Below, piece after piece: positions 1 to 64,000 of a DNA stretch of 64,000 nucleotides. Position 1 is the stretch's first letter; every line of letters begins with the position of its first letter. A program made the translations under genes and the position numbers. Source of the DNA: Paratrimastix pyriformis (lineage: Eukaryota; Preaxostyla; Paratrimastigidae); NCBI GenBank assembly GCA_027972325.1, contig JAPMOS010000047.1, positions 62,001-126,000 on the forward strand, in the 5' to 3' direction. The notes under the pieces were generated by a model. That model was not told the origin of the DNA, searched no databases, and worked only from the letters and a program-made list of their open reading frames with translations.

Positions 1-1376
1 GTGTGCGGGCGAGTGTGGTGGTGTTGTGACAGAGGGGGGAAAAGGTATGACCTGTCTCCCCTCCACCTTTGCTCCTCAAATGGCAGGAAGAGCAAAGGTG
101 GTGTCGGCAGGCTCAGGGAGGTGGGTGAGACAGTGGGGCTGTAAGCCATGTGGTGCTCCACGCCACCAGGGAGGCGGGTGGGAGCTGGGGGGGAAGAAGA
201 AGAGTCTCGATTCTCGCTTCAGCCTCGGAGCCTCGGCGAACGGAAGAAGTCCACGACCTTCTCTCCCGGTTCCTTGACCAAGGACCAGAACCGGGGCACA
301 GGTGGTTTCGCGCCGATGCAAAGGCGTCCACCGTCGGTTTCGTCCTGAGTTTCCCACCGCCCTGAAGAGGGGCTGGAGCTGGTAATCTTCGGCGTCGACC
401 CACCGCGAGAGCCTGTCCGCTCTCACGTTGTCGGTGCCGTGAATGTGCTCTGTGGTGATGGTGATCCGGTGTGTCTAGCAGAACTCCCAGAGTTTTCTCA
501 ACCGGGTGTTGAGCTGCTGACTCTGTGACTTGAGTCTGCCGACTGACCACGACAGACGAATTGTCCGAGAACCAAAGTACGGACTTGCCCGTGACCTGTT
601 CCCGGAACAGGTGGAGTGACCTGATGCCCGCTTCCAATTCGAGCGGGTTTATCGAGCTGATGTCCTGCAGGTCCGTCACTCTCCACAACTCGTGTGCTGG
701 GATGCCCTGCTCGATGCTCTGTGCCGGAGTCCTCAGCACTGCCCCCCAGCCCATCTCGGCTGCATCCGTGGTCAGGATCAGCTCTGCTGGTGGGGTCCGA
801 AGTGGGGTGCTGGTGGGGTACTGTGCATGTTCCCACCACTCCAAGTCCCTGTGTGACTCCTCCGAAAGGGCCACCAGTGCGTGCCATCCCCCCTGCGCCT
901 TGATCGCCGTGGACAGGTCGATGTTCAGGTTGCGCAGGTACAAGCAGGCCGGGCGAATCGTCTCCTGCATGACGACATGAACCCGATCACCGCTGCCAAT
1001 GATTTGGCTTTGATGGTGGTGCACTGTTGGGTGTTGTGCGCCATCTCTCTCACCTTCTGTGCCTTCTCGGGTGGGAGTGAGAGTGTCATCGCTCGAGTGT
1101 CGAGGACAAACCCCAGGAACTCCAGCATTTGAACTGGTTCCACTTGGGTTTTGTCCCAGCTGATCTCGAACCCGAGTGAGAGGAGATGACGAAGGAGTGC
1201 CAGTGTATGCAGCTTGGTCTCCTGTGGGGACCTGCCCAACACCAGGAGGTCGTCGATGTAGTGGACTACCAAGATGCCGTGTCTTCGGGCTTCCTTGATT
1301 GCCACTCTCATGGTCTTCGTAAAGATTCTGGGAGCCACATTCAGGCCGAATGGGAGGGCTTGGAAGCGATATTCCG
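1..1376 (-). mobile_element. DIRS-type retroelement fragment (family DIRS-a)
   Basis: This is a minus-strand piece of the tyrosine-recombinase retrotransposon family found again at 12753-18282 and 31966-49505. Reading right to left it shows a reverse-transcriptase palm with a YIDD box (near 1255), an RNase H region (TTDAAEMGW, near 770), a piece of the methyltransferase-like domain (about 260-350) and the internal complementary region (about 195-245). The piece runs off the left window edge. Its right end abuts a LINE piece at 1375-1377 with no terminal repeat. It is a broken fossil with several breaks, but similarity to the other two copies is high, so it is probably not very old. Confidence 0.8.
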
Positions 1377-1481
1377 ATTAGCTTCACAGCATCCGCCCCT
1401 TTCCATCTCTCCCCCACACATCCCGCCATCCCTGGGCACTCAAACACCAAGTGGTTCGTGTGGTCCCTCACCCCACCAACA
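1375..1481 (-). pseudogene. LINE-A piece 4: C-terminal zinc-finger region
   Basis: The translation resembles the end of the LINE protein, with the His-Cys part of the finger (HLVFECP) followed by GERWKGADAVKLI. The intact copy near 61240-61340 reads HLVFECPSMMGSVAERW. The first finger cysteines lie on the far side of the 1.27 kb insertion (see 2763-3249). The piece stops at 1375, where DIRS-a sequence begins with a few bases of microhomology. Confidence 0.75.
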
Positions 1482-1600
1482 GTGTGTGTGTTGTGTGTGT
1501 TGTTGGATACTTGGAGAAACCCGGGGTCCCCGCCCAACACCCCCTGTATTGATCAGCTCATAACGGGGGGTGCATCCCACCGAAGTGGGGGGGTAACATG
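1482..1600 (-). promoter_or_regulatory. Element C 3' tail: CATGTTACC box, TTCG hairpin, AAGTATC, (CA/CAA)n
   Basis: On the minus strand CATGTTACC (about 1593-1600) is followed by a hairpin with stem CCCAC/GTGGG and loop TTCG (1576-1589). About 60 bases later come AAGTATC and CA/CAA repeats down to 1482. The box order matches the LINE tail at 20520-20598 while the stem bases differ. It is probably the signal recognised by the LINE RT. Confidence 0.7.
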
Positions 1601-1962
1601 CGATAAACCACCAACCAACATGGACGACGCACTCGTCCACTGAAGACCAGCAGCAGACGCATGGAATGGAAGGAGCGGACAGGAGAGAGAGAACACGCAG
1701 AACCCCGCATCCATGAAACAAAAGAACGAAAAGACATTATTTTAAAAAGGCCTGAACGGGGGAGGTTTACTCCCGACATACCATCGTGCGTGGGTGTAGC
1801 ACACATAGACAGTGCTCGCGCGCAACCACGAGAAGTCTCTCACCGCCGGTCCATCCGGGGTTGGAAAGGAGAACGCCCAGCACGCACCACACGGACGCCA
1901 AGATCGGCACACGAGATTGGGGAGGCAGAGGAAGAGGAGGAGCAGATGGACGTGAAGGAGGG

Positions 1963-2694
1963 TCAGAAGGGCAAGAAGTGGGGGAGGTGGTGGAGGGGCG
2001 CCAGAACACTCGACTTGGCCGCAGCCGGCTTGGTTGGAGCGGGCGGCCCGCGCAAACGGCCCCTTGATCGCCTTCCATCCCGCCTGGGCGAGACCCAAGG
2101 CGGACTGCAGGAGCGGCTTCCCCTGCTCAGTCTGGACCGGACCGGGGGCCGGCACCGAGGCGGCAGGGGGGGCGGAGGCAGGGCGGCGTCACCTCCCGGG
2201 CAGGCGGGGAGGCAGGCAACTTCCGTGTGGAGGTCGCCTCCGTGCGCGCAGCCTTCTTGGCCGAGGGCGAGGCGAACCCCCTTGCATCCGCGTGCTTCGG
2301 TGAGCGTGAACGGACGCGGAACGGGGAGTCTTGTTGCACCTCGTCGCCGATGAATCAGATGATGAGTGAGACCGGGAATGGACACGTCCCGGTCCCCCAC
2401 CACGTTGATGGGTACGCGTAGGAAAACATTCTGCAGCGATTCAATGATGCCCTTCAACAAGGTACTCGAAGGAAGCGCTCCAGAAGAGAAACCCAAATGC
2501 CCAAAGAGTTTGCAAAATTCATCCAGCATCGAATTCTTGAAAGTAGAAATGTGGTCAAGGTCGTGGAAGACCAGATCATCTTCCTCGGCGCGATTGAAAA
2601 ATTCAAGAAACACTTCGCGCTTGCCACATTGTGCGTGCTCTTTTAGAAAATGAACTTGAAAGTCACTAAGATGATTCTCCTCGGCAATATGCAT
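1963..2694 (-). CDS. Unknown protein of element C (retroposon protein family X)
   Basis: About 243 residues. I chose the ATG at 2694 because the upstream ATG lies in the target-site duplication. Residues 1-100 (MHIAEENHLSD, then DLDHISTFKN, CKLFGHLG, STLLKGIIESL) align by eye with the proteins at 8894-9802 and 51695-52350. Shared features are an acidic N-terminus, L-x-x-LFG, and a hydrophobic helix containing LL-x-x-I. The rest is Pro/Arg/Ser-rich. An overlapping frame (2127-2339) also looks coding in that tail, so the end may be frame-shifted. I do not recognise the family. It could be an RNA-binding or coat-like partner for LINE-driven copying, but nothing here proves that. Confidence 0.6.
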   Translation of the reverse strand: MHIAEENHLSDFQVHFLKEHAQCGKREVFLEFFNRAEEDDLVFHDLDHISTFKNSMLDEFCKLFGHLGFSSGALPSSTLLKGIIESLQNVFLRVPINVVGDRDVSIPGLTHHLIHRRRGATRLPVPRPFTLTEARGCKGVRLALGQEGCAHGGDLHTEVACLPACPGGDAALPPPPLPPRCRPPVRSRLSRGSRSCSPPWVSPRRDGRRSRGRLRGPPAPTKPAAAKSSVLAPLHHLPHFLPF

Positions 2695-2762
2695 GCACGA
2701 GGGAACAGAGCACGCAATTTGAATGTGCTGATCGGCTAGAACCCCGGGAGAACACACCAACA

Positions 2763-3249
2763 CTTCCCATCCCCCTCCCCGTTGATGTAGAACCGGATGT
2801 TGGCCGTGATATACCGCTGCAGTATTGCCATCATCGCCAGCTTCCCGGACATGTCACACCTCATCGTTTGCACGTTGATCCCTCCGTTGCCACTCTCTGC
2901 GTTAATTAACACAATCTCGTTTTTCTTTTGACGAGCCGCCCTCCACATGCGACTTTTCCTCCCCCATTCCTTCATCACCTCTCTGAAGTCTGTCTCCACC
3001 TCCTTCCCGTCACTTCTCCGCACCAGCTTGAATCCCCATCCTTTCTCTTCGGGCACCACGCTCGGCTCCATCTTTATGCTCCGTCCCGCAATCTTGTCTG
3101 CCAATCTGTTCCCCTCCGCATCCAGCGACGCACTAGTTTCCTGATGTCCCTTAACCCAGACCAGTCGTATCTCTCCACGATGCTCCTTCACAATCCGCAG
3201 CCCCCTCCGCAGCAGTCCCTCCGCCTTCGATTCTATCAGATCCGTTGGT
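2763..3249 (-). pseudogene. LINE-A piece 3: RNase H C-terminal half and start of zinc finger
   Basis: Minus-strand translation gives the RNase H end with WVKGHQET and AEGNRLADK (catalytic His and last Asp), then a linker, then AMMAILQRYITANIRFYING and the first finger cysteines (GKCWC). The uninterrupted copy at 61330-61863 has the same order. The piece is cut on the left by element C and on the right by the 8.5 kb element starting at 3250. Confidence 0.85.
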
Positions 3250-3296
3250 TCTCCTTCACGAGTTCGGAGAACGAGGGACAGCCTTCGTGGGATAGC

Positions 3297-3425
3297 CCCA
3301 AACAAACCCAAACCAAGAAAGAGTGAACACTTGCACAGCAAGCACGCAAAACGGCACTGACATCCAAAAATTTTATCAAAAGAATTTGACATGTCATGTC
3401 AGTGCCGGCAGTCGACTCGTCCTTT
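3297..3425 (+). repeat. Left inverted terminal repeat of element E
   Basis: Matches the reverse complement of 11550-11678 base for base as far as I can read. It contains a 12 bp inner palindrome, CGGCACTGACAT ... ATGTCAGTGCCG, around an A/T-rich centre. This resembles the ITR core of DIRS-a (GGCACTGACC ... GTCAGCTGAC). Confidence 0.85.
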
Positions 3426-4970
3426 GCGCACTAAGCAAATCGCAACGCAATCCTTTATCCCGGAGTTCTCCATTTTCTCGGTCCTCTCGGACTCATTTTT
3501 CATAGCTTATTGGGAACTCTGAAGTCAAAGAAAACTGCATCATCATTGTCCACGGGAGCGGGGTTTGAATGATCGACCTCATCTGTTTTGACAATGTCGC
3601 TTTCAAGCTTCAACGAGCTCTGGAAAAGATCTGCGCTCTTCTTGGGAACGGTGGGCGGTGCCCTTTGGCTCACGCGCACTCGCTTCCGCGCCACTTCGGT
3701 GGTGCATTATCGCGACCTCCCGCTCATGTATCGGTTGGCACTCGGGGTTTCTTCGGGGTCCCCCCCGTAGTTATTATCCTCGTGCTTTTTCGTCGTTTGC
3801 CGGCTGAAACGGACTTGTGACCCGCTGGGTCTTGTGAGGTGATTGGAGAATGATCGGAGGCCCTGGCCTCCCACCAACCCTCTCGGGTCTGTGTTGATCC
3901 CTGGTATTTGCTCTTCCAGAAGAGACAGACGTGAAAAACTCTGTTCCTTGTTCTCAAATGAACGAAAACAAACAAAACCAGCACGAAGAAAGAACAAACA
4001 TTACCGTTTTTATACAGACTGCTTGCAGCTTTGAACGTGCTGGTTTGAACTTGGGTCCTCATTTCACACCCGAGGACACGTCTGGTGAAATGCAGTACTG
4101 TGGCTGCAGTTTTGTATTCGATTTCTTCGAACGGCTGCTCGTTTTCACGGGCGCTTCACTCCAGCGCTGCATGCGAGAAATACTCATTGCGAGGGCTCCG
4201 ATGAGGCGTCTCTTTGAGGTCTTTGATTGGTTTACCACAAAGACGACACGTTCTGGCGTAGCGCAAGTCTGTTTGGATTTGCGTTCGCCCCTCATTTGGA
4301 CCTCATTTTGAGTCTCATTCTCTGGCAGTCCTTCACCCTTTCAACCAAACGCTTCGTCTTGTGTGAGCTGGACACTGTTATTTTAGTGCGGTCTTTCAAA
4401 GCGGGTTTGCCAAGCACTGCACTCATTCTCGGACGCTCGAAATGCTCATTCTTCTTTAGTTCCGCTTCTTTCGCCCAACTCCCCTTTTTCTTGGAAAACA
4501 TGCGGGTCCCCTCTTTTCGGCGGACTATTTTGCAAAGTCTGGGTCTTGGGTCTCGCTCATTCTGGAATGCTCTCGGCTTGAAGATGACTGAAAGAAAACT
4601 CCTGCGAGTCGGGTTCGAGGGCCCTCAATAAACGGCCGGGCCACTTGAAGAAGTTTGGTCAGTCCGCACTTCACTCATAATCTCGGAATGCTCATTCTCC
4701 GACAGCTCGAAGTTCTCTCCCGCACCCGTTCGGGCGCACCTTGGGCACTCATCGGCCATGAGCGGACGACAAAGTACCGTCGGTTCGCCTTCAGGTCATT
4801 CAACTGGAAATTCTCGCAAGGGGTACATTTTTAAACCACGGTGGAACTCGGACGTGGTCTGCACAAGAGGCGGGGCATCGCCACTCACCACTCAGTTTTT
4901 GCCTTCGGTCACTGTGTTCAGCCCGAAACGCGCGCCCCGGACCCACACGGATTTGCCAGGGGTCCGTCGG

Positions 4971-5084
4971 GCATGGCGCACCGCGGACATGGCGCACCGC
5001 GGGCATGACGCACCGCGGGCATGACGCACCGCGGGCATGACGCACCGCGGACATGACGCACCGCGGACATGACGCGCCGCGGGC
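4971..5084. repeat. 16 bp minisatellite, about seven units
   Basis: Units read CATGACGCACCGCGGG with A/G variation at the unit joint. They are perfectly periodic without spacers. Degenerate relatives (CATTGCGCCTCTCGGG) continue to about 5220. Confidence 0.85.
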
Positions 5085-7339
5085 AGCGCGCACCACCCTT
5101 CGGCGTGTGACTGACCAGGGGGTGGGGAAGTTCCGCACCTCGGGCATTGCGCCTCTCTGGCACTGCACCTGGCTCTGCATTGCATCTCTCGGTCATTGCG
5201 CCTCTCGGGCATTACGCCTCTGAAGGAGAATGAAACTCTGGATGATCTTCCGGGTGGCGCATTCCCTTGGCCCGGATATATTGGTCACTTTCGCGGGACA
5301 ACGCGCACTCGAGTCTGAGGAGAACACGTTGACCACCCTCACAGACTCGGAAGGCTTCTCTTCCGATCGCTCTGGCACAACCCGCCGGGTTCCCATCCCG
5401 GGTTTGAACTGCGTGATGGGTTGCTCAAGGCGCGCGGGACTTGCTTGCTCGGACTGGGACGCGTGGTCTTGGTGACAGACCACTCAGATACTGTGGAGAG
5501 GAGCCTCTGCAAGTCAGCACCTGGGCCACGGTCCGACAACATTTTTCAGCTCCACATCCGTTGACAGTTCAGGCTCATTACCAGGTGGCAAGTCGCGGGG
5601 CGGGAGCTTCCCCAGGCACCCACCAGGTTACGCTGAATGCGGTTATCTTCCTTTTGGACATGGCACACGGCTTGAACTCTCTCATTGACAATGTGCTCGT
5701 GCGTCATGCGCGCCGATTGCAAGCATGAGCGTCATGGGACGCCCGCCCTCGTCACATCGAGTTGGGGCGAGCTCAAAATTGGTATCACCGGTCATCGCCC
5801 AACAGCCGGAGTACTACTACACAGCCCCGTCGTGGGAGACCCGGAGGCACGGGACTCGCGCCCCATCGGGGACAGACTCACTCGCCCTGGAGGCCATGAG
5901 TGAAGGTCCCTGATTCAGCACAGTTCCTCAGCATTGATTGGGAACGCATGATGCCTCCGCCGGACGGGGAAGCATGCCCTCATGGGTTTCTTGAACAAGG
6001 GGCTCCTCACCCCCCCCCCCGAGTCCCCCAACGGTCCGGCAGCATTCTTCAGCTTCACATCAGCTAACAGTTGGGGCAATTACTACCAGGTTGTCAAGTC
6101 CCGGGGATGCACTTTCCCGCATTGTACCGTTCATGCGGAAGGGGTTCACTTCCTTTGACCATCGCGCACGGAGGGAGCGTCACAACCTCGCGACCCTGCA
6201 CATGGTGACCACCTTGGGTCGAGCTCACATTGGCCATCCAGTCTCCCCGGGCACCCCACAAACAGCCGTACCGGCCGAGAAATACCCGTCAACTTTCAGG
6301 CGCGACAGGGGGCCGACTGCCTTGGCAGCAGCAGAGGGAAAGTCCGTCGGAATGTTCTCTCTCCTTCCTCATTGTGTGACACACCAGTCGCAGCACCCAT
6401 GTGCACCTTCCTGTCCCGGCCCATCACTCCGTCTCATCCCATCCCCTGCTCCAAGGGGACATGATGGGGGGCTCCCGTCCCGGGAGGGCGAGCACCCTGT
6501 CTTGGACCCATCACGATCACTCCTGCTTGGGGTCACTCTGTCCATTCATAAACGAGACTGAGGGCTACTGTGCACTTGACCGCGGTGCCCACAGCGAGGT
6601 GGCATTCTTCCATCGAATTTCTGCTCCACTGGGAGCTGCCCGTAGTAGAGAGTTCACACCTCACACACGGACACTCATTACCAAGAGCATTTGGTTTGGC
6701 GAACATGTGCTTGTCTGCGCCCACACCGGGCACGGATGCTCACACAGACCACTCTCACTGGGTCAGAAACAACAACAGACTGCGAGACTATACCCGGGAG
6801 AAGACATGCTCTTCGGCGTCAGGAACAGGCGCTCATACTTATGCACCCACGGGTCTCACACACTGGGATCGAGGCACCAGCAAAGCTGGCGGTCAGGTCA
6901 GAAACAACTTTGGGACTTCGGCACTGCTAGGTGTAGAGAATGGAGATAGTTCACTGACCGCCAGCAAGCTTAATAGTTTTCACTTCTTTCCTCAGTGGGT
7001 GCTCGTCTGATATCATGTGCGCTGTCACACCCACACCTGAGGGTGGATCTGTGCTTGCCTATGACCGTCACCCCAATACTGGGACCTTGGCAGACTTGCA
7101 CCGCTGGCTTTCTCATGAGGGCGATCCGTTGTATATCCGAATGCCCTATGCCAATGGGTGTATATATCCACAGGGGTATGTTTACCCACTCATGCCTCCG
7201 CGGCCACAATGAAGGGCGGTGCCGCGAGTGTGTCTTTGCACTCATCAGCCAGTGCGTGTTCACGGGCACCCACACTGTTACCCGGTGGGGGTGTCCTTGA
7301 GGGCGGCCTTGCTGGCCTATGGTGCACTGCTGCACGGCA

Positions 7340-8110
7340 GCACCAAGAGTTGGTGCTTTTCTGGGGCGGGCTTGTGTGCTCATCATGTCCTTGGATCTGT
7401 CCTGGCAGACCATCGTCTGGGGCGGGCCTGAGTGCGCCCAGCATGCCCCCTGGATGCACTCTCACGCCAGTAGCATTATCACAGCACCATCACCACCACA
7501 CGCTCCATCAGTTTGACGTTTTCTCGGGGCGAAACCTGTGTGCGCATCGGGTCCTGGTACACCAGGACATCCGTTTGATGCGTCTGGGGCGGACCTGGGG
7601 TACACTCTCACACCAACAGCATCATCAGTACCACCAGTGCGGTGATTTTTCAGGGCGGGCCTGTGTGCTCATCATGCCCTTGGATGGGTCCTGGCACCAG
7701 GACATCTGTTTGAGGCGTCTGGGGGCGGACCTGAGTGTGCCCCCCATAAACCCTGGTGTGCACTCTCACACACCAACAGCATCATCAGTACCACCAGTGC
7801 AGTGATTTTCAGGGCGGGCCTGAGTGTGCCCACATGCCCCCTGGTGTTCTCACACCAGCAGCAGCATCACGCCGACACCATCACACAGCACCACTGGAGT
7901 GGTGTTTTTCAGGAGCGGGCCTGTGTGCTCATCATGCCCTTGAATGCGTCCTGGCATACCAGGACAGCTGCGTGATGCTTCTGGGGGCGGGCCTGTGTGC
8001 CCCACATGCCTCCTGGCGTTCACTCTCACACCAGCAGCGGCATCACACCAGCACCTTCAGATCGGAACCACCACACCAGCACCATCATCGTGGGGTTTTG
8101 CTCGGGGCGG
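7340..8110. repeat. Degenerate tandem repeat, units about 100-190 bp
   Basis: Five or six diverged units, each with a GGGGCGGGCCTGTGTGCTCATCATGCCC-like block split over about 30 bases, a TCCTGGCA/ACCAGGACA block, and a CTCTCACACCAGCAGCATCA-like end. Unit starts lie near 7351, 7520, 7647, 7804, 7903 and 8094. Unit lengths vary and there is no coding continuity. Confidence 0.65.
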
Positions 8111-8404
8111 TGTGAGGCTGTTCATGCCTGCATTCGCATCGACTGATGCCTTTTCCAGGCGGGCTGTGCCTCTCTGCCGGAAGCAACGGCAGCACTCGGC
8201 ACCTTTCGGGGCGACCCCGGCACATGCGGGGGACACTGTGGAGTGGGTATGTCTCACCTGTTTAATGCTCCTTCTGGTGTGCTGCCCTCCGGCACGCGCA
8301 CTCCCAACACCCGGATGGGCATGGGTAGAGTCGGCTCATCGGCCGAGAGGAGCTTGTTGTCGAGTTAAGAGGTGGGGAAAGCTATTCCTTTGGTATGGTG
8401 TTCA

Positions 8405-8511
8405 TTGTTGTTGTTGTGATACTATTTCGACTGCCAGTAACTGCGCGCAAAACACAGAAAACTGAAACAGAAGAAAATCCGTTCATCCGGTCGAAACCGG
8501 CGGGTAACATG
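8405..8511 (-). promoter_or_regulatory. Element A 3' tail: CATGTTACC box, TTCG hairpin, AGTATC, (CAA)n
   Basis: On the minus strand the box (8504-8511) is followed by the stem-loop 8487-8500 (CCGGT TTCG ACCGG). The sequence then runs to AGTATC and (CAA)n at 8405. Compared with the LINE tail and element C, the stem pairs have changed on both sides while the loop is constant. Confidence 0.75.
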
Positions 8512-8893
8512 CCGACCTACACCCCCTCAGGGGTAGGCGCACAGACGGCATGGCGGGAAAGAGAGAGACTGGAATGTCGCCAGGAAACAGAATCGTTCAA
8601 ACACTTGACAGCAAACAGAAGGAACATCAAAAGAAAGAACGGGGCAAGGGGGGGACAAAGGATCCAACACTGAGACACGGGACACGAGGAACAATGAAAG
8701 GGGGGCGAAGGAAGCAAAAGACAAGAACAGTTAGAACGAAAAATATTCCCGAACCCAGCCTGAGGGGGGGGCGGAACCCATCCACCATGACCTACCACCT
8801 CGGTAGGACAGGCGCACGGGCCCCTGAATCCACCACCCCACACACGTTGCTCCCTTCCCAAAGGCCCACGGTTGGCAACAGGCGAGAGAGAGG

Positions 8894-9802
8894 CTAATCT
8901 TCGGAGGCACGGCAGAAGCGGCATGGTCGGGCGTCGAGGTAGCACGAGCGGGCGCAGCAGGCACAGCAGACAAAGGGGACACACCAGCAGCAACAGAGGC
9001 AGCAACAGGGGCAACAACAGGGGGCAGCAACAGGGGCAGCAACAGGGGCAGCAACAGGTGCAGGTGCAGGTGCAGGTGCAGGTGCAGGTGCAGGTGCAGG
9101 TGCAGGTGCAGGTGCAGGCGCAGGCGCAAAAGCCGGAGCATGAGATGAAGTCGGAGCCGGAACAGGTGCCGGCTTGGCGAATGGGTTCGCCAAGGTGAGA
9201 GGTGCTCTTGGGGCAGCGGAAGAGGCAAATGGATTGCTCGAAGAAGGGGAACGGGCTCTCTCCTTCTTCCCCGCTGGACGATCGCCATCGATGATCGGGT
9301 GGCGAGTTCCACCTCCACCTCCAAGTTGCTTTGGACCACGGTATGTAGTCTCCCCAACAGATAGGAGGACTCGTTCTGGCGGTGTGCGGTGTTTGTCCAC
9401 AGACGAGCCGCGCGATGATTCTTGTGGCACGTGGCAGTCGAAAGTTCGCACATTCGATTGCTGGAACAATAAAGCCCCAAGAAGTTGGAAAATAAACTGG
9501 CTGATCGCTTCAGGCTGCTTCTTCGGATTGTCCTCCAGCAGCATGTGCACCGTGCGTTCGATGATCTCATAGCGTGGAGCACGGTGCTCATTGACGACCA
9601 ATGAACTGAAGAGCTTCATAAGCTCCAAACGCATCCAAGGAGAGAGCTTCAATGGAGCTGAAGAGGGGGACCACAGATGCCGACCCAACTCATCTTGAAG
9701 ATACTCTACCATAGGGTCGTCACGACTTTGGATCTCGGCGTGATCCATAATAAAGTTGGAATCGTCCTTACTGAGCTCGTCATGCTCAGTGGCGATCTCC
9801 AT
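8894..9802 (-). CDS. Unknown protein of element A (retroposon protein family X)
   Basis: 302 residues starting MEIATEHDELSKDDSNF. Residues 1-115 match the start of the protein at 51695 (MEI..E.D.L..D.SNF.M.H.EI...DDP), including a leucine-rich stretch with LMKLFS near residue 65. Around residues 160-215 both share QLGGG, a basic Ser/Lys patch and an NPF motif (SSSNPFASS, LANPFAKP), a known EH-domain ligand. The tail is an Ala-Pro repeat encoded by a hexanucleotide array, then Cys-rich residues that may be only repeat read-through. The family is not recognised. An open frame of this length over conserved blocks suggests the copy is young or recently functional. Confidence 0.7.
   Translation of the reverse strand: MEIATEHDELSKDDSNFIMDHAEIQSRDDPMVEYLQDELGRHLWSPSSAPLKLSPWMRLELMKLFSSLVVNEHRAPRYEIIERTVHMLLEDNPKKQPEAISQFIFQLLGALLFQQSNVRTFDCHVPQESSRGSSVDKHRTPPERVLLSVGETTYRGPKQLGGGGGTRHPIIDGDRPAGKKERARSPSSSNPFASSAAPRAPLTLANPFAKPAPVPAPTSSHAPAFAPAPAPAPAPAPAPAPAPAPAPAPVAAPVAAPVAAPCCCPCCCLCCCWCVPFVCCACCARSCYLDARPCRFCRASED
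9018..9127. repeat. Hexanucleotide (GCAGGT)n and 12 bp repeat in element A
   Basis: About 12 copies of GCAGGT at 9055-9127, preceded by about three copies of GGGGCAGCAACA (9018-9056). On the coding strand the hexamer encodes the Ala-Pro tail of the element A protein. Length differences here are expected between copies. Confidence 0.85.
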
Positions 9803-9873
9803 GGCCAGAAACGGGCAGAACGCGGAGCAAAGGGAACGTGCAACGCCGAGACTTCAACCGGGGGGAATTATGG

Positions 9874-9993
9874 TGTTCACTCTTTCTTGGTTTGGGTTTG
9901 TTTGGGGCTATCCCACGAAGGCTGTCCCTCGTTCTCCGAACTCGTGAAGGAGAATGGTGGGATAGCCGAGTATCTAAACAAACCCAAACCAAG
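9874..9993. repeat. Internal complementary region of element E
   Basis: 9874-9953 is the reverse complement of the left edge of element E. 9954-9993 is the reverse complement of its right edge, with no base between them. In DIRS-type elements this region lets the two termini be rebuilt from a circular intermediate. It looks like a small palindromic transposon because both edges share CTTGGTTTGGGTTTG. Confidence 0.75.
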
Positions 9994-11549
9994 ACAAGTC
10001 TCCACCCACCTCCTGCCTGATGAGTGGCACTGGGTTTGTTTGTTTCTGCTTTCCCCGCGAACTCTCGACAGCTGCACGTCAACGTGTACCCACAGACAGT
10101 GAATGATGGTGGGCATTTTGTCTTCACGGCGCTGTCTTACTACGTGCTGCCTTGGCGTTACTGTTGCCTTTTCATCCACACGATCTGATTGACAAGTCAG
10201 TTGGCCTGCCTCGTGGGAGAGGCAATGTGTGGCTGGGTTTCAAGCTTGTTAGATTCCCTTTGACAACAGTGTGGGGGGCCTTATCGGGGCCGTTTTGCCC
10301 TTAAGTCACCACCCTTCATTCGTGTGTGGGTGCGTGTGTGTGATACTTCCCGGCTTACGCGGAGTCCCCCCTTCATTCACCCTCATTCACCCTCGTCAGA
10401 TGTGATTGGGTAATCATGGTGGGGTGAGTGAGGTGTGGTTATTCACCCCAGGTACTTTGCTTGCAACTTATGGGTTATGGGTTCATCCTGCTCGTTGTGC
10501 TCTTGTAGGACACCCAGCATGCACCTTCATAGCGGTGTGGGAGTTGTCTTCCCCCTGGTCTGTTATGAATGGACAACAGCTCGAGGGACTTCATCGTGGT
10601 GTGGGGTGTTGTCTTTCACCACCGTTTTCTTGGCAACAGCCATGTGGCTTTATCGTGGTCGTGGTGGACACCATACCTCCTCCTCGTTCATATGGGGGGG
10701 TGGGGTTTTTCTTTCACTGCCGTCTGTTTTGATTTGACGACAGCTCATGTGATTTCATCGTGGTCGTTGTCCCCGTGAACCACCCCCGATCACTCCACCA
10801 CACACCTCCCTCTCGCGGGAGGGATATTGGTTGAGCACTCTGAAGTGGCGATCGATACGTCACCTTTTGTGCTCTCTCTCCCTTTGGGGTTTGGCTTTTT
10901 GGTGGGGGGCTTGTTCTTTTACAGAACTTGACGCCCACACGGCAAGGGTGCCTCCACCTCTTCATCGGCGTCGGTCGGCGACTGGTGACGAAGAGGCCGC
11001 GAGCACGGGGTCGGAGAACCCTCCTGGGATCTGCGAGGCAAGGTGCCTGTCGCGGCTCCGTCGTGCTCTGCGTTTTTCTCGACGCGTGCCTCATGCCGGA
11101 CAACGAGTCCTCTCGCTGTTTTGTCCGATCTTCTTGTTTTATGCGGGGAGTCCGACCCGTTGAGGGAAGGACTCCCTAAGGAGGGTGCCGGGTACGGGAA
11201 GACTCGGTACCTTCGGGGCCTTTGCAGGTTTCGCCCCTCCCTTTATTTGTGGCTTCTTCTCTCCCACCTGTTTTTTGCTGACCGGTTACAGCGGTGCGTC
11301 GGGGTTTTCTCCAGCCTCCTCTTTCCCTGACTAGACGTGCACCCCCCGGGGCGGGTCGCGACCCGCTTGAGGAGATGTTTGGGGTTCGCATGGTTGATCA
11401 TGAATCTCTCTTCGTCGTTTTCTTTGAAACCTTCGGGAGCTGTGACTCCCAGCTGGATTGTTTTTACTGCGTTGCGCGGTACTGACTCCCTTCCCACCGT
11501 ACTCTGCGTCGGTGGCTGGCGTGTCGTCGTCCGAATGGGCTTATGCTTA
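9994..11549. other. Right internal non-coding part of element E
   Basis: No convincing gene. Three diverged repeats of about 80-100 bp (CAACAGCTCGAGGGACTTCATCGTGGT-type, broken up by substitutions) lie near 10570-10770. A solo LINE tail piece sits at 10335-10366. The remainder is GC-rich and unremarkable. Confidence 0.55.
10335..10366 (-). repeat. Solo LINE 3' tail remnant
   Basis: Minus strand reads GACTCCGCGTAAGCCGGG, then AAGTATC, then (AC)n: the last 30 bases of the LINE 3' end seen at 20560-20598 with no LINE body attached. It is an extremely 5'-truncated LINE insertion or captured tail. Confidence 0.65.
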
Positions 11550-11678
11550 AAGGACGAGTCGACTGCCGGCACTGACATGACATGTCAAATTCTTTTGATA
11601 AAATTTTTGGATGTCAGTGCCGTTTTGCGTGCTTGCTGTGCAAGTGTTCACTCTTTCTTGGTTTGGGTTTGTTTGGGG
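11550..11678 (-). repeat. Right inverted terminal repeat of element E
   Basis: Reverse complement of 3297-3425. The outer right edge (11679-11704) differs from the left edge, as expected for DIRS-type termini whose edges are stored separately in the internal complementary region. Confidence 0.85.
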
Positions 11679-11704
11679 AAGAGATTACTCGGCTATCCCA
11701 CCAT

Positions 11705-12752
11705 TTCCACCAACCCTTTATCAGTCCCTCAACCCACCCCTTTGCCACTTTACTGTCCGTTCTCACTTCCACATTCGCATCCTGTCCAATCCGAATAGCC
11801 TCCAGAATAGCCTCCAACTCCGCTTCATTGTTAGTCTGCCCCCGACCCGAACACCTCCTCCCCGCTCTCACCGCCAGCGCCCCATTTTTTAATCTCTCAA
11901 TCACCGCGAACGCCGCCCGTCTTTCCTTCCGGCTTCTTGTCGCACTCCCATCAGTATAAAACAACCTCCATTCCGCCTCTGGCTCCACCACTCTTACTTC
12001 CACCTCATCACACTCCGCCATCAACTCCTCCCGCCTTTTCCACAATACCTCGTCCCACTCACCAGCCCTCGCCCTCCCCTTCTTGTTCCCCCTCCCCTCC
12101 ACATGCCCTTCCGCCCTCCTCTTCTTCTCGCTCGCCTCAATCTGCATCCGACCTCCCTCCTCCCCATCTTCTTTCTCGCTCCTTCCCTTCTTACTCTCCC
12201 CCTTTCCCACCCCATCCTCCCTCCCATGTTTCCTCTGTTTCACCACTGCCACCTTCCCCGACGCACTGCAACTTTGCTTGCCTCTTGACTCTTGGTTTCG
12301 CTTCCCCGTCCGCCCCAACCCCCCGACTCCCCTCACTCCTTCCTTCATTCCCCTTATCTGCATTGCCTTCCTCCTTTTCCTTCTCCACTCTCCGCCTCTT
12401 CCGCCCCTCCTCCGCCGACTCCTCCTCCCGAATCCGCCTCGCCAATTGCAGATAGTCCGGACTCACCCTGTTACCATACAGACACACCCGCTTTTTGATC
12501 ATCTCCACATACTGCGGCATCACCCCTTTCCAATGAAATCTTCCCCCTATGATGAGGTCCGCCACACTCCGAATCTTCCTTTTCATGAGGGTCTGTCTGT
12601 GCTTCTTTGTTATCTTGCAGGGCTCCGCCATCTCTTCCAGTGTCGTCGGCATACCGTACTTCACTTCCTCCTTCAGTTTCTCACCGTCCCTCAGGATCGC
12701 CATGTCTCTCCTGTGCATCACCTGCAACGCCCCAATCACCACCCCCGGCCTG
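11705..12752 (-). pseudogene. LINE-A piece 2: linker and RNase H N-terminal half
   Basis: The minus strand carries the post-RT linker (GMPTTLEEMAEPCKITKKHRQTL, a block shared with LINE-B and LINE-C), a long basic region, then RNase H with YTDGSA (first Asp), NNEAELEAI (Glu) and RTDSKVAKGW (second Asp). The frame changes between linker and RNase H, so this copy is inactive. Bounded by the DIRS-a insertion at 12753 and by element E at 11704. Confidence 0.85.
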
Positions 12753-12890
12753 CGAGGAATCATCGAGACTCTTCTTCTTCCCAAACCCCCAGGAAAATAG
12801 ACATCACGTCAGGCAACGCAAAAAGCGGCACTGACCACAAATAGAAAGAAATTCCATGTCAGCTGACACGGATAGTGTACCCTGCCCTTG
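12753..12890 (+). repeat. DIRS-a copy 1 ITR (low-coordinate end)
   Basis: Starts CGAGGAATCATCGAGACTC, the edge specific to this end, then the shared core with CCCAAACCCCCAGGAAAAT, GCGGCACTGACCACAAAT and GTCAGCTGACACGG. The inverted partner is 18119-18282. Confidence 0.85.
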
Positions 12891-13135
12891 CGTAAGCACG
12901 TCAAAGGGGCCGGGCACCACTCCGGAAGGTGTGGTCAGGCCCAGACGCATCCCAAAGAAAGAATGTAGATAGAAGAAAGACGAGAGAGACAAAACAAAAG
13001 AGGCTTTCAAAGATTGATCAAACATCGGCACAATAAAATTCAACTTCTCCTCCCCATGAGCCGCCGAAGCTCACCCCGGTAAGCATGTGTCTGCGGAGGG
13101 AAAGAGGAGGGTGGAGAAACCTCCGGCTTACCAGG

Positions 13136-13618
13136 TCACGCAAAAATCAGGAAAAATACAGAGGGGCGAAGCCTCAGGAAAAGACCCCGGGGACGAAGTG
13201 CCTTCCATTCACTTCTTCCCCCCTCCGCAGCAGACTCCTCAGCGGAGCTCTTGCCACGGGCAGAAGAGGCGGCCGAAAAGAACTTGCGGCCGCCACGGCC
13301 ACGGCCACGGCCACGAGAGTAGCACCGAGACCATCCTCGGGTCGCGCCTCGAACAGCAGAGCCTCCGCCTCCGCGCGACGAGACCCAGTGTCCACTGCGG
13401 CCGCGGTGGGTGTTCGAGACGACGACGCGCGACCCATCTTCCAGAGTGAAGAGGCACGTAGCGGCCTTGGGGTGATCGTAGCCTCGCTTGGCCGCGGTCA
13501 GACGCCGGTTGGCGTTGTAGACCGAGAGTTCCTTGCCCGGGTCCAGCGCGAGGGCTGTGCGGGCGAGTGTGGTGGTGTTGTGACAGAGGGGAAAAGGTAA
13601 CATGACCTGCCCCTCCAC
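13136..13618 (-). CDS. RGG-rich ORF of DIRS-a copy 1
   Basis: About 160 residues, lying between the internal complementary region and the outer ITR, where DIRS elements are not known to need a gene. The start has LALDPGKELSVYNANRRL, a short ordered region follows (ATCLFTLEDGSRVVVSNTH), then an Arg-Gly repeat domain (RGRGRGRGG) and a Ser/Ala/Glu-rich end. The same ORF sits at 48631-49131 in copy 2. RGG domains usually bind RNA, so a role as nucleic-acid chaperone is possible but unproven. Confidence 0.55.
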   Translation of the reverse strand: MEGQVMLPFPLCHNTTTLARTALALDPGKELSVYNANRRLTAAKRGYDHPKAATCLFTLEDGSRVVVSNTHRGRSGHWVSSRGGGGSAVRGATRGWSRCYSRGRGRGRGGRKFFSAASSARGKSSAEESAAEGGRSEWKALRPRGLFLRLRPSVFFLIFA

Positions 13619-13723
13619 CCTTTGCTCCTCAAAATGGCAGGAAGAGCAAAGGTGGTGTCGGCAGGCTCAGGTGAGACAGTGGGGCTGTAAGCCATGGTGC
13701 TCCACGCCAGGGAGGCGGGTAGA

Positions 13724-13818
13724 GGTCTCGATGATTCCTCGCTTCAGCCTCGGAGCCTCGGCGAACGAGTAATCAATCTCGACGACCTTCATCTTCCCAA
13801 ACCCCAGGAAAATAGACA
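13724..13818. repeat. DIRS-a copy 1 internal complementary region
   Basis: Contains the complement of the left edge (GTCTCGATGATTCCTCG) joined within one base to the complement of the right edge (CTTCAGCCTCGGAGCCTCGG onward). It is the diagnostic DIRS feature and also occurs at 48389-48507. Confidence 0.85.
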
Positions 13819-13859
13819 GCATGCCAAAGGAATCACACTGCCTCCCAACTCGTGCCTGC

Positions 13860-14850
13860 CAAAGGGGGGAACCCCCTAGGGGTCCCCCTTGTCAGGTTCA
13901 ACGGCCCCCGACATTTCATGAGGTTTGCCACTGAACCGACCCGCCAACAGTGCCTCGTCGAAGCGATCCGTGACTCCTTCCACTGTGCGACCATAGTGCA
14001 TTTGGTAGGTGCTGGACCTGGAGCTCCAACGATACCTGGTCGGGAATCTGTGGCAGTGGAATGCCCAGTGCAGCGGCTTTCGACGGGGCGGCTGAGCGAA
14101 TTGAATGGGCACCCCACTGCAGGGGAATGCCTGCCACCGTCATCGTCGAACGCACGCAGTTCCGGATCCAGTCTGCCGAGATGGCTTTGCCCACCCTGCA
14201 CTTCACTGAGTGATCCCGTGGAAAGACAAAGAAGGTGTCCGACACTGCCTGACCCGGAACCGCTGGTTCCGTCGGCCGCTTGGTCAGCCACTGTTTCATG
14301 GCGCAGTGTAGGCACAGTGGGTTGTCGGGAGCCCCGACCACCTGGACCCATCGAATCTTGGTGTTGTGTGTCTCCTTGGACACACCTTCAGCCGAACGGA
14401 GTGCTCACACCCCGGCTGGCCGAACTCAAAGCGTGAGTCGGAAAAAGAGATCGAGGTCGTGTCCATGACCCTCAACCCCGCGATCTCCAACAAGCTGGCG
14501 ACTTTACCAATGAGCCGGTTTTGGTCAAGGGTCGCATTGTCGGCCCACTCCCCCTCGAGCAATTTCAAGAGGTCTGCTAGGTCCCAGATCGGACCGAGGT
14601 CTTTGCCCCCAGCCGGTTTGTCCTTCCCGATGCCGGTGACGACTTGTTTCACCAGTTTGCCTTCCGGTGAAAGAGGGTGGCCACTCATGGTGAAGTACAT
14701 GGACAGTGCTGAGCGACGTGCCCCTGCCGAGCCCGAGCTGAGGTCCCTCTCCATGGCTTCATCCGCAATGAACGAGGCGACCTGGACCTCATTCTGGTCG
14801 GTCGCCTCCGTGATCGGAGCCAGGTCTTTGAGCGCGCACCACTCTTCATA
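13860..14850 (-). pseudogene. DIRS-a copy 1 tyrosine recombinase
   Basis: Shows the N-terminal SAM-like helical region (RDLSSGSAGARRSALSMYF) and the catalytic part with HSIRSAAPSKAAALGIP, the His-x-x-Arg box of tyrosine recombinases. The enzyme would integrate a circular DNA intermediate. Broken, with a few breaks. Confidence 0.8.
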
Positions 14851-15599
14851 GCGGTGAATGATGCATCTGTGAGTATTTCTTCGAGGTTTTCTCTGCCAAT
14901 GACCTCTGAATGAAATAACCTGCCGCTGCCGACAGCTCCGGATGCTTGGGGGCCCGGGTGGTGTGTCATGGGAGTGGGGGTGGTGGTGCTCTTTGAGCGC
15001 AGAGACGCCGCCAGCTCGGCTAAGGTCATGTCCTCTCCCGAGTCTGCGTCGACGTCTACAGTTCCCTGTCCCACTGTGGGATCAGGGGCTCGTTGCTCCC
15101 CCACCAGGCCTCCGGGTCGTCGAAGATCCGGGCTGGACCCATGGGGTGCAGCTGTCGGTCCTGGAACTTCCGGACGAGGGTGAGATCCGGATTGGTGAGT
15201 GTCTGCCAACCCCACTCGAGGTGTGCCCTGGCTTGCCGGACTGGGTCCCCGACACCTGTGTCACAACACTCCCAGTGTGGGGCCCACCCCTTGAGGTTGC
15301 GTCGCCTGCCAGGAATGTGTTCTCCTGCCGTGGTAGGGTCAGGGGGGGGGGGGGGGGACATTCGAGGCGGGGGCCGGACGGACCGTCGACCGATGTGACG
15401 ACGAACTGCTCCGGGCAAGGGACACTCAGCACCGCCCCCGACCGGAGCGGCCGTGAGCGTGCGGAACCACCATCCATGGACAGCCGATGGACAGGCGAGG
15501 GGCGAGCCATGAGCAGCCCAGGGTGGGGGCCTGTGGGCCTGTGTGGCGGACCGTCGGCGAGGGGTGGGGCGGGGTTGGTGGGGCGAACCACTCGATGGC

Positions 15600-15890
15600 G
15601 GTCAGCTGGATGGCCAGCCGGATGCTGTGCAGCACCCTCGGGCCAGGTCCCCATGCAGCATCACTGGCCACCACGGTGCCGATGTCCACACCGGGGTGAG
15701 AGTCCCTCCGCTGCTCCCCTCAACCGTTCCAAGACTCTGAGGATGAGCGAGAACGGTGGGTTGATCCACGGCACTTCTGAGGCTAGGTTCTGCCGGAAGG
15801 GTCCACTCCCACCGCCCCGGTCCTTGACCGGAAGAACCGGGGAGAGCGGGGACAAGACGGGGCGGAGGGGTGAGGGGAGTGCATGACGGG
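15600..15890 (-). pseudogene. DIRS-a copy 1 methyltransferase-like (MT) domain remnant
   Basis: Translation contains FRQNLASEVPWINPPFSLI with the NPPF box of the Dam-like domain that DIRS elements carry after RNase H. Compare 46400-46720 in copy 2. Fossil. Confidence 0.7.
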
Positions 15891-18119
15891 TGGTGTGGGT
15901 GTGCTGGACAGACTGCCGCCCTCCTTGCTCTGGTCCCACTCCCGGGCCAGGTAGGTCTTGCCCTGCCATTTGATCTGGCCGTTTTGGGGGTTACTTTATC
16001 GGCGCCACCCCAGGGGCGCCTGGTCCCCCACCCCGCACCCGTACCGGAGGGTGGTGGGGACGCAGTCGCTGCCTCCGCCACTGATGTGCATGAGCTTCAC
16101 CGCCAACGCTAGCGGAACGTGTGAGTGGGTGTTTCCGGGACCCTGCCTCGCAGACCTCCCCGCGTGTCCCCGCATTGGGAGTGTGACCGCCTCTGACTGT
16201 GTATCGGTCCGTCTCGGGTTCACAAACCCCTCGCCCAAGGTCGGCGGATCCTTCTCGCCGGTCTCTGTGTAGCCCCCACGTTCGGGACCTCCTTGGGTGA
16301 CGCTCGCCCCGCTGAGGTGACGACGCTAACCTGGGGTGTGAGTTGCTGTTCCGAGTCCCCAACCTCGCAGACCTCCATGAGGGTTTCAGGTTTGCCCGAC
16401 GAGATCGCCTCCGCATGTCCTTCCGTCAGCACCGTGCTGCCCTCTCGGGGGTCTCTCCGGTGAGTGCCTGCCTCACCTGGGGTGATGTCCTCGCGCGGAG
16501 GGTTCCGGTGGGTAGTGTTCCCATGCCGCGAGTCTCCCTGGGTGATGTTCCCTCCATCGACCCGTCAGAGCCTGGACTGGACCCCCAGGCCTGCCCCGAC
16601 TGGCCCACGGGTTTTGCCTTGTCCTGCTCTGAGTGTGAGAGTGATTGTGCGGTAGGGCTCATACAGACTGCCTCTCCGAGTGCTGGCGACGACGCCTGCG
16701 AGGGTGTGATCACCGGAGCTGATACGTCCGGTGCCGGTGGAACTGGTGCAGAAGTTGTTTCCAGTTTAGCCACGGTTGTGCCGAGTGGAACACCACAAGG
16801 ACTGGCTTCCCGGACCAAAGACTGATGAGTATCGAGTATTTCAGCATTGTGCGGTGCGAGTTGGTGAGCAGCAGACCCTTCACCTTTTCCTTCTTGTTGA
16901 TTGTAACGTGTCTCTTGGCAAGACAAAGCCACGGAGCGAGGAAAGAAGGGCTGCACCCGAATTGAATGCCAATGAGCCTTCTGTGACCCCAGTTGGTTGT
17001 GGGCTCTGTGATGATAAGGCCAACGAGGTTGGTCGAAAGCGTGCGCCAACGGAGGACCCGAGGGCAGACAAAATTCTGGGGACAGAAAGTGGGTTTTCTT
17101 GCGCCGTCTTGACTTTGGAATAACCCAGAGGTAGTCCGTGCTGTTTGACTTGGTGTTTTGGGAGTGCCCGTGTCCACACCGTGTGGCAGAGGAGGCCATG
17201 GACAGACCCGGGTTTAGTGGCTTTTTCCTGGCCTCGGTGGCCATCGTGGCTTTGTTCTTCAAAGCCTCCAGCTCGCTGGCCTCGATGATGCAGGCCTCGG
17301 GCATCTTCGTCCCGTCCTCCAGCCGGCACAGTGGGCGCCACTCGCTCCGGCGGAGGTCGCTAAGGGTCCTCGTCGTTTCCTTGAGGGCATCCAGAGCCAG
17401 GATGCCAAGGTTTCGAGCGGCCTCGAATGAGAGCTCAGACGGCGATGATGCCGTCGAAAGGTTGGCGAGTGCCACCAGAGTCTGTAGAGGGCGCATAGCG
17501 GAGAACACCCTGCTGTAGCCCGAGCCAGCGCACTGTCCCGTTGAGTCGCCGCCTTCCGCAGGTCTGGATCAATGAGGCGTAAGGCACTCACTGGTGGTGC
17601 AACAGCAGGATCGGCCTTGCCTTGTTCTCGAAAGTTGGGAAACGCGCGGCCGACGTGAACAACGCGAGCGAATTCCTCTTGTGTCGGTGCTTCGTGTTGA
17701 AGACGATTGAATTGCAGCCCCAGCATCTGCAAAGTCTGTGCTTCTCTTTCTGGTAAGGTTGGAGGAGTCACCACCTTTTTGTAGGGGCCTCCTTCGCAAG
17801 ATGTCCGGTAACTTGGCCGTTGGTTTGAAATAGATCTGTTGGAGAGTATCGAAGTAGTATTGTCCGACTTCCTCTTGATCTTGATCGCTTTCATCTTCTT
17901 TTCTTCAGGATTTGTTGCACCCAACAGAGAGCTGTCACCCTCCGCTCCAGTGTCGCCTTCAGGGTCAGGAGGTTGGGTTTGGCGGCCAGGGTTGGCCGGA
18001 TGTTCAGGGTCAAGGGCGGGCCCCTGTTGCTGCTGGGTCTGTTGTTGTGGTGTTGCTTGTTGATCTGCTTGATCCATTCTTTGCCCAATAGGGATGCGTC
18101 TTGAAGCGTGCGAAACGCA
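15890..18119 (-). pseudogene. DIRS-a copy 1 gag-like region
   Basis: Begins after the ITR with MDQADQQATPQQQTQQQQGP, a Gln/Pro-rich start. A Leu-rich helical part follows (LSFEAARNLGILALDALKETT, then RSEWRPLCRLEDGTKMPEACI), and then a long low-complexity Ser/Thr/Gly/Pro tail. The equivalent plus-strand region is 32171-34560. No zinc knuckle is seen. Called gag-like from position and composition only. Fossil with several breaks. Confidence 0.65.
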
Positions 18120-18282
18120 AAGGGCAGGGTACACTATCCGTGTCAGCTGACAGGGAATTTCTTTCTATTTGTGGTCAGTGCCGCTTTTTGCGTTGCCTGA
18201 CGTGATGTCTATTTTCCTGGGGGTTTGGGAAGATGAAGGTCGTCGAGATTGATTACTCGTTCGCCGAGGCTCCGAGGCTGAA
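18119..18282 (-). repeat. DIRS-a copy 1 ITR (high-coordinate end)
   Basis: Shares its core with 12753-12890 in inverted orientation and ends with the other edge (ATGAAGGTCGTCGAGATTG ... CCGAGGCTGAA). Confidence 0.85.
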
Positions 18283-18761
18283 CTTCTCCTGCCCGTGCAT
18301 CTTCACCCACTTCCCTGCATCATCCAACAGCGGCTCACGCGTCGTCCACAATTTCTGCAGCAGCGCGATCTCCTCCCTCAGCACCACTCCACACCCCTGC
18401 TCGTCCGCCATTCTCCCCAGAATTTGTGTCATCACCATCATATCATGGACATCAATCGGGTCCTTCAGCCCCATACCCCCTTCCTCCTCCGGAAAGAACA
18501 GCACCTCTGCCGGGTCGCATTTCCCGATACAACCTCCGATTTCCCTGAACACCCTCGCATATCTTTGCTTCAGTATTTCCAAGTCCCTTGTCGGCATTGG
18601 GCACTGCCTCGCCGTGTACTGTAGGCAAGTCGAGACACACTCATTAATCATCTGCACCATCATCCTCGGAGGGACCTTCTTGTCCATGAGCCTGTGCAGT
18701 CGCCCACACATTTTCTGGATCACCTTCTCCGTGTTGACCTTCATGTTCATCTCCTCATCTG
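18283..18761 (-). pseudogene. LINE-A piece 1: RT thumb region
   Basis: Minus translation has DEEMNMKVNTEKVIQKMCG, NECVSTCLQYTARQCPMP, VLFFPEEEGGMGLKDP and LREEIALLQKLWTTREPLL, all matching LINE-B and LINE-C. The match ends abruptly at 18761, the same LINE position at which the inverted piece 21198-21264 ends. The other side is cut by DIRS-a at 18282. Confidence 0.85.
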
Positions 18762-18901
18762 GTCTGTCCGCCTTCGCAGGGACTGGGGGGTCAGGCCCAG
18801 GTGCTGCTGGTGCTGCTGCTGCTGCTGCTTCTGCCATTGTAAAGGCGTAACAGTAACAATGAAATTCAAATAGATGCTTGTTGATTTTTGCGTTCGCTTT
18901 C
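18762..18901 (-). other. Unassigned sequence with a poly-Ala ORF start
   Basis: The minus strand has an in-frame start MAEAAAAAAPAAPGPDPPVP, encoded by a GCA/GCT run, reading straight into the LINE thumb frame. This may be chance or the N-terminus of a captured exon. No other signal is seen. Confidence 0.3.
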
Positions 18902-18995
18902 GGGGGTGCGACGAAAAACCGGGGTGTGTATGGTTTTCATTATTTCTTTCGTTGTCGGGGGGAACACGAAGACGTTCACTGGAGCACCAGTCCCA
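18902..18995 (-). repeat. SINE-like repeat S, copy 1
   Basis: Shares about 90 bp with 30354-30454, including TTCATTATTTCTTTCGTTGTC and ACACGAAGACGTTCACTGG. On the minus strand copy 2 holds GGTTCGAGTCGCACC, close to a pol III B box; the box is degraded here. It stops a few bases before LINE sequence starting at 19038. Confidence 0.5.
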
Positions 18996-19439
18996 TCTCC
19001 TCGACAGTAGGATCCCTTCTTCCTAACACTTACAGGAAGAATAAATACGCAGACCATGCGATGTGAAATGTCGGGCAGACTGGCCATGATGGCAATCTTG
19101 CAGCGTTACATCACGGCCAACATCAGATTCTACATCAATGGTGAAGGGGTTGGGAAATGTTGGTGTGGGGCGAGAGATTGTACAAACCATTTGGTTTTCG
19201 AATGCCCTTCGATGATGGGCAGTGTCGCGGAAAGGTGGAGTGGTGCCAGCGCGATCAAACTGATCGCATGGCTGGACAAGGGGGAAGGAGCAGAAGATGC
19301 AGAACAATTGCTCTTATGGGCCGAAGCGTGCAGGTGAGGTAAGCAGATAGCGATGGACAGACTCTGGAGCTCATCGAGCGATCGCGGGGGCGCTGGTACC
19401 GCGCCCGAACCTGGGACAGCTTGGGAAACGTTCACCACA

Positions 19440-20410
19440 GAAGTGGCGAACTTGTGCGATCGATATGTGGATGGGATGAGTACGGAGATGGCAGAAGGGC
19501 AGACCCACAAGAGCACCCTGCGAAACCAGTGGACGACCCCACGTGGTGTCCTCTATGCTCAGACAAGCAGGCAGTTTGACGACGATGGCATTCTCACATC
19601 CTGGGAATGCAGATTTGAGCTTCCCTGAATTCAGGACGCCCAGCAAAGATGACTGGTTTTGGGTGGAAGACTGGATGGTTACGGGCTGTTCAAGGAGAAT
19701 CGCGACCTCCTCATCTTCGCCAACCCTGAATACAACCCACAGGAGGATGGACCGGTTATTTACGGCAATTGGCGATTGGGCGGAGAGCCCAATTGGTAGA
19801 TGGGCAGAGAGCCTGATGTATCGCGATAGTCCCGTACGGAGTGGGCAAGCCAAACCGGACGCGGCCGGTGCAGGGAGTGAAGGCGCAGCATGGAGTCGGT
19901 TTGGCGCTGAGGGGGACATGCAACTGAAGGAGCTGTTTATCATTGAGGAAGGGGCTTCAGCTTCTGGCTGCCGAGCTTCTGGCGGACGGGGAGAAAGGTG
20001 CGGGAAGGCCCCGTTTGACGTGGGCATCCTGCTCTTTGAGAACCAGCGGGCCCGAGAGATTCCCGATGGACCCAGCCCCTTGTGGGCATTGGAGAACATG
20101 TTGCGAAAGGAGGCGGGAGCGCGAAGAGTGGAGGCTGACTATGAGCGGCGTCCGAAGGAGGGCGAAGTGCTCTATAACTGGAGGGATTTCTGAAGGTGTG
20201 GTGAAAGTCGCTGGGAGACTGCGAAGACGATGCGGGTTTAGGAGATCTACGCGAATGACTGCAGACTGGCAGCAGAGTTGGGGATTGTGGATGAAGAGAC
20301 CCAGAGGGAGATTGGGAGCGAACTGGGTGGATTGCGGAGAACTATGCTCGGAGCGATCAAGCAGCGGAAGAAGAACGAGAAGAATGAGGAAGGGATGGAC
20401 GAAGGGACGT
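19440..20410 (+). pseudogene. LINE C-terminal extension with Dam-methyltransferase-like motifs
   Basis: After the zinc finger the protein continues for some 350 residues. Motifs in order are NQWTTP, a short SHPGNADLSFPEFRTP segment, IFANPEYNPQEEMDRLF (NPEY codons 19722-19733), AIGDWAESP, then KAPFDVGILLFENQRA and a helical end. WxTP followed about 70 residues later by NPPY and a late hydrophobic strand is the order of phage-type Dam domains. NPEY instead of NPPY suggests divergence or loss of activity. The same region is at 60060-61060 on the minus strand. Here frames are shifted. The call is by eye only. Confidence 0.45.
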
Positions 20411-20519
20411 AGTCCGAGTGTCGGCGGTGACCGCCCCTTGTGGGTGCGAGCCGACCCATGGGCCACTTGGGGCGTTCCTTCTTGCGAGCTCGTCTCGCGA
20501 GGAGGGCGGACCGGGAGGT

Positions 20520-20598
20520 CTATGTTACCCGCGGGCTTCGGCCCGGTAACGGACTCGGCGTAAGCCGGGAAGTATCACACACACACACACACACACAC
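20520..20598 (+). promoter_or_regulatory. LINE-P1 3' tail: box, TTCG hairpin, AAGTATC, (CA)n
   Basis: TGTTACC, a stem-loop CGGGC-TTCG-GCCCG, then CGGACTCGGCGTAAGCCGGG (a second small stem), AAGTATC and (CA)n. Identical parts recur at 21115-21197 and at 59826-59950 (minus). It is the likely RT recognition signal and the reference for the parasite tails. Confidence 0.8.
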
Positions 20599-21168
20599 TG
20601 ATGTGGGGATTTTGATGTTTGAGAATGGGCGGGCTAGGGAGAGATTCCCGATGGATCCAGCCCCGTTGTGGGCTCTGGAGGCGATGTTGAGGAAGGAGGC
20701 CGGAAGTCGAACGGTGCAGGCGAACTATGAGGGCCGCCCGAGAGATGGGGAAACACTTTACAACTGGAGGGGGATCTCGGAGGCGGTGGTGACGAAGGTG
20801 ATGAGGAGGTTGAGAGCAAAGTGCGGCTTTAAGATGGAATATGCGAATGCATGTAGACTGGCAGCGGAAATGGGAATTGTGGATGAAGACACTCAAAAGG
20901 AGGTTGGGAGCGAGCTGGCAGGAATCAGGAAAACGATGCTCGTAGCGATTCAGCAAAGGAAGAAGTGCGAAAAATTCGAGGCTGGAATGAAAGAAGAGCC
21001 GTAGTCCGGAAGTCGGCGGTGACCGCCCCTGGAGGGACGGTAGCCGACCCATGAACTCCCTGGGGTGCTCTTTCTGCAGGACTTGTTCTGCGGGAAGGCG
21101 GCCCGGGGCGGATCATGTTACCCGCGGGCTTCGGCCCGATTCCGGACTCGGCGCAAGCCGGGAAGTAT

Positions 21169-21197
<29 letters not shown>
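20599..21197 (+). mobile_element. LINE-P2: short 5'-truncated LINE
   Basis: About 600 bp. It starts directly in the (CA)n tail of LINE-P1 with the codons for DVGILMFENGRA and continues open to FEAGMKEEP and a stop at 21003. The same 3' tail and (CA)n follow, to 21197. It is diverged from LINE-P1 (a different subfamily or older) but open over about 133 codons. Confidence 0.85.
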
Positions 21198-21200
<3 letters not shown>

Positions 21201-21264
21201 GAGGGTCGGAAGATCAGAGTGCAGCAAAAGGGTGGAGCAATTAGGTATCTTGGGAAATGGATAG
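21198..21264 (+). pseudogene. LINE-P3: tiny RT piece in inverted orientation
   Basis: Plus translation GEGRKIRVQQKGGAIRYLGKW matches LINE-B and LINE-C RT just before the thumb. It ends at the LINE position where piece 18283-18761 (minus strand) begins, so the two are adjacent LINE parts now lying in opposite orientation. Confidence 0.75.
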
Positions 21265-21269
21265 AATTC

Positions 21270-22170
21270 TTGCCGACGCCAACTCTTCCCGCAGCCTTCT
21301 GGACCTCGGAGGACTCGGACCCAATCGTTGATGTGACCAACCCTGAGGTCCTCTCATTCGCTGAGGCGTCCCGCAGAGATGCGGACCCGTTGGCAGTGCT
21401 GGGTGAAGGTGACCAAGCCGACCAAGCTCGTGCTCTGTTGCGCGATCTCGTGCCCCTGTCATTTGTGGCCCTGCAGCACCACGCGGTGGAAGAGAAAGAA
21501 AGGAATTATGTGAAGTCCCTCTTGAAGAAGTTCCCTCCCCTCCGTGTCACGGGCAAGCCCAAGATCCTGGCCCCACCCCCCAAGAACACGCTGCGCCGGG
21601 GTGGTGACCCCACGGACCTGCTGTCTGCGGACTCCAAGCTCGTCTCGATCCTCGACACCGCCCAGCTGACCGCGCGGGCCCTTGGCTACGGCTTTGTGGG
21701 CACCTTCGGGGCCACCGAGGCGGAGGAGTTGTTGAATGAGGCCCAGCTGCGGGCGTCGTTGAAGGCCACGCAACTGGGCCTCAACCTGATCATCGAGCAG
21801 CTCTCTGACCTGCGGCGGGCCTCCCTCGAGCCTCATCTCGACGCCGCGCAACTGCTGGCGCACGCGCTACGCCAAGGGTCGGCGTCCCGACGGGAGCTGC
21901 TGGCCAAGCCGCTCTCGACTTCGTCGGCCGCAGCCGCTGCAGGTGGTGGTGGTGAGGAAGACGCCGACGAGGGCGAGGCGGACCCGGGAAGTGCCGCGCT
22001 TTCCAAGATGGAGTCTGAGGACCTCTTCGGTCCTTCGGAGATCCGGGTCTGTCCTCCCACCCACTCCCGTCCAGCGGGCATGGCCGGTTGGCGGGTATGC
22101 TGGCACAGAGGTTTGCCAAGAGACCGGCATCACGTGATGATCGTGGTGAAAAAGTTCAAACAGACCGGTT
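21270..22170 (+). pseudogene. DIRS-b gag-like region
   Basis: Open frame with Leu/Ala-rich helices (LTARALGYGFVGTFGATEAEE, NEAQLRASLKATQLGLNLI) and an acidic Gly/Glu tail. It resembles the DIRS-a region in length and helical character (SKLVSILDTAQ, EQLSDLRRASLEPHL). Assigned by position before RT. Fossil. Confidence 0.55.
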
Positions 22171-23039
22171 GAAAGTGTCAGGGAGCTTGGGCATCCCGCT
22201 CGTTCCGATGGGCCCTCCAACAGTGGAGGCAGTGCCCTGTGGAGTCCACGACCGCGGATTCATTGAATCTCATGGGGATGAAAAGTTCAAACAGACGAGT
22301 CGGTCATTGGAAGACACTCCTTAATCACCGCTGACCCTCCAGCGATGGCAAAAAGGGTTGAGACAGAGTCCTATGGGGACCAGTCCATGGAATTGATTGA
22401 ATGCAACGTGAGCAAAGGTCAGTCAGACCTGGAACCGGGCAAGAGTGTCGCCCATAAGCACAACCTCATGGAAGACCCCGAGCCGAGAAAGAGGGCAAGG
22501 CCTTCGGCCGTGATTTCATTGCATTCCAGTCCGCGGGCATCAGCACCGAGCCAGGAACCGGGAATGAACCCTGACGTTCACAACCTCGAATTTTTTCTTG
22601 CTGGGGGAAGTCAGGGATTGGTCGGTGAAAAGACTGCAAACCGAATTCCAGAAGGGCTCCATTGATCGGACCACTGGCCGGCAGGATCAACAGGGACCCG
22701 CACAGAGCCTTGTGGCTCTCACTGGACCTCCCGGAGGAAGTCAGGGAATGGATTGCGGGCGGCCTGTCCTGGCATTGGGTCGCCGATCAGGCGCCGATGA
22801 GCGCAGTGAGGATCCCAAACAGGCACTCCCGGAAGAGTCAGGTGGAAATGGCGCAAGGAGCGCCGCAGGAAACACCACAGAAAATCCTTCCAAACCGAGC
22901 CCCTCTTATAGCACAGTTTCTACGGGAAGCGCACAGTGCTCAGAGGGCCGAGACACTATGCTCCAAAAATCTGGAAATCCAAAAAGTCTCGGAAGTCTTA
23001 GACCAGTACAGAGAGCTGAGGGCCATCCAAACGTCTGGT

Positions 23040-24268
23040 ACCGGGTCGAGGTGGTGGGTGTCACCGATATTCGGGTCCCAAAACCACACTCAGACAAATG
23101 GAGATGTGTGATCGATCTCAGTGCACTCAACAAGAGGATCGTCACACAGCACTTCAAAATGGAGAACCTTACCACGGTCTTCCCCCTTGCGCCGAGGGGG
23201 ACCTGGTTTGCGAAGGTGGACTTGTCGAACGCCGACCTCCATGTCGCGGTAGCCCCCCGCTTCATCCCGTACCTGGGGTTCGAGTGGGAGGGGGAGCAGC
23301 TGGAGTGGGCGGCGATGCCCTTCGGCCTGTCGGTCTCGCCGCGCTCATTCACAAAGATTGTCAAACAGGCAGTCCGGGTCATGCGTGCCCGGGGCGTCCA
23401 GGTAGTCTTCTACCTGGACGACCTGTTATTCCTCGCGGCGGACCCGCACACGCTGAGACGGGACATCGTGGCCTCGATGTTCTTCCTGCACCGCCTGGGG
23501 CTAACGATCAATTGGGAGAAGTCGGACCCAGTCCCAAAGCAGCAGCAGACCTTCTTGGGGTTCGTGCTGGACTCGAGCGACCAGACGGTACGCATCCCAG
23601 CGGAGAAGTGGAAGGGGAAGAGCCCCGACATGCACGAGGGCGTCCTCAAGCTCATGCTGTTGTGTCAGCGGTGGCACATCACGCTGGCACCGGAGTACCT
23701 TCCCGGGGAGGAGAACACGACAGCAGACCAGTTGTCCCGCGTGGCGGAGAAGGAAGACTGGATGTTGAACCCCAGGCTCTTCGGCCTGGTGACTCGGCTG
23801 CGGTTCCGTCCCATGGTGGACGGGTTCGCCTCGGCACGAAACCACCTCCTGCCCGTCTGGTGGTCATGGGTCATGGAACCCGGCTGCGCCGCGGTGGACT
23901 TCTTCCACCAGTCCCTTCGGGGGATCACCTTGTGGTTGAACCCGCCGTTCTCCATGATCGGGAGAGTACTCGCCTCCCTGCGGGAGCAGAAGGCAGAGGC
24001 GTTAGTGGTGGTGCCGGAGTGGGAGACGGCCCCATGGTGGCCGATGGCTCAGTCCATGCAGATCAGCCCCCCGCTGGCACTCCCGAGGAGCCCATCCCTC
24101 TTTCTTCCGGGACGGACCAGGAATCTGACACCGGTGGGTCCACCGCACTGGCAGTCCCGGGTCTTACACGTGAGCGGGGAGCTCGCGATGGTAGCAGCGG
24201 CGAGACAGCGGTGGGGGGAGAGGCTTCCCCGGCTCGACCTGAGCCTGCTGTCGCAGTGGCAGGACTGA
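23040..24268 (+). pseudogene. DIRS-b reverse transcriptase and methyltransferase-like region
   Basis: RT blocks WRCVIDLSALNKRI, TWFAKVDLSNADLHVAV, MPFGLSVSPRSFTKI and the catalytic YLDD box (VVFYLDDLLFLA), then LGFVLDSSDQTVRIP. Further on, DGFASARNHLLPVWW and LWLNPPFSMIGRVL (NPPF) mark the Dam-like domain, and VVPEWETAPWWPM closes it. The order RT, RNase H, MT is that of DIRS elements. Fossil with breaks. Confidence 0.85.
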
Positions 24269-24719
24269 ACGAAGCCGCACAAGACCTCATTGCGCGGTCG
24301 CTGGAGCCCAAGACGCGCAAGGGCTATCAGACGGCGGTGTCTCAGTTCGCCGAATTCCTGGGCAAGTCCGAGGCGGACTGTTTACAGGCCTCGCCCACTG
24401 ATCTGGCCAACTTTTTGGCAGAGTGGGGAAAGTCCAAAGGTTGGGCACCAAGCACGGCTATGAAGAAACGATCAGCCATCACCAGATTCTTTCTTATGCA
24501 TGGCAGACCGGACCCAGGCTCCTCAGCCACCGTCCGGGCCGTTCTCACAGGCATGGAGAAGGCAAAACCGGCGCGAGAGAAGAAAGGGACCTTCGAGATC
24601 GATGTCCTTTGGAGGCATCTGGAGGGCCTCGGCGAGAATGGATCACTTGATCATCGCGACCTACTGGGAAAAGTGGTTTTGTTGGGTGAAGCCCTCGGGT
24701 TGAGAGCTGCTGACCTGAA
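24268..24719 (+). pseudogene. DIRS-b tyrosine recombinase, N-terminal part
   Basis: Helical core-binding region AAQDLIARSLEPKTRKGYQT, VSQFAEFLG, TAMKKRSAITRFFLMHG and LLGKVVLLGEALGLRAADL. The His-x-x-Arg catalytic part is not present before the element gives way to LINE sequence. Fossil. Confidence 0.75.
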
Positions 24720-25607
24720 ACCCGTGATGACTTTGGCCTTCCTCCCCTCGTACAGACTATCCACATACCTGATGAATGCCTCCTCCACCCCCATCCGTCT
24801 CAGTCCCCTCCTCAGTGCGTCCATGTCCACTGTATCATAGGCCTTTTTGATATCTAACGAGCACATGTGGAATTCCCTGCCTCCCATAATTTTCGAGTCA
24901 GTGAGCACTCCCATAATTTCTGCAATTGGGGTCTCAATCCTTCTCCCTCTCAGAAACCCAAACTGCTCCTCTCCAAATACATTCCTTTGCACGCACCATT
25001 CTTGGAACCGCGACGCCACCACCACCTGCAATCCCTTCAAAAAGACCTGTATCAAAGTGATTGGCCTTCTGCCTGCAGGGTCACCAGGGTGTTCTGTCTG
25101 CGACTTCGTGGCCATGAACACCGAACTGACCTTGAGCTCCTGCGGCACCTCACTCCGCTCCAACATCTCATTGTATCTCCTCCCCAACCACTCTTTGATC
25201 TCTTCCCCACAGGCATGGATCATCTCTGCCGTCACCCCATCCGGGCCCGCCGCCTTACCATCGGGGAGCGCCCCCAGGATTGTCTCAACATCATGCGTTG
25301 TGAGGGGGGCCATGATCACCCTCCCTTCTTCCTGCGGCCTTCCTTCTGGCACCCGCCCCACCCCCGGGCCCACCGGCATCACCCTCTTTGCCAGGTCCGC
25401 CATGAACTTCCTCCACCCATTCTTCACCGACTCCGGATCTGTGACCACCTTGTCCACCTTTCCCTCCGCATTCTTAGTTGCATACGACGTCACCGGCGCC
25501 ACCCCGTCTGTCATGATGCCCTTATATATGCGCTTGCGCTTCCCTTCCAACGCCCGATCCCTCTTCCTGTAGTGCACGCCTCTCATTTTGGCCAACTGCT
25601 TCTGCAT
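24719..25607 (-). pseudogene. LINE-A RT, fingers and palm start
   Basis: Minus translation: ALPDGKAAGPDGVTAEMIHA (the GKAPGPDG block of LINE RTs), RRPITLIQVFLKGLQVVVAS, EEQFGFLRGRRIETPIAEI, and CSLDIKKAYDTVDMDALRRG with the first catalytic Asp. It ends at VITGF, before the FADD box, where DIRS-b begins. The piece is open over more than 290 codons. The window end (63664-64000) carries the same sequence almost unchanged, so both are young copies. Confidence 0.9.
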
Positions 25608-25615
25608 TTCCCTCC

Positions 25616-26669
25616 TCAGCTCGGGTCCCGCTCCGCCATCGCCATCCGTCTCAGCTTCTTCATGCGATGGGGTTCATAATCCCTGTCTGTGTTGGCCACG
25701 TCCCGGAACCCAAACACCTTCCCCGCCGTCTCCCGCAGGATCCCACTCATCTGCTCGAACGACGGGTCCGCCCCCTTCTCCATCGCCTTCCGAAGCAATT
25801 CCGCCACTTTCTCCCGGTACGTGCGCATCTTCCCCACCATCCCTTCATACTCATCCTTCCTCTTCTCCCGCAGCAACGCATCCAGGTCCGACCTGGACGG
25901 GCAGATGGCCACCTTCCTCCGGGTCGTCCCCGCCCATGCCGGCAGCATGTTCCTTAGATCAGTCACGACCATGTGATGGTCTGTGACTTCTTGCCATTGA
26001 ACCTCCTCATCTCTCCACACCCACATATTGTCCAGCATTCGTGCCATCGTCCCCTGCGTTGCCAAGCAAAGGTCCAGCCTGGCCTCCCCCTTCTTCCCCC
26101 CTTGCTTGCCCTCCTCCTCCACCTCCCCCTTCCCTCCTTTCTTCTTGTTGCGCACGAATGTGATCTCGTTCTGCTTACCCACCATCTTCGCCGTGTCATA
26201 CAGACCCAGCATCTCCTGCTCCCCCACCTCCTTGGCCCAACTATTCGCGTCCGTGTACACCACCACGCCCCTCCCCTCAGCTGCTCCCTCCGCCATGCAC
26301 TCTTCCAGCCTCCTGATAATGACATTCCTTACCCTCACCTTGTCCTCTCCCTCCCCAGTTGGGTAGTACAGATTTATGAGCCTCAGGTTGGTCTTCCCCT
26401 CCGACCAATCGAGAAACATCAAGTAGCCAGGGATCACCTCCCTGACCTTGCGCACTGCTATCTGTAAGGTCCGCCTATACCCAATCATCACCTCCCTTGG
26501 GGTGCCGCGCATCTGCGTCCTCCACCACCGAGCTCCTCCAGCACCACCCCTTCATCCACTTCTCCTCCAACTGTTGCTTGTTGTCTTTACCTTTCGTCTC
26601 TTGCAGGAGTGTTGACCCCCCAACTCGCAGCAGGTCCGCCACATTGCTCTTCTTCCAGTCTGACCCCAA
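25616..26669 (-). pseudogene. LINE-A apurinic-type endonuclease
   Basis: Minus translation shows LLQETKGKD (catalytic Glu block), INLYYPTGEGE, VVVYTDANSWAKEV (Asp-x-Asn block), RLDLCLATQG and TDHHMVVTDL (the SDH-type end box). This is the domain that nicks target DNA for LINE insertion. Two frames are used near 26500, so one frameshift is present. Confidence 0.85.
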
Positions 26670-26699
26670 CCCACGCGTTCCACCCGACCCTCATCCTTC

Positions 26700-28978
26700 C
26701 CTCCTCCTCGCCGGCAGCCCCGCCCTCAGGTTGGCCTCCTTCTTGCCCTGGCACCACTTCTCCACCCCTGGAATTCCTCCTCCTCCGCCTTCTCGTCATA
26801 TGTCTTCTCGATATCCCTCATCTTTGCCACCTGCCTCTTCTTCCTTGTCGCGTCCTTCTTCCCGCGCTTCTTCCTGGCCTTTCTGCTCATCCCGTCCCCA
26901 GGATACCTGGGCACCCCCAGGTAGGAGTCCCCGTTACCGGGCACCCCGGACTGCCCCACCTCATGCTCTTCCAGGTCTTCACCTCTCCCGCCTTACCCGT
27001 CTCCCTCTTCGTCCCCCCTTGTGCCCTCCCGTCTGCCCCTTCTTTGCTCCCCTCCAAAGCCGGTCCCCACATCGAACGCTGCATTCTCGACCCCATCCCT
27101 GCCCCGCCACATAAAGAAAGATGTCGCCATGCTTCGTCTCTTCCTCGCCCACCCTCCCTCACCACGCTGTCATCGAAGCGCCACCATGCCCCTTCAATCC
27201 TCTTCACCGCCACCCAATGTCGCCCCCTCCTCTCCTTTCGCAGAACTCCGCCGCCGCCTCCAGGCGGTAATTCGTGCCAAGAACTTCCACGGGGTCCGGC
27301 TGCACCCGCCACTGCGACTGGTCCACCCTGCCGTCCCGCCGATCGCGAACCACCTGGACCACCATGACATCCTCCATGCCCACCGCCCGTTCCTCCTGCG
27401 CGTGCCACCGATCGGCACCACACTCTGGGCACCTCTTCCGCACCCGTCCGTCCGCCATCACCACCTTCCGGACCGCTTCACTCATTCTGTCACCGTCCTC
27501 TCCAGGCGCACCACCAGGCAGTCCCGCTCCCTTTCGCGGCCCTCGCTCACCCTTCCGCATTCCTGACAGACGTGCACCACCCTCATCCGCGCTCCTGTCG
27601 GGATCCGAGCTTTCCTCAGCAGGTCCGCCACCGCATCCCCTGCATCCCCATCATGAAGCTCATCCAGCCCATCAATCCCCTTCTCCCAGATTGCCTGCTC
27701 CATACCCGGTCTCCCCAATCACCCCTCTCACAACATCGAACAACTGCCCGGCCCCCCCCACCGCTTCCACCACCTGGAGGCTGTTGCCACCCAACAACGG
27801 TGGCCCGACTTATTACACACTCTGTACCTCCCGACCCCCGCCCCCTGCGACAAGCCAACCCCATCAACTTCCTCCAGCTCGCCACCACCGCCAAACAACT
27901 CGCCCGGTCGCTCCATCATCCCTCCATCCGTCAATCTCCCACTGTCACGTCCCCTCCCCCCTCCATCAGAGCCTCCTTCTCCCGGCACCTCGTCCTCGTC
28001 CGCCTCTTCGGGCCAGTCTTTGCCTGCCACTCCCCTCCCAGTCCGCCAGCTGGGATCCTGCCCCACCCCAAAGCCCAAACCTCCGCCGCTCCATCATCCA
28101 CACCACTCCTTCCACGCCGCCTCGCTTTGTAGAGCCGCGTCGATTTCCACGCTCTCCGATTCACGCCCGTCCTCCCCATTGAGCCATCGCCGCCAGTAAA
28201 CAGATTCCCACCCATCGATTCCCCAAATAGATTTCGTTTGGTCCAATAACGATGTCCTCGCACCCCCCCTTCATCTGAGCCCATAGCCTGTGGTATTCCC
28301 CGCCCCCCCTCGCTTGGATCAAGTCGATCAGGGCCATCTTCCAAAAACAAGGCCCCTGCATGAACACGCACAACCTACCAACACTATCTATCAAAATCGT
28401 CAAAAAGGATATCCACCAAACCGCCATCATTCCCTGCCAACTCATGCAGAGACCCGTCCGCCCAACTCCGGCCGAAGATTCCCTCCCGGGGTGCTCAACC
28501 TGGCAGTAGCAAGCTGCCCCATCAGTTTCCTCCACCGTGCGCTCTACCCCATTCCTCTGTTTCCAATCCCCCGGTCTTCTTTTCACCAAATCAGATCCCC
28601 ATCCGCTCGTTCTTCTTCCTCCTACGCTGCCCTCTCCGGCTGGCCGATTCCCCACCGATCGCCACGTTTCCTTTGCCACGCCTCCTTCTTCCTTTGGGTC
28701 CGTCCCCAACACTGTTCTATTATCACAGCTCCTCCATTTCTGATACAGCAGCCGTCCCCACCCGCAGGCCGGCCCCTGATCATGTTGCCCAAGTTCACAC
28801 CCATTTTCTCCAGTCTGTGTAACAAACCACCACTTCACCCACCATTTTCCTTCAATAAGATCGATCGTGCCCCCATGCGAGTGGCCCAACGACGATACTG
28901 CGTTTTTGTCCAGCTCAATACGTACCATCCGTACGTAAGGACTGAATCCAGTCGTAACCATCCCGTTCCCTTTATGAA
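26700..28978 (-). pseudogene. LINE-A ORF1-like region
   Basis: Upstream of the endonuclease the minus strand has frames rich in Arg, Gly and Trp. KRCPECGADRWHAQEERAVG (within 27204-27560) is a Cys-x2-Cys-x4-His knuckle-like block, also found in LINE-B (CPVCGGDQWHARDERA). Further 5' are Trp/Gly-rich frames (28161-28975, with RLCVFMQGPCFWKMALIDLI). No single frame spans the region and I cannot define a start. The RNA-binding role is inferred from position and the knuckle. Confidence 0.55.
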
Positions 28979-28980
28979 TA

Positions 28981-29984
28981 CAAGATGAATCACAAAAGTA
29001 CCAAAAAGTACCAAAAAAGTACCAAAAAGTTTTTGGTACGGCTGCTACTGCGGGAATCTGGTACTTTTTGGTACCGCCCTGGTACCCGCCCTGGTACCCG
29101 CCCTGGTACCCGCCCTGGTACACATTTGTAACAGCCCTGGTACCTCCGAGTGAAAAACGAAAAATTATGGGCCTTTGGGGCCCTTTGATTCTGGTACTTT
29201 TCTGGTGCTTTTCTGGTGCTTTTTGGTACTCTGCTGGTTACTTGTCTGGTACTTATGCTGGTACATGTTCTGGTACTTTTTGGTACTTTATTTTCTGATT
29301 TTCTGGGGATTTGAACTCACAACCTTATGTGACAGACCTGGCCGTTTTGACACCTGAGCTACTCCGAAATTTAAAACAGTGAATCCACCGAACGGGGAGG
29401 GTATGCACCTTCTCCATCCCTCGGGACCCCCGGGGGATGGGAGATGATTCGTGGGTAGGTTCCCCCGGCAAGGGGAGCATAACATGGTCTCGGCGCCCTG
29501 CTGTCTTGGCTGTGCACAAACACAACCCAGGTGGGTTCGATGACGGGCACCCCCGTGCACGCCCTTCGTGATGCACCAAAAAGTACCAAGAGACTGTACC
29601 AAAAAGGTACCAGCCAATTGTACCAAAGTCCCAACAGAGTGTACCGAATTTTTTTTGGTACTTTTTGCTTCTGGTACATTGCTTGGTACATGTCTGGTAC
29701 CGGGCTGGTACATGTCTGGTACCGACTGGTACAGGTCTGGTATCGGCTGGTACATGAGTGGGGCATATTTGGTACCTGCTTGGTACTTCACCACGGTACC
29801 AGAAAACCGGGTACCAAAATTAGGTGCAGCACCAAACCGGGTTTGGTACAGGGCTGGTACGAGGCTGGGTACTTTTTTGGTACGGGGCGATGTACCACCT
29901 GGTACTTTTGGTACTTTTTTGGTACCTTTTGGTACTTTTTGGTACTTTTTTTGGTACTTTTTGGTACTTTTGTGATTCATCTTG
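28981..29984. mobile_element. Fold-back element rich in GGTACC-type repeats, TA target duplication
   Basis: Ends CAAGATGAATCAC ... GTGATTCATCTTG are perfect inverted repeats, flanked by TA on both sides (28979-28980, 29985-29986). Inside the ends both arms continue as imperfect arrays of AAAAAGTACC units. Internal arrays include four copies of CCTGGTACCCGC (about 29079-29122) and CTGGTACATGT-type units near 29680-29760. TA duplication suggests a non-autonomous Tc1/mariner-type element, but no transposase is present. Confidence 0.7.
29296..29375 (-). other. tRNA-like sequence inside the fold-back element
   Basis: The minus strand reads GGAGTAGCTCAGGTG (A-box-like), CTGTCAC (an Asp-type anticodon loop) and GGTTGTGAGTTCAAATCCCC (B-box-like). 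Acceptor, anticodon and T stems pair poorly, so this is a degenerate tRNA-derived head, as in a SINE, rather than a working tRNA gene. Confidence 0.45.
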
Positions 29985-30333
29985 TATATAATGGTTGCTC
30001 AAGGCATGTTTTCAAAAAAGATTCAGATTGAAAACACAACACCTCAAACCAAATCACAGCAACCCCTTGGCCGCCACACGCACCACAGTCCGCCGAACAA
30101 TAGTCCGCGGCCCCCCATATTGCTGCTGCTTCTCCCTCGCCAGCCGGTCTCGTTCCTCGGGATCGACCACCAATAACCACGTACCGTCCCAGCGACCAGT
30201 CAGGTAGGCTTGTCCCTTCCTGGCAATGGTCGCTGGGCGGATTGGAGGCGTCAGGCTCGCCAACCAGGCCTCGACAGCCGGCACAGTCGCCAGATCCCGA
30301 CGGCGCAGCATCGCCAGCTTCATGTTGGGCGGC

Positions 30334-30582
30334 CCGCCGCCCTCATTTCTCTGGGGTGCGACTCGAACCGGGGTGTGTATGGCTATATTTGGTTTTCATT
30401 ATTTCTTTCGTTGTCGGGGGGAACACGAAGACGTTCACTGGAGCACCAGTCCCCTCTCCGTAGGACCCTCATCCGCCATTTCCCGTCTGAGCATTGATGA
30501 CCACCAGTGCGTTCTTGCATTTCCGGGCCGCCCTGGAGATGCGTCCGCGGCGGCTGAAGGACTGGAGGCTCACGCGGAAGTC
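30334..30582 (-). mobile_element. LINE-SINE chimera inserted with a 26 bp duplication
   Basis: A 249 bp insert in gene D2 between GCATCGCCAGCTTCATGTTG (30308 onward, to 30333) and GCATCGCCAGCTTCTTGTTG (30583 onward, to 30608), which match at 25 of 26 bases. On the minus strand it begins with a LINE RNase H segment matching 61462-61573 and continues into repeat S (30354-30454), with GGTTCGAGTCGCACC near its end. The duplication shows insertion as one unit. Confidence 0.75.
30354..30454 (-). repeat. SINE-like repeat S, copy 2
   Basis: The better-preserved copy: GGGACTGGTGCTCCAGTG (possible A box), ACGAAAGAAATAATGAAAACC, and GGTTCGAGTCGCACC (B box). Spacing between boxes is longer than in a plain tRNA. 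It abuts LINE sequence at the same LINE base as copy 1 but in the other orientation. Confidence 0.5.
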
Positions 30583-31364
30583 GCATCGCCAGCTTCTTGT
30601 TGGGCGGCACCTCGACCCGCACTTCGGGAGGCACCACGGTAATGGGCCATCTCGGGTTGGCATCCCGGCGCGGGAACCACTTCGGCATTTCTTCTTCTCC
30701 CTCCGCAAAGAAGCTGACTTGAAAGATCGCAGGCATTAACTTGAACACCCTCAGAGAATCTACCAAAACCATAACACCCCTTCTCCATAGCACAACACAA
30801 ACCTTTCCTTCCCAACCAAGTCGCCACATCCTCTTCACTGGCCTAGCCAGCAAGCGTCGCCTTGAAGAGCGTTGTCGTGATGATGTCCGGCTGGAATTCA
30901 GTCGCCACAGCCACAATAGGCCTCACAGTAGCATGAAACTTCTGGCCAAGTTCCTCAACCCTTGTGAACTGCTCGGCCGTCGGACGATCGAATAGAATTG
31001 AGAATTCGGGGAACGACCCCTCCACCGCGGCGCCCGCAAAAGACGCCTGAATTTCAGCATAGGACAGAGGATTCCCATCAGGGAACAAGAGCGTAGCCCC
31101 AATAGCCTGCAGCACAAAAAAGATCGTCAGGATCACTCCAAGCCGCCGGCCCCAACTCAGGGCGCTTCGTTTGCGGCACTCAATCAAACAGACCTGATCC
31201 CAACATGGGCTCTCCCTCATCCTTGCAGGAGCCGCCGCCTCCGCCGCACTCTTCTCGGCCGCACGCTTGTGTTGTTGCACACGGGCAGCCTCTTGCGCAG
31301 CCGCCTCCTTCTCAACATCAGACATAGTCACAGATTCAGAATCAGCCATCTTCTGCGGAGAAAT

Positions 31365-31965
31365 TCAAACGTTGAAGGTCAACTCGACCCCGGGGGCAAA
31401 ATAATAGACCGGGGCCACATAGTCGACCGGAGCTCCCATCTTCTCAGTCCAGCATTGGAATTGGATGACTGAAAAGAAGGGTACACACAGACCAACTCCA
31501 CTCCAGGAAAGCTCAAAATAATAACCAGGGTGCCCTTGACCAGCCTTAACGAAATCAGCGGCCACATTCCTACAAGTTTCTGAGAATGACAAAAAAGAAT
31601 ACCGGAAAGACAGACTCACTCCCATAGAACGTGCCGCATCAGCAACATCCCAGAGAAGGATCTTCCCTCTGACCAGACGGTCAGACAGGCATCTCAGGGG
31701 GCCAGATATCTGAAATTCAAAGGATGAGCCGCTGCCAGACGTCCCAACAACCAACAAACCGGTAGTTATTTCCGACATCGGACAGGGCCCACCTCCGAGG
31801 CAAAGCACTCTGTCCAGCCGGGAGACTATGATCAAAGCATGATTAGAAACTCTCCACCCATCTTCCTCCATCCACAGACCAACGAGACATCGGCTAGACA
31901 TACCACACCAACCTGAGGGCAGCCGCCACCCAATGCAGCCACCCCACCAAGCCGGCACACCATCC
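31365..31965 (-). CDS. Unknown ORF end, cut by DIRS-a
   Basis: An open minus frame of about 200 residues comes out of the DIRS-a ITR and ends at 31366, just before the D2 start. It is rich in Gly, Leu, Ser and Trp, with RCLVGLWMEEDGWRVSNHAL, RVLCLGGGPCPMSEITTGLL, HPGYYFELSWSGVGLCVPFF and DYVAPVYYFAPGVEL. It could be the end of a neighbouring gene of the D family or of a LINE ORF1-like protein. I do not recognise it. Its true start lies on the other side of the DIRS-a insertion, if anywhere. Confidence 0.35.
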
Positions 31966-32130
31966 TTCAGCCTCGGAGCCTCGGCGAACGAGTAATCAAT
32001 CTCGACGACCTTCATCTTCCCAAACCCCCAGGAAAATAGACATCACGTCAGGCAACGCAAAAAGCGGCACTGACCACAAATAGAAAGAAATTCCATGTCA
32101 GCTGACACGGATAGTGTACCCTGCCCTTTG
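31966..32130 (+). repeat. DIRS-a copy 2 left ITR
   Basis: TTCAGCCTCGGAGCCTCGG edge, then the shared core through AAAGCGGCACTGACC and GTCAGCTGACACGGATAG. The inverted partner is 49369-49505. Confidence 0.9.
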
Positions 32131-32170
32131 CGTTTCGCACGCTTCAAGACGCATCCCTATTGGGCAAAGA

Positions 32171-34560
32171 ATGGATCAAGCAGATCAACAAGCAACACCA
32201 CAACAACAGACCCAGCAGCAACAGGGGCCCGCCCTTGACCCTGAACATCCGGCCAACCCTGGCCCCCAAACCCAACCTCCTGACCCTGAAGGCGACACTG
32301 GAGCGGAGGGTGACAGCTCTCTGTTGGGTGCAACAAATCCTGAAGAAAAAGAAGGTGAAAGCGATCAAGATCAAGAGGAAGTCGGACAATACTACTTCGA
32401 TACTCTCCAACAGATCTATTTCAAACCAACGGCCAAGTTACCGGACATCTTTGCGAAGGAGGCCCCTACAAAAAGGTGGTGACTCCTCCAACCTTACCAG
32501 AAAGAGAAGCACAGACTTTGCAGATGCTGGGGCTGCAATTCAATCGTCTTCAACACGAAGCACCGACACAAGAGGAATTCGCTCGCGTTGTTCACGTCGG
32601 CCGCGCGTTTCCCAACTTTCGAGACCAAGGCAAGGCCGATCCTGCAGTTGCACCACCAGTGAGTGCCTTACGCCTCATTGATCCAGACCTGCGGAAGGCG
32701 GCGACTCAACGGGACAGTGCGCTGGCTCGGGCTACAGCAGGGTGTTCTCCGCTATGCGCCCTCTACAGACTCTGGTGGCACTCGCCAACCTTTCGACGGC
32801 ATCATCGCCGTCTGAGCTCTCATTCGAGGCCGCTCGAAACCTTGGCATCCTGGCTCTGGATGCCCTCAAGGAAACGACGAGGACCCTTAGCGACCTCCGC
32901 CGGAGCGAGTGGCGCCCACTGTGCCGGCTGGAGGACGGGACGAAGATGCCCGAGGCCTGCATCATCGAGGCCAGCGAGCTGGAGGCTTTGAAGAACAAAG
33001 CCACGACGGCCACCGAGGCCAGGAAAAAGCCACTAAACCCGGGTCTGCCCATGGCCTCCTCTGCCACACTGGGTGTGGACACGGGCACTCCCAAAACACC
33101 AAGTCAAACAGCACGGACTACCTCTGGGTTATTCCAAAGTCAAGACGGCGCAAGAAAACCCACTTTCTGTCCCCAGAATTTTGTCTGCCCTCGGGTCCTC
33201 CGTTGGCGCACGCTTTTCGACCAACCTCGTTGGCCTTATCATCACAGAGCCCACAACCAACTGGGGTCACAGAAGGCTCATTGGCATTCAATTCGGGTGC
33301 AGCCCTCCTTTCTCGCTCCGTGGCGTTGTCTTGCCAAGAGACACGTGACAATCAACAAGAAGAAAAGGTGAAGGGTCTGCTGCTCACCAACTCGCACCGC
33401 ACAATGCTGAAATACTCGATACTCATCAGTCTTTGGTCCGGGAAGCCAGTCCTTGTGGTGTTCCACTCGGCACAACCGTGGCTAAACTGGAAACAACTTC
33501 TGCACCAGTTCCACCGGCACCGAACGTATCAGCACCGGTGATCACACCCTCGCAGGCGTCGTCGCCAGCACTCGGAGAGGCAGTCTGTATGAGCCCTACC
33601 GCACAGTCACTCTCACACTCAGAGCAGGACAAGGCAACAAAGCCCGTGGGGCAGTCGGGGCGGGCCTGGGGGTCCAGTCCAGGCTCTGACGGGTCGATGG
33701 AGGGAACATCACCCAGGGAGACTCGCGGCATGGGAACACTACCCACCGGAACCCTCCGCGCGAGGACATTACCCCAGGTGAGGCAGGCACTCACCGGAGA
33801 GACCCCGAAGAGGGGCAGCACACGGTGCTGACGGAAGGACATGCGGAGGCGATCTCGTCGGGCAAACCTGAAACCCTCATGGAGGTCTGCGAGGTTGGGG
33901 ACTCGGCACAGCAACTCACACCCCAGGTTAGCGTCGTCACCTCAGCGGGGCGAGCGTCACCCAAGGAGGTCCCGAACGTGGGGGCTACACAGAGACCGGC
34001 GAGAAGGATCCGCCGACCTTGGGCGAGGGGTTTGTGAACCCGAGACGGACCGATACACAGTCAGAGGCGGTCACACTCCCCAATGCGGGGACACGCGGGG
34101 AGGTCTGCGAGGCAGGGTCCCGGAAACACCCACTCACACGTTCCGCTAGCGTTGGCGGTGAAGCTCATGCACCTCAGTGGCGGAGGCAGCGACTCGCGTC
34201 CCCACCACCCCCTCCGGTACGGGTGCGGGGGTTGGGGGACCAGGCGCCCCTGGGGGTGGCGCCGATAAAAGTAACCCCCACAACGGCCAGATCAAATGGC
34301 AGGGCAAGACCTACCTGGCCCGGGAGTGGGACCAGAGCAAGGGAGGGCGGCAGCAGTCTGTCCAGCACACCTGCACCACCCTTCATGCACTCCCTCACCC
34401 CTCCGCCCCGTCTTGTTCCCGCTCTCCCCACAACCCCGTCACGGGACCGGAGGAGGGTGCCAAGTCCCGGGAGGGCAGGCACCCAACTCGGGAACCCACT
34501 CACCCCCACCCCTCAGGGAAACTCTGCCTCACCCCATAACACGGCCCAAGGGGCTCAGCT
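32171..34560 (+). pseudogene. DIRS-a copy 2 gag-like region
   Basis: The same layout as 15890-18119 in copy 1: Gln/Pro-rich start MDQADQQATPQQQTQQQQGP, VTPPTLPEREAQTLQMLGLQ, FARVVHVGRAFPNF, a Leu-rich helical part and a long Ser/Pro/Gly tail. Over this region copy 1 and copy 2 match almost base for base, showing recent common origin. Broken, with a few breaks. Confidence 0.7.
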
Positions 34561-34945
34561 CGGGGAGGGACAGTCCCAACCCTGGGGGGAGGGACCCTGT
34601 TTCCGGTTTTGTATGGACGGGGCGTCGACAAGAACCCAGAGTGCACAGGGCATTCATGAACTGGGGGGAGGGGGGTTGGGGGTGGGGGGCGGGGGCTGCG
34701 TGGAAGAGAACCGATTTTGGGATCCTCTGTTGAGAAAACTGGTCATGCACGCAATCACAATTTCTCCTCGCTGTACCCCCCCCCCCCCGACAGGTTCAGG
34801 AGGCCAATTGTGCCGTTGTAATACCGCCCTCCAACTATTCCAATCCCCCACCCCTTCCTCGAGCATCCGTGGAAGATCATTTTGTTTTTGCAGAAAACCG
34901 GACCGGAAAACTGCGGGACGGGGGCGGGGTGGGGGGGGGTGTGGT

Positions 34946-36297
34946 TTATTCGTCGGGCGGGTGACGCCGACGATCAACAACGGGGACCAGAGCGCCTCCC
35001 GCAGCAGGAAGCGGGGCATCGAAGGTCTCATCGTAGGGCCGCAGCTTGTTTCGTCCGTAGATCTTGGGCATGCCCAACGGGACCCGATCGTCAAAAGCGA
35101 TGACATACGTCCCGTTCCTCCGGCGTTCCGAGACCATGCCCGCCCAGCAGAACTTGCCCATCCCCGGCCGGCGCCACTTGACGGGCGGGTTGACCATCAC
35201 GGCAGTCCCTCCTCGATGGTCTCTTGTTCCTTGTTGCGGCGCCGCTCAATGTAGCCGTACTCACGGTGTCTGTAGAACGCGACGGCCTGTTTGATTTGGC
35301 GGACCTCCGCGGGCGTCAGGTTGGTGAACTTGGCCGGGAGCGGAGCCATGTCGCCCAGTTGCTGGTACTCTGGGAGATAGAGCGCCATCAGCACAACCGG
35401 GCGTTGCTGGAAGACCGAGGAGACAGTGGCGGTGTTGTACAGTTGCACGGCGCGCTGCAGGAAGGGCTGCCACGGCAGCTCGCGGTTGGTGGCCGGAACT
35501 GTTCTCATCTTCATTACGCGGTTCTTTAGCTTCTTGACCGCGTTTTCGGCCTCCCATGAGACTGGGGTAGTACGGCCTCGACCGGTGGTGCTCGATGTGG
35601 ACCCCGGGCAGCAGGTTCTTGTTCCTGAACGGGGAACTGACTTGAAAACCCTCAGAAAAATGGTGACAGACTCGATCCACTCGGTCACCCGCTGGTTGAC
35701 GAACTCGGTCCCGTTGTCGGTCACGATCCGGGCGGGAAGCAGGTTGGGCTCGTCGCTGGTGAAAACCCGATCGAGAAGGCCAACCACCTCCTCCCCGGTG
35801 GCCTTCATCTCGTGCGTCGTCGCTGCCCACATGTAGCTCGAGAAGTGGTCGACGAGCACGCAGAACCCGCGCGGCCTCGGGCAGTTGATCTCGAAGCCGC
35901 CACAATCGAGTTCGACCACCTCGAGGGGCCGGTTGACCACCAAGGCGTGGTACTTGGGATGCTCGTAGGTGGGTCGAACGGTCTGGCACTGGCCACAGGT
36001 CCCGATGATATCCCGCGCAATTTGATCGATGCCTTGGATGTAGTAGAGGCCTTTCGTGTAGGCAATCAGAGCATCTCGGTTGAGGTGCCCTTGCTCGACA
36101 TGCAAGCGACGCACCAAGCTCACTCGGCGTGCAAGCGGGTAGACGACGGGCAACCAGACGGTCCGGTCGCGGATCTCGTGGTCGTAGCGGAGCCGCTGCA
36201 GAGCTCCTCCGACCACGCGGTAAAACCCTTCACGGGCATGTTTTTGGCAGTTAAAACGATAACTGCGGGTTCCTTCGGGGACTGGAGAAGGAGACAA
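34946..36297 (-). pseudogene. Retroviral-type DDE integrase
   Basis: An HHCC zinc finger (LHVEQGHLNRD ... CGQCQ) is followed by the catalytic core with VELDCGGFEI (first Asp), ARIVTDNGTEFVN (second Asp) and AENAVKKLKNRVM (Glu). A small SH3-like C-terminal region follows (GKFCWAGMVSERRRNGTYVI). Such integrases serve LTR elements, Ginger transposons and Polintons. No RT or protease lies beside it here. Fossil, broken in a few places. Confidence 0.8.
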
Positions 36298-36349
36298 ATT
36301 TTAGCTTTGAACTGAAAAACAACAACAGACGATCCATCCCGGAAAGGAG

Positions 36350-36629
36350 CGCGTGAATCCCACGCGCAGTCCGGTCGTAACTACCCCAAGCAGCATCATC
36401 GTCGACCTCGACTGCGACATCATCAATCATGGGGTCAATCTCGTCGGCGGCTTCAATCTCGTCGGCGACTGGGGGCATGTCTCCAACTTCCTCATCATCC
36501 GCCAGCTCAGGCTCCACGTAAAATTCCTCCTCTTCTGGTGGAGGCGGAATAACGTCAACAAGTTCGTCTTCAATTCGCTCCATGGCGCGACAATTGTGGC
36601 TCTCACCCCGGGCATCTTCTGCCAACAAC

Positions 36630-36681
<52 letters not shown>

Positions 36682-36720
36682 GAATGCTGATGATGATGAC
36701 ATTTTCCACACCACAGACAG
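36350..36720 (-). pseudogene. Acidic and Ser-run linker region upstream of the integrase
   Basis: The minus strand encodes a Ser run from the ATG/ATC microsatellite, then IPPPPEEEEFYVEPELADDE and ADEIDPMIDDVAVEVDDD, a strongly acidic stretch. It is probably part of the same transcript as the integrase. Function not recognised. Confidence 0.4.
36630..36681. repeat. (ATG)n trinucleotide microsatellite
   Basis: About 17 perfect ATG units. In the minus direction they read as a Ser, Ile or His run depending on frame. Confidence 0.95.
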
Positions 36721-36816
36721 CCCAGTGATACTGCAAGCGGTAATCACCACTCTTTTCAGAAAGAGAAGATCGAGGGACAAAAGAACAACAAAATGGACGA
36801 GTCGGGAGAACGGAAA

Positions 36817-37452
36817 TTATTTGCTGGAAGATTTCACGAGGCATTCCCAATGGCACGGAAGGTACTGCCTGCCCGTGTAGGTCCGATACTTCTGGCACTG
36901 AATCGCCCAGTCGTAGGTCGGCCGGTCGGCCTCGGAGAGAGCCAGATATTCCTTCTCACAGGACGCAAAAGCCCTTGCGAAAGCAGGGCCGAACTTCGAA
37001 TGGCGAAGTTGAGCACGGTCCCGCAGCACAGCTTGAGCATATCTGGGGAAGGCGCGTTCCCAAAGGACAAGTTCTTCCAAGCTGAATGGACCCTCAATCG
37101 GGGTATGCAGCCCCACGGCTTGTTCGTCCTCCAGGTTCTGAGCAATGGCCAGGGCCCGCGCAGAAAGATTGCGGTACACCGCGGTCACATTGCTGCACGT
37201 GCCTTCAGTCAGCACACGAATGGAGCTGGTAAAGACACCGATCAGGCGATTCAGGACCTTGTGAAGCTCGACACAGATGCCGCTGTCGAGGTGGTATTCC
37301 GAGAAGCTCTGCAGAAAGCACACCGGAACGGTGATGCCCCGGTTCAAATGGCGCTTAGGGGGAAACCAAATGGCGAGCAATTCGGGGAAGATCTGCTCGT
37401 AAAATGCCTGTCGGCTCAGTGAAACGCATTCCTTTGACTTTGGGAGAAACAC
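36817..37452 (-). CDS. Unknown helical protein of the integrase unit
   Basis: 211 residues, open throughout, starting MFLPKSKECVSLSRQAFYEQ. It is mostly helical by composition: ELHKVLNRLIGVFTSSIRVL, AVYRNLSARALAIAQNLEDE, FSLEELVLWERAFPRYAQAV, FGPAFARAFASCEKEYLAL. No signal peptide or catalytic motif is visible. It lies between the Pro-rich ORF and the integrase on the same strand, where a structural protein would sit in a retroelement, but I see no family match. Confidence 0.45.
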   Translation of the reverse strand: MFLPKSKECVSLSRQAFYEQIFPELLAIWFPPKRHLNRGITVPVCFLQSFSEYHLDSGICVELHKVLNRLIGVFTSSIRVLTEGTCSNVTAVYRNLSARALAIAQNLEDEQAVGLHTPIEGPFSLEELVLWERAFPRYAQAVLRDRAQLRHSKFGPAFARAFASCEKEYLALSEADRPTYDWAIQCQKYRTYTGRQYLPCHWECLVKSSSK

Positions 37453-37629
37453 CGAATAGTGCAGTGCAACACTAATGAGACAACTCTTTGTCAGAAGGAG
37501 ATGGGAACAAGAAGGGAACAGACGGAGACGGAGGCTGCAGGTTGTTGGCGGTGAAAAGACTGCAGTCGAAGCTGGAGCGCCAGGCGGGGTCGAAGGGACT
37601 GGAGGAGGCCGGGCGGGGAACCAACGGCT

Positions 37630-38790
37630 TTACGCGGGGAACAGAAGAGGGCGAAGCGCCAATGGGAAGACGCGGGCGGGGAGCGGCTTGAGGAGATGTG
37701 ACGGTCGAGGTCGGGTTCTGCCTGGGTTCAGTCTTGGAGTCGGTTGCTGTTTTGGGAGGGAAGGAGCCCGTTGGGTTATAGGAGTTCTTGGCGGGACTTC
37801 ACCTGGGCCTGTGGCCGGGGCGGGGGTAGGTTGGGCTGGGGCTTGGGCAGGGGCAGGGCCAGGGCAGGGGCAGGGGCTGGGGCTGCTCTTGCTGGGGCTG
37901 GGGCTGCTCTTGAGGGGCTTCGCCTGGGGGCTGGGGCATCTGGGGGCTCGGGGGCTGGGGCATCTGGGGGCTTGGGGGCTGGGGCTGAGTGTGAGACGGG
38001 GACTGGGACTGGAGCTGGAGCTGCTGGAGCTGGAGCTGGGGCAGGGGCTGGGGCTGGGGCTGCTTGAGGGGCTTCGCCTGGGGGCTGGGGCATCTGGGGG
38101 CTCGGGGGCTGGGGCATCTGGGGGCTGGGGCATCTGGGGGCTGGGGCATCTGGGGGCTGGGGCATCTGGGGGCTCGGTGAACTGGGTGTGAGACAAGGAC
38201 TGGGACTGGAGCTGGGGCTGGGGCTGCTCTTGAGGGGCTCCGCCTGGGGCTGGGGCTGGGGCTGGGAGTGAGACGGGGACTGGAACTCGGACTGGGGCTG
38301 GGGCTGATCTTGAGGCATGTGCTCGTGCTCTGGGTCTTGCTGGAGCTCGTGATGGTGTTCGTGCTGCTGGTGATCGGGCTGGGGCTCGTGCAGGGACTCG
38401 TTCAGGGACTCGAGTTTGGATGCGAGCAGGGGCTCGCGCAGATCGGGCTCCTTCTGGGGAACAGGCTCGGGCTGGGGCTGCTCGGAGACATCGGTTGGCT
38501 GTTCTGCGACGTCTTCATGCTCGTCTTGCTCTTCCCCTTGCTCATCTGCTTCATTCTGCCCGGCTGGTGCTACATCCGGTTCGTTAATGGCAGGGCATGG
38601 AGAGGACGGACAGAGAGAATCGTCCACGAACTCGTCAACAGGGCCTTGGTCGGAATCCGAACGTGAACGTTTCTGTCGATCGGTCTCACAGCCACCCGAA
38701 GCCGGTCGACGACGGGAAGGGACGTAGTAGCCGGAAGGTAGCGTCTCCCGCTGCGGGTGACGAGAAGAGGTTGCTTCGGCATTTTGGCGG
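37630..38790 (-). CDS. Gln/Pro/Asp-rich repetitive protein at the start of the minus-strand unit
   Basis: The minus strand begins near 38782 with MPKQPLLVTRSGRRY and continues, in the frame of 37776-38627, as an acidic Gln-rich segment (DEQGEEQDEHEDVAEQPTD, NESLHEPQPDHQQHEHHHEL). Long Pro-Gln and PQMPQPPDAPAP repeats follow. The G-rich plus strand makes all frames open here, so coding is uncertain. TRSGRR is common near the ends of retroelement polyproteins. Confidence 0.35.
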
Positions 38791-38879
38791 GAAAAGTGTG
38801 GACCTTACCCGGGTGATATCCACTGTTAGCTGTGGGCCTGTTTGTGCAGACAGTCAGAGATCGCGTCTGGTTGCTTTGG

Positions 38880-39960
38880 GATCATTCCACATACATATGT
38901 ATGTGGAAAGGGTGAGAAGCGAGAAAGGCAAATCGTCAGGAATGACGACTGGTTGCGTGAGGAGACCATTTCGTAAGGCATTTCGCGTGATTTGGGGTTA
39001 CCTCGGGCGGGTCCGTTTCCATACATATGTATGTGAAAAGGGGGGGAGAGAAAACGAATCAAGGCAAATAGTCTCTGCTCAAGTGGCTAAATCACTCGAG
39101 AAAATCAATCGGAGAGTTCTTTGTTCTGTTGAAGCTCACGCGAGCCTTGCGCAAAGGAAGAAACGGAAGAGCGGTGGGTAATAGAGTCTGTCCCTTTTTG
39201 TTAAGCTTCGTCAGTCTGTCAAATGGGTTTGGTGCGGGAAGGAAGGAAAACGGTTTTGGACACGATAATTCAATCTTGATAGAGGAGTCTGGAGGTTTGG
39301 ACTTCGGGGAGGCACTTCGGAGGGTCAGGGTCCACATACATATGTATGTCGAAAGGGGCAGAAAACGGAAAAGGGCAGAGAGTCAGGGATCGCGTGTGGT
39401 TGCTTCTGTGGGTATTCGGACGGGTATTGGGGTTGAGCGGAGGCACTTCGGGAGGGTCAGGGTCCACATACATGTGTATGTCGAAAGGGGCAGAAAACGG
39501 AAAAGGGCAGAGAGTCAGGGATCGCGTGTGGTTGCTTCTGTGGGCTATTCGGACGGGTATTGGGGTTGAGCGGAGGCACTTCGGGAGGGTCAGGGTCCAC
39601 ATACATATGTATGTCGAAAGGGGCAGAAAACGGAAAAGGGCAGAGAGTCAGGGATCGCGTGTGGTTGCTTCTGTGGGCTATTCGGACGGGTATTGGGGGT
39701 CATTGGGGTTGAGCGGAGGCACTTCGGGAGGGTCAGGGTCCACATACATATGTATGTCGAAAGGGGCAGAAAACGGAAAAGGGCAGAGAGTCAGGGATCG
39801 CGTGTGGTTGCTTCTGTGGGCTATTCGGACGGGTATTCGTGGTCCTTGGGGTTGAGCGGAGGCACTTCGGGAGGGTCACGGTCCACATACATATGTATGT
39901 CGAAAGGGACAGAAAACGGAAAAGGGGATCGCGTCTGGTTGCTCCAGGGGGCTATGCGGA
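38880..39960. repeat. Tandem repeat of about 132-147 bp with a central ACATACATATGTATGT palindrome
   Basis: Five adjacent units (palindromes near 39336, 39468, 39600, 39745, 39887) share GAGCGGAGGCACTTCGGGAG, GGTCAGGGTCC and GGCAGAAAACGGAAAAGGG around the palindrome. Two isolated palindromes lie to the left (38889, 39022). The array sits exactly between the leftward and rightward gene units, so a shared promoter or replication function is possible. Confidence 0.8.
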
Positions 39961-40107
39961 AAGTCTTTCGTGAGAACTGGGGTTGAGGGGAGCCACAGCG
40001 GGGGGCGACTTTCGACATGCATGTGCAGAAAACGAAACCCTGAAAGGTCCTAAATTTGAAAATGTCGACCTTACCCTGGTGTGTGAACACTATTTCCCGC
40101 AGTCAAG

Positions 40108-40797
40108 ATGTTCGCAGACGTTGACTACAGCCAGTTCGATTCGGTGCAAGAGGCCGTGGCCTACCTGAACCGGAGGATCAGGAGACTCCTCCCACCGATG
40201 AGCCCATTCACCAGATCCTCAACCGGTCTGCATTCTTGATTCTTCTGATCCTCATCTTTTTTCTCTTCTCAGCTTTCATCGCCATATCGATGAAAAACTG
40301 GGGCTGGCCGGAGCCATGCCCCTCACGGTGCAGCTCCAAATTATAGAGCACGAGGTCGACGTCATCACCGCGCCCTCGACCCCCGGGGCCGACGACTACC
40401 ACCAGAACCCGAATGATCCTTTCGCCGACTCGGGGACTCTCTCTGAGGAGGGATCGCCCAGCAGCCCGTCCAGGTTTGCCGCACCTGTCCGCTCCCGCCC
40501 TCACTTCCGCTGACTAGCACCCGACCGACGGCATCCGTGGGAGGCGTTCCCGCTGCCCCGGGGATGCCAGGCCCGCGGAGGCCTTCCACCCCGCTGGATG
40601 AGCATGGCTTGCCAGTGGAGCACAAGGCCCCGGCGGCACCCGCTGTCCCCGCCGCCCCCGCCGCCCCCGCCACCCCCGCCGCCGCAGCTGCGGCCGCCGC
40701 CTTTGCCCGCGCCGCCCGCGCCGCCGCGCATGCCGCCCCCGCCACCGCCCCCGCCACCGCCCCCAACGCAGCCGCCCCCATCAAGTCTGGACCCTGA
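40108..40797 (+). CDS. Start of the plus-strand unit: short exons, possible membrane segment, Ala/Pro run
   Basis: ATG at 40108 opens MFADVDYSQFDSVQEAVAYL, followed near 40240-40290 by either a hydrophobic segment (FLILLILIFFLFSAFIAI) or a short intron ending CTTCTCAG. Then come EVDVITAPSTPGADDYHQN and an Ala/Pro run (40537-40797). Which reading is right cannot be told without transcripts. Function unknown. Confidence 0.4.
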
Positions 40798-40818
40798 GTC
40801 GACTTTGTTTTTTCACTC

Positions 40819-41259
40819 ATGCCTTCTGTATTTAGGATCCTCGACGACGACGTTCCCAGTCCCCCCAAGCCCATCGCCTCGAGGAAGGAGCCCAAGAAGG
40901 AGCCCAAGAAGGCCCCCGTCAAGGAGGAGGTGCCCAAGAAGGTACCTGGCCCGGCCCCGCCGCCCCGCCGCAAGGCAAAACTGCAACGGCCTGAGCCTGA
41001 GTCGGACGAGGCCGAGGCCGAGGCCGATCAGGACGAGGCCCAGCGGGAGAAGAAGCGGCCCGAGAAGAAGCACGCCCACGGCGACGAGATCGAGGTCTCC
41101 TCGGGCGACGACGAGACCAAGGCCAAGATCAAGCGGCACCGCCAGGCCACCGAGGAGCCCGCCCCCGGTGACCAGGGTCAACTGACAGGCCCGAGCCGCA
41201 AGCTCCTAGAGTCCGTACACTTCCTCGTTGGCTATATCCTCCAAACAGCACGCAAGTAA
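40819..41259 (+). CDS. Lys/Glu-rich protein
   Basis: 146 residues beginning MPSVFRILDDDVPSPPKP, then KEPKKEPKKAPVKEEVPKK, an acidic stretch with RPEPESDEAEAEADQDEA, and a basic KKHAHGDEIEVSSGDD end. The charged, disordered composition resembles chromatin-associated linkers. No domain is recognised. It may be one exon of the gene continuing to 44566. Confidence 0.4.
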   Translation: MPSVFRILDDDVPSPPKPIASRKEPKKEPKKAPVKEEVPKKVPGPAPPPRRKAKLQRPEPESDEAEAEADQDEAQREKKRPEKKHAHGDEIEVSSGDDETKAKIKRHRQATEEPAPGDQGQLTGPSRKLLESVHFLVGYILQTARK

Positions 41260-41639
41260 ACATATATATTTTGTTGTTTTTTGTTTCTTTGTTTCTTTCT
41301 TGAGAATATGCGATGATCCTCACTCTCTGTCTTTCTCGCATCGGGTCATAGGGATGGGGCCGGCCTGCTGGACGTCGTACTGTCTCAAACACCCTGTCAA
41401 CGAGCCCAACTCCCCTGGCCCTGATTGACCCCTGCCCCAACCCGGCCCGGCCGCTTTCATGCGACCGCATGAAAGCAATCTTCGGATATTTCCACCAGTT
41501 TGGCTGGGCCGCCTTGTTTTCTCTCAGTGTCCAAAAGGCGGCAGCTGGTGAGCGTTTCGAGGTTGTTGATGGCTCCCATCGGTCTGTCGGCACTTGGTTG
41601 TGAATTCCTCCCTTCATTCGTGTGCCATTCAGTTATGCG
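41260..41639. other. Gap without gene, T-rich tract
   Basis: A TTTTGTTGTTTTTTGTTTC tract near 41267-41300, then unremarkable sequence. It could be an intron or untranslated region. Confidence 0.4.
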
Positions 41640-43490
41640 GTCGCTCGGTTAATCGTCGATCCCAATCGAGTGTCCGAGCTGCCGGCCCACATCACCCAGG
41701 ACGAGCGACAAGAGTTGCGTGACCTTGCGGTGAACCTCAACAAAGAGTATCCCAAGGTCAAAACGTCTGCTTCTTCCGTTTTCCTGGTTCGGGGCCCACA
41801 ACACATCATTTGTTCAGCACCTGGCCAACGAGCTGGTCAACGTCGTGCTTTTGGAAAATATGGACGAGGATGCCCTCCTGGTTTTCCAGGCAACGTGCAA
41901 TGCGATGACCGCGGACGACTCATTCGGGTCGTCCGGCTATGACGTACTCCTTAATGTCAAGAGGGCCGCCCTGCGGGTCTGTCGATTTGTCCTTCTCCGG
42001 TCCCTGCATTTTCCTCGTTCATTCCAGGCCCCCCAGCTGTATTCTTTGACCAATCCCGACCTGCCCGCCCGCCTGAAGCCGGCCCTCAAGGCCCTTCACT
42101 TCCCCGATTCGAAGGACGCCTATATCAAGTCTGCCCCGGCCCCTCGGGTTCAGGAATATCATTCATCCCTGAATTTTAGGCTGACCAAAATAGTTGGCCT
42201 GTGCAGCGTGGAACAGCTCACTGCCCTTTCGCAAACCCCATCCAGTCCCACTTGACACGAAGCAACCTCTGGAGAATTTTCGAGGTCTGTGCCCTTCGGT
42301 TTTTTCACGCTGCATCTCACTTCGCACAGACCAAGGACGTGTTGTTCAACCAGTTCCTTATTGCGAGAATGTTGCAACCCGACTTCAACGGCTCGACCCT
42401 TGCCACCCCGGATCTGCCAAAGTTCAAGCTTCCCATCAGGCAGGCGGAGCAGGCATGGCTTCTGATGGCCCGCCACGACGAAGCTGCCTTGGCAAGGCAC
42501 GAGCCGCACCCACTACTCCTCCTCCCGCCCGACGAGCCCACCAGGAAGATCCTTTTGGGAAGCTCTTCCAGCTCCCCGAATTCGAGTACTTCAACCCCTG
42601 CTCGTCCGCCCTCTCCCCACCAAGCTCGGACATCCCGTACTCCCCGAGTACTCCGAGGAGCTGGGTGCCGTCGGATGTCCCTTTTCCGGCCTGAATTGGG
42701 ACGACCTTGTGCACCTCCCGAACTACATTCTGGACCTCAACATCTTCGACGGTCCCCACCTGCCCGGCGAGTTGGGCCGGCCGCCGACGCCCTACGAGCT
42801 TGCCGTCGGCTACTGGATGGCCTTCAGCTACGCAAGACTGCCCCATGGGACAAGACGCTACCTGATCAACACCAAACTCACCGGGCTGGTCGAGAAACTC
42901 ACTGCCGAACACGAGCATCCCCGGCGTGAGATGAAATTGTTGAAAACAATTGACCGAAATTTACGAGAGGCTCGGGAGCACGAGCGCCAGGAGCGGCTGG
43001 AGCGCGAGGTCGATGTGTCCGCCCTGGTGGCCAAGTCCGTCGAGCCCACGATCGGCCCAGCACGGGAAGCAGCGCGCAAGCGTCCTCAAGCAGCGAACTT
43101 GCCGAGCGCGCTTGCTCTCGAGGACGAGCAAGTCGACGAAGAAGAGTTGGAAGTTCGCGCCGCCCCACTCCCACCACCCCAGCCCGACCAACGCCCGGCG
43201 CCGGCGCCCGAGGCCCAGCCAGCCCCGACCAGGGAAGAGGCCAACCCGAGTGCCTCGACAGCCAAGGCCTCCCGCAAAGGAGGGGAACGCACTCGTCGTC
43301 TCGTGCCGGCCCCGCACTGCGACCGACACCCAAAGGCCGAAGTTGTCCCCCCGGGGCAGTCGCTGGCCCGCATGTACTGCTGTTCGGCCGAGCATGCCCT
43401 CTCCGGCGGCGCACACGGCCCCACACCTGTCTGCCGTTGCCCTCTCCGTTCACGTCAACCAACATTCCTCCTTAGACGCGCTATTCGTTA
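41640..43490 (+). CDS. Unknown multi-exon helical protein
   Basis: Coding-like blocks follow one another: LPAHITQDERQELRDLAVNL, HLANELVNVVLLENMDEDAL, PARLKPALKALHFPDSKDAY, WRIFEVCALRFFHAASHFAQ, LPNYILDLNIFDGPHLPGEL, YELAVGYWMAFSYARLPHGT, then a Lys/Glu-rich coiled stretch and a Pro-rich end. Between several blocks lie gaps of about 50-65 bp ending in pyrimidine-rich sequence plus AG (near 41817 and 42029), which look like introns. The frame also changes elsewhere, so the gene may be damaged. No family is recognised. Confidence 0.45.
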
Positions 43491-43493
43491 GCC

Positions 43494-44220
43494 GTCGTCG
43501 ACGCCCCGTGGGGTGTCACCGGAGACCCTTAAGGACAAGGCCCCGGACTACGAGGATGTGAGTCAACAACTGACCACACTCGTGCAGTCCGGGGGAACGA
43601 TACTGATTATGGACACGGAGGAGAACATCCAACTCCATTGGACCGTCCATCTGGAATCCTTCGGCTGGTTGGAGCATCACCGGCTCCATGGAATCTGGTC
43701 GAGTCTGTTCGCTAGTGCCCCCTTGTTTTTGGCCTGCTCACCACCCACACCCACTCTTCTTTCTTCAGATTACCTTGAGGAAGCTACTCCGCGGCCCTCC
43801 CCGGATTCCGTGGCCATCTGGAAGAGGCTACTCTCACGATGGCGGTCTTCACCAACGCAGGCCGCAAAAGCTCGAACTGGTCCTTCCGAACGTGCTGCCC
43901 CTCGGCCAGTGCTCCCCCTGGCGGCCCTGAATCAGAAAATGACCTCGCGCACCAACGTGGTCTTCATACGGCACGAGCAGGGCCAGGCCAAGTGGGCCAA
44001 GCCGGCGGACCTGTATGTCTACTTGTTCCGGCGGTATGCCGGGCCGGGGCCGGTTCTCGACCCTTTCTGCGGGTGCTGTCCAGCACTGCGCGCTGCTGAA
44101 GCCACGGGCACCAGGGTCGACCTCATCGACTCTGACCCGGCCGTCATCAGTATGTTGGGGCCCACGAGCCCGCGTGCTCTTCCCCATCGTAACGGACGAG
44201 CATCCTCCCCTGCAGCGTGA
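43494..44220 (+). CDS. DNA N6-adenine or N4-cytosine methyltransferase-like domain
   Basis: VVDAPWGVTGDP (43494-43529) fits the D/S-PP-Y/W catalytic motif with Ala in place of the first Pro. SGGTILIMDTEENIQLHWTV and FGWLEHHRLHGIW follow, as in the strand after that motif. TNVVFIRHEQGQAKWAKPAD, then PGPVLDPFCG (44047-44076) and TRVDLIDSDPA, form the SAM-binding end. Catalytic motif before SAM motif is the beta-type order of bacterial-like enzymes. The motifs are not all in one frame. An intron-like gap (about 43706-43770, ending TTCTTTCTTCAG) lies between them. DNA base methylation is the expected activity, unproven here. Confidence 0.6.
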
Positions 44221-44566
44221 TGAAGACGATCTTTGCAACGTGCGCGCACCGGCGGTGGATGACTGGGACCTCCACATGGTCAAGCCTGCGGACGAGCCCT
44301 CTCCACCCGAGACCATTCTTGCTCCTCCTCCCACCCCTCCTCACGCACCTGTGACGGAACCCGAGCCTTCTCTTCAACCCCTGATCCCGCCTCCTCTGGA
44401 CTTCGGTTCCCTCGCTGGAACCAACGATGACATTGCGGCTGGCCCCAGCCTCGATGACTTATTGATGGCCGCCTTCGACCCCAGCGACCCCAGCGACCCC
44501 ACCGACCCCACCGACCCCACCGACCCCACCGACCCCACCGGGGAATTCGATCATGTTTTGCATTGA
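44221..44566 (+). CDS. Acidic tail with DPT repeats after the methyltransferase
   Basis: Open frame with DEDDLCNVRAPAVDDWDLHM, Pro-rich SPPETILAPPPTPPHAPV, SLDDLLMAAFDPSD and a run of Asp-Pro-Thr/Ser triplets encoded by GACCCCACC repeats, ending EFDHVLH. A disordered tail. The remaining sequence to about 44690 shows nothing. Confidence 0.45.
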
Positions 44567-44840
44567 TGTCTTCTATGTTCTGTTGCTGTCATACAAAACA
44601 GAACATGTGGTTGTCGCTGGTTCTATGAATAGGAATTTTGGGGAGGGTGTCCCACGGAATGATCATGGCCGACCTTCAGTCATTCGTCATCGGGGATGAA
44701 GAGGGAGGGCCGCCTGTTCATGAAACCCGCGGGCGCTCATGAGGCGGCGAGCTTCGTGCTTTTTTCTATAGAATTCTCATTGTCTGCAGCGTCGACAGAA
44801 ACCCTGGAACAGACCCCTTCCTTCTCGGACTGGACCCTCA

Positions 44841-46400
44841 ATGGGACCGGGAGCAGGCCAAACTGCGGCTGCTGGCACAGCACCCACCTCGGGGACCACT
44901 GGCAGGCAGGCTGGCTCGGCACCGGGAGGAGTGGTTGGCCCTCAGACCACCTCGGGAAGTGGCACAGGTGGTATCGGAAGGGTTTCACATCCCGTTCAAG
45001 GGACCCCACCCAACCCGGGGGACGTGGTCCCGGGACCCTTACCACTTGGTGGGGAGGAGAAACTGGGCTTGGAGGCGGTGGTCCAGGAGTACCTTGGGAT
45101 ATCGGCACTGAAAACGATCCAGGGGGTCGGACAAAGGGATGAGATCTCCCATTTTGGGCGGCCCAAGCCCGGCGGGAAATGGAGGTTGATCCTGGACCTC
45201 ACCGCCTTGAATCACTTCATCTTCTGCCCCTCCTTCAAAATGGAGGGTGGAAGACGGTGAGGGCCGTGGTGGAGCCCATGATGTGGGCCACCAAGATCGA
45301 CTTGAAACATGCATACTTTCACATCCCGATCTTTCCACCTCACCGGAAATACCTGGGAGTCGAATGGGAGGGCACGGAATATCGCTTCCAAGCCCTCCCA
45401 TTCGGCCTGAATGTGGCTCCCAGAATCTTTACAAAGACCATGAGAGTGGCAATCAAGGAAGCCCGGAGACACGGCATCTTGGTAGTCCACTACATCGACG
45501 ACCTCCTGGTGTTGGGCAGGTCACCACAGGAGACCAAGCTGCATACACTGGCACTCCTTCGTCACCTTCTCACTCGGGTTCGAGATCAGCTGGGACAAAA
45601 CCCAAGTGGAACCAGTTCAAATGCTGGAGTTCCTGGGGTTTGTCCTCGACACTCGAGCGATGACACTCTCACTCCCACCCGAGAAGGCACAGAAGGTGAG
45701 AGAGATGGCGCACAACACCCAACAGTGCACCACCATCAAAGCCAAATCATTGGCAGCGGTGATCGGGTTTATGTCGTCATGCAGGGAGACGATTCGCCCG
45801 GCCTGCTTGTACCTGCGCAACCTGAACATCGACCTGTCCACGGCGATCAAGGCGCAGGGGGGATGGCACGCACTGGTGACCCTTTCGGAGGAGTCACACA
45901 GGGACTTGGAGTGGTGGGAACATGCACAGTACCCCACCAGCACCCCACTTCGGACCCCACCAGCAGAGCTGATCCTGACCACGGATGCAGCCGAGATGGG
46001 CTGGGGGGCAGTGCTGAGGACTCCGGCACAGAGCATCGAGCAGGGCATCCCAGCACACGAGTTGTGGAGAGTGACGGACCTGCAGGACATCAGCTCGATA
46101 AACCCGCTCGAATTGGAAGCGGGCATCAGGTCACTCCACCTGTTCCGGGAACAGGTCACGGGCAAGTACGTACTTTGGTTCTCGGACAATTCGTCTGTCG
46201 TGTGGTCAGTCGGCAGACTCAAGTCACAGAGTCAGCAGCTCAACACCCGGTTGAGAAAACTCTGGGAGTTCTGCCAGACACACCGGATCACCCTCACCAC
46301 AGAGCACATTCACGGCACCGACAACGTGAGAGCGGACAGGCTCTCGCGGTGGGTCGACGCCGAAGATTACCAGCTCCACCCAGCCCTCTTCAGGGCGGTG
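44841..46400 (+). pseudogene. DIRS-a copy 2 reverse transcriptase and RNase H
   Basis: RT blocks KPGGKWRLILDLTALNHFI, TKIDLKHAYFHIPIF, LPFGLNVAPRIFTKTM and the YIDD box (VVHYIDDLLVLG), then FLGFVLDTRAMTLSLPPE. RNase H follows with LTTDAAEMGWGAVL, INPLELEAGI, LWFSDNSSVV and HIHGTDNVRADRLSR (Asp, Glu, Asp, final Asp). The element makes cDNA with these. Fossil with a few breaks. Confidence 0.9.
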
Positions 46401-46720
46401 GTGAAGCTCAGGACGAAGCCGACGGTGGACGCCTTTGCATCGGCGCGAAACCACCTGTGCCCACGGTTCTGGTCCTTGGTCAAGGAACCGGGAGCGGCGG
46501 GAGTGGACTTCTTCCGGCAGAACCTAGCCTCAGAAGTGCCGTGGATAAACCCACCGTTCTCGCTCATCCTCAGAGTCTTGGAACGGTTGAGGGAGCAGCG
46601 GGGGGAGGCTCTTCTCCTCACCCCGGTGTGGACATCGGCACCGTGGTGGCCAGTGATGCTGCACATGGCAGTGGCACCACCCCTGACCCTACCACGGCAG
46701 GAGAACACATTCCTGGCAGG
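46400..46720 (+). pseudogene. DIRS-a copy 2 Dam-like methyltransferase domain
   Basis: VDAFASARNHLCPRFWSL, then VDFFRQNL, VPWINPPFSLILRVLERL with NPPF, and LLTPVWTSAPWWPVML. Such Dam-like domains are a standing part of DIRS elements. The aromatic motif NPPF differs from the active NPPY and its activity is unknown. Confidence 0.75.
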
Positions 46721-47279
46721 CACGACACGCAACCTCAAGGGAATTGGGCCCCACACTGGGAGTGTTGTGTGACACAGGTGTCGGGGACCCAGTCCGGCAA
46801 GCCAGGGCACACCTCGAGTGGGGTTGGCAGACACTCACCAATCCGGATCTCACCCTCGTCCAGAAGTTCCAGGACCGACAGCTGCACCCCATGGGTCCAG
46901 CCCGGATCTTCGACGACCCGGAGGCCTTGGTGGGGAGCAACGAGCCCCTGATCCCACAGTGGGACAGGGAGCTGTAGACGTCGACGCAGACTCGGGAGAG
47001 GACATGACCTTAGCCGAGCTGGCAGCGTCTCTGCGCTCAAAGAGCACCACCACCCCCACTCCCATGACACACCACCCGGAGTCCTGTGTGACAAACCCGC
47101 CGGGTCGGTCGGAAGCACCCACGAGCGGGGCCTGTGATGCCCAGAACGCCGCGGGGACACCCGTGGACGGAACTCTGTTCCGCCCGGGCAAGAAAGGTCC
47201 TGCCCCAGGACGCGCGACACCCACACCCACAGCCCGGAAAAAGCTCTCAGATGAGGCTCCTGCTTGGGCCCCTAAGCAT

Positions 47280-48300
47280 CCGGAGCTGTCGGCAGCGGCA
47301 GGTTATTTCATTCAGAGGTCATTGGCAGAGAAAACCTCGAAGAAATACTCACACATCATTCGCCGCTATGAAGAGTGGTGCGCGCTCAAAGACCTGGCTC
47401 CGATCACGGAGGCGACCGACCAGAATGAGGTCCAGGTCGCCTCGTTCATTGCGGATGAGGCCATGGAGAGGGACCTCAGCTCGGGCTCGGCAGGGGCACG
47501 TCGCTCAGCACTGTCCATGTACTTCACCATGAGTGGCCACCCTCTATCACCGGAAGGCAAACTGGTGAAACAAGTCGTCACCGGCATCGGGAAGGACAAA
47601 CCGGCTGGGGCAAAGACCTCGGTCCGATCTGGGACCTAGCAGACCTCTTGAAATTGCTCGAGGGGGGAATGGGCTGACAATGCGACCCTTGACCAAAATC
47701 GGCTCATTGGTAAAGTCGCCAGCTTGTTGGAGATCGCGGGGTTGAGGGTCATGGACACAACCTCGATCTCTTTTCCGACTCACGCTTTGAGTTCGGCCAG
47801 CTGGGGTGAGCACTCCGGTTGAAGGTGTGTCCGAAGGAGACACACAACACCAAGATTCGATGGGTCCAGGTGGTCGGGGCTCCCGACAACCCACTGTGCC
47901 TACACTGCGCCATGAAACAGTGGCTGACCAAGCGGCCGACGGAACCAGCGGTTGCGGGTCAGGCAGTGTCGGACACCTTCTTTGTTTTTCCACGGGATAA
48001 TTCAGTGAAGTGCAGGGTGGGCAAAGCCATCTCGGCAGACTGGATCCGGAACTGCGTGCGTTCGACGATGACGGTGGCAGGCATTCCCCTGCAGTGGGGT
48101 GCCCATTCAATTCGCTCAGCCGCCCCGTCGAAAGCCGCTGCACTGGGCATTCCACTGCCACAGATTCTGACCAGGTATCGTTGGAGCTCCAGGTCCAGCA
48201 CCTACCAAATGCACTATGGTCGCACAGTGGAAGGAGTCACGGATCGCTTCGACGAGGCACTGTTGGCGGGTCGGTTCAGTGGCAAACCTCATGAAATGTC
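47280..48300 (+). pseudogene. DIRS-a copy 2 tyrosine recombinase
   Basis: N-terminal YFIQRSLAEKTSKKYSHII and SGSAGARRSALSMYFTM; C-terminal QWGAHSIRSAAPSKAAALGI (His-x-x-Arg) and RWSSRSSTYQMHYG, where the final Tyr fits the nucleophile position. Integrates the circular intermediate. Fossil with a few breaks. Confidence 0.85.
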
Positions 48301-48388
48301 GGGGCCGTTGAACCTGACAAGGGGGACCCCTAGGGGTTCCCCCTTTGGCAGGCACGAGTTGGGAGGCAGTGTGATTCCTTTGGCATGC

Positions 48389-48507
48389 TGTCTATTTTCC
48401 TGGGGGTTTGGGAAGATGAAGGTCGTCGAGATTGATTACTCGTTCGCCGAGGCTCCGAGGCTGAAGCGAGGAATCATCGAGACTCTTCTTCTCTCCCAAA
48501 CCCCCAG
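48389..48507. repeat. DIRS-a copy 2 internal complementary region
   Basis: One edge (GAAGATGAAGGTCGTCGAG ... CCGAGGCTGAAG) is joined at about 48466 to the other (CGAGGAATCATCGAGACTC). Confidence 0.9.
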
Positions 48508-48630
48508 AAATACTCCCACCCGCCTCCCTGGTGGCGTGGAGCACCACATGGCTTACAGCCCCACTGCCTCACCACCTCCTGAGCCTGCCGACACCACCTT
48601 TGCTCTTCCTGCCATTTTGAGGAGCAAAGG

Positions 48631-49131
48631 GTGGGAGGGGAGACAGGTCATGTTACCTTTCCCCCTCTGTCACAACACAACCACACTCGCCCGCACACAG
48701 CCCTCGCGCTGGACCCGGGCAAGGAACTCTCGGTCTACAACGCCAACCGGCGTCTGACCAAGCAGGGCTACGATCACCCCAAGGCCGCTACGCGCCTCTT
48801 CACTCTGGAAGATGGGTCGAGGGTGGTCGTTTCCAACACCCACCGCGGCCGCAGTGGACATTGGGTCTCGTCGCGCGGACGCGGAGGCTCTGCTGTTCGA
48901 GGCGCGACCCGAGGATGGTCTCGGGGTGCTACTCGTGGCCGTGGCCGTGGCCGTGGCCGTGGCGGCCGCAAGTTCTTTTCGGCCGCCTCTTCTGCCCGTG
49001 GCAAGAGCTCCGCTGAGGAGTCTGCTGCGGAGGGGGAAGAAGTGAATGGAAGGCACTTCGTCCCCCGGGGGTTCTTTCCTGAGGCTTCGCCCCTCTGTAT
49101 TTTTTTCCTGATTTTTTGCGTGACCTGGTAA
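48631..49131 (+). CDS. RGG-rich ORF of DIRS-a copy 2
   Basis: 166 residues, open. LALDPGKELSVYNANRRL, GYDHPKAATRLFTLEDGS and RVVVSNTHRGRSGHWVSS are the same as in copy 1 (13136-13618). Then RGRGRGRGRGG, FFSAASSARGKSSAEESAAE and a hydrophobic end PLCIFFLIFCVTW. Two copies keep the same coding content beyond the internal complementary region, which suggests it is a real element gene. Confidence 0.55.
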   Translation: MGGETGHVTFPPLSQHNHTRPHTALALDPGKELSVYNANRRLTKQGYDHPKAATRLFTLEDGSRVVVSNTHRGRSGHWVSSRGRGGSAVRGATRGWSRGATRGRGRGRGRGGRKFFSAASSARGKSSAEESAAEGEEVNGRHFVPRGFFPEASPLCIFFLIFCVTW

Positions 49132-49368
49132 GCCGGAGGTTTCTCCACCCTCCTCTTTCCCTCCGCAGACACATGCTTACCGGGGTGAGCTTCGGCGGCT
49201 CATGGGGAGGAGAAGTTGAATTTTATTGTGCCGATGTTTGATCAATCTTTGAAAGCCTCTTTTGTTTTGTCTCTCTCGTCTTTCTTCTATCTACATTCTT
49301 TCTTTGGGATGCGTCTGGGCCTGACCACACCTTCCGGAGTGGTGCCCGGCCCTTTGACGTGCTTACGC

Positions 49369-49505
49369 AAGGGCAGGGTACACTATCCGTGTCAGCTGAC
49401 ATGGAATTTCTTTCTATTTGTGGTCAGTGCCGCTTTTTGCGTTGCCTGACGTGATGTCTATTTTCCTGGGGGTTTGGGAAGAAGAAGAGTCTCGATGATT
49501 CCTCG
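49369..49505 (-). repeat. DIRS-a copy 2 right ITR
   Basis: Inverted partner of 31966-32130, ending with the second edge GAGTCTCGATGATTCCTCG. Confidence 0.9.
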
Positions 49506-49601
49506 CAACCACCGTTGGAAAGTAGGGGCGCTCAGCCCACCAGAAAGCGCGGGAGAAAACAGCCATCCCAACCCCCGCCAACCCTCCTGATCCCATCTCT
49601 C

Positions 49602-49731
49602 TCCCGTCCACCACCGGCCCCATCGCTCCTTCCAGAGGTCTTCCCCATCTCCGTACCAGCATTCCCAGTTCTCATTACCAGTCTTTATCCAACCCAGACA
49701 ACCACGCTTCTCGCCCCTCTCTTTTTGATCA
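49602..49731. repeat. 130 bp direct repeat, copy 1
   Basis: Matches 51111-51241 with about one difference (CATCTCCGTACC against CATCCCCGTACC). The pair brackets gene D1. Minus-strand translation WIKTGNENWECWYGDGEDLW suggests that it derives from a Trp-rich coding sequence. Confidence 0.85.
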
Positions 49732-49987
49732 CCTAGGCCAATTCCATTTATACTACCCTGGACCCAACTCTCCTCAACCAACGTCTGCATCCAACAACAC
49801 CATACACATATCACTTCCTGTCTTTGCAATACCTTCTTCAGTTTTACCCCCACTCCACCTTCTTTTTCCTTCATTCGATTGCTCCCCCCCTCCCCACGCC
49901 TTTCCAATAGAAGGCTGTTTCTTTCCACACGCATGTCCCAGGAGCGAGAACACAAAAGGGTGGAAGAGAAACACAGCCCCCCAACCA

Positions 49988-51041
49988 TTACTTGAACTTC
50001 TTCCCCGCATTCACCCCCACCGACACCTTCACCACCGACTCCCGCTTCAAAGCGTCGATGGCCTCCCGCTGCTCCGGGGTTGCCATGACACAAAACGTCC
50101 CGTCCCACCGACCAGTTGACCACGCCACTTCTGATCTCCAAATATCGGAGACCTCTACCACAATGTGGCGGTTCTTGAGGTACTCCTGCATCTGCTGAGG
50201 CCACTCGACACCGGCCGCACGAATGAAGGCCAAACGATGGTCCGCCCTTAGCGGCCGATCCTCCCCTGGAGCGATCTGTACAATGCGCTTGTCTCGGAAG
50301 AATTCCGGGATGTGGGGCTGTCCCGCCGCGCTTGTCACAGACACGCCATGCACCCGGCTGGCGAGCAGGCTTGACCCAAACTACAGGGGGAGGCAATCAG
50401 TAAGTCAGCGATTGCGAGCAGACACTGCGAGCTCGGGTTCGCTTCACGCAACCATTGGCGAACCTCCTCTTCTTTAGCTTCCAGGGGCAATCCACCCAGA
50501 TGAGCCCTCATTGTAACAAAGGTCACAGCTGGGGCCGGCCGCTCGCATTCACTTCCCAGATCAGTCAGAACGGCCTGATTCCGACTTGCAAAAGCTCCAA
50601 GAATCTCCGCGGCATCGGGTCTCAGACACGTCACGCCAAAAGTTCCTTCTTCCAGGCCTTGTTGAACGCGAGCATCGCCAAGGATCTCACGAAGCTGGCA
50701 TTCAAGTTCGTACCAGCTAAATTGCACAGCACTTGGCTCGAATTTAATAGCAAATCTCATTGTCTCAGCCTGTAATTCACAGAAGGCAATTGACAAACAA
50801 AGACCCAAGATGAGCCCAACGAACATCTTTGATAGGCGGACTTTCGGTAGGAAAGCCACTATCCAATAGCACAGACCAAAACTTTTTCCTTCTTTTCACC
50901 CTGCTCCTCAGCCTGGCTCTTTTCGGCCACTCTTTTTTTACCAGCCGCCTCCATTCTTTGGCGATTGGCTTCAGCCTCAACACTTTCCAGCGTCAAAGGA
51001 ACCGCACCAGCATCTTCAACAGAATGAGTCTCAGAAGACAT
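49988..51041 (-). CDS. Member D1 of an unknown membrane-protein family
   Basis: ATG at 51041: MSSETHSVEDAGAVPLTLES, a charged helical stretch (NRQRMEAAGKKRVAEKSQAE), then, after a frame change that fits an intron, RLSKMFVGLILGLCLSIAFC as one membrane segment. The next part (FAIKFEPSAVQFSWYELECQ, TFGVTCLRPDAAEILGAFAS) matches the D2 outside domain. A second intron-like gap (about 50350-50410, branch-like CTGAC and CTGTAG end) leads to the last exon: HIPEFFRDKRIVQIAPGEDR, VVEVSDIWRSEVAW, STGRWDGTFCVMATPEQREA and the end VSVGVNAGKKFK. Three exons are proposed. Function unknown. Confidence 0.6.
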
Positions 51042-51110
51042 CGTCAATTGGCCAATAGAAAAGGCGAAGATCCCAAATTCAAACACTTTCCAGGTCGGTA
51101 GGACCGGGGA

Positions 51111-51241
51111 CTCCCGTCCACCACCGGCCCCATCGCTCCTTCCAGAGGTCTTCCCCATCCCCGTACCAGCATTCCCAGTTCTCATTACCAGTCTTTATCC
51201 AACCCAGACAACCACGCTTCTCGCCCCTCTCTTTTTGATCA
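51111..51241. repeat. 130 bp direct repeat, copy 2
   Basis: Partner of 49602-49731. The start-to-start distance is about 1.5 kb. Confidence 0.85.
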
Positions 51242-51640
51242 ACTACATTTACCCCTTTATTAATTCCCCACCCAATTCCCGTTCCCCTCCTTCTTGTCTG
51301 TGATATCTCCACCCACTCCAATTTTACCTTCCACCTCTCTCCACCAATTCCACCATCTGTTCCACCCCTCAGTTGCATAATGATTCCCCTCCTCATTCCA
51401 TCCAAGCCCCCACCCCCTTCTTTCCCTTTTCCCATATCCCCTCGCCCCCTTTCCCCTCGTTTTTCGGTATTCAATACATCGTGCCACCAAACAATACTCG
51501 CAATTACACGATCCACCTCTCCAATTGCGCCCACCCCTTCCATTATTCTCCACCCAGTCCCCTTTTTGCACCCTTCACCAGCTCCCTTCCACTCGTTTTC
51601 AGGCGGTACCAACACAGAAGGACAGGGAGAAATAGGGGGT
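51242..51640 (-). other. Trp/Gly-rich minus frame, possibly LINE ORF1-like or 5' flank of D1
   Basis: An open minus frame with RERWKVKLEWVEI-like and VIASIVWWHDVLNTEKRGER segments, reading into direct repeat copy 2. Composition resembles the region upstream of the LINE endonuclease, but no clear match is seen. Left unassigned. Confidence 0.3.
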
Positions 51641-51645
51641 TTTTT

Positions 51646-52350
51646 TCCCCCGGCATTGGTGTCCTTTTGAATTCAAATCCGAGCGTCCCGTTGGATGGAA
51701 ATCTGCTCGGAAAATGACGATCTTGATGGAGACGTCAGCAACTTTGTCATGATGCATGGTGAAATTGAACGCAATGATGATCCGTTTCTGCGCTTCCTGA
51801 ACCGCGACATCTCTGAAAAGCATCTCCGCTATACGGATCTGGACAGCGATTTCAAGGTGCTTACGCAAAAGATGCTTCCTGAGCTTGCGAAATTGTTTGG
51901 GTATATCACTGTTCACAAGCAGCGGGTCGTCTCCAGAGCATTGCTGAAGACGATCGTTGAAATGCTCGGCAGCCTCGAGCGAGAAATGCTCGTTTCGTCT
52001 ATGACTGACTTCTTTTTTCAAGTGCTTGGCTCTGTCACGTGGCATGCTGGACAATCGGACTTGGAGAGTATCTCATCGGAATCGTCCGAGGAGCTCCCAA
52101 TGAGTATGCGTTTTGGTGGTCCCGCAGCCTCATCCAACCGCTCTTTGAAACCGTCTGATTCGTCACGTCACACAACCTCAATGAGTGGGTGTCGGCCGAC
52201 ATCATGTATCACCACCCCACCCCGTCAATTGGGTGGAGGTCCGCCACACCCTCGCAGCCCTCCTTCTCCGAAGTCGCTCTCGGGCTCCAAGAAAGGACGG
52301 GCTGCCAACCCCTTTGAGGTCACCACTGTGCGTCCTCCTGCGGTCCCGGC
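51646..52350 (+). mobile_element. Element B: third member of the coding retroposon family, 3' part missing
   Basis: The 5' end TTCCCCCGGCATTGG resembles that of element A (TTCCCCCCGG), and the ORF 51695-52350 is homologous to those of A and C. LINE-B sequence takes over at 52351 before any CATGTTACC tail, so the 3' part was lost in a rearrangement. No duplication can be found. Confidence 0.7.
51695..52350 (+). CDS. Unknown protein of element B (retroposon protein family X), truncated
   Basis: About 218 residues before LINE sequence. MEICSENDDLDGDVSNFVMM, EIERNDDPFLRFLNRDI, LPELAKLFGYITVHKQRVV, RALLKTIVEMLG and SSMTDFFFQVLGSV align with elements A and C. The Ser-rich middle leads to PPRQLGGGPPHPR, a basic patch and AANPFEVTT, matching QLGGG and NPF in element A. 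The conserved order N-domain, QLGGG, NPF argues for a real protein family. Function not recognised. Confidence 0.7.
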
Positions 52351-54250
52351 CCCCTCCTCATCAGTGTTTGTCTGTGTTGCTTGGTGATCCTGTGCGGGCT
52401 TGCCAATTCCTCCAGTGTTGTTGGCATCCCATACCCCTGCTCCTCTTTCAGCTCCTCGCCCTCCCTGAGAATGGCCAGATCATTCCTGGACATGACCTGC
52501 AGCATCCCCGAGAGGATGCCAGGCATCTTCTCCTTTCCGTGGAGCCTTACCCACTTACCCGGGTCATCCAGCAGGGGTTCACTTGTGGTCCACAACTTCT
52601 GAAGAAGTGCAATCTCCTCACGGAGCATCACCCCACATCCTTGCTCATCCGCCACTCTCCCCAACAACTGTGTCAGCACCATCATATCATGCACATCCAC
52701 CGGGTCCTTCAGGCCCATGCCCCCTTCATCCTCCGGGAAGAAAAGCACCTCCGCCGGATCGCACTTCCCCAGACAGCCACCAATCTCCCTAAAGACCCTC
52801 GCATATCTTTGCCGTAGGATCTCCAAGTCCTTCTTTGGCATGGGGCACTGTCTGGCCGTGTACTGGAGGCACGTCGACACGCACTCGTTGATCATCTGCA
52901 CCATCAACCTCGGGGGGACCTTCTTGACCATCAGCCTGTGCAGCCTCCCGCACATTTTCTGGATAACCTTCTCCGTGTTGACCTTCATGTTCATCTCCTC
53001 GTCTATCCAAATCCCCAGGTATCGGATGGCCCCACCCTTCTGCTGGACCTTGATGCCTCGACCCTCACCCAGGTCCAGGTCCGTCTTGCTCTTCACCCCC
53101 CCACACAGGTAGTCACACTTGATACCCGCCTCCTCCACCTTCCGTCTCACTGTGTTGACCAACCGTACCATCTGCTCCTTGGTTCGAGTGACCAGCATGA
53201 CATCGTCAGCAAAGGCAAGGACTTTCACCTTCCTCCCACTATCCAGGATATACCCACCTTCCTGCTTTCGCACCTCTGCCAGCACTTCCTCCATGAATGA
53301 GATAAAGAGCAGACACGAAAGCGGGTCCCCCTGGCTGATACCCCTTTCTATGTCGTAGCTCTCTGTCAGTCCGTACCCTGTGATCACTCTCGCCTTCCTT
53401 CCCTCGTACAGACTATCTACGTACCTGATGAATGCCTCCTCAACCCCCATCCGTCTCAACCCCCTCCTCAGTGCGTCCATGTCCACCGTGTCGTATGCTT
53501 TTTTTATGTCCAATGAGCACATATGGAACTCTCGACCTCCCATAATTTTCGAGTCAGTGAGCACTCCCATAATCTCTGCGATTGGGGTCTCAATCCTCCG
53601 ACCCCTCAAGAATCCAAACTCACTTGCTTCTCTACGCACCAGTCTTGAAACCGCGACGCCACCACCACCTGCAGCCCCTTCAGAAAAACTTGGATCAAAG
53701 TGATCGGTCTCCTTCCTGCCGGGTCCCCCGGGTGCTCCGTCTGCGATTTCGTGGCCATAAACACCGAGCTAATCTTGAGCTCCTGCGGCACCTCACTCTT
53801 TTCCAGCATCTCATTATATCTCCTTCTCATCCACTCCTTGATCTCATCCTGACAGGCGTGAATCATCTCCGCCGTCACCCCGTCCGGGCCCGCTGCCTTG
53901 CCATCTGGGAGTGCTCCCAGGATCGTTTCAACGTCATGCATGGTAAGGGGCCATGATGACCCTCTCCTCCTCTTGAGACCTTCCCACCGGTGCCTGCTTC
54001 ATTCCGCCCATCGGCATCACTCTCCTTGCCAGGTCCGCCATGAATTCCCTCCATCCCTCTTCACCAATTCTGGATCTGTCACCACCTTATCCACCTTGCC
54101 TTCACCGTTCTTGGTGGCATACGCCGTGACGGGCGCCACCCCGTCAGTCATTATGCCCTTATATATCCGTTTGCGTTTTCCTCCAACGCCCTGTCCCGCT
54201 TCTTGTAGTGCATGCTTCTCATCTTTGCCAATTGGCGCTGCATCTCCTCC
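52351..54250 (-). pseudogene. LINE-B reverse transcriptase
   Basis: Fingers ALPDGKAAGPDGVTAEMIHA and RRPITLIQVFLKGL (about 53606-53945); then an open frame of more than 400 codons (52351-53639) with FLRGRRIETPIAEIMG, CSLDIKKAYDTVDMDAL, YDIERGISQGDPLSCLLF, LAFADDVMLVTRT (FADD catalytic box), QQKGGAIRYLGIWIDEEM and the thumb to EEQGYGMPTTLEEL. One frame change near 53620 separates the two parts. It makes first-strand DNA at the nicked target. Confidence 0.9.
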
Positions 54251-54426
54251 TTTCCGAGTCCCTCTCCTCCACCGCCCTCCGCCGCAGCTTCCTCATGCGG
54301 TGGGGCTCGTAGTCCCGATCCGTATTTGTAACCTCCCGGTACCCAAACACATGCCCCGCCGTTTCCCTCAGGATCCGACCCATCTGTTCGAATGACAGCT
54401 CCTCCCCTTCCCCGATGCCTTTCGAA

Positions 54427-55309
54427 TCATCTCCGCCACCTTCCTCCTATATGAGCCCATCTTCTCCACCAACACATCATACTCTTCTCTCCCTTTTCAC
54501 GCAGCAACGCGTCCAAGTCCGACCTGGACGGGCAAATGGCCACCTTCCTCCTTGTCGTCCCCGCCCATGCCGGCAGCATGTTCCTCAAGTCAGTCACGAC
54601 CATGTGATGGTCTGTAACTTCGCTCCACTGTATCTCATTTCTCCATACCCATAGGTTATCGAGCATCCTTGCCATCGTCCCTTGCGTTGCGAGGCAAAGG
54701 TCCAACCGAGCCACCCCTTTCATCCCCGGCTGCTTGTCCTTCTCCTCTGCATCCCCCTTCTTGTTCCGCACAAACGTGATCTCATTCTCCTTGCCTACCA
54801 TCTTCGCCGTGTCATACAGTCCCAACTTCTCATGCTCTCCGACTTCCTTGGCCCAGCTATTCGCATCCGTGTACACCACCACTCCCCTTCCCTCTGCCGC
54901 CCCCTCCGCCATGCACTCATCCAGCCTTTCAATAATCACCTTCCTGACCCTCTCCTTGTCATCTCCTCCCCAGTCGGATAGTACATATTCACCAGCCGGA
55001 GGTTGGTCTTTCCTCCGACCAGTCCATGTACATCAAATAGCCCGGCAGGACCTCCCACGACGCACCGCCATCTGCAGGGTCCGTCTATATCCTATCATCA
55101 CTTGGGGTGACGCTCCACCGCATTCTCCACCACCGAACTCCTCCACCGCCATCCCTCATCCACTTCTCCAACTGCTCCTTCTTCGCCTTCGTCCCCTTTG
55201 TTTCTTGCAACAGGGCAATGTCTACCCGTCCTACCCGCAACAGGTCCGCCACATTACTTCGCTTCCACTCTGACCCAAGTCCTCGCACATTCCACCCTGC
55301 CACCCGCAT
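54427..55309 (-). pseudogene. LINE-B apurinic-type endonuclease
   Basis: MRVAGWNVRGLGSEWKRS at the start (55309), DIALLQETKGTKAKKEQL, VVVYTDANSWAKEVGEHE, RLDLCLATQGTMARML and EVTDHHMVVTDLRNMLP. All five catalytic blocks are visible. Part of the middle, about 54940-55085, is out of frame. Confidence 0.9.
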
Positions 55310-55359
55310 CCCTCCTCCTTCATCGGCAACCCCGCCCTCAGGTTGGCCTCCTTCCTCCC

Positions 55360-57540
55360 CTACTTCTCCACCCCGAAACTCCTCCTCCCTTCATATCCTC
55401 TCAATATCCAACATTTTTGCTCTCTTCCTTTGTGCATCCTTCTTCCCCTCTTCTTCCTTGCCTTCCTGCTCATATCCCCAGGTCGCCGACTCTCGAGACA
55501 CCCGGTTTGTTTCAGGCTTCCTTGTCTGCTCCCCGCCCTGTCATCCCTTGACTCTCTGCACACGATACCTTCTGCAGTCTCCCTGCAATGCCCCCTCCCG
55601 GACCTTTGCATCCGCGACCCCATTCCAGCTTCAGCCACGTACACGAAAACATCCCCATGCATAATCTCGCACTCCCCACCTCATACACACCGTCATTGAA
55701 CCTCCACCACGCCCCATCAATCCTTTCAGTGCCACCCAATGACGCCCCCGCCCCTTCTTCCAGAATTCCGCCTCCGCTTCCAGGTGGTAGCTTGTCCCGA
55801 GTACGTCTACTATGTCCGGCTGCACTTTCCACTGCGTCTGATCCGCCCCACCCCTCTGGTTCCGAACCACCTGCACCACCAGGACACTCTCCCCTTCTAT
55901 CGCACGCTCATCCCGTGCATGCCACTGGTCCCCACCACACACCGGACACTTCTTCATGACGGTCATCTGCCATCACTACCTCCCTCCTACCGCCTCATTC
56001 ATACTGTCTCCGTCCCTCATCAGACGCACAAACAAGCACTCCCGCGCCCTCTCTCTGCCAACACTTTCACATCCGCATTCCACACACACGTCCACCACCC
56101 TCATCCTGACTCCCACCGGGATCCGCGCCCTTTTCAGCAGCTCAATCACAGCCACCCCTGCTTCTCCATCCTGCGTCTCATCCAGTCCCTCCGTCCCCTC
56201 TTCCAAATCCCTTCTTCTCCATCAGGGTCCCCACCGACACCTCTGACCACATCAAACAGCGGATCTGCCCCACCAACCGCCTCCGCCGCCTGCAGCCCGG
56301 CGCTCAACCAACACCTGTGTCCAGTCGTGTTGGCGATGCCACGATATTGCTCGACGTCTCCCTGCACCGGTACCCTATCCATCCCCGGCTGCCCGCTCCC
56401 CCCCATCCAATCGTCCATGCCTCTCTCCAGGGGTACATCCTCGCGGACACCCATCGACACCTCTCGATGCCACCACTTTCACCCCATCCCTAGCCGAACC
56501 CCCGGCATCCATCCGCCCCGCCCTCGTCCATGCCGCGCCATCCCCCGCACCCTTCTCCGAGCCGTCTTCCGCCCCGTCTCCCCACTCCATCTCCGCACCT
56601 TTTGCGCTTCTTCCTTTCCCACCCTCCTCTCACCTCACATTCCGCTATCCCCATCGCCAACCAATTCCATGTCAGCCCCAACCCTGCCATTACCACCCTC
56701 GCCCACCGTGCGATCCACTGGCTGATACATCTCCAGTGTCCTTCGTTCATCTTGTTTTCTGAAATATAATGCCAGACCATTGTTGTTCCGCTGCCTTTTG
56801 CCTGACCGAGATCACCGTCCCATCGCAGCCCCCAGAGTCCGTTCCCTGATCAGCAAATGGCACAGAACCCTCATCCTTCCGCTCACATGCCACATCTTCT
56901 CGGTCCCCACAGCATCTTTCAACATGACCTCGGCTTCCCCTACCCCATCGCTCATCCTGCATTAGTTCAGCCTTTTCCGGCAGCCTCCGGCGAAGCTATC
57001 CCCACGCCCAATACTCCTTCAGTTCGCCGGTCAGTTTTTCCCCCATCATCCCAGCTTCCCTCAGGTACCAGAACTCTCCTTCCCACATCCACATAGCAGC
57101 CATTCAGCCAACATCCCTTTGTACCGCCATCCTCTCCAAACGCTCGATTCCATCGATTCTCGCATTCCATCCCTTCCTGCTCCTTCATCACCATCCCATT
57201 TCCCACTTATTTTCCACATCCACTGCCCATAGCGCTTCTCTCCCAACCATCTCCACCATCTGATCCCGTACCCAGCTCACCTCCATTGACCCTGCCACGC
57301 CCATTGTTCCAGTCTGTTCCGTTCCATACCCTTCTCCGCTCACTTGCCTTACGCAAAACACAATGCAGAGTCCTACCACCTCAAGATGCCACGATCGATC
57401 ACTGTCCCAATTCCATCCCACCGTTCCAGTCTGCCCCTTGTTACCCCTCGTTGTCCCCATCCATACTCCTCTTCCAGAGACGCACCAAAATGTTTACAGC
57501 GCGATGGCCCGTCTCCATATGCATCTCAGAAGCGCGCCTA
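55360..57540 (-). pseudogene. LINE-B ORF1-like region
   Basis: Minus frames include KCPVCGGDQWHARDERAI (55631-55966; Cys-x2-Cys-x4-His), VLVVQVVRNQRGGADQTQW and DVLGTSYHLEAEAEFWKK, matching LINE-A ORF1. Upstream are Gly/Arg/Trp-rich frames to about 57460 (SWHLEVVGLCIVFCVRQ, SMEVSWVRDQMVEMVGREAL). It is frame-shifted in several places, and the start of the protein cannot be set. Confidence 0.55.
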
Positions 57541-57562
57541 GCTTCGAGAGGCCCCCTCATCG

Positions 57563-58890
57563 TTACCGATGCGACGACCCATGCCCATGTGCATGCGTGT
57601 GGTGATGCGAGTGCGACGAACGTCGCTCCCCGCTTGGGCTGGGCTTCCTCTTCTTGCTCTTGGCCGTATCTGTCGCCGAGGCAGTCTTGGCAGCTGCCGT
57701 CCCCTTCTCGCCAGGGGCACTCTTCGCCCCATCCTCGGGCTGCATAGCCTGCCCCGTCCCCGGCGTGGCCAGAGTCGGCGTCACCGGCACTGACGGCGTC
57801 GGCGACGTCACCAGGGGCCGGGCTGACGCCGGCGTCACCGCTGCAGGGTGGTCGAACCCTTCGAAGACCGAGGCCAGCTTCGCTGCAGGGGCCTTGCCTC
57901 CGATGAAGGCCGGCCTGGCCTTCTCCCTCTTTCCATCCGGAACAGAGCCACTGTCCTCAAAACAGTGAGCCAACGGTAGCGGGATAATCAGACCTTTAAG
58001 GAGACCAGGTCCGCTGGCGCTGCAAAGACCATGCCACTGTCCCATTTCACCGCAGATGCATCCGCAATTGTCCCTTCGTCCAGGGCAGCCTGGAGGGCCA
58101 CTTCGAGCTCCATCTCCGACCTTCCGCTGCGCCAGCCCAGGTCTTCGGTCTTCTTCGCAGCGCTTGGGGCCAGCCTCCAACGCACCTCCACCTCGCGCGA
58201 CGCTGACCGCACTGGGACCTTCACCGGGCGGGTAACAGCCCGCTCAACCGGGCCACGCACCTCCAGGACCAGGCTCCGGCCGGGGTCACTCCAACATTGG
58301 TCGTGCTGGTGCGTTGCCGTTTCCACGCCGCAAATAAAGCCTCGGGGCTACCATCTCATTTGATAGGAAGGTTGTCCTCTCGCCAGCAGAGGGGTGGCCG
58401 ACATCACCTGGGCACCAACCGACTCCGCCCAGGCCTTCGCCTCATCCAACATGTTCCCCGCACACCCCAGGGACAGAGCCGTGTTTCCCACCATGGGCAG
58501 CGCATCCATCTTTGCTGGGGTCTCGGCAGACTGCGGGCATCAGGGTGGTGGATTCTGACCAGCCACCTATCCTTGACCACGGGCCCAAACAATCCCTTCC
58601 TCTGCGCACCGGCTCAGCCTCGTCCACAGCGCCATCCACCGAAACCGTTGGAGACCCGTCCGGACGGACAGCCTCCTCCGCAGCCCCACCAACAACCGGG
58701 GACGGGACCAGCGGGGCAGGAGCCACCGCAGCAACTGGATCGGCCGAACCAGGGGCAGGGGCCAACGCTTGGCCAGGAGCAGGGGAGTCCAGCACCGAAG
58801 TTGACATAGCACCTACCGCACCACAGAAGAACAACAAAGTGAGGATCGTTGCCAGGCCGCAGATCATCGATTGCATCCCCTTCACTACAG
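57563..58890 (-). CDS. Member G of the unknown membrane-protein family
   Basis: From about 58883: MQSMICGLATILTLLFFCGA, a membrane or signal segment, then an Ala/Pro/Val-rich linker. After an intron-like gap ending CCTGATGCCCGCAG (about 58530-58570) come SAETPAKMDALPMVGNTAL, NMLDEAKAWAESVGAQVM and SATPLLARGQPSYQM. Later are VLEVRGPVERAVTRPVKV, VRWRLAPSAAKKTEDLG, SAVKWDSGMVFAAPADLVS (the W-D block shared with D1/D2) and, after another short gap, a basic His-rich end (KSKKRKPSPSGERRSSHSHH). An open frame continues upstream to an ATG at 59257, so the N-terminus may be longer. Function unknown. Confidence 0.55.
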
Positions 58891-59281
58891 CACCAAAATA
58901 CGTCCAACACGACGAAAATAGTTCATTCCCATTCCCTACCCTCCTACTTTCCCGCATTCCCCTGTTCCATCCCTTGCCTCGATGAGCTCTCTCAGAATAA
59001 AGCATTCTTGCCAACACTCGACTGATAGCTGTCATTCTCCTACCAATAATAAAACAATAGATCAGCATTTCCAATTCATTATTTCCCAGGTTCGTCCTGA
59101 GAGCATTCCGCACGATCTGCTCGATCGTTTGCGGTGCAGGTCTCCGAACTGCTTGTTCAGATCCCAAGGCGCAGACTTCTTGTCTGTAAGCCCATACACG
59201 CAACGCAAACATAAGCGGAACTAGGACGGACCAAATGCGCAGATTTAAAGCTTGCAACAGAGATTATAACGCGGGGGAAAA

Positions 59282-59542
59282 CTCCACCGCGGCGCCCGCA
59301 AAAGACGCCTGAATTTCAGCATAGGACAGAGGATTCCCATCAGGGAACAAGAGCGTAGCCCCAATAGCCTGCAGCACAAAAAAGATCGTCAGGATCACTC
59401 CAAGCCGCCGGCCCCAACTCAGGGCGCTTCGTTTGCGGCACTCAATCAAACAGACCTGATCCCAACATGGGCTCTCCCTCATCCTTGCAGGAGCCGCCGC
59501 CTCCGCCGCACTCTTCTCGGCCGCACGCTTGTGTTGTTGCAC
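59282..59542 (-). pseudogene. D3: exact 261 bp duplicate of part of D2
   Basis: Matches the D2 coding segment (about 31021-31281) without a difference that I can see. It encodes QQHKRAAEKSAAEAAA, the Cys-rich CWDQVCLIECRKR block and the membrane segment. Cut on both sides, so a fragment produced by recent duplication or conversion. Confidence 0.8.
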
Positions 59543-59578
59543 ATCCAGCCGACGTAGCCCAGCGGCCCCTTTCCGGTG

Positions 59579-59782
59579 TTATGGGGTCCTGGTTTGACCG
59601 TTGACCCCTTGACCGGCCCTAGCGTCACCACCAGTCCTAACGAGATCATCGATCTCATAAAATAAGTACCCAGGAAAAACGGAATACTTACGCAGACCTT
59701 CAGACATCATCAAAAGTTGCCCACTCATTCGGAGGTTTTGCGCGGATGCAGGCATTGGGACCATTCCGGTTTGACCGGCCAC
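59579..59782 (-). CDS. Small exon pair with a GTAAGT intron, unknown
   Basis: MAGQTGMVPMPASAQNLRMS and GQLLMMSEGL precede a clean donor GTAAGTATTCC. A short intron of about 40 bp ends TTATTTTATGAG, and the reading continues IDDLVRTGGDARAGQG. Together with the D1 and G gaps it shows the short-intron style of the host. No family match. Confidence 0.4.
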   Translation of the reverse strand: MAGQTGMVPMPASAQNLRMSGQLLMMSEGLRKYSVFPGYLFYEIDDLVRTGGDARAGQGVNGQTRTP

Positions 59783-59825
59783 AATCCCAGACAGGCGGGC
59801 CCTGTAGTAGACAATAGCAAAATAA

Positions 59826-59950
59826 TGTGTGTGTGTGTGATACTTCCCGGCTTACGCCGAGTCCGTTACGTGTGTGTGTGTGTGTGTGTGTGTGATACTT
59901 CCCGGCTTACGCCGAGTCCGTTACCGGGCCGAAGCCCGCGGGTAACATAG
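59826..59950 (-). promoter_or_regulatory. LINE-C 3' tail, present one and a half times
   Basis: The full tail (59870-59950) has CATGTTACC-type start, CGGGC-TTCG-GCCCG hairpin, GCGTAAGCCGGG, AAGTATC and (AC)n. Directly after its (AC)n a second partial tail starts at GTAACGGACTCGG and again ends AAGTATC-(AC)n (59826-59869). It is either a tiny LINE insertion into (AC)n or RT slippage. Confidence 0.8.
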
Positions 59951-60059
59951 ACCTCCCGGTCCGCCCTCCTCGCGAGACGAGCTCGCAAGAAGGAACGCCC
60001 CGTGGCCCATGGGTCGGCTCGCACCCACAAGGGGCGGTCACCGACACTCGGACTACGTC

Positions 60060-61060
60060 CCTTCGTCCATCCCTTCCTCATTCTTCGTTCTTCTTCCGCT
60101 GCTTGATCGCTCCGAGCATAGTTCTCCGCAATCCACCCAGTTCGCTCCCAATCTCCCTCTGGGTCTCTTCATCCACAATCCCCAACTCTGCTGCCAGTCT
60201 GCAGTCATTCGCGTAGATCTCCCTAAACCCGCATCGTCTTCGCAGTCTCCCAGCGACTTTCTTCACCACACCTTCAGAAATCCCTCCAGTTATAGAGCAC
60301 TTCGCCCTCCTTCGGACGCCGCTCATAGTCAGCCTCCACTCTTCGCGCTCCCGCCTCCTTTCGCAACATGTTCTCCAATGCCCACAAGGGGCTGGGTCCA
60401 TCGGGAATCTCTCGGGCCCGCTGGTTCTCAAAGAGCAGGATGCCCACGTCAAACGGGGCCTTCCCCGCACCTTTCTCCCCCGTCCGCCAGAAGCTCGGCA
60501 GCCAGAAGCTGAAGCCCCCTTCCTCAATGATAAACAGCTCCTTCAGTTGCATGTCCCCCTCAGCGCCAAACCGACTCCATGCTGCGCCTTCACTCCTGCA
60601 CCGGCCGCGTCCGGTTTGGCTTGCCCACTCCGTACGGGACTATCGCGATACATCGGAAGGCTCTCTGCCCAGCTCTACCAATTGGGCTCTCCGCCCAATC
60701 GCCAATTGCCGTAAATAACCGGTCCATCTCCTCCTGTGGGTTGTATTCAGGGTTGGCGAAGATGAGGAGGTCGCGATTCTCCTTGAACAGCCCGTAACCA
60801 TCCAGTCTTCCACCCAAAAACCAGTCATCTTTGCTGGGCGTCCTGAATTCAGGGAAGCTCAAATCTGCATTCCCAGGATGTGAGAATGCCATCGTCGTCA
60901 AACTGCCTGCTTGTCTGAGCATAGAGGACACCACGTGGGGGGTCGTCCACTGGTTTCGCAGGGTGCTCTTGTGGGTCTGCCCTTCTGCCATCTCCGTACT
61001 CATCCCATCCACATATCGATCGCACAAGTTCGCCACTTCTGTGGTGAACGTTTCCCAAAG
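60060..61060 (-). pseudogene. LINE-C C-terminal extension with Dam-like motifs
   Basis: An open minus frame 60590-61036 reads LRNQWTTPHVVSSMLRQAG, SHPGNADLSFPEFRTPSK, GRLDGYGLFKENRDLLIFAN, NPEYNPQEEMDRLF (NPEY at 60743-60754), AIGDWAESPIG and FRCIAIVPYGVG. After a frame change come LKELFIIEEGG and KAPFDVGILLFENQRA. WTTP to NPEY spacing (about 70 residues) and the hydrophobic IVPY strand fit the phage Dam / DIRS MT fold. The SAM-binding residues are not clear. Confidence 0.5.
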
Positions 61061-61289
61061 CTGTCCCAGGTTCGGGCGCGGTACCAGCGCCCCCGCGATC
61101 GCTCGATGAGCTCCCAGAGTCTGTCCATCGCTATCTGCTTACCTCTCACCTGCACGCTTCGGCCCATAGGCTCCACCCATTTTTCTTGGAGCAATTGTTC
61201 TGCATCTTCTGCTCCTTCCCCCTTGTCCAGCCATGCGATCAGTTTGATCGCGCTGGCACCACTCCACCTTTCCGCGACACTGCCCATCA

Positions 61290-62130
61290 TCGAAGGGCAT
61301 TCGAAAACCAAATGGTTTGTACAATCTCTCGCCCCACACCAACATTTCCCATCCCCTTCACCATTGATGTAGAATCTGATGTTGGCCGTGATGTAACGCT
61401 GCAAGATTGCCATCATGGCCAGTCTGCCCGACATTTCACATCGCATGGTCTGCGTATTTATTCCGCCATTTCCCGTCTGAGCATTGATGACCACCAGTGC
61501 GTTCTTGCATTTCCGGGCCGCCCTGGAGATGCGTCCGCGGCGGCTGAAGGACTGGAGGCTCACGCGGAAGTCTCCCTCCACTTCCTCCCCGTCGCATTGG
61601 TGGATCAGCCGAAAACCCCAAGTCCGTTCCTGTTGCACCTTGCCTATGTCCTGTTTGATGCTTTGCCCGGCAATCTTGTCTGCCAATCTGTTCCCCTCCG
61701 CATCCAGCGATGCCCCTGTCTCCTGGTGCCCCTTCACCCACACCAGCCGGACACCCCCCCTGTGCTCCTTCAGTATTCGCTGTCCCCTTCGGAGGAGGCC
61801 TCGGCCTTCGACTCGATCAGGTCCGTCGGTGTCCAGTCGTCCTTCATCAGCCTCTCCACCCATCCCTTTGCCACCTTACTGTCCGTGCGCACCTCCACGT
61901 TTGCATCCTGTCCCACCCTGATGGCTTCCAGAATGGCCTCCAGCTCTGCCTCATTGTTTGTTTGCCCTTTCCCGTGCACCTTCTCCCGACCCGCACAGCC
62001 AGTGCCCCATTGGACAGCCGCTCCACCACCGCCAATGCCGCTCGCCGGTCCTTCTTCTTCTTGGTCATACCATCTGTAAAAGTCCGCCACTTCAGCTCGG
62101 GCTCCTCCACCAGCACCTCCACCTCTTCAC
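61290..62130 (-). pseudogene. LINE-C RNase H and zinc finger
   Basis: RNase H: FTDGMTKKKKDRRAALAV near 62060-62090, TNNEAELEAILEAIRVG, RTDSKVAKGWVERL, LVWVKGHQETGASLDAEG and NRLADKIAG (Asp, Glu, Asp, His, Asp). Then AMMAILQRYITANIRFYING and the finger CWCGARDCTNHLVFECPS. Frame changes near 61860 and 62090. Confidence 0.9.
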
Positions 62131-62388
62131 ACTCCGCCCGCAGTGCCTCCCATCGCCTCCACATTGCCTCGTCCCACTTGCCCGCTCGGCTCTTCTTGCT
62201 TTCCCGTTTTGGTCCAGGTGCTCTCCGCCCCCTCTTCTTGTCGCCGGCTTCAACATGCATCCTCTCCGTTTCGCCATCCCTTGCTCGTCGGGCTTCCCTT
62301 TCTTGGCGACCTCACACCGCTCGCTCCGGCGTTTCCTGTTCTTCGCCGACCACCAGCTTTCCACCCTGCCCCACCATCAGCTTGGCTC

Positions 62389-64000
62389 TCATCTTCTTCG
62401 GGTCTGGGTCCTGTGCTCCTCCCCATCCTCCTCCTCTCTTACCCGGATCCCGTCCTGCCCTCGGCTCTCCTCCTTTCCTGTTCCGTCCTTGCCTCTTCCG
62501 ATCCCTTTCTGCCACTTCTTCCTCTCGGATCCTCCCGCTTGACATTCCGTCTCCACTTTGTTCCCCCATACGCACACGCTCCTTGATGGCCTCCACTGCG
62601 GCATCGTGCCCTTCCACTGGAACCTACCGCCCACGATCAGGTCAGCCACACTCCTGATGCCCCTCTTCATAAGTGTCTGCCTGTGCCGCTTGGTGATTTT
62701 GCATGGTTCCGCCAGCTCCTCCAGTGTTGTCGGCATTCCCCATTCCGCTTCTTCTTTCGGTACATCCCCATCCCTCACGATGGCCAACCCCTTCTTGTGC
62801 AGGATCCTGAGCATCCCCGACACCACCCCCGGCATCTTTTCCTTCGCGTGCAGTCGGACCCACTTCCCGGGGTTGTCCAACAGGGGCTCGCTCGTCGTCC
62901 ACAACTTTTGCAGCAAGGCAATTTCTTCGCGGAGCATCACCCCACACCCTTGCTGGTCTGCCACCCTGCCCAGCAGTTGCGTGAGCACCATCATGTCATG
63001 CACATCCACCGGGTCTTTGAGACCCATCCCACCCTCATCCTCCGGGAAGAAAAGCACCTCCGCCGGGTCACATTTCCCCAGACACCCCCCAATCTCCCGA
63101 AATACACGTGCATAGCGCTGTTGAAGGATCTCGAGGTCCTTCTGCGGCATGGGGCACTGCCTTGCGGTATATTGGAGGCATGTTGACACGCACTCGTTGA
63201 TCATCTGCACCATCAACCTCGGGGGGACCTTCTTGTCCATCAGCCTGTGCAGCCTCCCACACATTTTCTGGATGACCTTCTCCGTATTGATCTTCATGTT
63301 CATCTCCTCGTCTATCCAAATCCCCAGGTATCGGATGGCCCCACCCTTCTGCTGGACCTTGATGCCTCGACCCTCACCCAGGTCCAGGTCCGTCTTGCTC
63401 TTCACCCCCCCACACAGGTAGTCACACTTGATACCCGCCTCCTCCACCTTCCGTCTCACTGTGTTGACCAACCGTACCATCTGCTCCTTGGTTCGAGTGA
63501 CCAGCATGACATCGTCAGCAAAGGCAAGGACTTTCACCTTCCTTCCACTATCCAGGATATACCCACCTTCCTGCTTTCGCACCTCTGCCAGCACTTCCTC
63601 CATGAATGAGATAAATAGCAGACATGAAAGCGGGTCCCCTGACTGATGCCTCTCTATCTCATAGCTCCGTCAGGCCGAAACCCGTGATGACTTTGGCCTT
63701 CCTCCCTCGTACAGACTATCCACATACCTGATGAATGCCTCCTCCACCCCCATCCGTCTCAGTCCCCTCCTCAGTGCGTCCATGTCCACTGTATCATAGG
63801 CCTTTTTGATATCTAACGAGCACATGTGGAATTCCCTGCCTCCCATAATTTTCGAGTCAGTGAGCACTCCCATAATTTCTGCAATTGGGGTCTCAATCCT
63901 TCTCCCTCTCAGAAACCCAAACTGCTCCTCTCCAAATACATTCCTTTGCACGCACCATTCTTGGAACCGCGACGCCACCACCACCTGCAATCCCTTCAAA
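62389..64000 (-). pseudogene. LINE-C reverse transcriptase and linker
   Basis: EEQFGFLRGRRIETPIAEIM and CSLDIKKAYDTVDMDALR at the window end; after a frame change near 63650, an open frame to 62389 with VLAFADDVMLVTRTKEQM (FADD), QQKGGAIRYLGIWIDEEM, LQYTARQCPMPQKDLE, LWTTSEPLLDNPGKWV, WGMPTTLEELAEPCKITK and a basic linker. 63664-64000 is almost identical to 24722-25057. Confidence 0.9.

Follow-up and report, generated by a model that had tools for sequence, protein, structure and literature searches.

A family of probable protein-coding retroposons in Paratrimastix pyriformis that shares its 3′ tail with a resident LINE

LINE parasites are usually regarded as gene-free RNAs, and most of those known carry no gene; the head of a SINE is of tRNA, 5S, or 7SL origin and contains a Pol III promoter. 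According to the parts of the papers cited here, certain SINEs and their partner LINE have a common 3′ end (PMC3747384). HAL1 (half-LINE-1) is derived from LINE-1 and carries the LINE-1 ORF1 (PMC4859970), and HeT-A of Drosophila, whose protein is Gag-like, inserts only at chromosome ends (PMC3776773). The 1.9-kb ERE2 of Entamoeba contains one orphan ORF (omega 0.49), is accompanied by duplications of 3–14 bp, and occurs in many copies; it possesses terminal inverted repeats and has been interpreted as DNA-transposon-like (PMC2657916).

Here, we describe a family of elements from the free-living metamonad Paratrimastix pyriformis. Like SINEs, these elements lack a reverse transcriptase (RT), have a 3′ end that matches that of a partner LINE, and are flanked by target-site duplications; unlike SINEs, they are coding, 1.4 kb in length, and have an ORF under purifying selection. 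They resemble HAL1 in being non-autonomous, protein-coding, and probably LINE-dependent, but nothing in the LINE matches their ORF. With HeT-A they share a single protein and the lack of an RT, whereas the protein is an orphan and the copies are found in contig interiors and inside LINEs. As in ERE2, there is one selected orphan ORF, with duplications and many copies; in contrast to ERE2, terminal inverted repeats are absent (from elements A and C, see below), and there is a LINE tail, a feature that the cited part of the ERE2 paper does not describe. The LINE/SINE pairs of Entamoeba are likewise formed by a protist LINE with short partners, which titles and abstract openings describe as SINEs without mention of coding capacity, whereas the elements presented here are coding. 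No description of the family was found in the titles and abstract openings of the literature searched, which consisted mostly of openly available papers, and the available main text of the genome paper (PMC10703272) contains no word starting with “transpos”.

The analysis started from a 64-kb stretch of DNA (the window), which belongs to an assembly of 56 Mb in 495 contigs and in which an initial annotation had pointed out three elements, A, B, and C. Element A occupies positions 8405–9868 on the minus strand, with its 5′ end at 9868 and its 3′ tail at 8405, and is enclosed by an exact 11-bp duplication at 8394–8404 (TATGGTGTTCA) and 9869–9879 (both on the plus strand). Element C, at 1482–2754 on the minus strand (5′ end at 2754, 3′ tail at 1482), is similarly enclosed by an exact 8-bp duplication at 1474–1481 (CACCAACA) and 2755–2762 (plus strand). 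It interrupts a LINE copy within the 3′ part of its long ORF, at a GKCWC stretch whose position in LINE L017 is downstream of RNase H. Element B, on the plus strand at about 51645–52355, starts with CCCCCGG and is truncated at its 3′ side, where it adjoins a LINE fragment at around 52355. A full-length twin of B, with an identical left flank, is present on contig C148 (locus L011); this copy ends in a tail and shows an 11-bp duplication by eye.

Each of the three elements contains an ORF, although none is intact in the window, as A and C are frame-broken and B is truncated. The ORF of A (302 aa, 8894–9802, minus strand) keeps the frame through the N-terminal domain and two NPF motifs, while its C-terminal part is out of frame relative to copy L005, from which it differs by a 2-bp frame-breaking gap and further indels. 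The ORF of C (243 aa, 1963–2694, minus strand) diverges from the 377-aa ORF of L042 beyond approximately residue 88, and the final part of the ORF of B (51695–52387, plus strand) runs into neighbouring sequence; in copy L039, this ORF measures 378 aa. Homology by blastp was clear between A and B (1e-18) and between B and C (1e-8), while the direct match of A to C reached only 0.07. A Pfam scan of the three ORFs returned no family, and hence no Gag-like match. The exact duplications around A and C, the absence of an RT from both, and the relatedness of B in both its ORF and its 5′ end had all been proposed in the initial annotation and are confirmed by these results. Its claim of one ORF each in A and C stands as to the presence of the ORF, but not as to its extent: the 302 and 243 aa are incomplete, as other copies encode 362 and 377 aa, respectively.

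Several other features were seen in the window. Directly beside A, at 9885–9994, lies a MITE-like structure with perfect 19-nt inverted repeat arms spaced 72 nt apart, and 17 nt of that arm recur at 3300 and 11658 (expected 0.00). The ORFs at 113–1429 and 45179–48757 appear, from their sequence, to encode a DIRS-type RT and a tyrosine recombinase.

Genome-wide searches placed A, B, and C in a family of approximately 1.4-kb elements with subfamilies A/A2, B, C, and D. In a DNA search with A, 39 of the 42 matches listed covered almost all of the element (identity 100% for A itself and 96–99% for 38 others), which is a lower bound on the copy number, as 40 of 221 candidates were scored. The high identity of the 38 other places suggests recent activity. 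When A was used for a protein search, at least 58 rows extended from residue 1 to residue 249 or beyond, and 54 of these contained no in-frame stop. Protein searches placed B and C at further genomic positions as well, and the search with B uncovered subfamily D, which is about 30% identical. Another type of tail (E) occurred twice in locus L002, beside A2-like coding sequence, and represents either a subfamily of its own or A2 with a different tail. The copies are not confined to contig ends: element A is located at 70405–71868 of a contig of 268802 bases, and another copy at 766017 of one of 1099988 bases.

Elements for which both ends could be placed by anchors numbered 26 (12 A/A2, 5 B, 4 C, 3 D, and 2 LINEs), not counting the window and four duplicate loci. 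In 20 of these, the flanks carried an exact duplication 8 bp or more in length: all 12 of A/A2, 2 of 5 B, all 4 of C, 1 of 3 D, and 1 of 2 LINEs (L028, with 12 bp). Among the 24 non-LINE elements, 19 had duplications of 8–15 bp, whereas none of 650 mixed flank pairs matched over 8 bp or more, and the longest match among them was 6. In L011 and L051, the duplications are displaced by extra bases; that of L051 measures 10 bp by eye. No exact duplication of at least 8 bp was found in L037, L052, or the LINE L017, and L049 stops at the tail and therefore falls outside this judgement. Together, the at least 39 near-full-length A places and the 19 of 24 duplications provide the widespread, full-length, duplication-flanked copies expected of the family that had been proposed.

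The fullest ORFs encode proteins of 362 aa (A, L005), 378 and 371 aa (B), 377 aa (C), and about 383–399 aa (D). All four subfamilies follow a common plan, in which an N-terminal domain (~125 aa) is followed by a linker rich in Pro and Ala and then by a Trp-rich C-terminal box (for instance, B has WGRWIRGPSKLSYRSFRCWWMGSSPP and D has FGWWIR...RWYMG). In the N-terminal domain, A, C, and D reach only 26–29% identity to B, with M1, I3, L10, F17, H21, M60, E63, and KLF 66–68 (B numbering) invariant. Basic patches are present in all four, while QLGGG and two NPF tripeptides are common to A, B, and D and missing from C. Within the ORF of A, the linker is encoded by 12-bp and 6-bp tandem repeats (9009–9134); its length differs among copies, and the gaps relative to L005, one of them frame-breaking, fall in this region.

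A single frame could be read through to the C-terminal box in 9 of the 24 elements with both ends (3 of 12 A, 3 of 5 B, 1 of 4 C, and 2 of 3 D), including A copies L003 and L010, in which part of the linker is in another frame. The D copy L048, which lacks its end, likewise reads through to the box. In the other 15 of the 24, the C-terminal half is broken; the ORF of L044, for example, is 221 aa long and has no box. As these are repeats in an assembly corrected with Nanopolish and Pilon, according to the available text of the genome paper (PMC10703272), some of the breaks may be assembly errors.

The protein could not be linked to any described fold or family. A profile search of solved structures (PDB) yielded no relative. 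For the N-terminal domain, six helices were predicted at a mean pLDDT of 62, with only residues ~54–124 fairly confident, and the best Foldseek match to this model had a meaningless E of 0.94. All homologues came from Paratrimastix (49 of 49 matches from 7998 scored candidates, and 12 of 12 from 119), so that no homologue outside Paratrimastix pyriformis was found among these candidates. The 49 relatives have been annotated as proteins and bear PAPYR_ names. A homologue search with A alone gave none, as low-complexity words probably filled its 7999 candidates.

The ORF is under purifying selection. When N-terminal codons of nine copies were compared (Nei-Gojobori), pS exceeded pN in all 36 pairs, which are non-independent and, for the deep pairs, saturated. 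For A and A2, the best-dated pair, dS was 0.50 and dN 0.12, giving a dN/dS of 0.24 (p 3.2e-07), with 12, 12, and 40 differences at the first, second, and third codon positions. The same comparison in the five other frames gave four ratios above 1 and one antisense ratio of 0.52; all five contained stops, and the true frame alone was free of stops in both sequences. The ratio within D was also 0.24, on few changes. Purifying selection, which would be expected if the elements keep a protein of their own, was thus found in the part of the copies that was compared.

The initial annotation also described the 3′ ends of the elements as LINE-like, which proved correct. The elements end in CATnTTACCC and a UUCG hairpin, followed by GTAT and a CA-rich repeat. 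In A, CATGTTACCC, the UUCG hairpin, and a closing CGG occupy 8479–8511, and the terminus, AGTATCACA with ACA repeats, 8405–8426 (both on the minus strand). In C, the hairpin is found at 1576–1600 and the terminus, AAGTATCC with a CA-rich repeat, at 1482–1516 (also on the minus strand). In its commonest form, the LINE tail starts with (C/T)ATGTTACCCGCGGGC-UUCG-GCCCG and, after four bases, CGG; a stem capped by GNAA, GGGAAGTATC, and a CA repeat follow in that order. This layout, with different stems, is also that of A, A2, B, D, and E, while C has kept the UUCG hairpin without the closing CGG pairing. Three LINE tail hairpins were found in the window: one at 59925–59949 on the minus strand, laid out as in A and C, and two on the plus strand at 20522–20540 and 21115–21133, the second of which precedes AAGTATC and a CA repeat.

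The pattern ATGTTACCCN(4-6)TTCG, which misses the B- and E-type tails (CATCTT or CATTTT), occurred five times in the window (expected 0.00) and 389 times in the genome, compared with once for the reversed control pattern. The first 100 of these 389 comprised 43 with the LINE stem, 31 with that of A, 13 with that of C, and 13 with that of D, and no other stem was seen. The tail is shared with LINE copies of several subfamilies. In an alignment of 16 tail sequences (14 distinct), 95.5% of 112 cells were paired, and 5 of 8 hairpin pairs showed compensatory changes on both sides; the covariation score was 0.310, compared with 0.100 for shuffled alignments. None of 500 shuffles reached any of these three values. 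Further pair types, of which there were 6, were reached by 31 of the 500 and are a weak measure. Kinship among the sequences can inflate the shuffle control; slid controls, in which kinship is kept, gave 0–1 compensatory pairs. The elements and the LINE thus share a 3′ signature with a similar predicted fold.

Between A and A2, identity is 88–97% in the 3′ part, 79–86% in the N-terminal part of the ORF, and 54–67% in the middle. As the 3′ parts are more alike than the ORFs, the tails of A and A2 do not count as independent evidence, and this pattern of identity suggests that tails may have been exchanged between the two. Two places on contig C53 (G000:C53:14929–16304 and 73717–75086) combine a D-like ORF (32–33% identical to B) with an A-type tail motif at the usual distance; judged by position, these are possible cases of tail exchange between subfamilies.

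The resident LINE is approximately 9.3 kb in length, as seen end to end in L017 and L028, and L027 has the same 5′ end. It encodes an ORF1 of 342 aa without a Pfam match and a long ORF (2296 aa in L017) with an RT (1.3e-31), an RNase H (4.1e-18), and a weak endonuclease match below the cut-off (E 4.9e-4). In the window, its RT region lies at 52320–53570 on the minus strand (Pfam RVT_1, 3.4e-21). Upstream of the endonuclease, the long ORF of L017 (1581–8468, minus strand) also shows a weak match to UCH (ubiquitin carboxyl-terminal hydrolase; Pfam, E 0.0039, below the cut-off); it would be unusual for a LINE to carry a protease-like domain. A single sub-threshold mir-200 match in the same locus (Rfam) was taken as chance.

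Two LINE-associated arrangements stood out. In L002, a LINE tail and CA repeat are directly followed by 5′-truncated A2-like coding sequence at two places (973–1491 and 3895–4389), possibly by template jumping or tandem duplication; the E-type tails, at 270 and 3147, are near these joins. At the 3′ end of the LINE in L034 (oriented ~9363), the first tail is followed by one further copy of its final stretch and the CA repeat, which resembles a restart of the enzyme.

If the elements were fragments of a longer, autonomous version, their ORF should be found together with an RT. No such version was found in 20 LINE loci. When 203 hand-picked ORF places (rows from the A, B, and C searches that reach the N-terminus) were compared with 78 of 105 RT matches, also hand-picked and mostly starting early in the query, 13 pairs had the ORF upstream of an RT (at 8 RT places), 11 had it downstream on the same strand, and 13 on the opposite strand. 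In this set, the ORF is therefore not clearly commoner upstream of a LINE RT. Two ORF places, C18:4850 and C455:19491, lie 4.9–5.7 kb upstream of an RT; judged by position, single ORF–RT fusions are possible there.

We consider it likely, at a probability of roughly 0.7, that A, B, and C are diverged, gene-carrying retroposons without an RT that are copied in trans by the resident 9.3-kb LINE. A shared tail would also be expected of internal-deletion derivatives of the LINE that, like HAL1, kept ORF1 and lost the RT part, and the 5′ starts are indeed similar (LINE CCCGGGGTCG, C CCCGGGGTTC). However, neither the 342-aa ORF1 nor the 2296-aa ORF of L017 matched any of the 24 elements (tblastn, E 1e-3), which disfavours such an origin. 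A profile of the element N-terminal domain found nothing in 17 of the 20 LINE loci, and the matches in the other three (L022, L033, and L035) are separate element copies; of all 20, only L017, L027, and L028 reach the LINE 5′ end. The tblastn matches of A and C in LINE bodies fall outside the N-terminal domain and look compositional, and we regard this origin as improbable. The helper could also be another, unsampled LINE or RT of this genome: the element stems differ from the LINE stem, so that an unseen second LINE could serve, and the RT search scored 100 of 831 candidates. On the other hand, every one of the first 100 tail motifs bears a LINE or element stem, and the two-part tail with its CA repeat is that of the 9.3-kb LINE, making a different helper unlikely.

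Purifying selection and the annotation of 49 relatives as PAPYR_ proteins would equally fit a multi-copy host gene or retrogene family that is spread by the LINE and selected for the host. Against this, the copies end in a LINE-type tail and have no poly(A), the near-full-length A places number at least 39 and duplications flank the copies, and no homologue was found in other organisms among the candidates scored, which leaves a host gene quite improbable. As for DNA-transposon-like elements with an unknown transposase, ERE2 likewise combines one orphan ORF under purifying selection with variable-length duplications, as far as the cited part of its description goes (PMC2657916). The polar structure of the present elements, with a microsatellite 3′ tail shared with the LINE, argues against this explanation, and a transposon with terminal inverted repeats is disfavoured by their absence from the ends of A and C, the two elements inspected; we consider it very improbable.

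Membership in the class of LINEs, as autonomous non-LTR elements, does not apply to elements that have no RT by Pfam and no match to the LINE proteins. Neither are they SINEs in the non-coding sense, given a conserved ORF under purifying selection. ARAGORN detected no tRNA in 7 loci, and Rfam gave no match in five element loci at E 0.1. The 3′ end shared with a LINE and the variable-length duplications are those of LINE-dependent retroposons. Since the elements show SINE-like 3′ mimicry but are coding, with an ORF that is not LINE-derived, are not restricted to chromosome ends, and showed no inverted repeats in A or C, we classify them as LINE-dependent retroposons. The duplications, the selected ORF, and the shared tail all support the coding family of LINE parasites suggested by the initial annotation, and from these sequence features we infer that copying is carried out by the LINE enzyme.

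Under the mechanism we propose, an element would be transcribed from its CCCCGG 5′ end and its ORF translated. The LINE RT would take the 3′ end of the transcript (CATnTTACCC, the UUCG hairpin, a second stem, GTAT, and the CA-rich repeat) for LINE RNA, and target-primed reverse transcription by the predicted endonuclease/RT of the LINE would insert a copy with a duplication of about 8–15 bp. The protein would be retained by selection. More speculatively, it might play an ORF1-like role, probably coating or chaperoning its own RNA and thereby favouring the RNAs of translated elements, as help to its own RNA is the easiest account of selection on the protein of a non-autonomous element. Alternatively, the protein may help in trans within the cell line, or bring a benefit unrelated to copying.

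As a broader and tentative reading, which we find possible though somewhat doubtful, the elements may be “coding SINEs”: long-lived LINE parasites with their own RNA-packaging protein, unrelated to the proteins of any LINE, that borrow the LINE RT through a mimicked, co-evolving tail. If this reading holds, the RNA would first prove its translation and then borrow the RT. Labour would thus be divided: an ORF1-like partner would come with the parasite, and only the RT would be stolen.

The family kept its gene while its subfamilies diverged to below 30% identity in the N-terminal domain, which indicates that something besides the RT is worth carrying. The elements offer a natural system for testing which requirements of a LINE RNA go beyond the RT, and for testing cis-preference. 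Their tails, which vary with compensatory changes, also make up a ready collection of variants for studying how a LINE reads its 3′ end.
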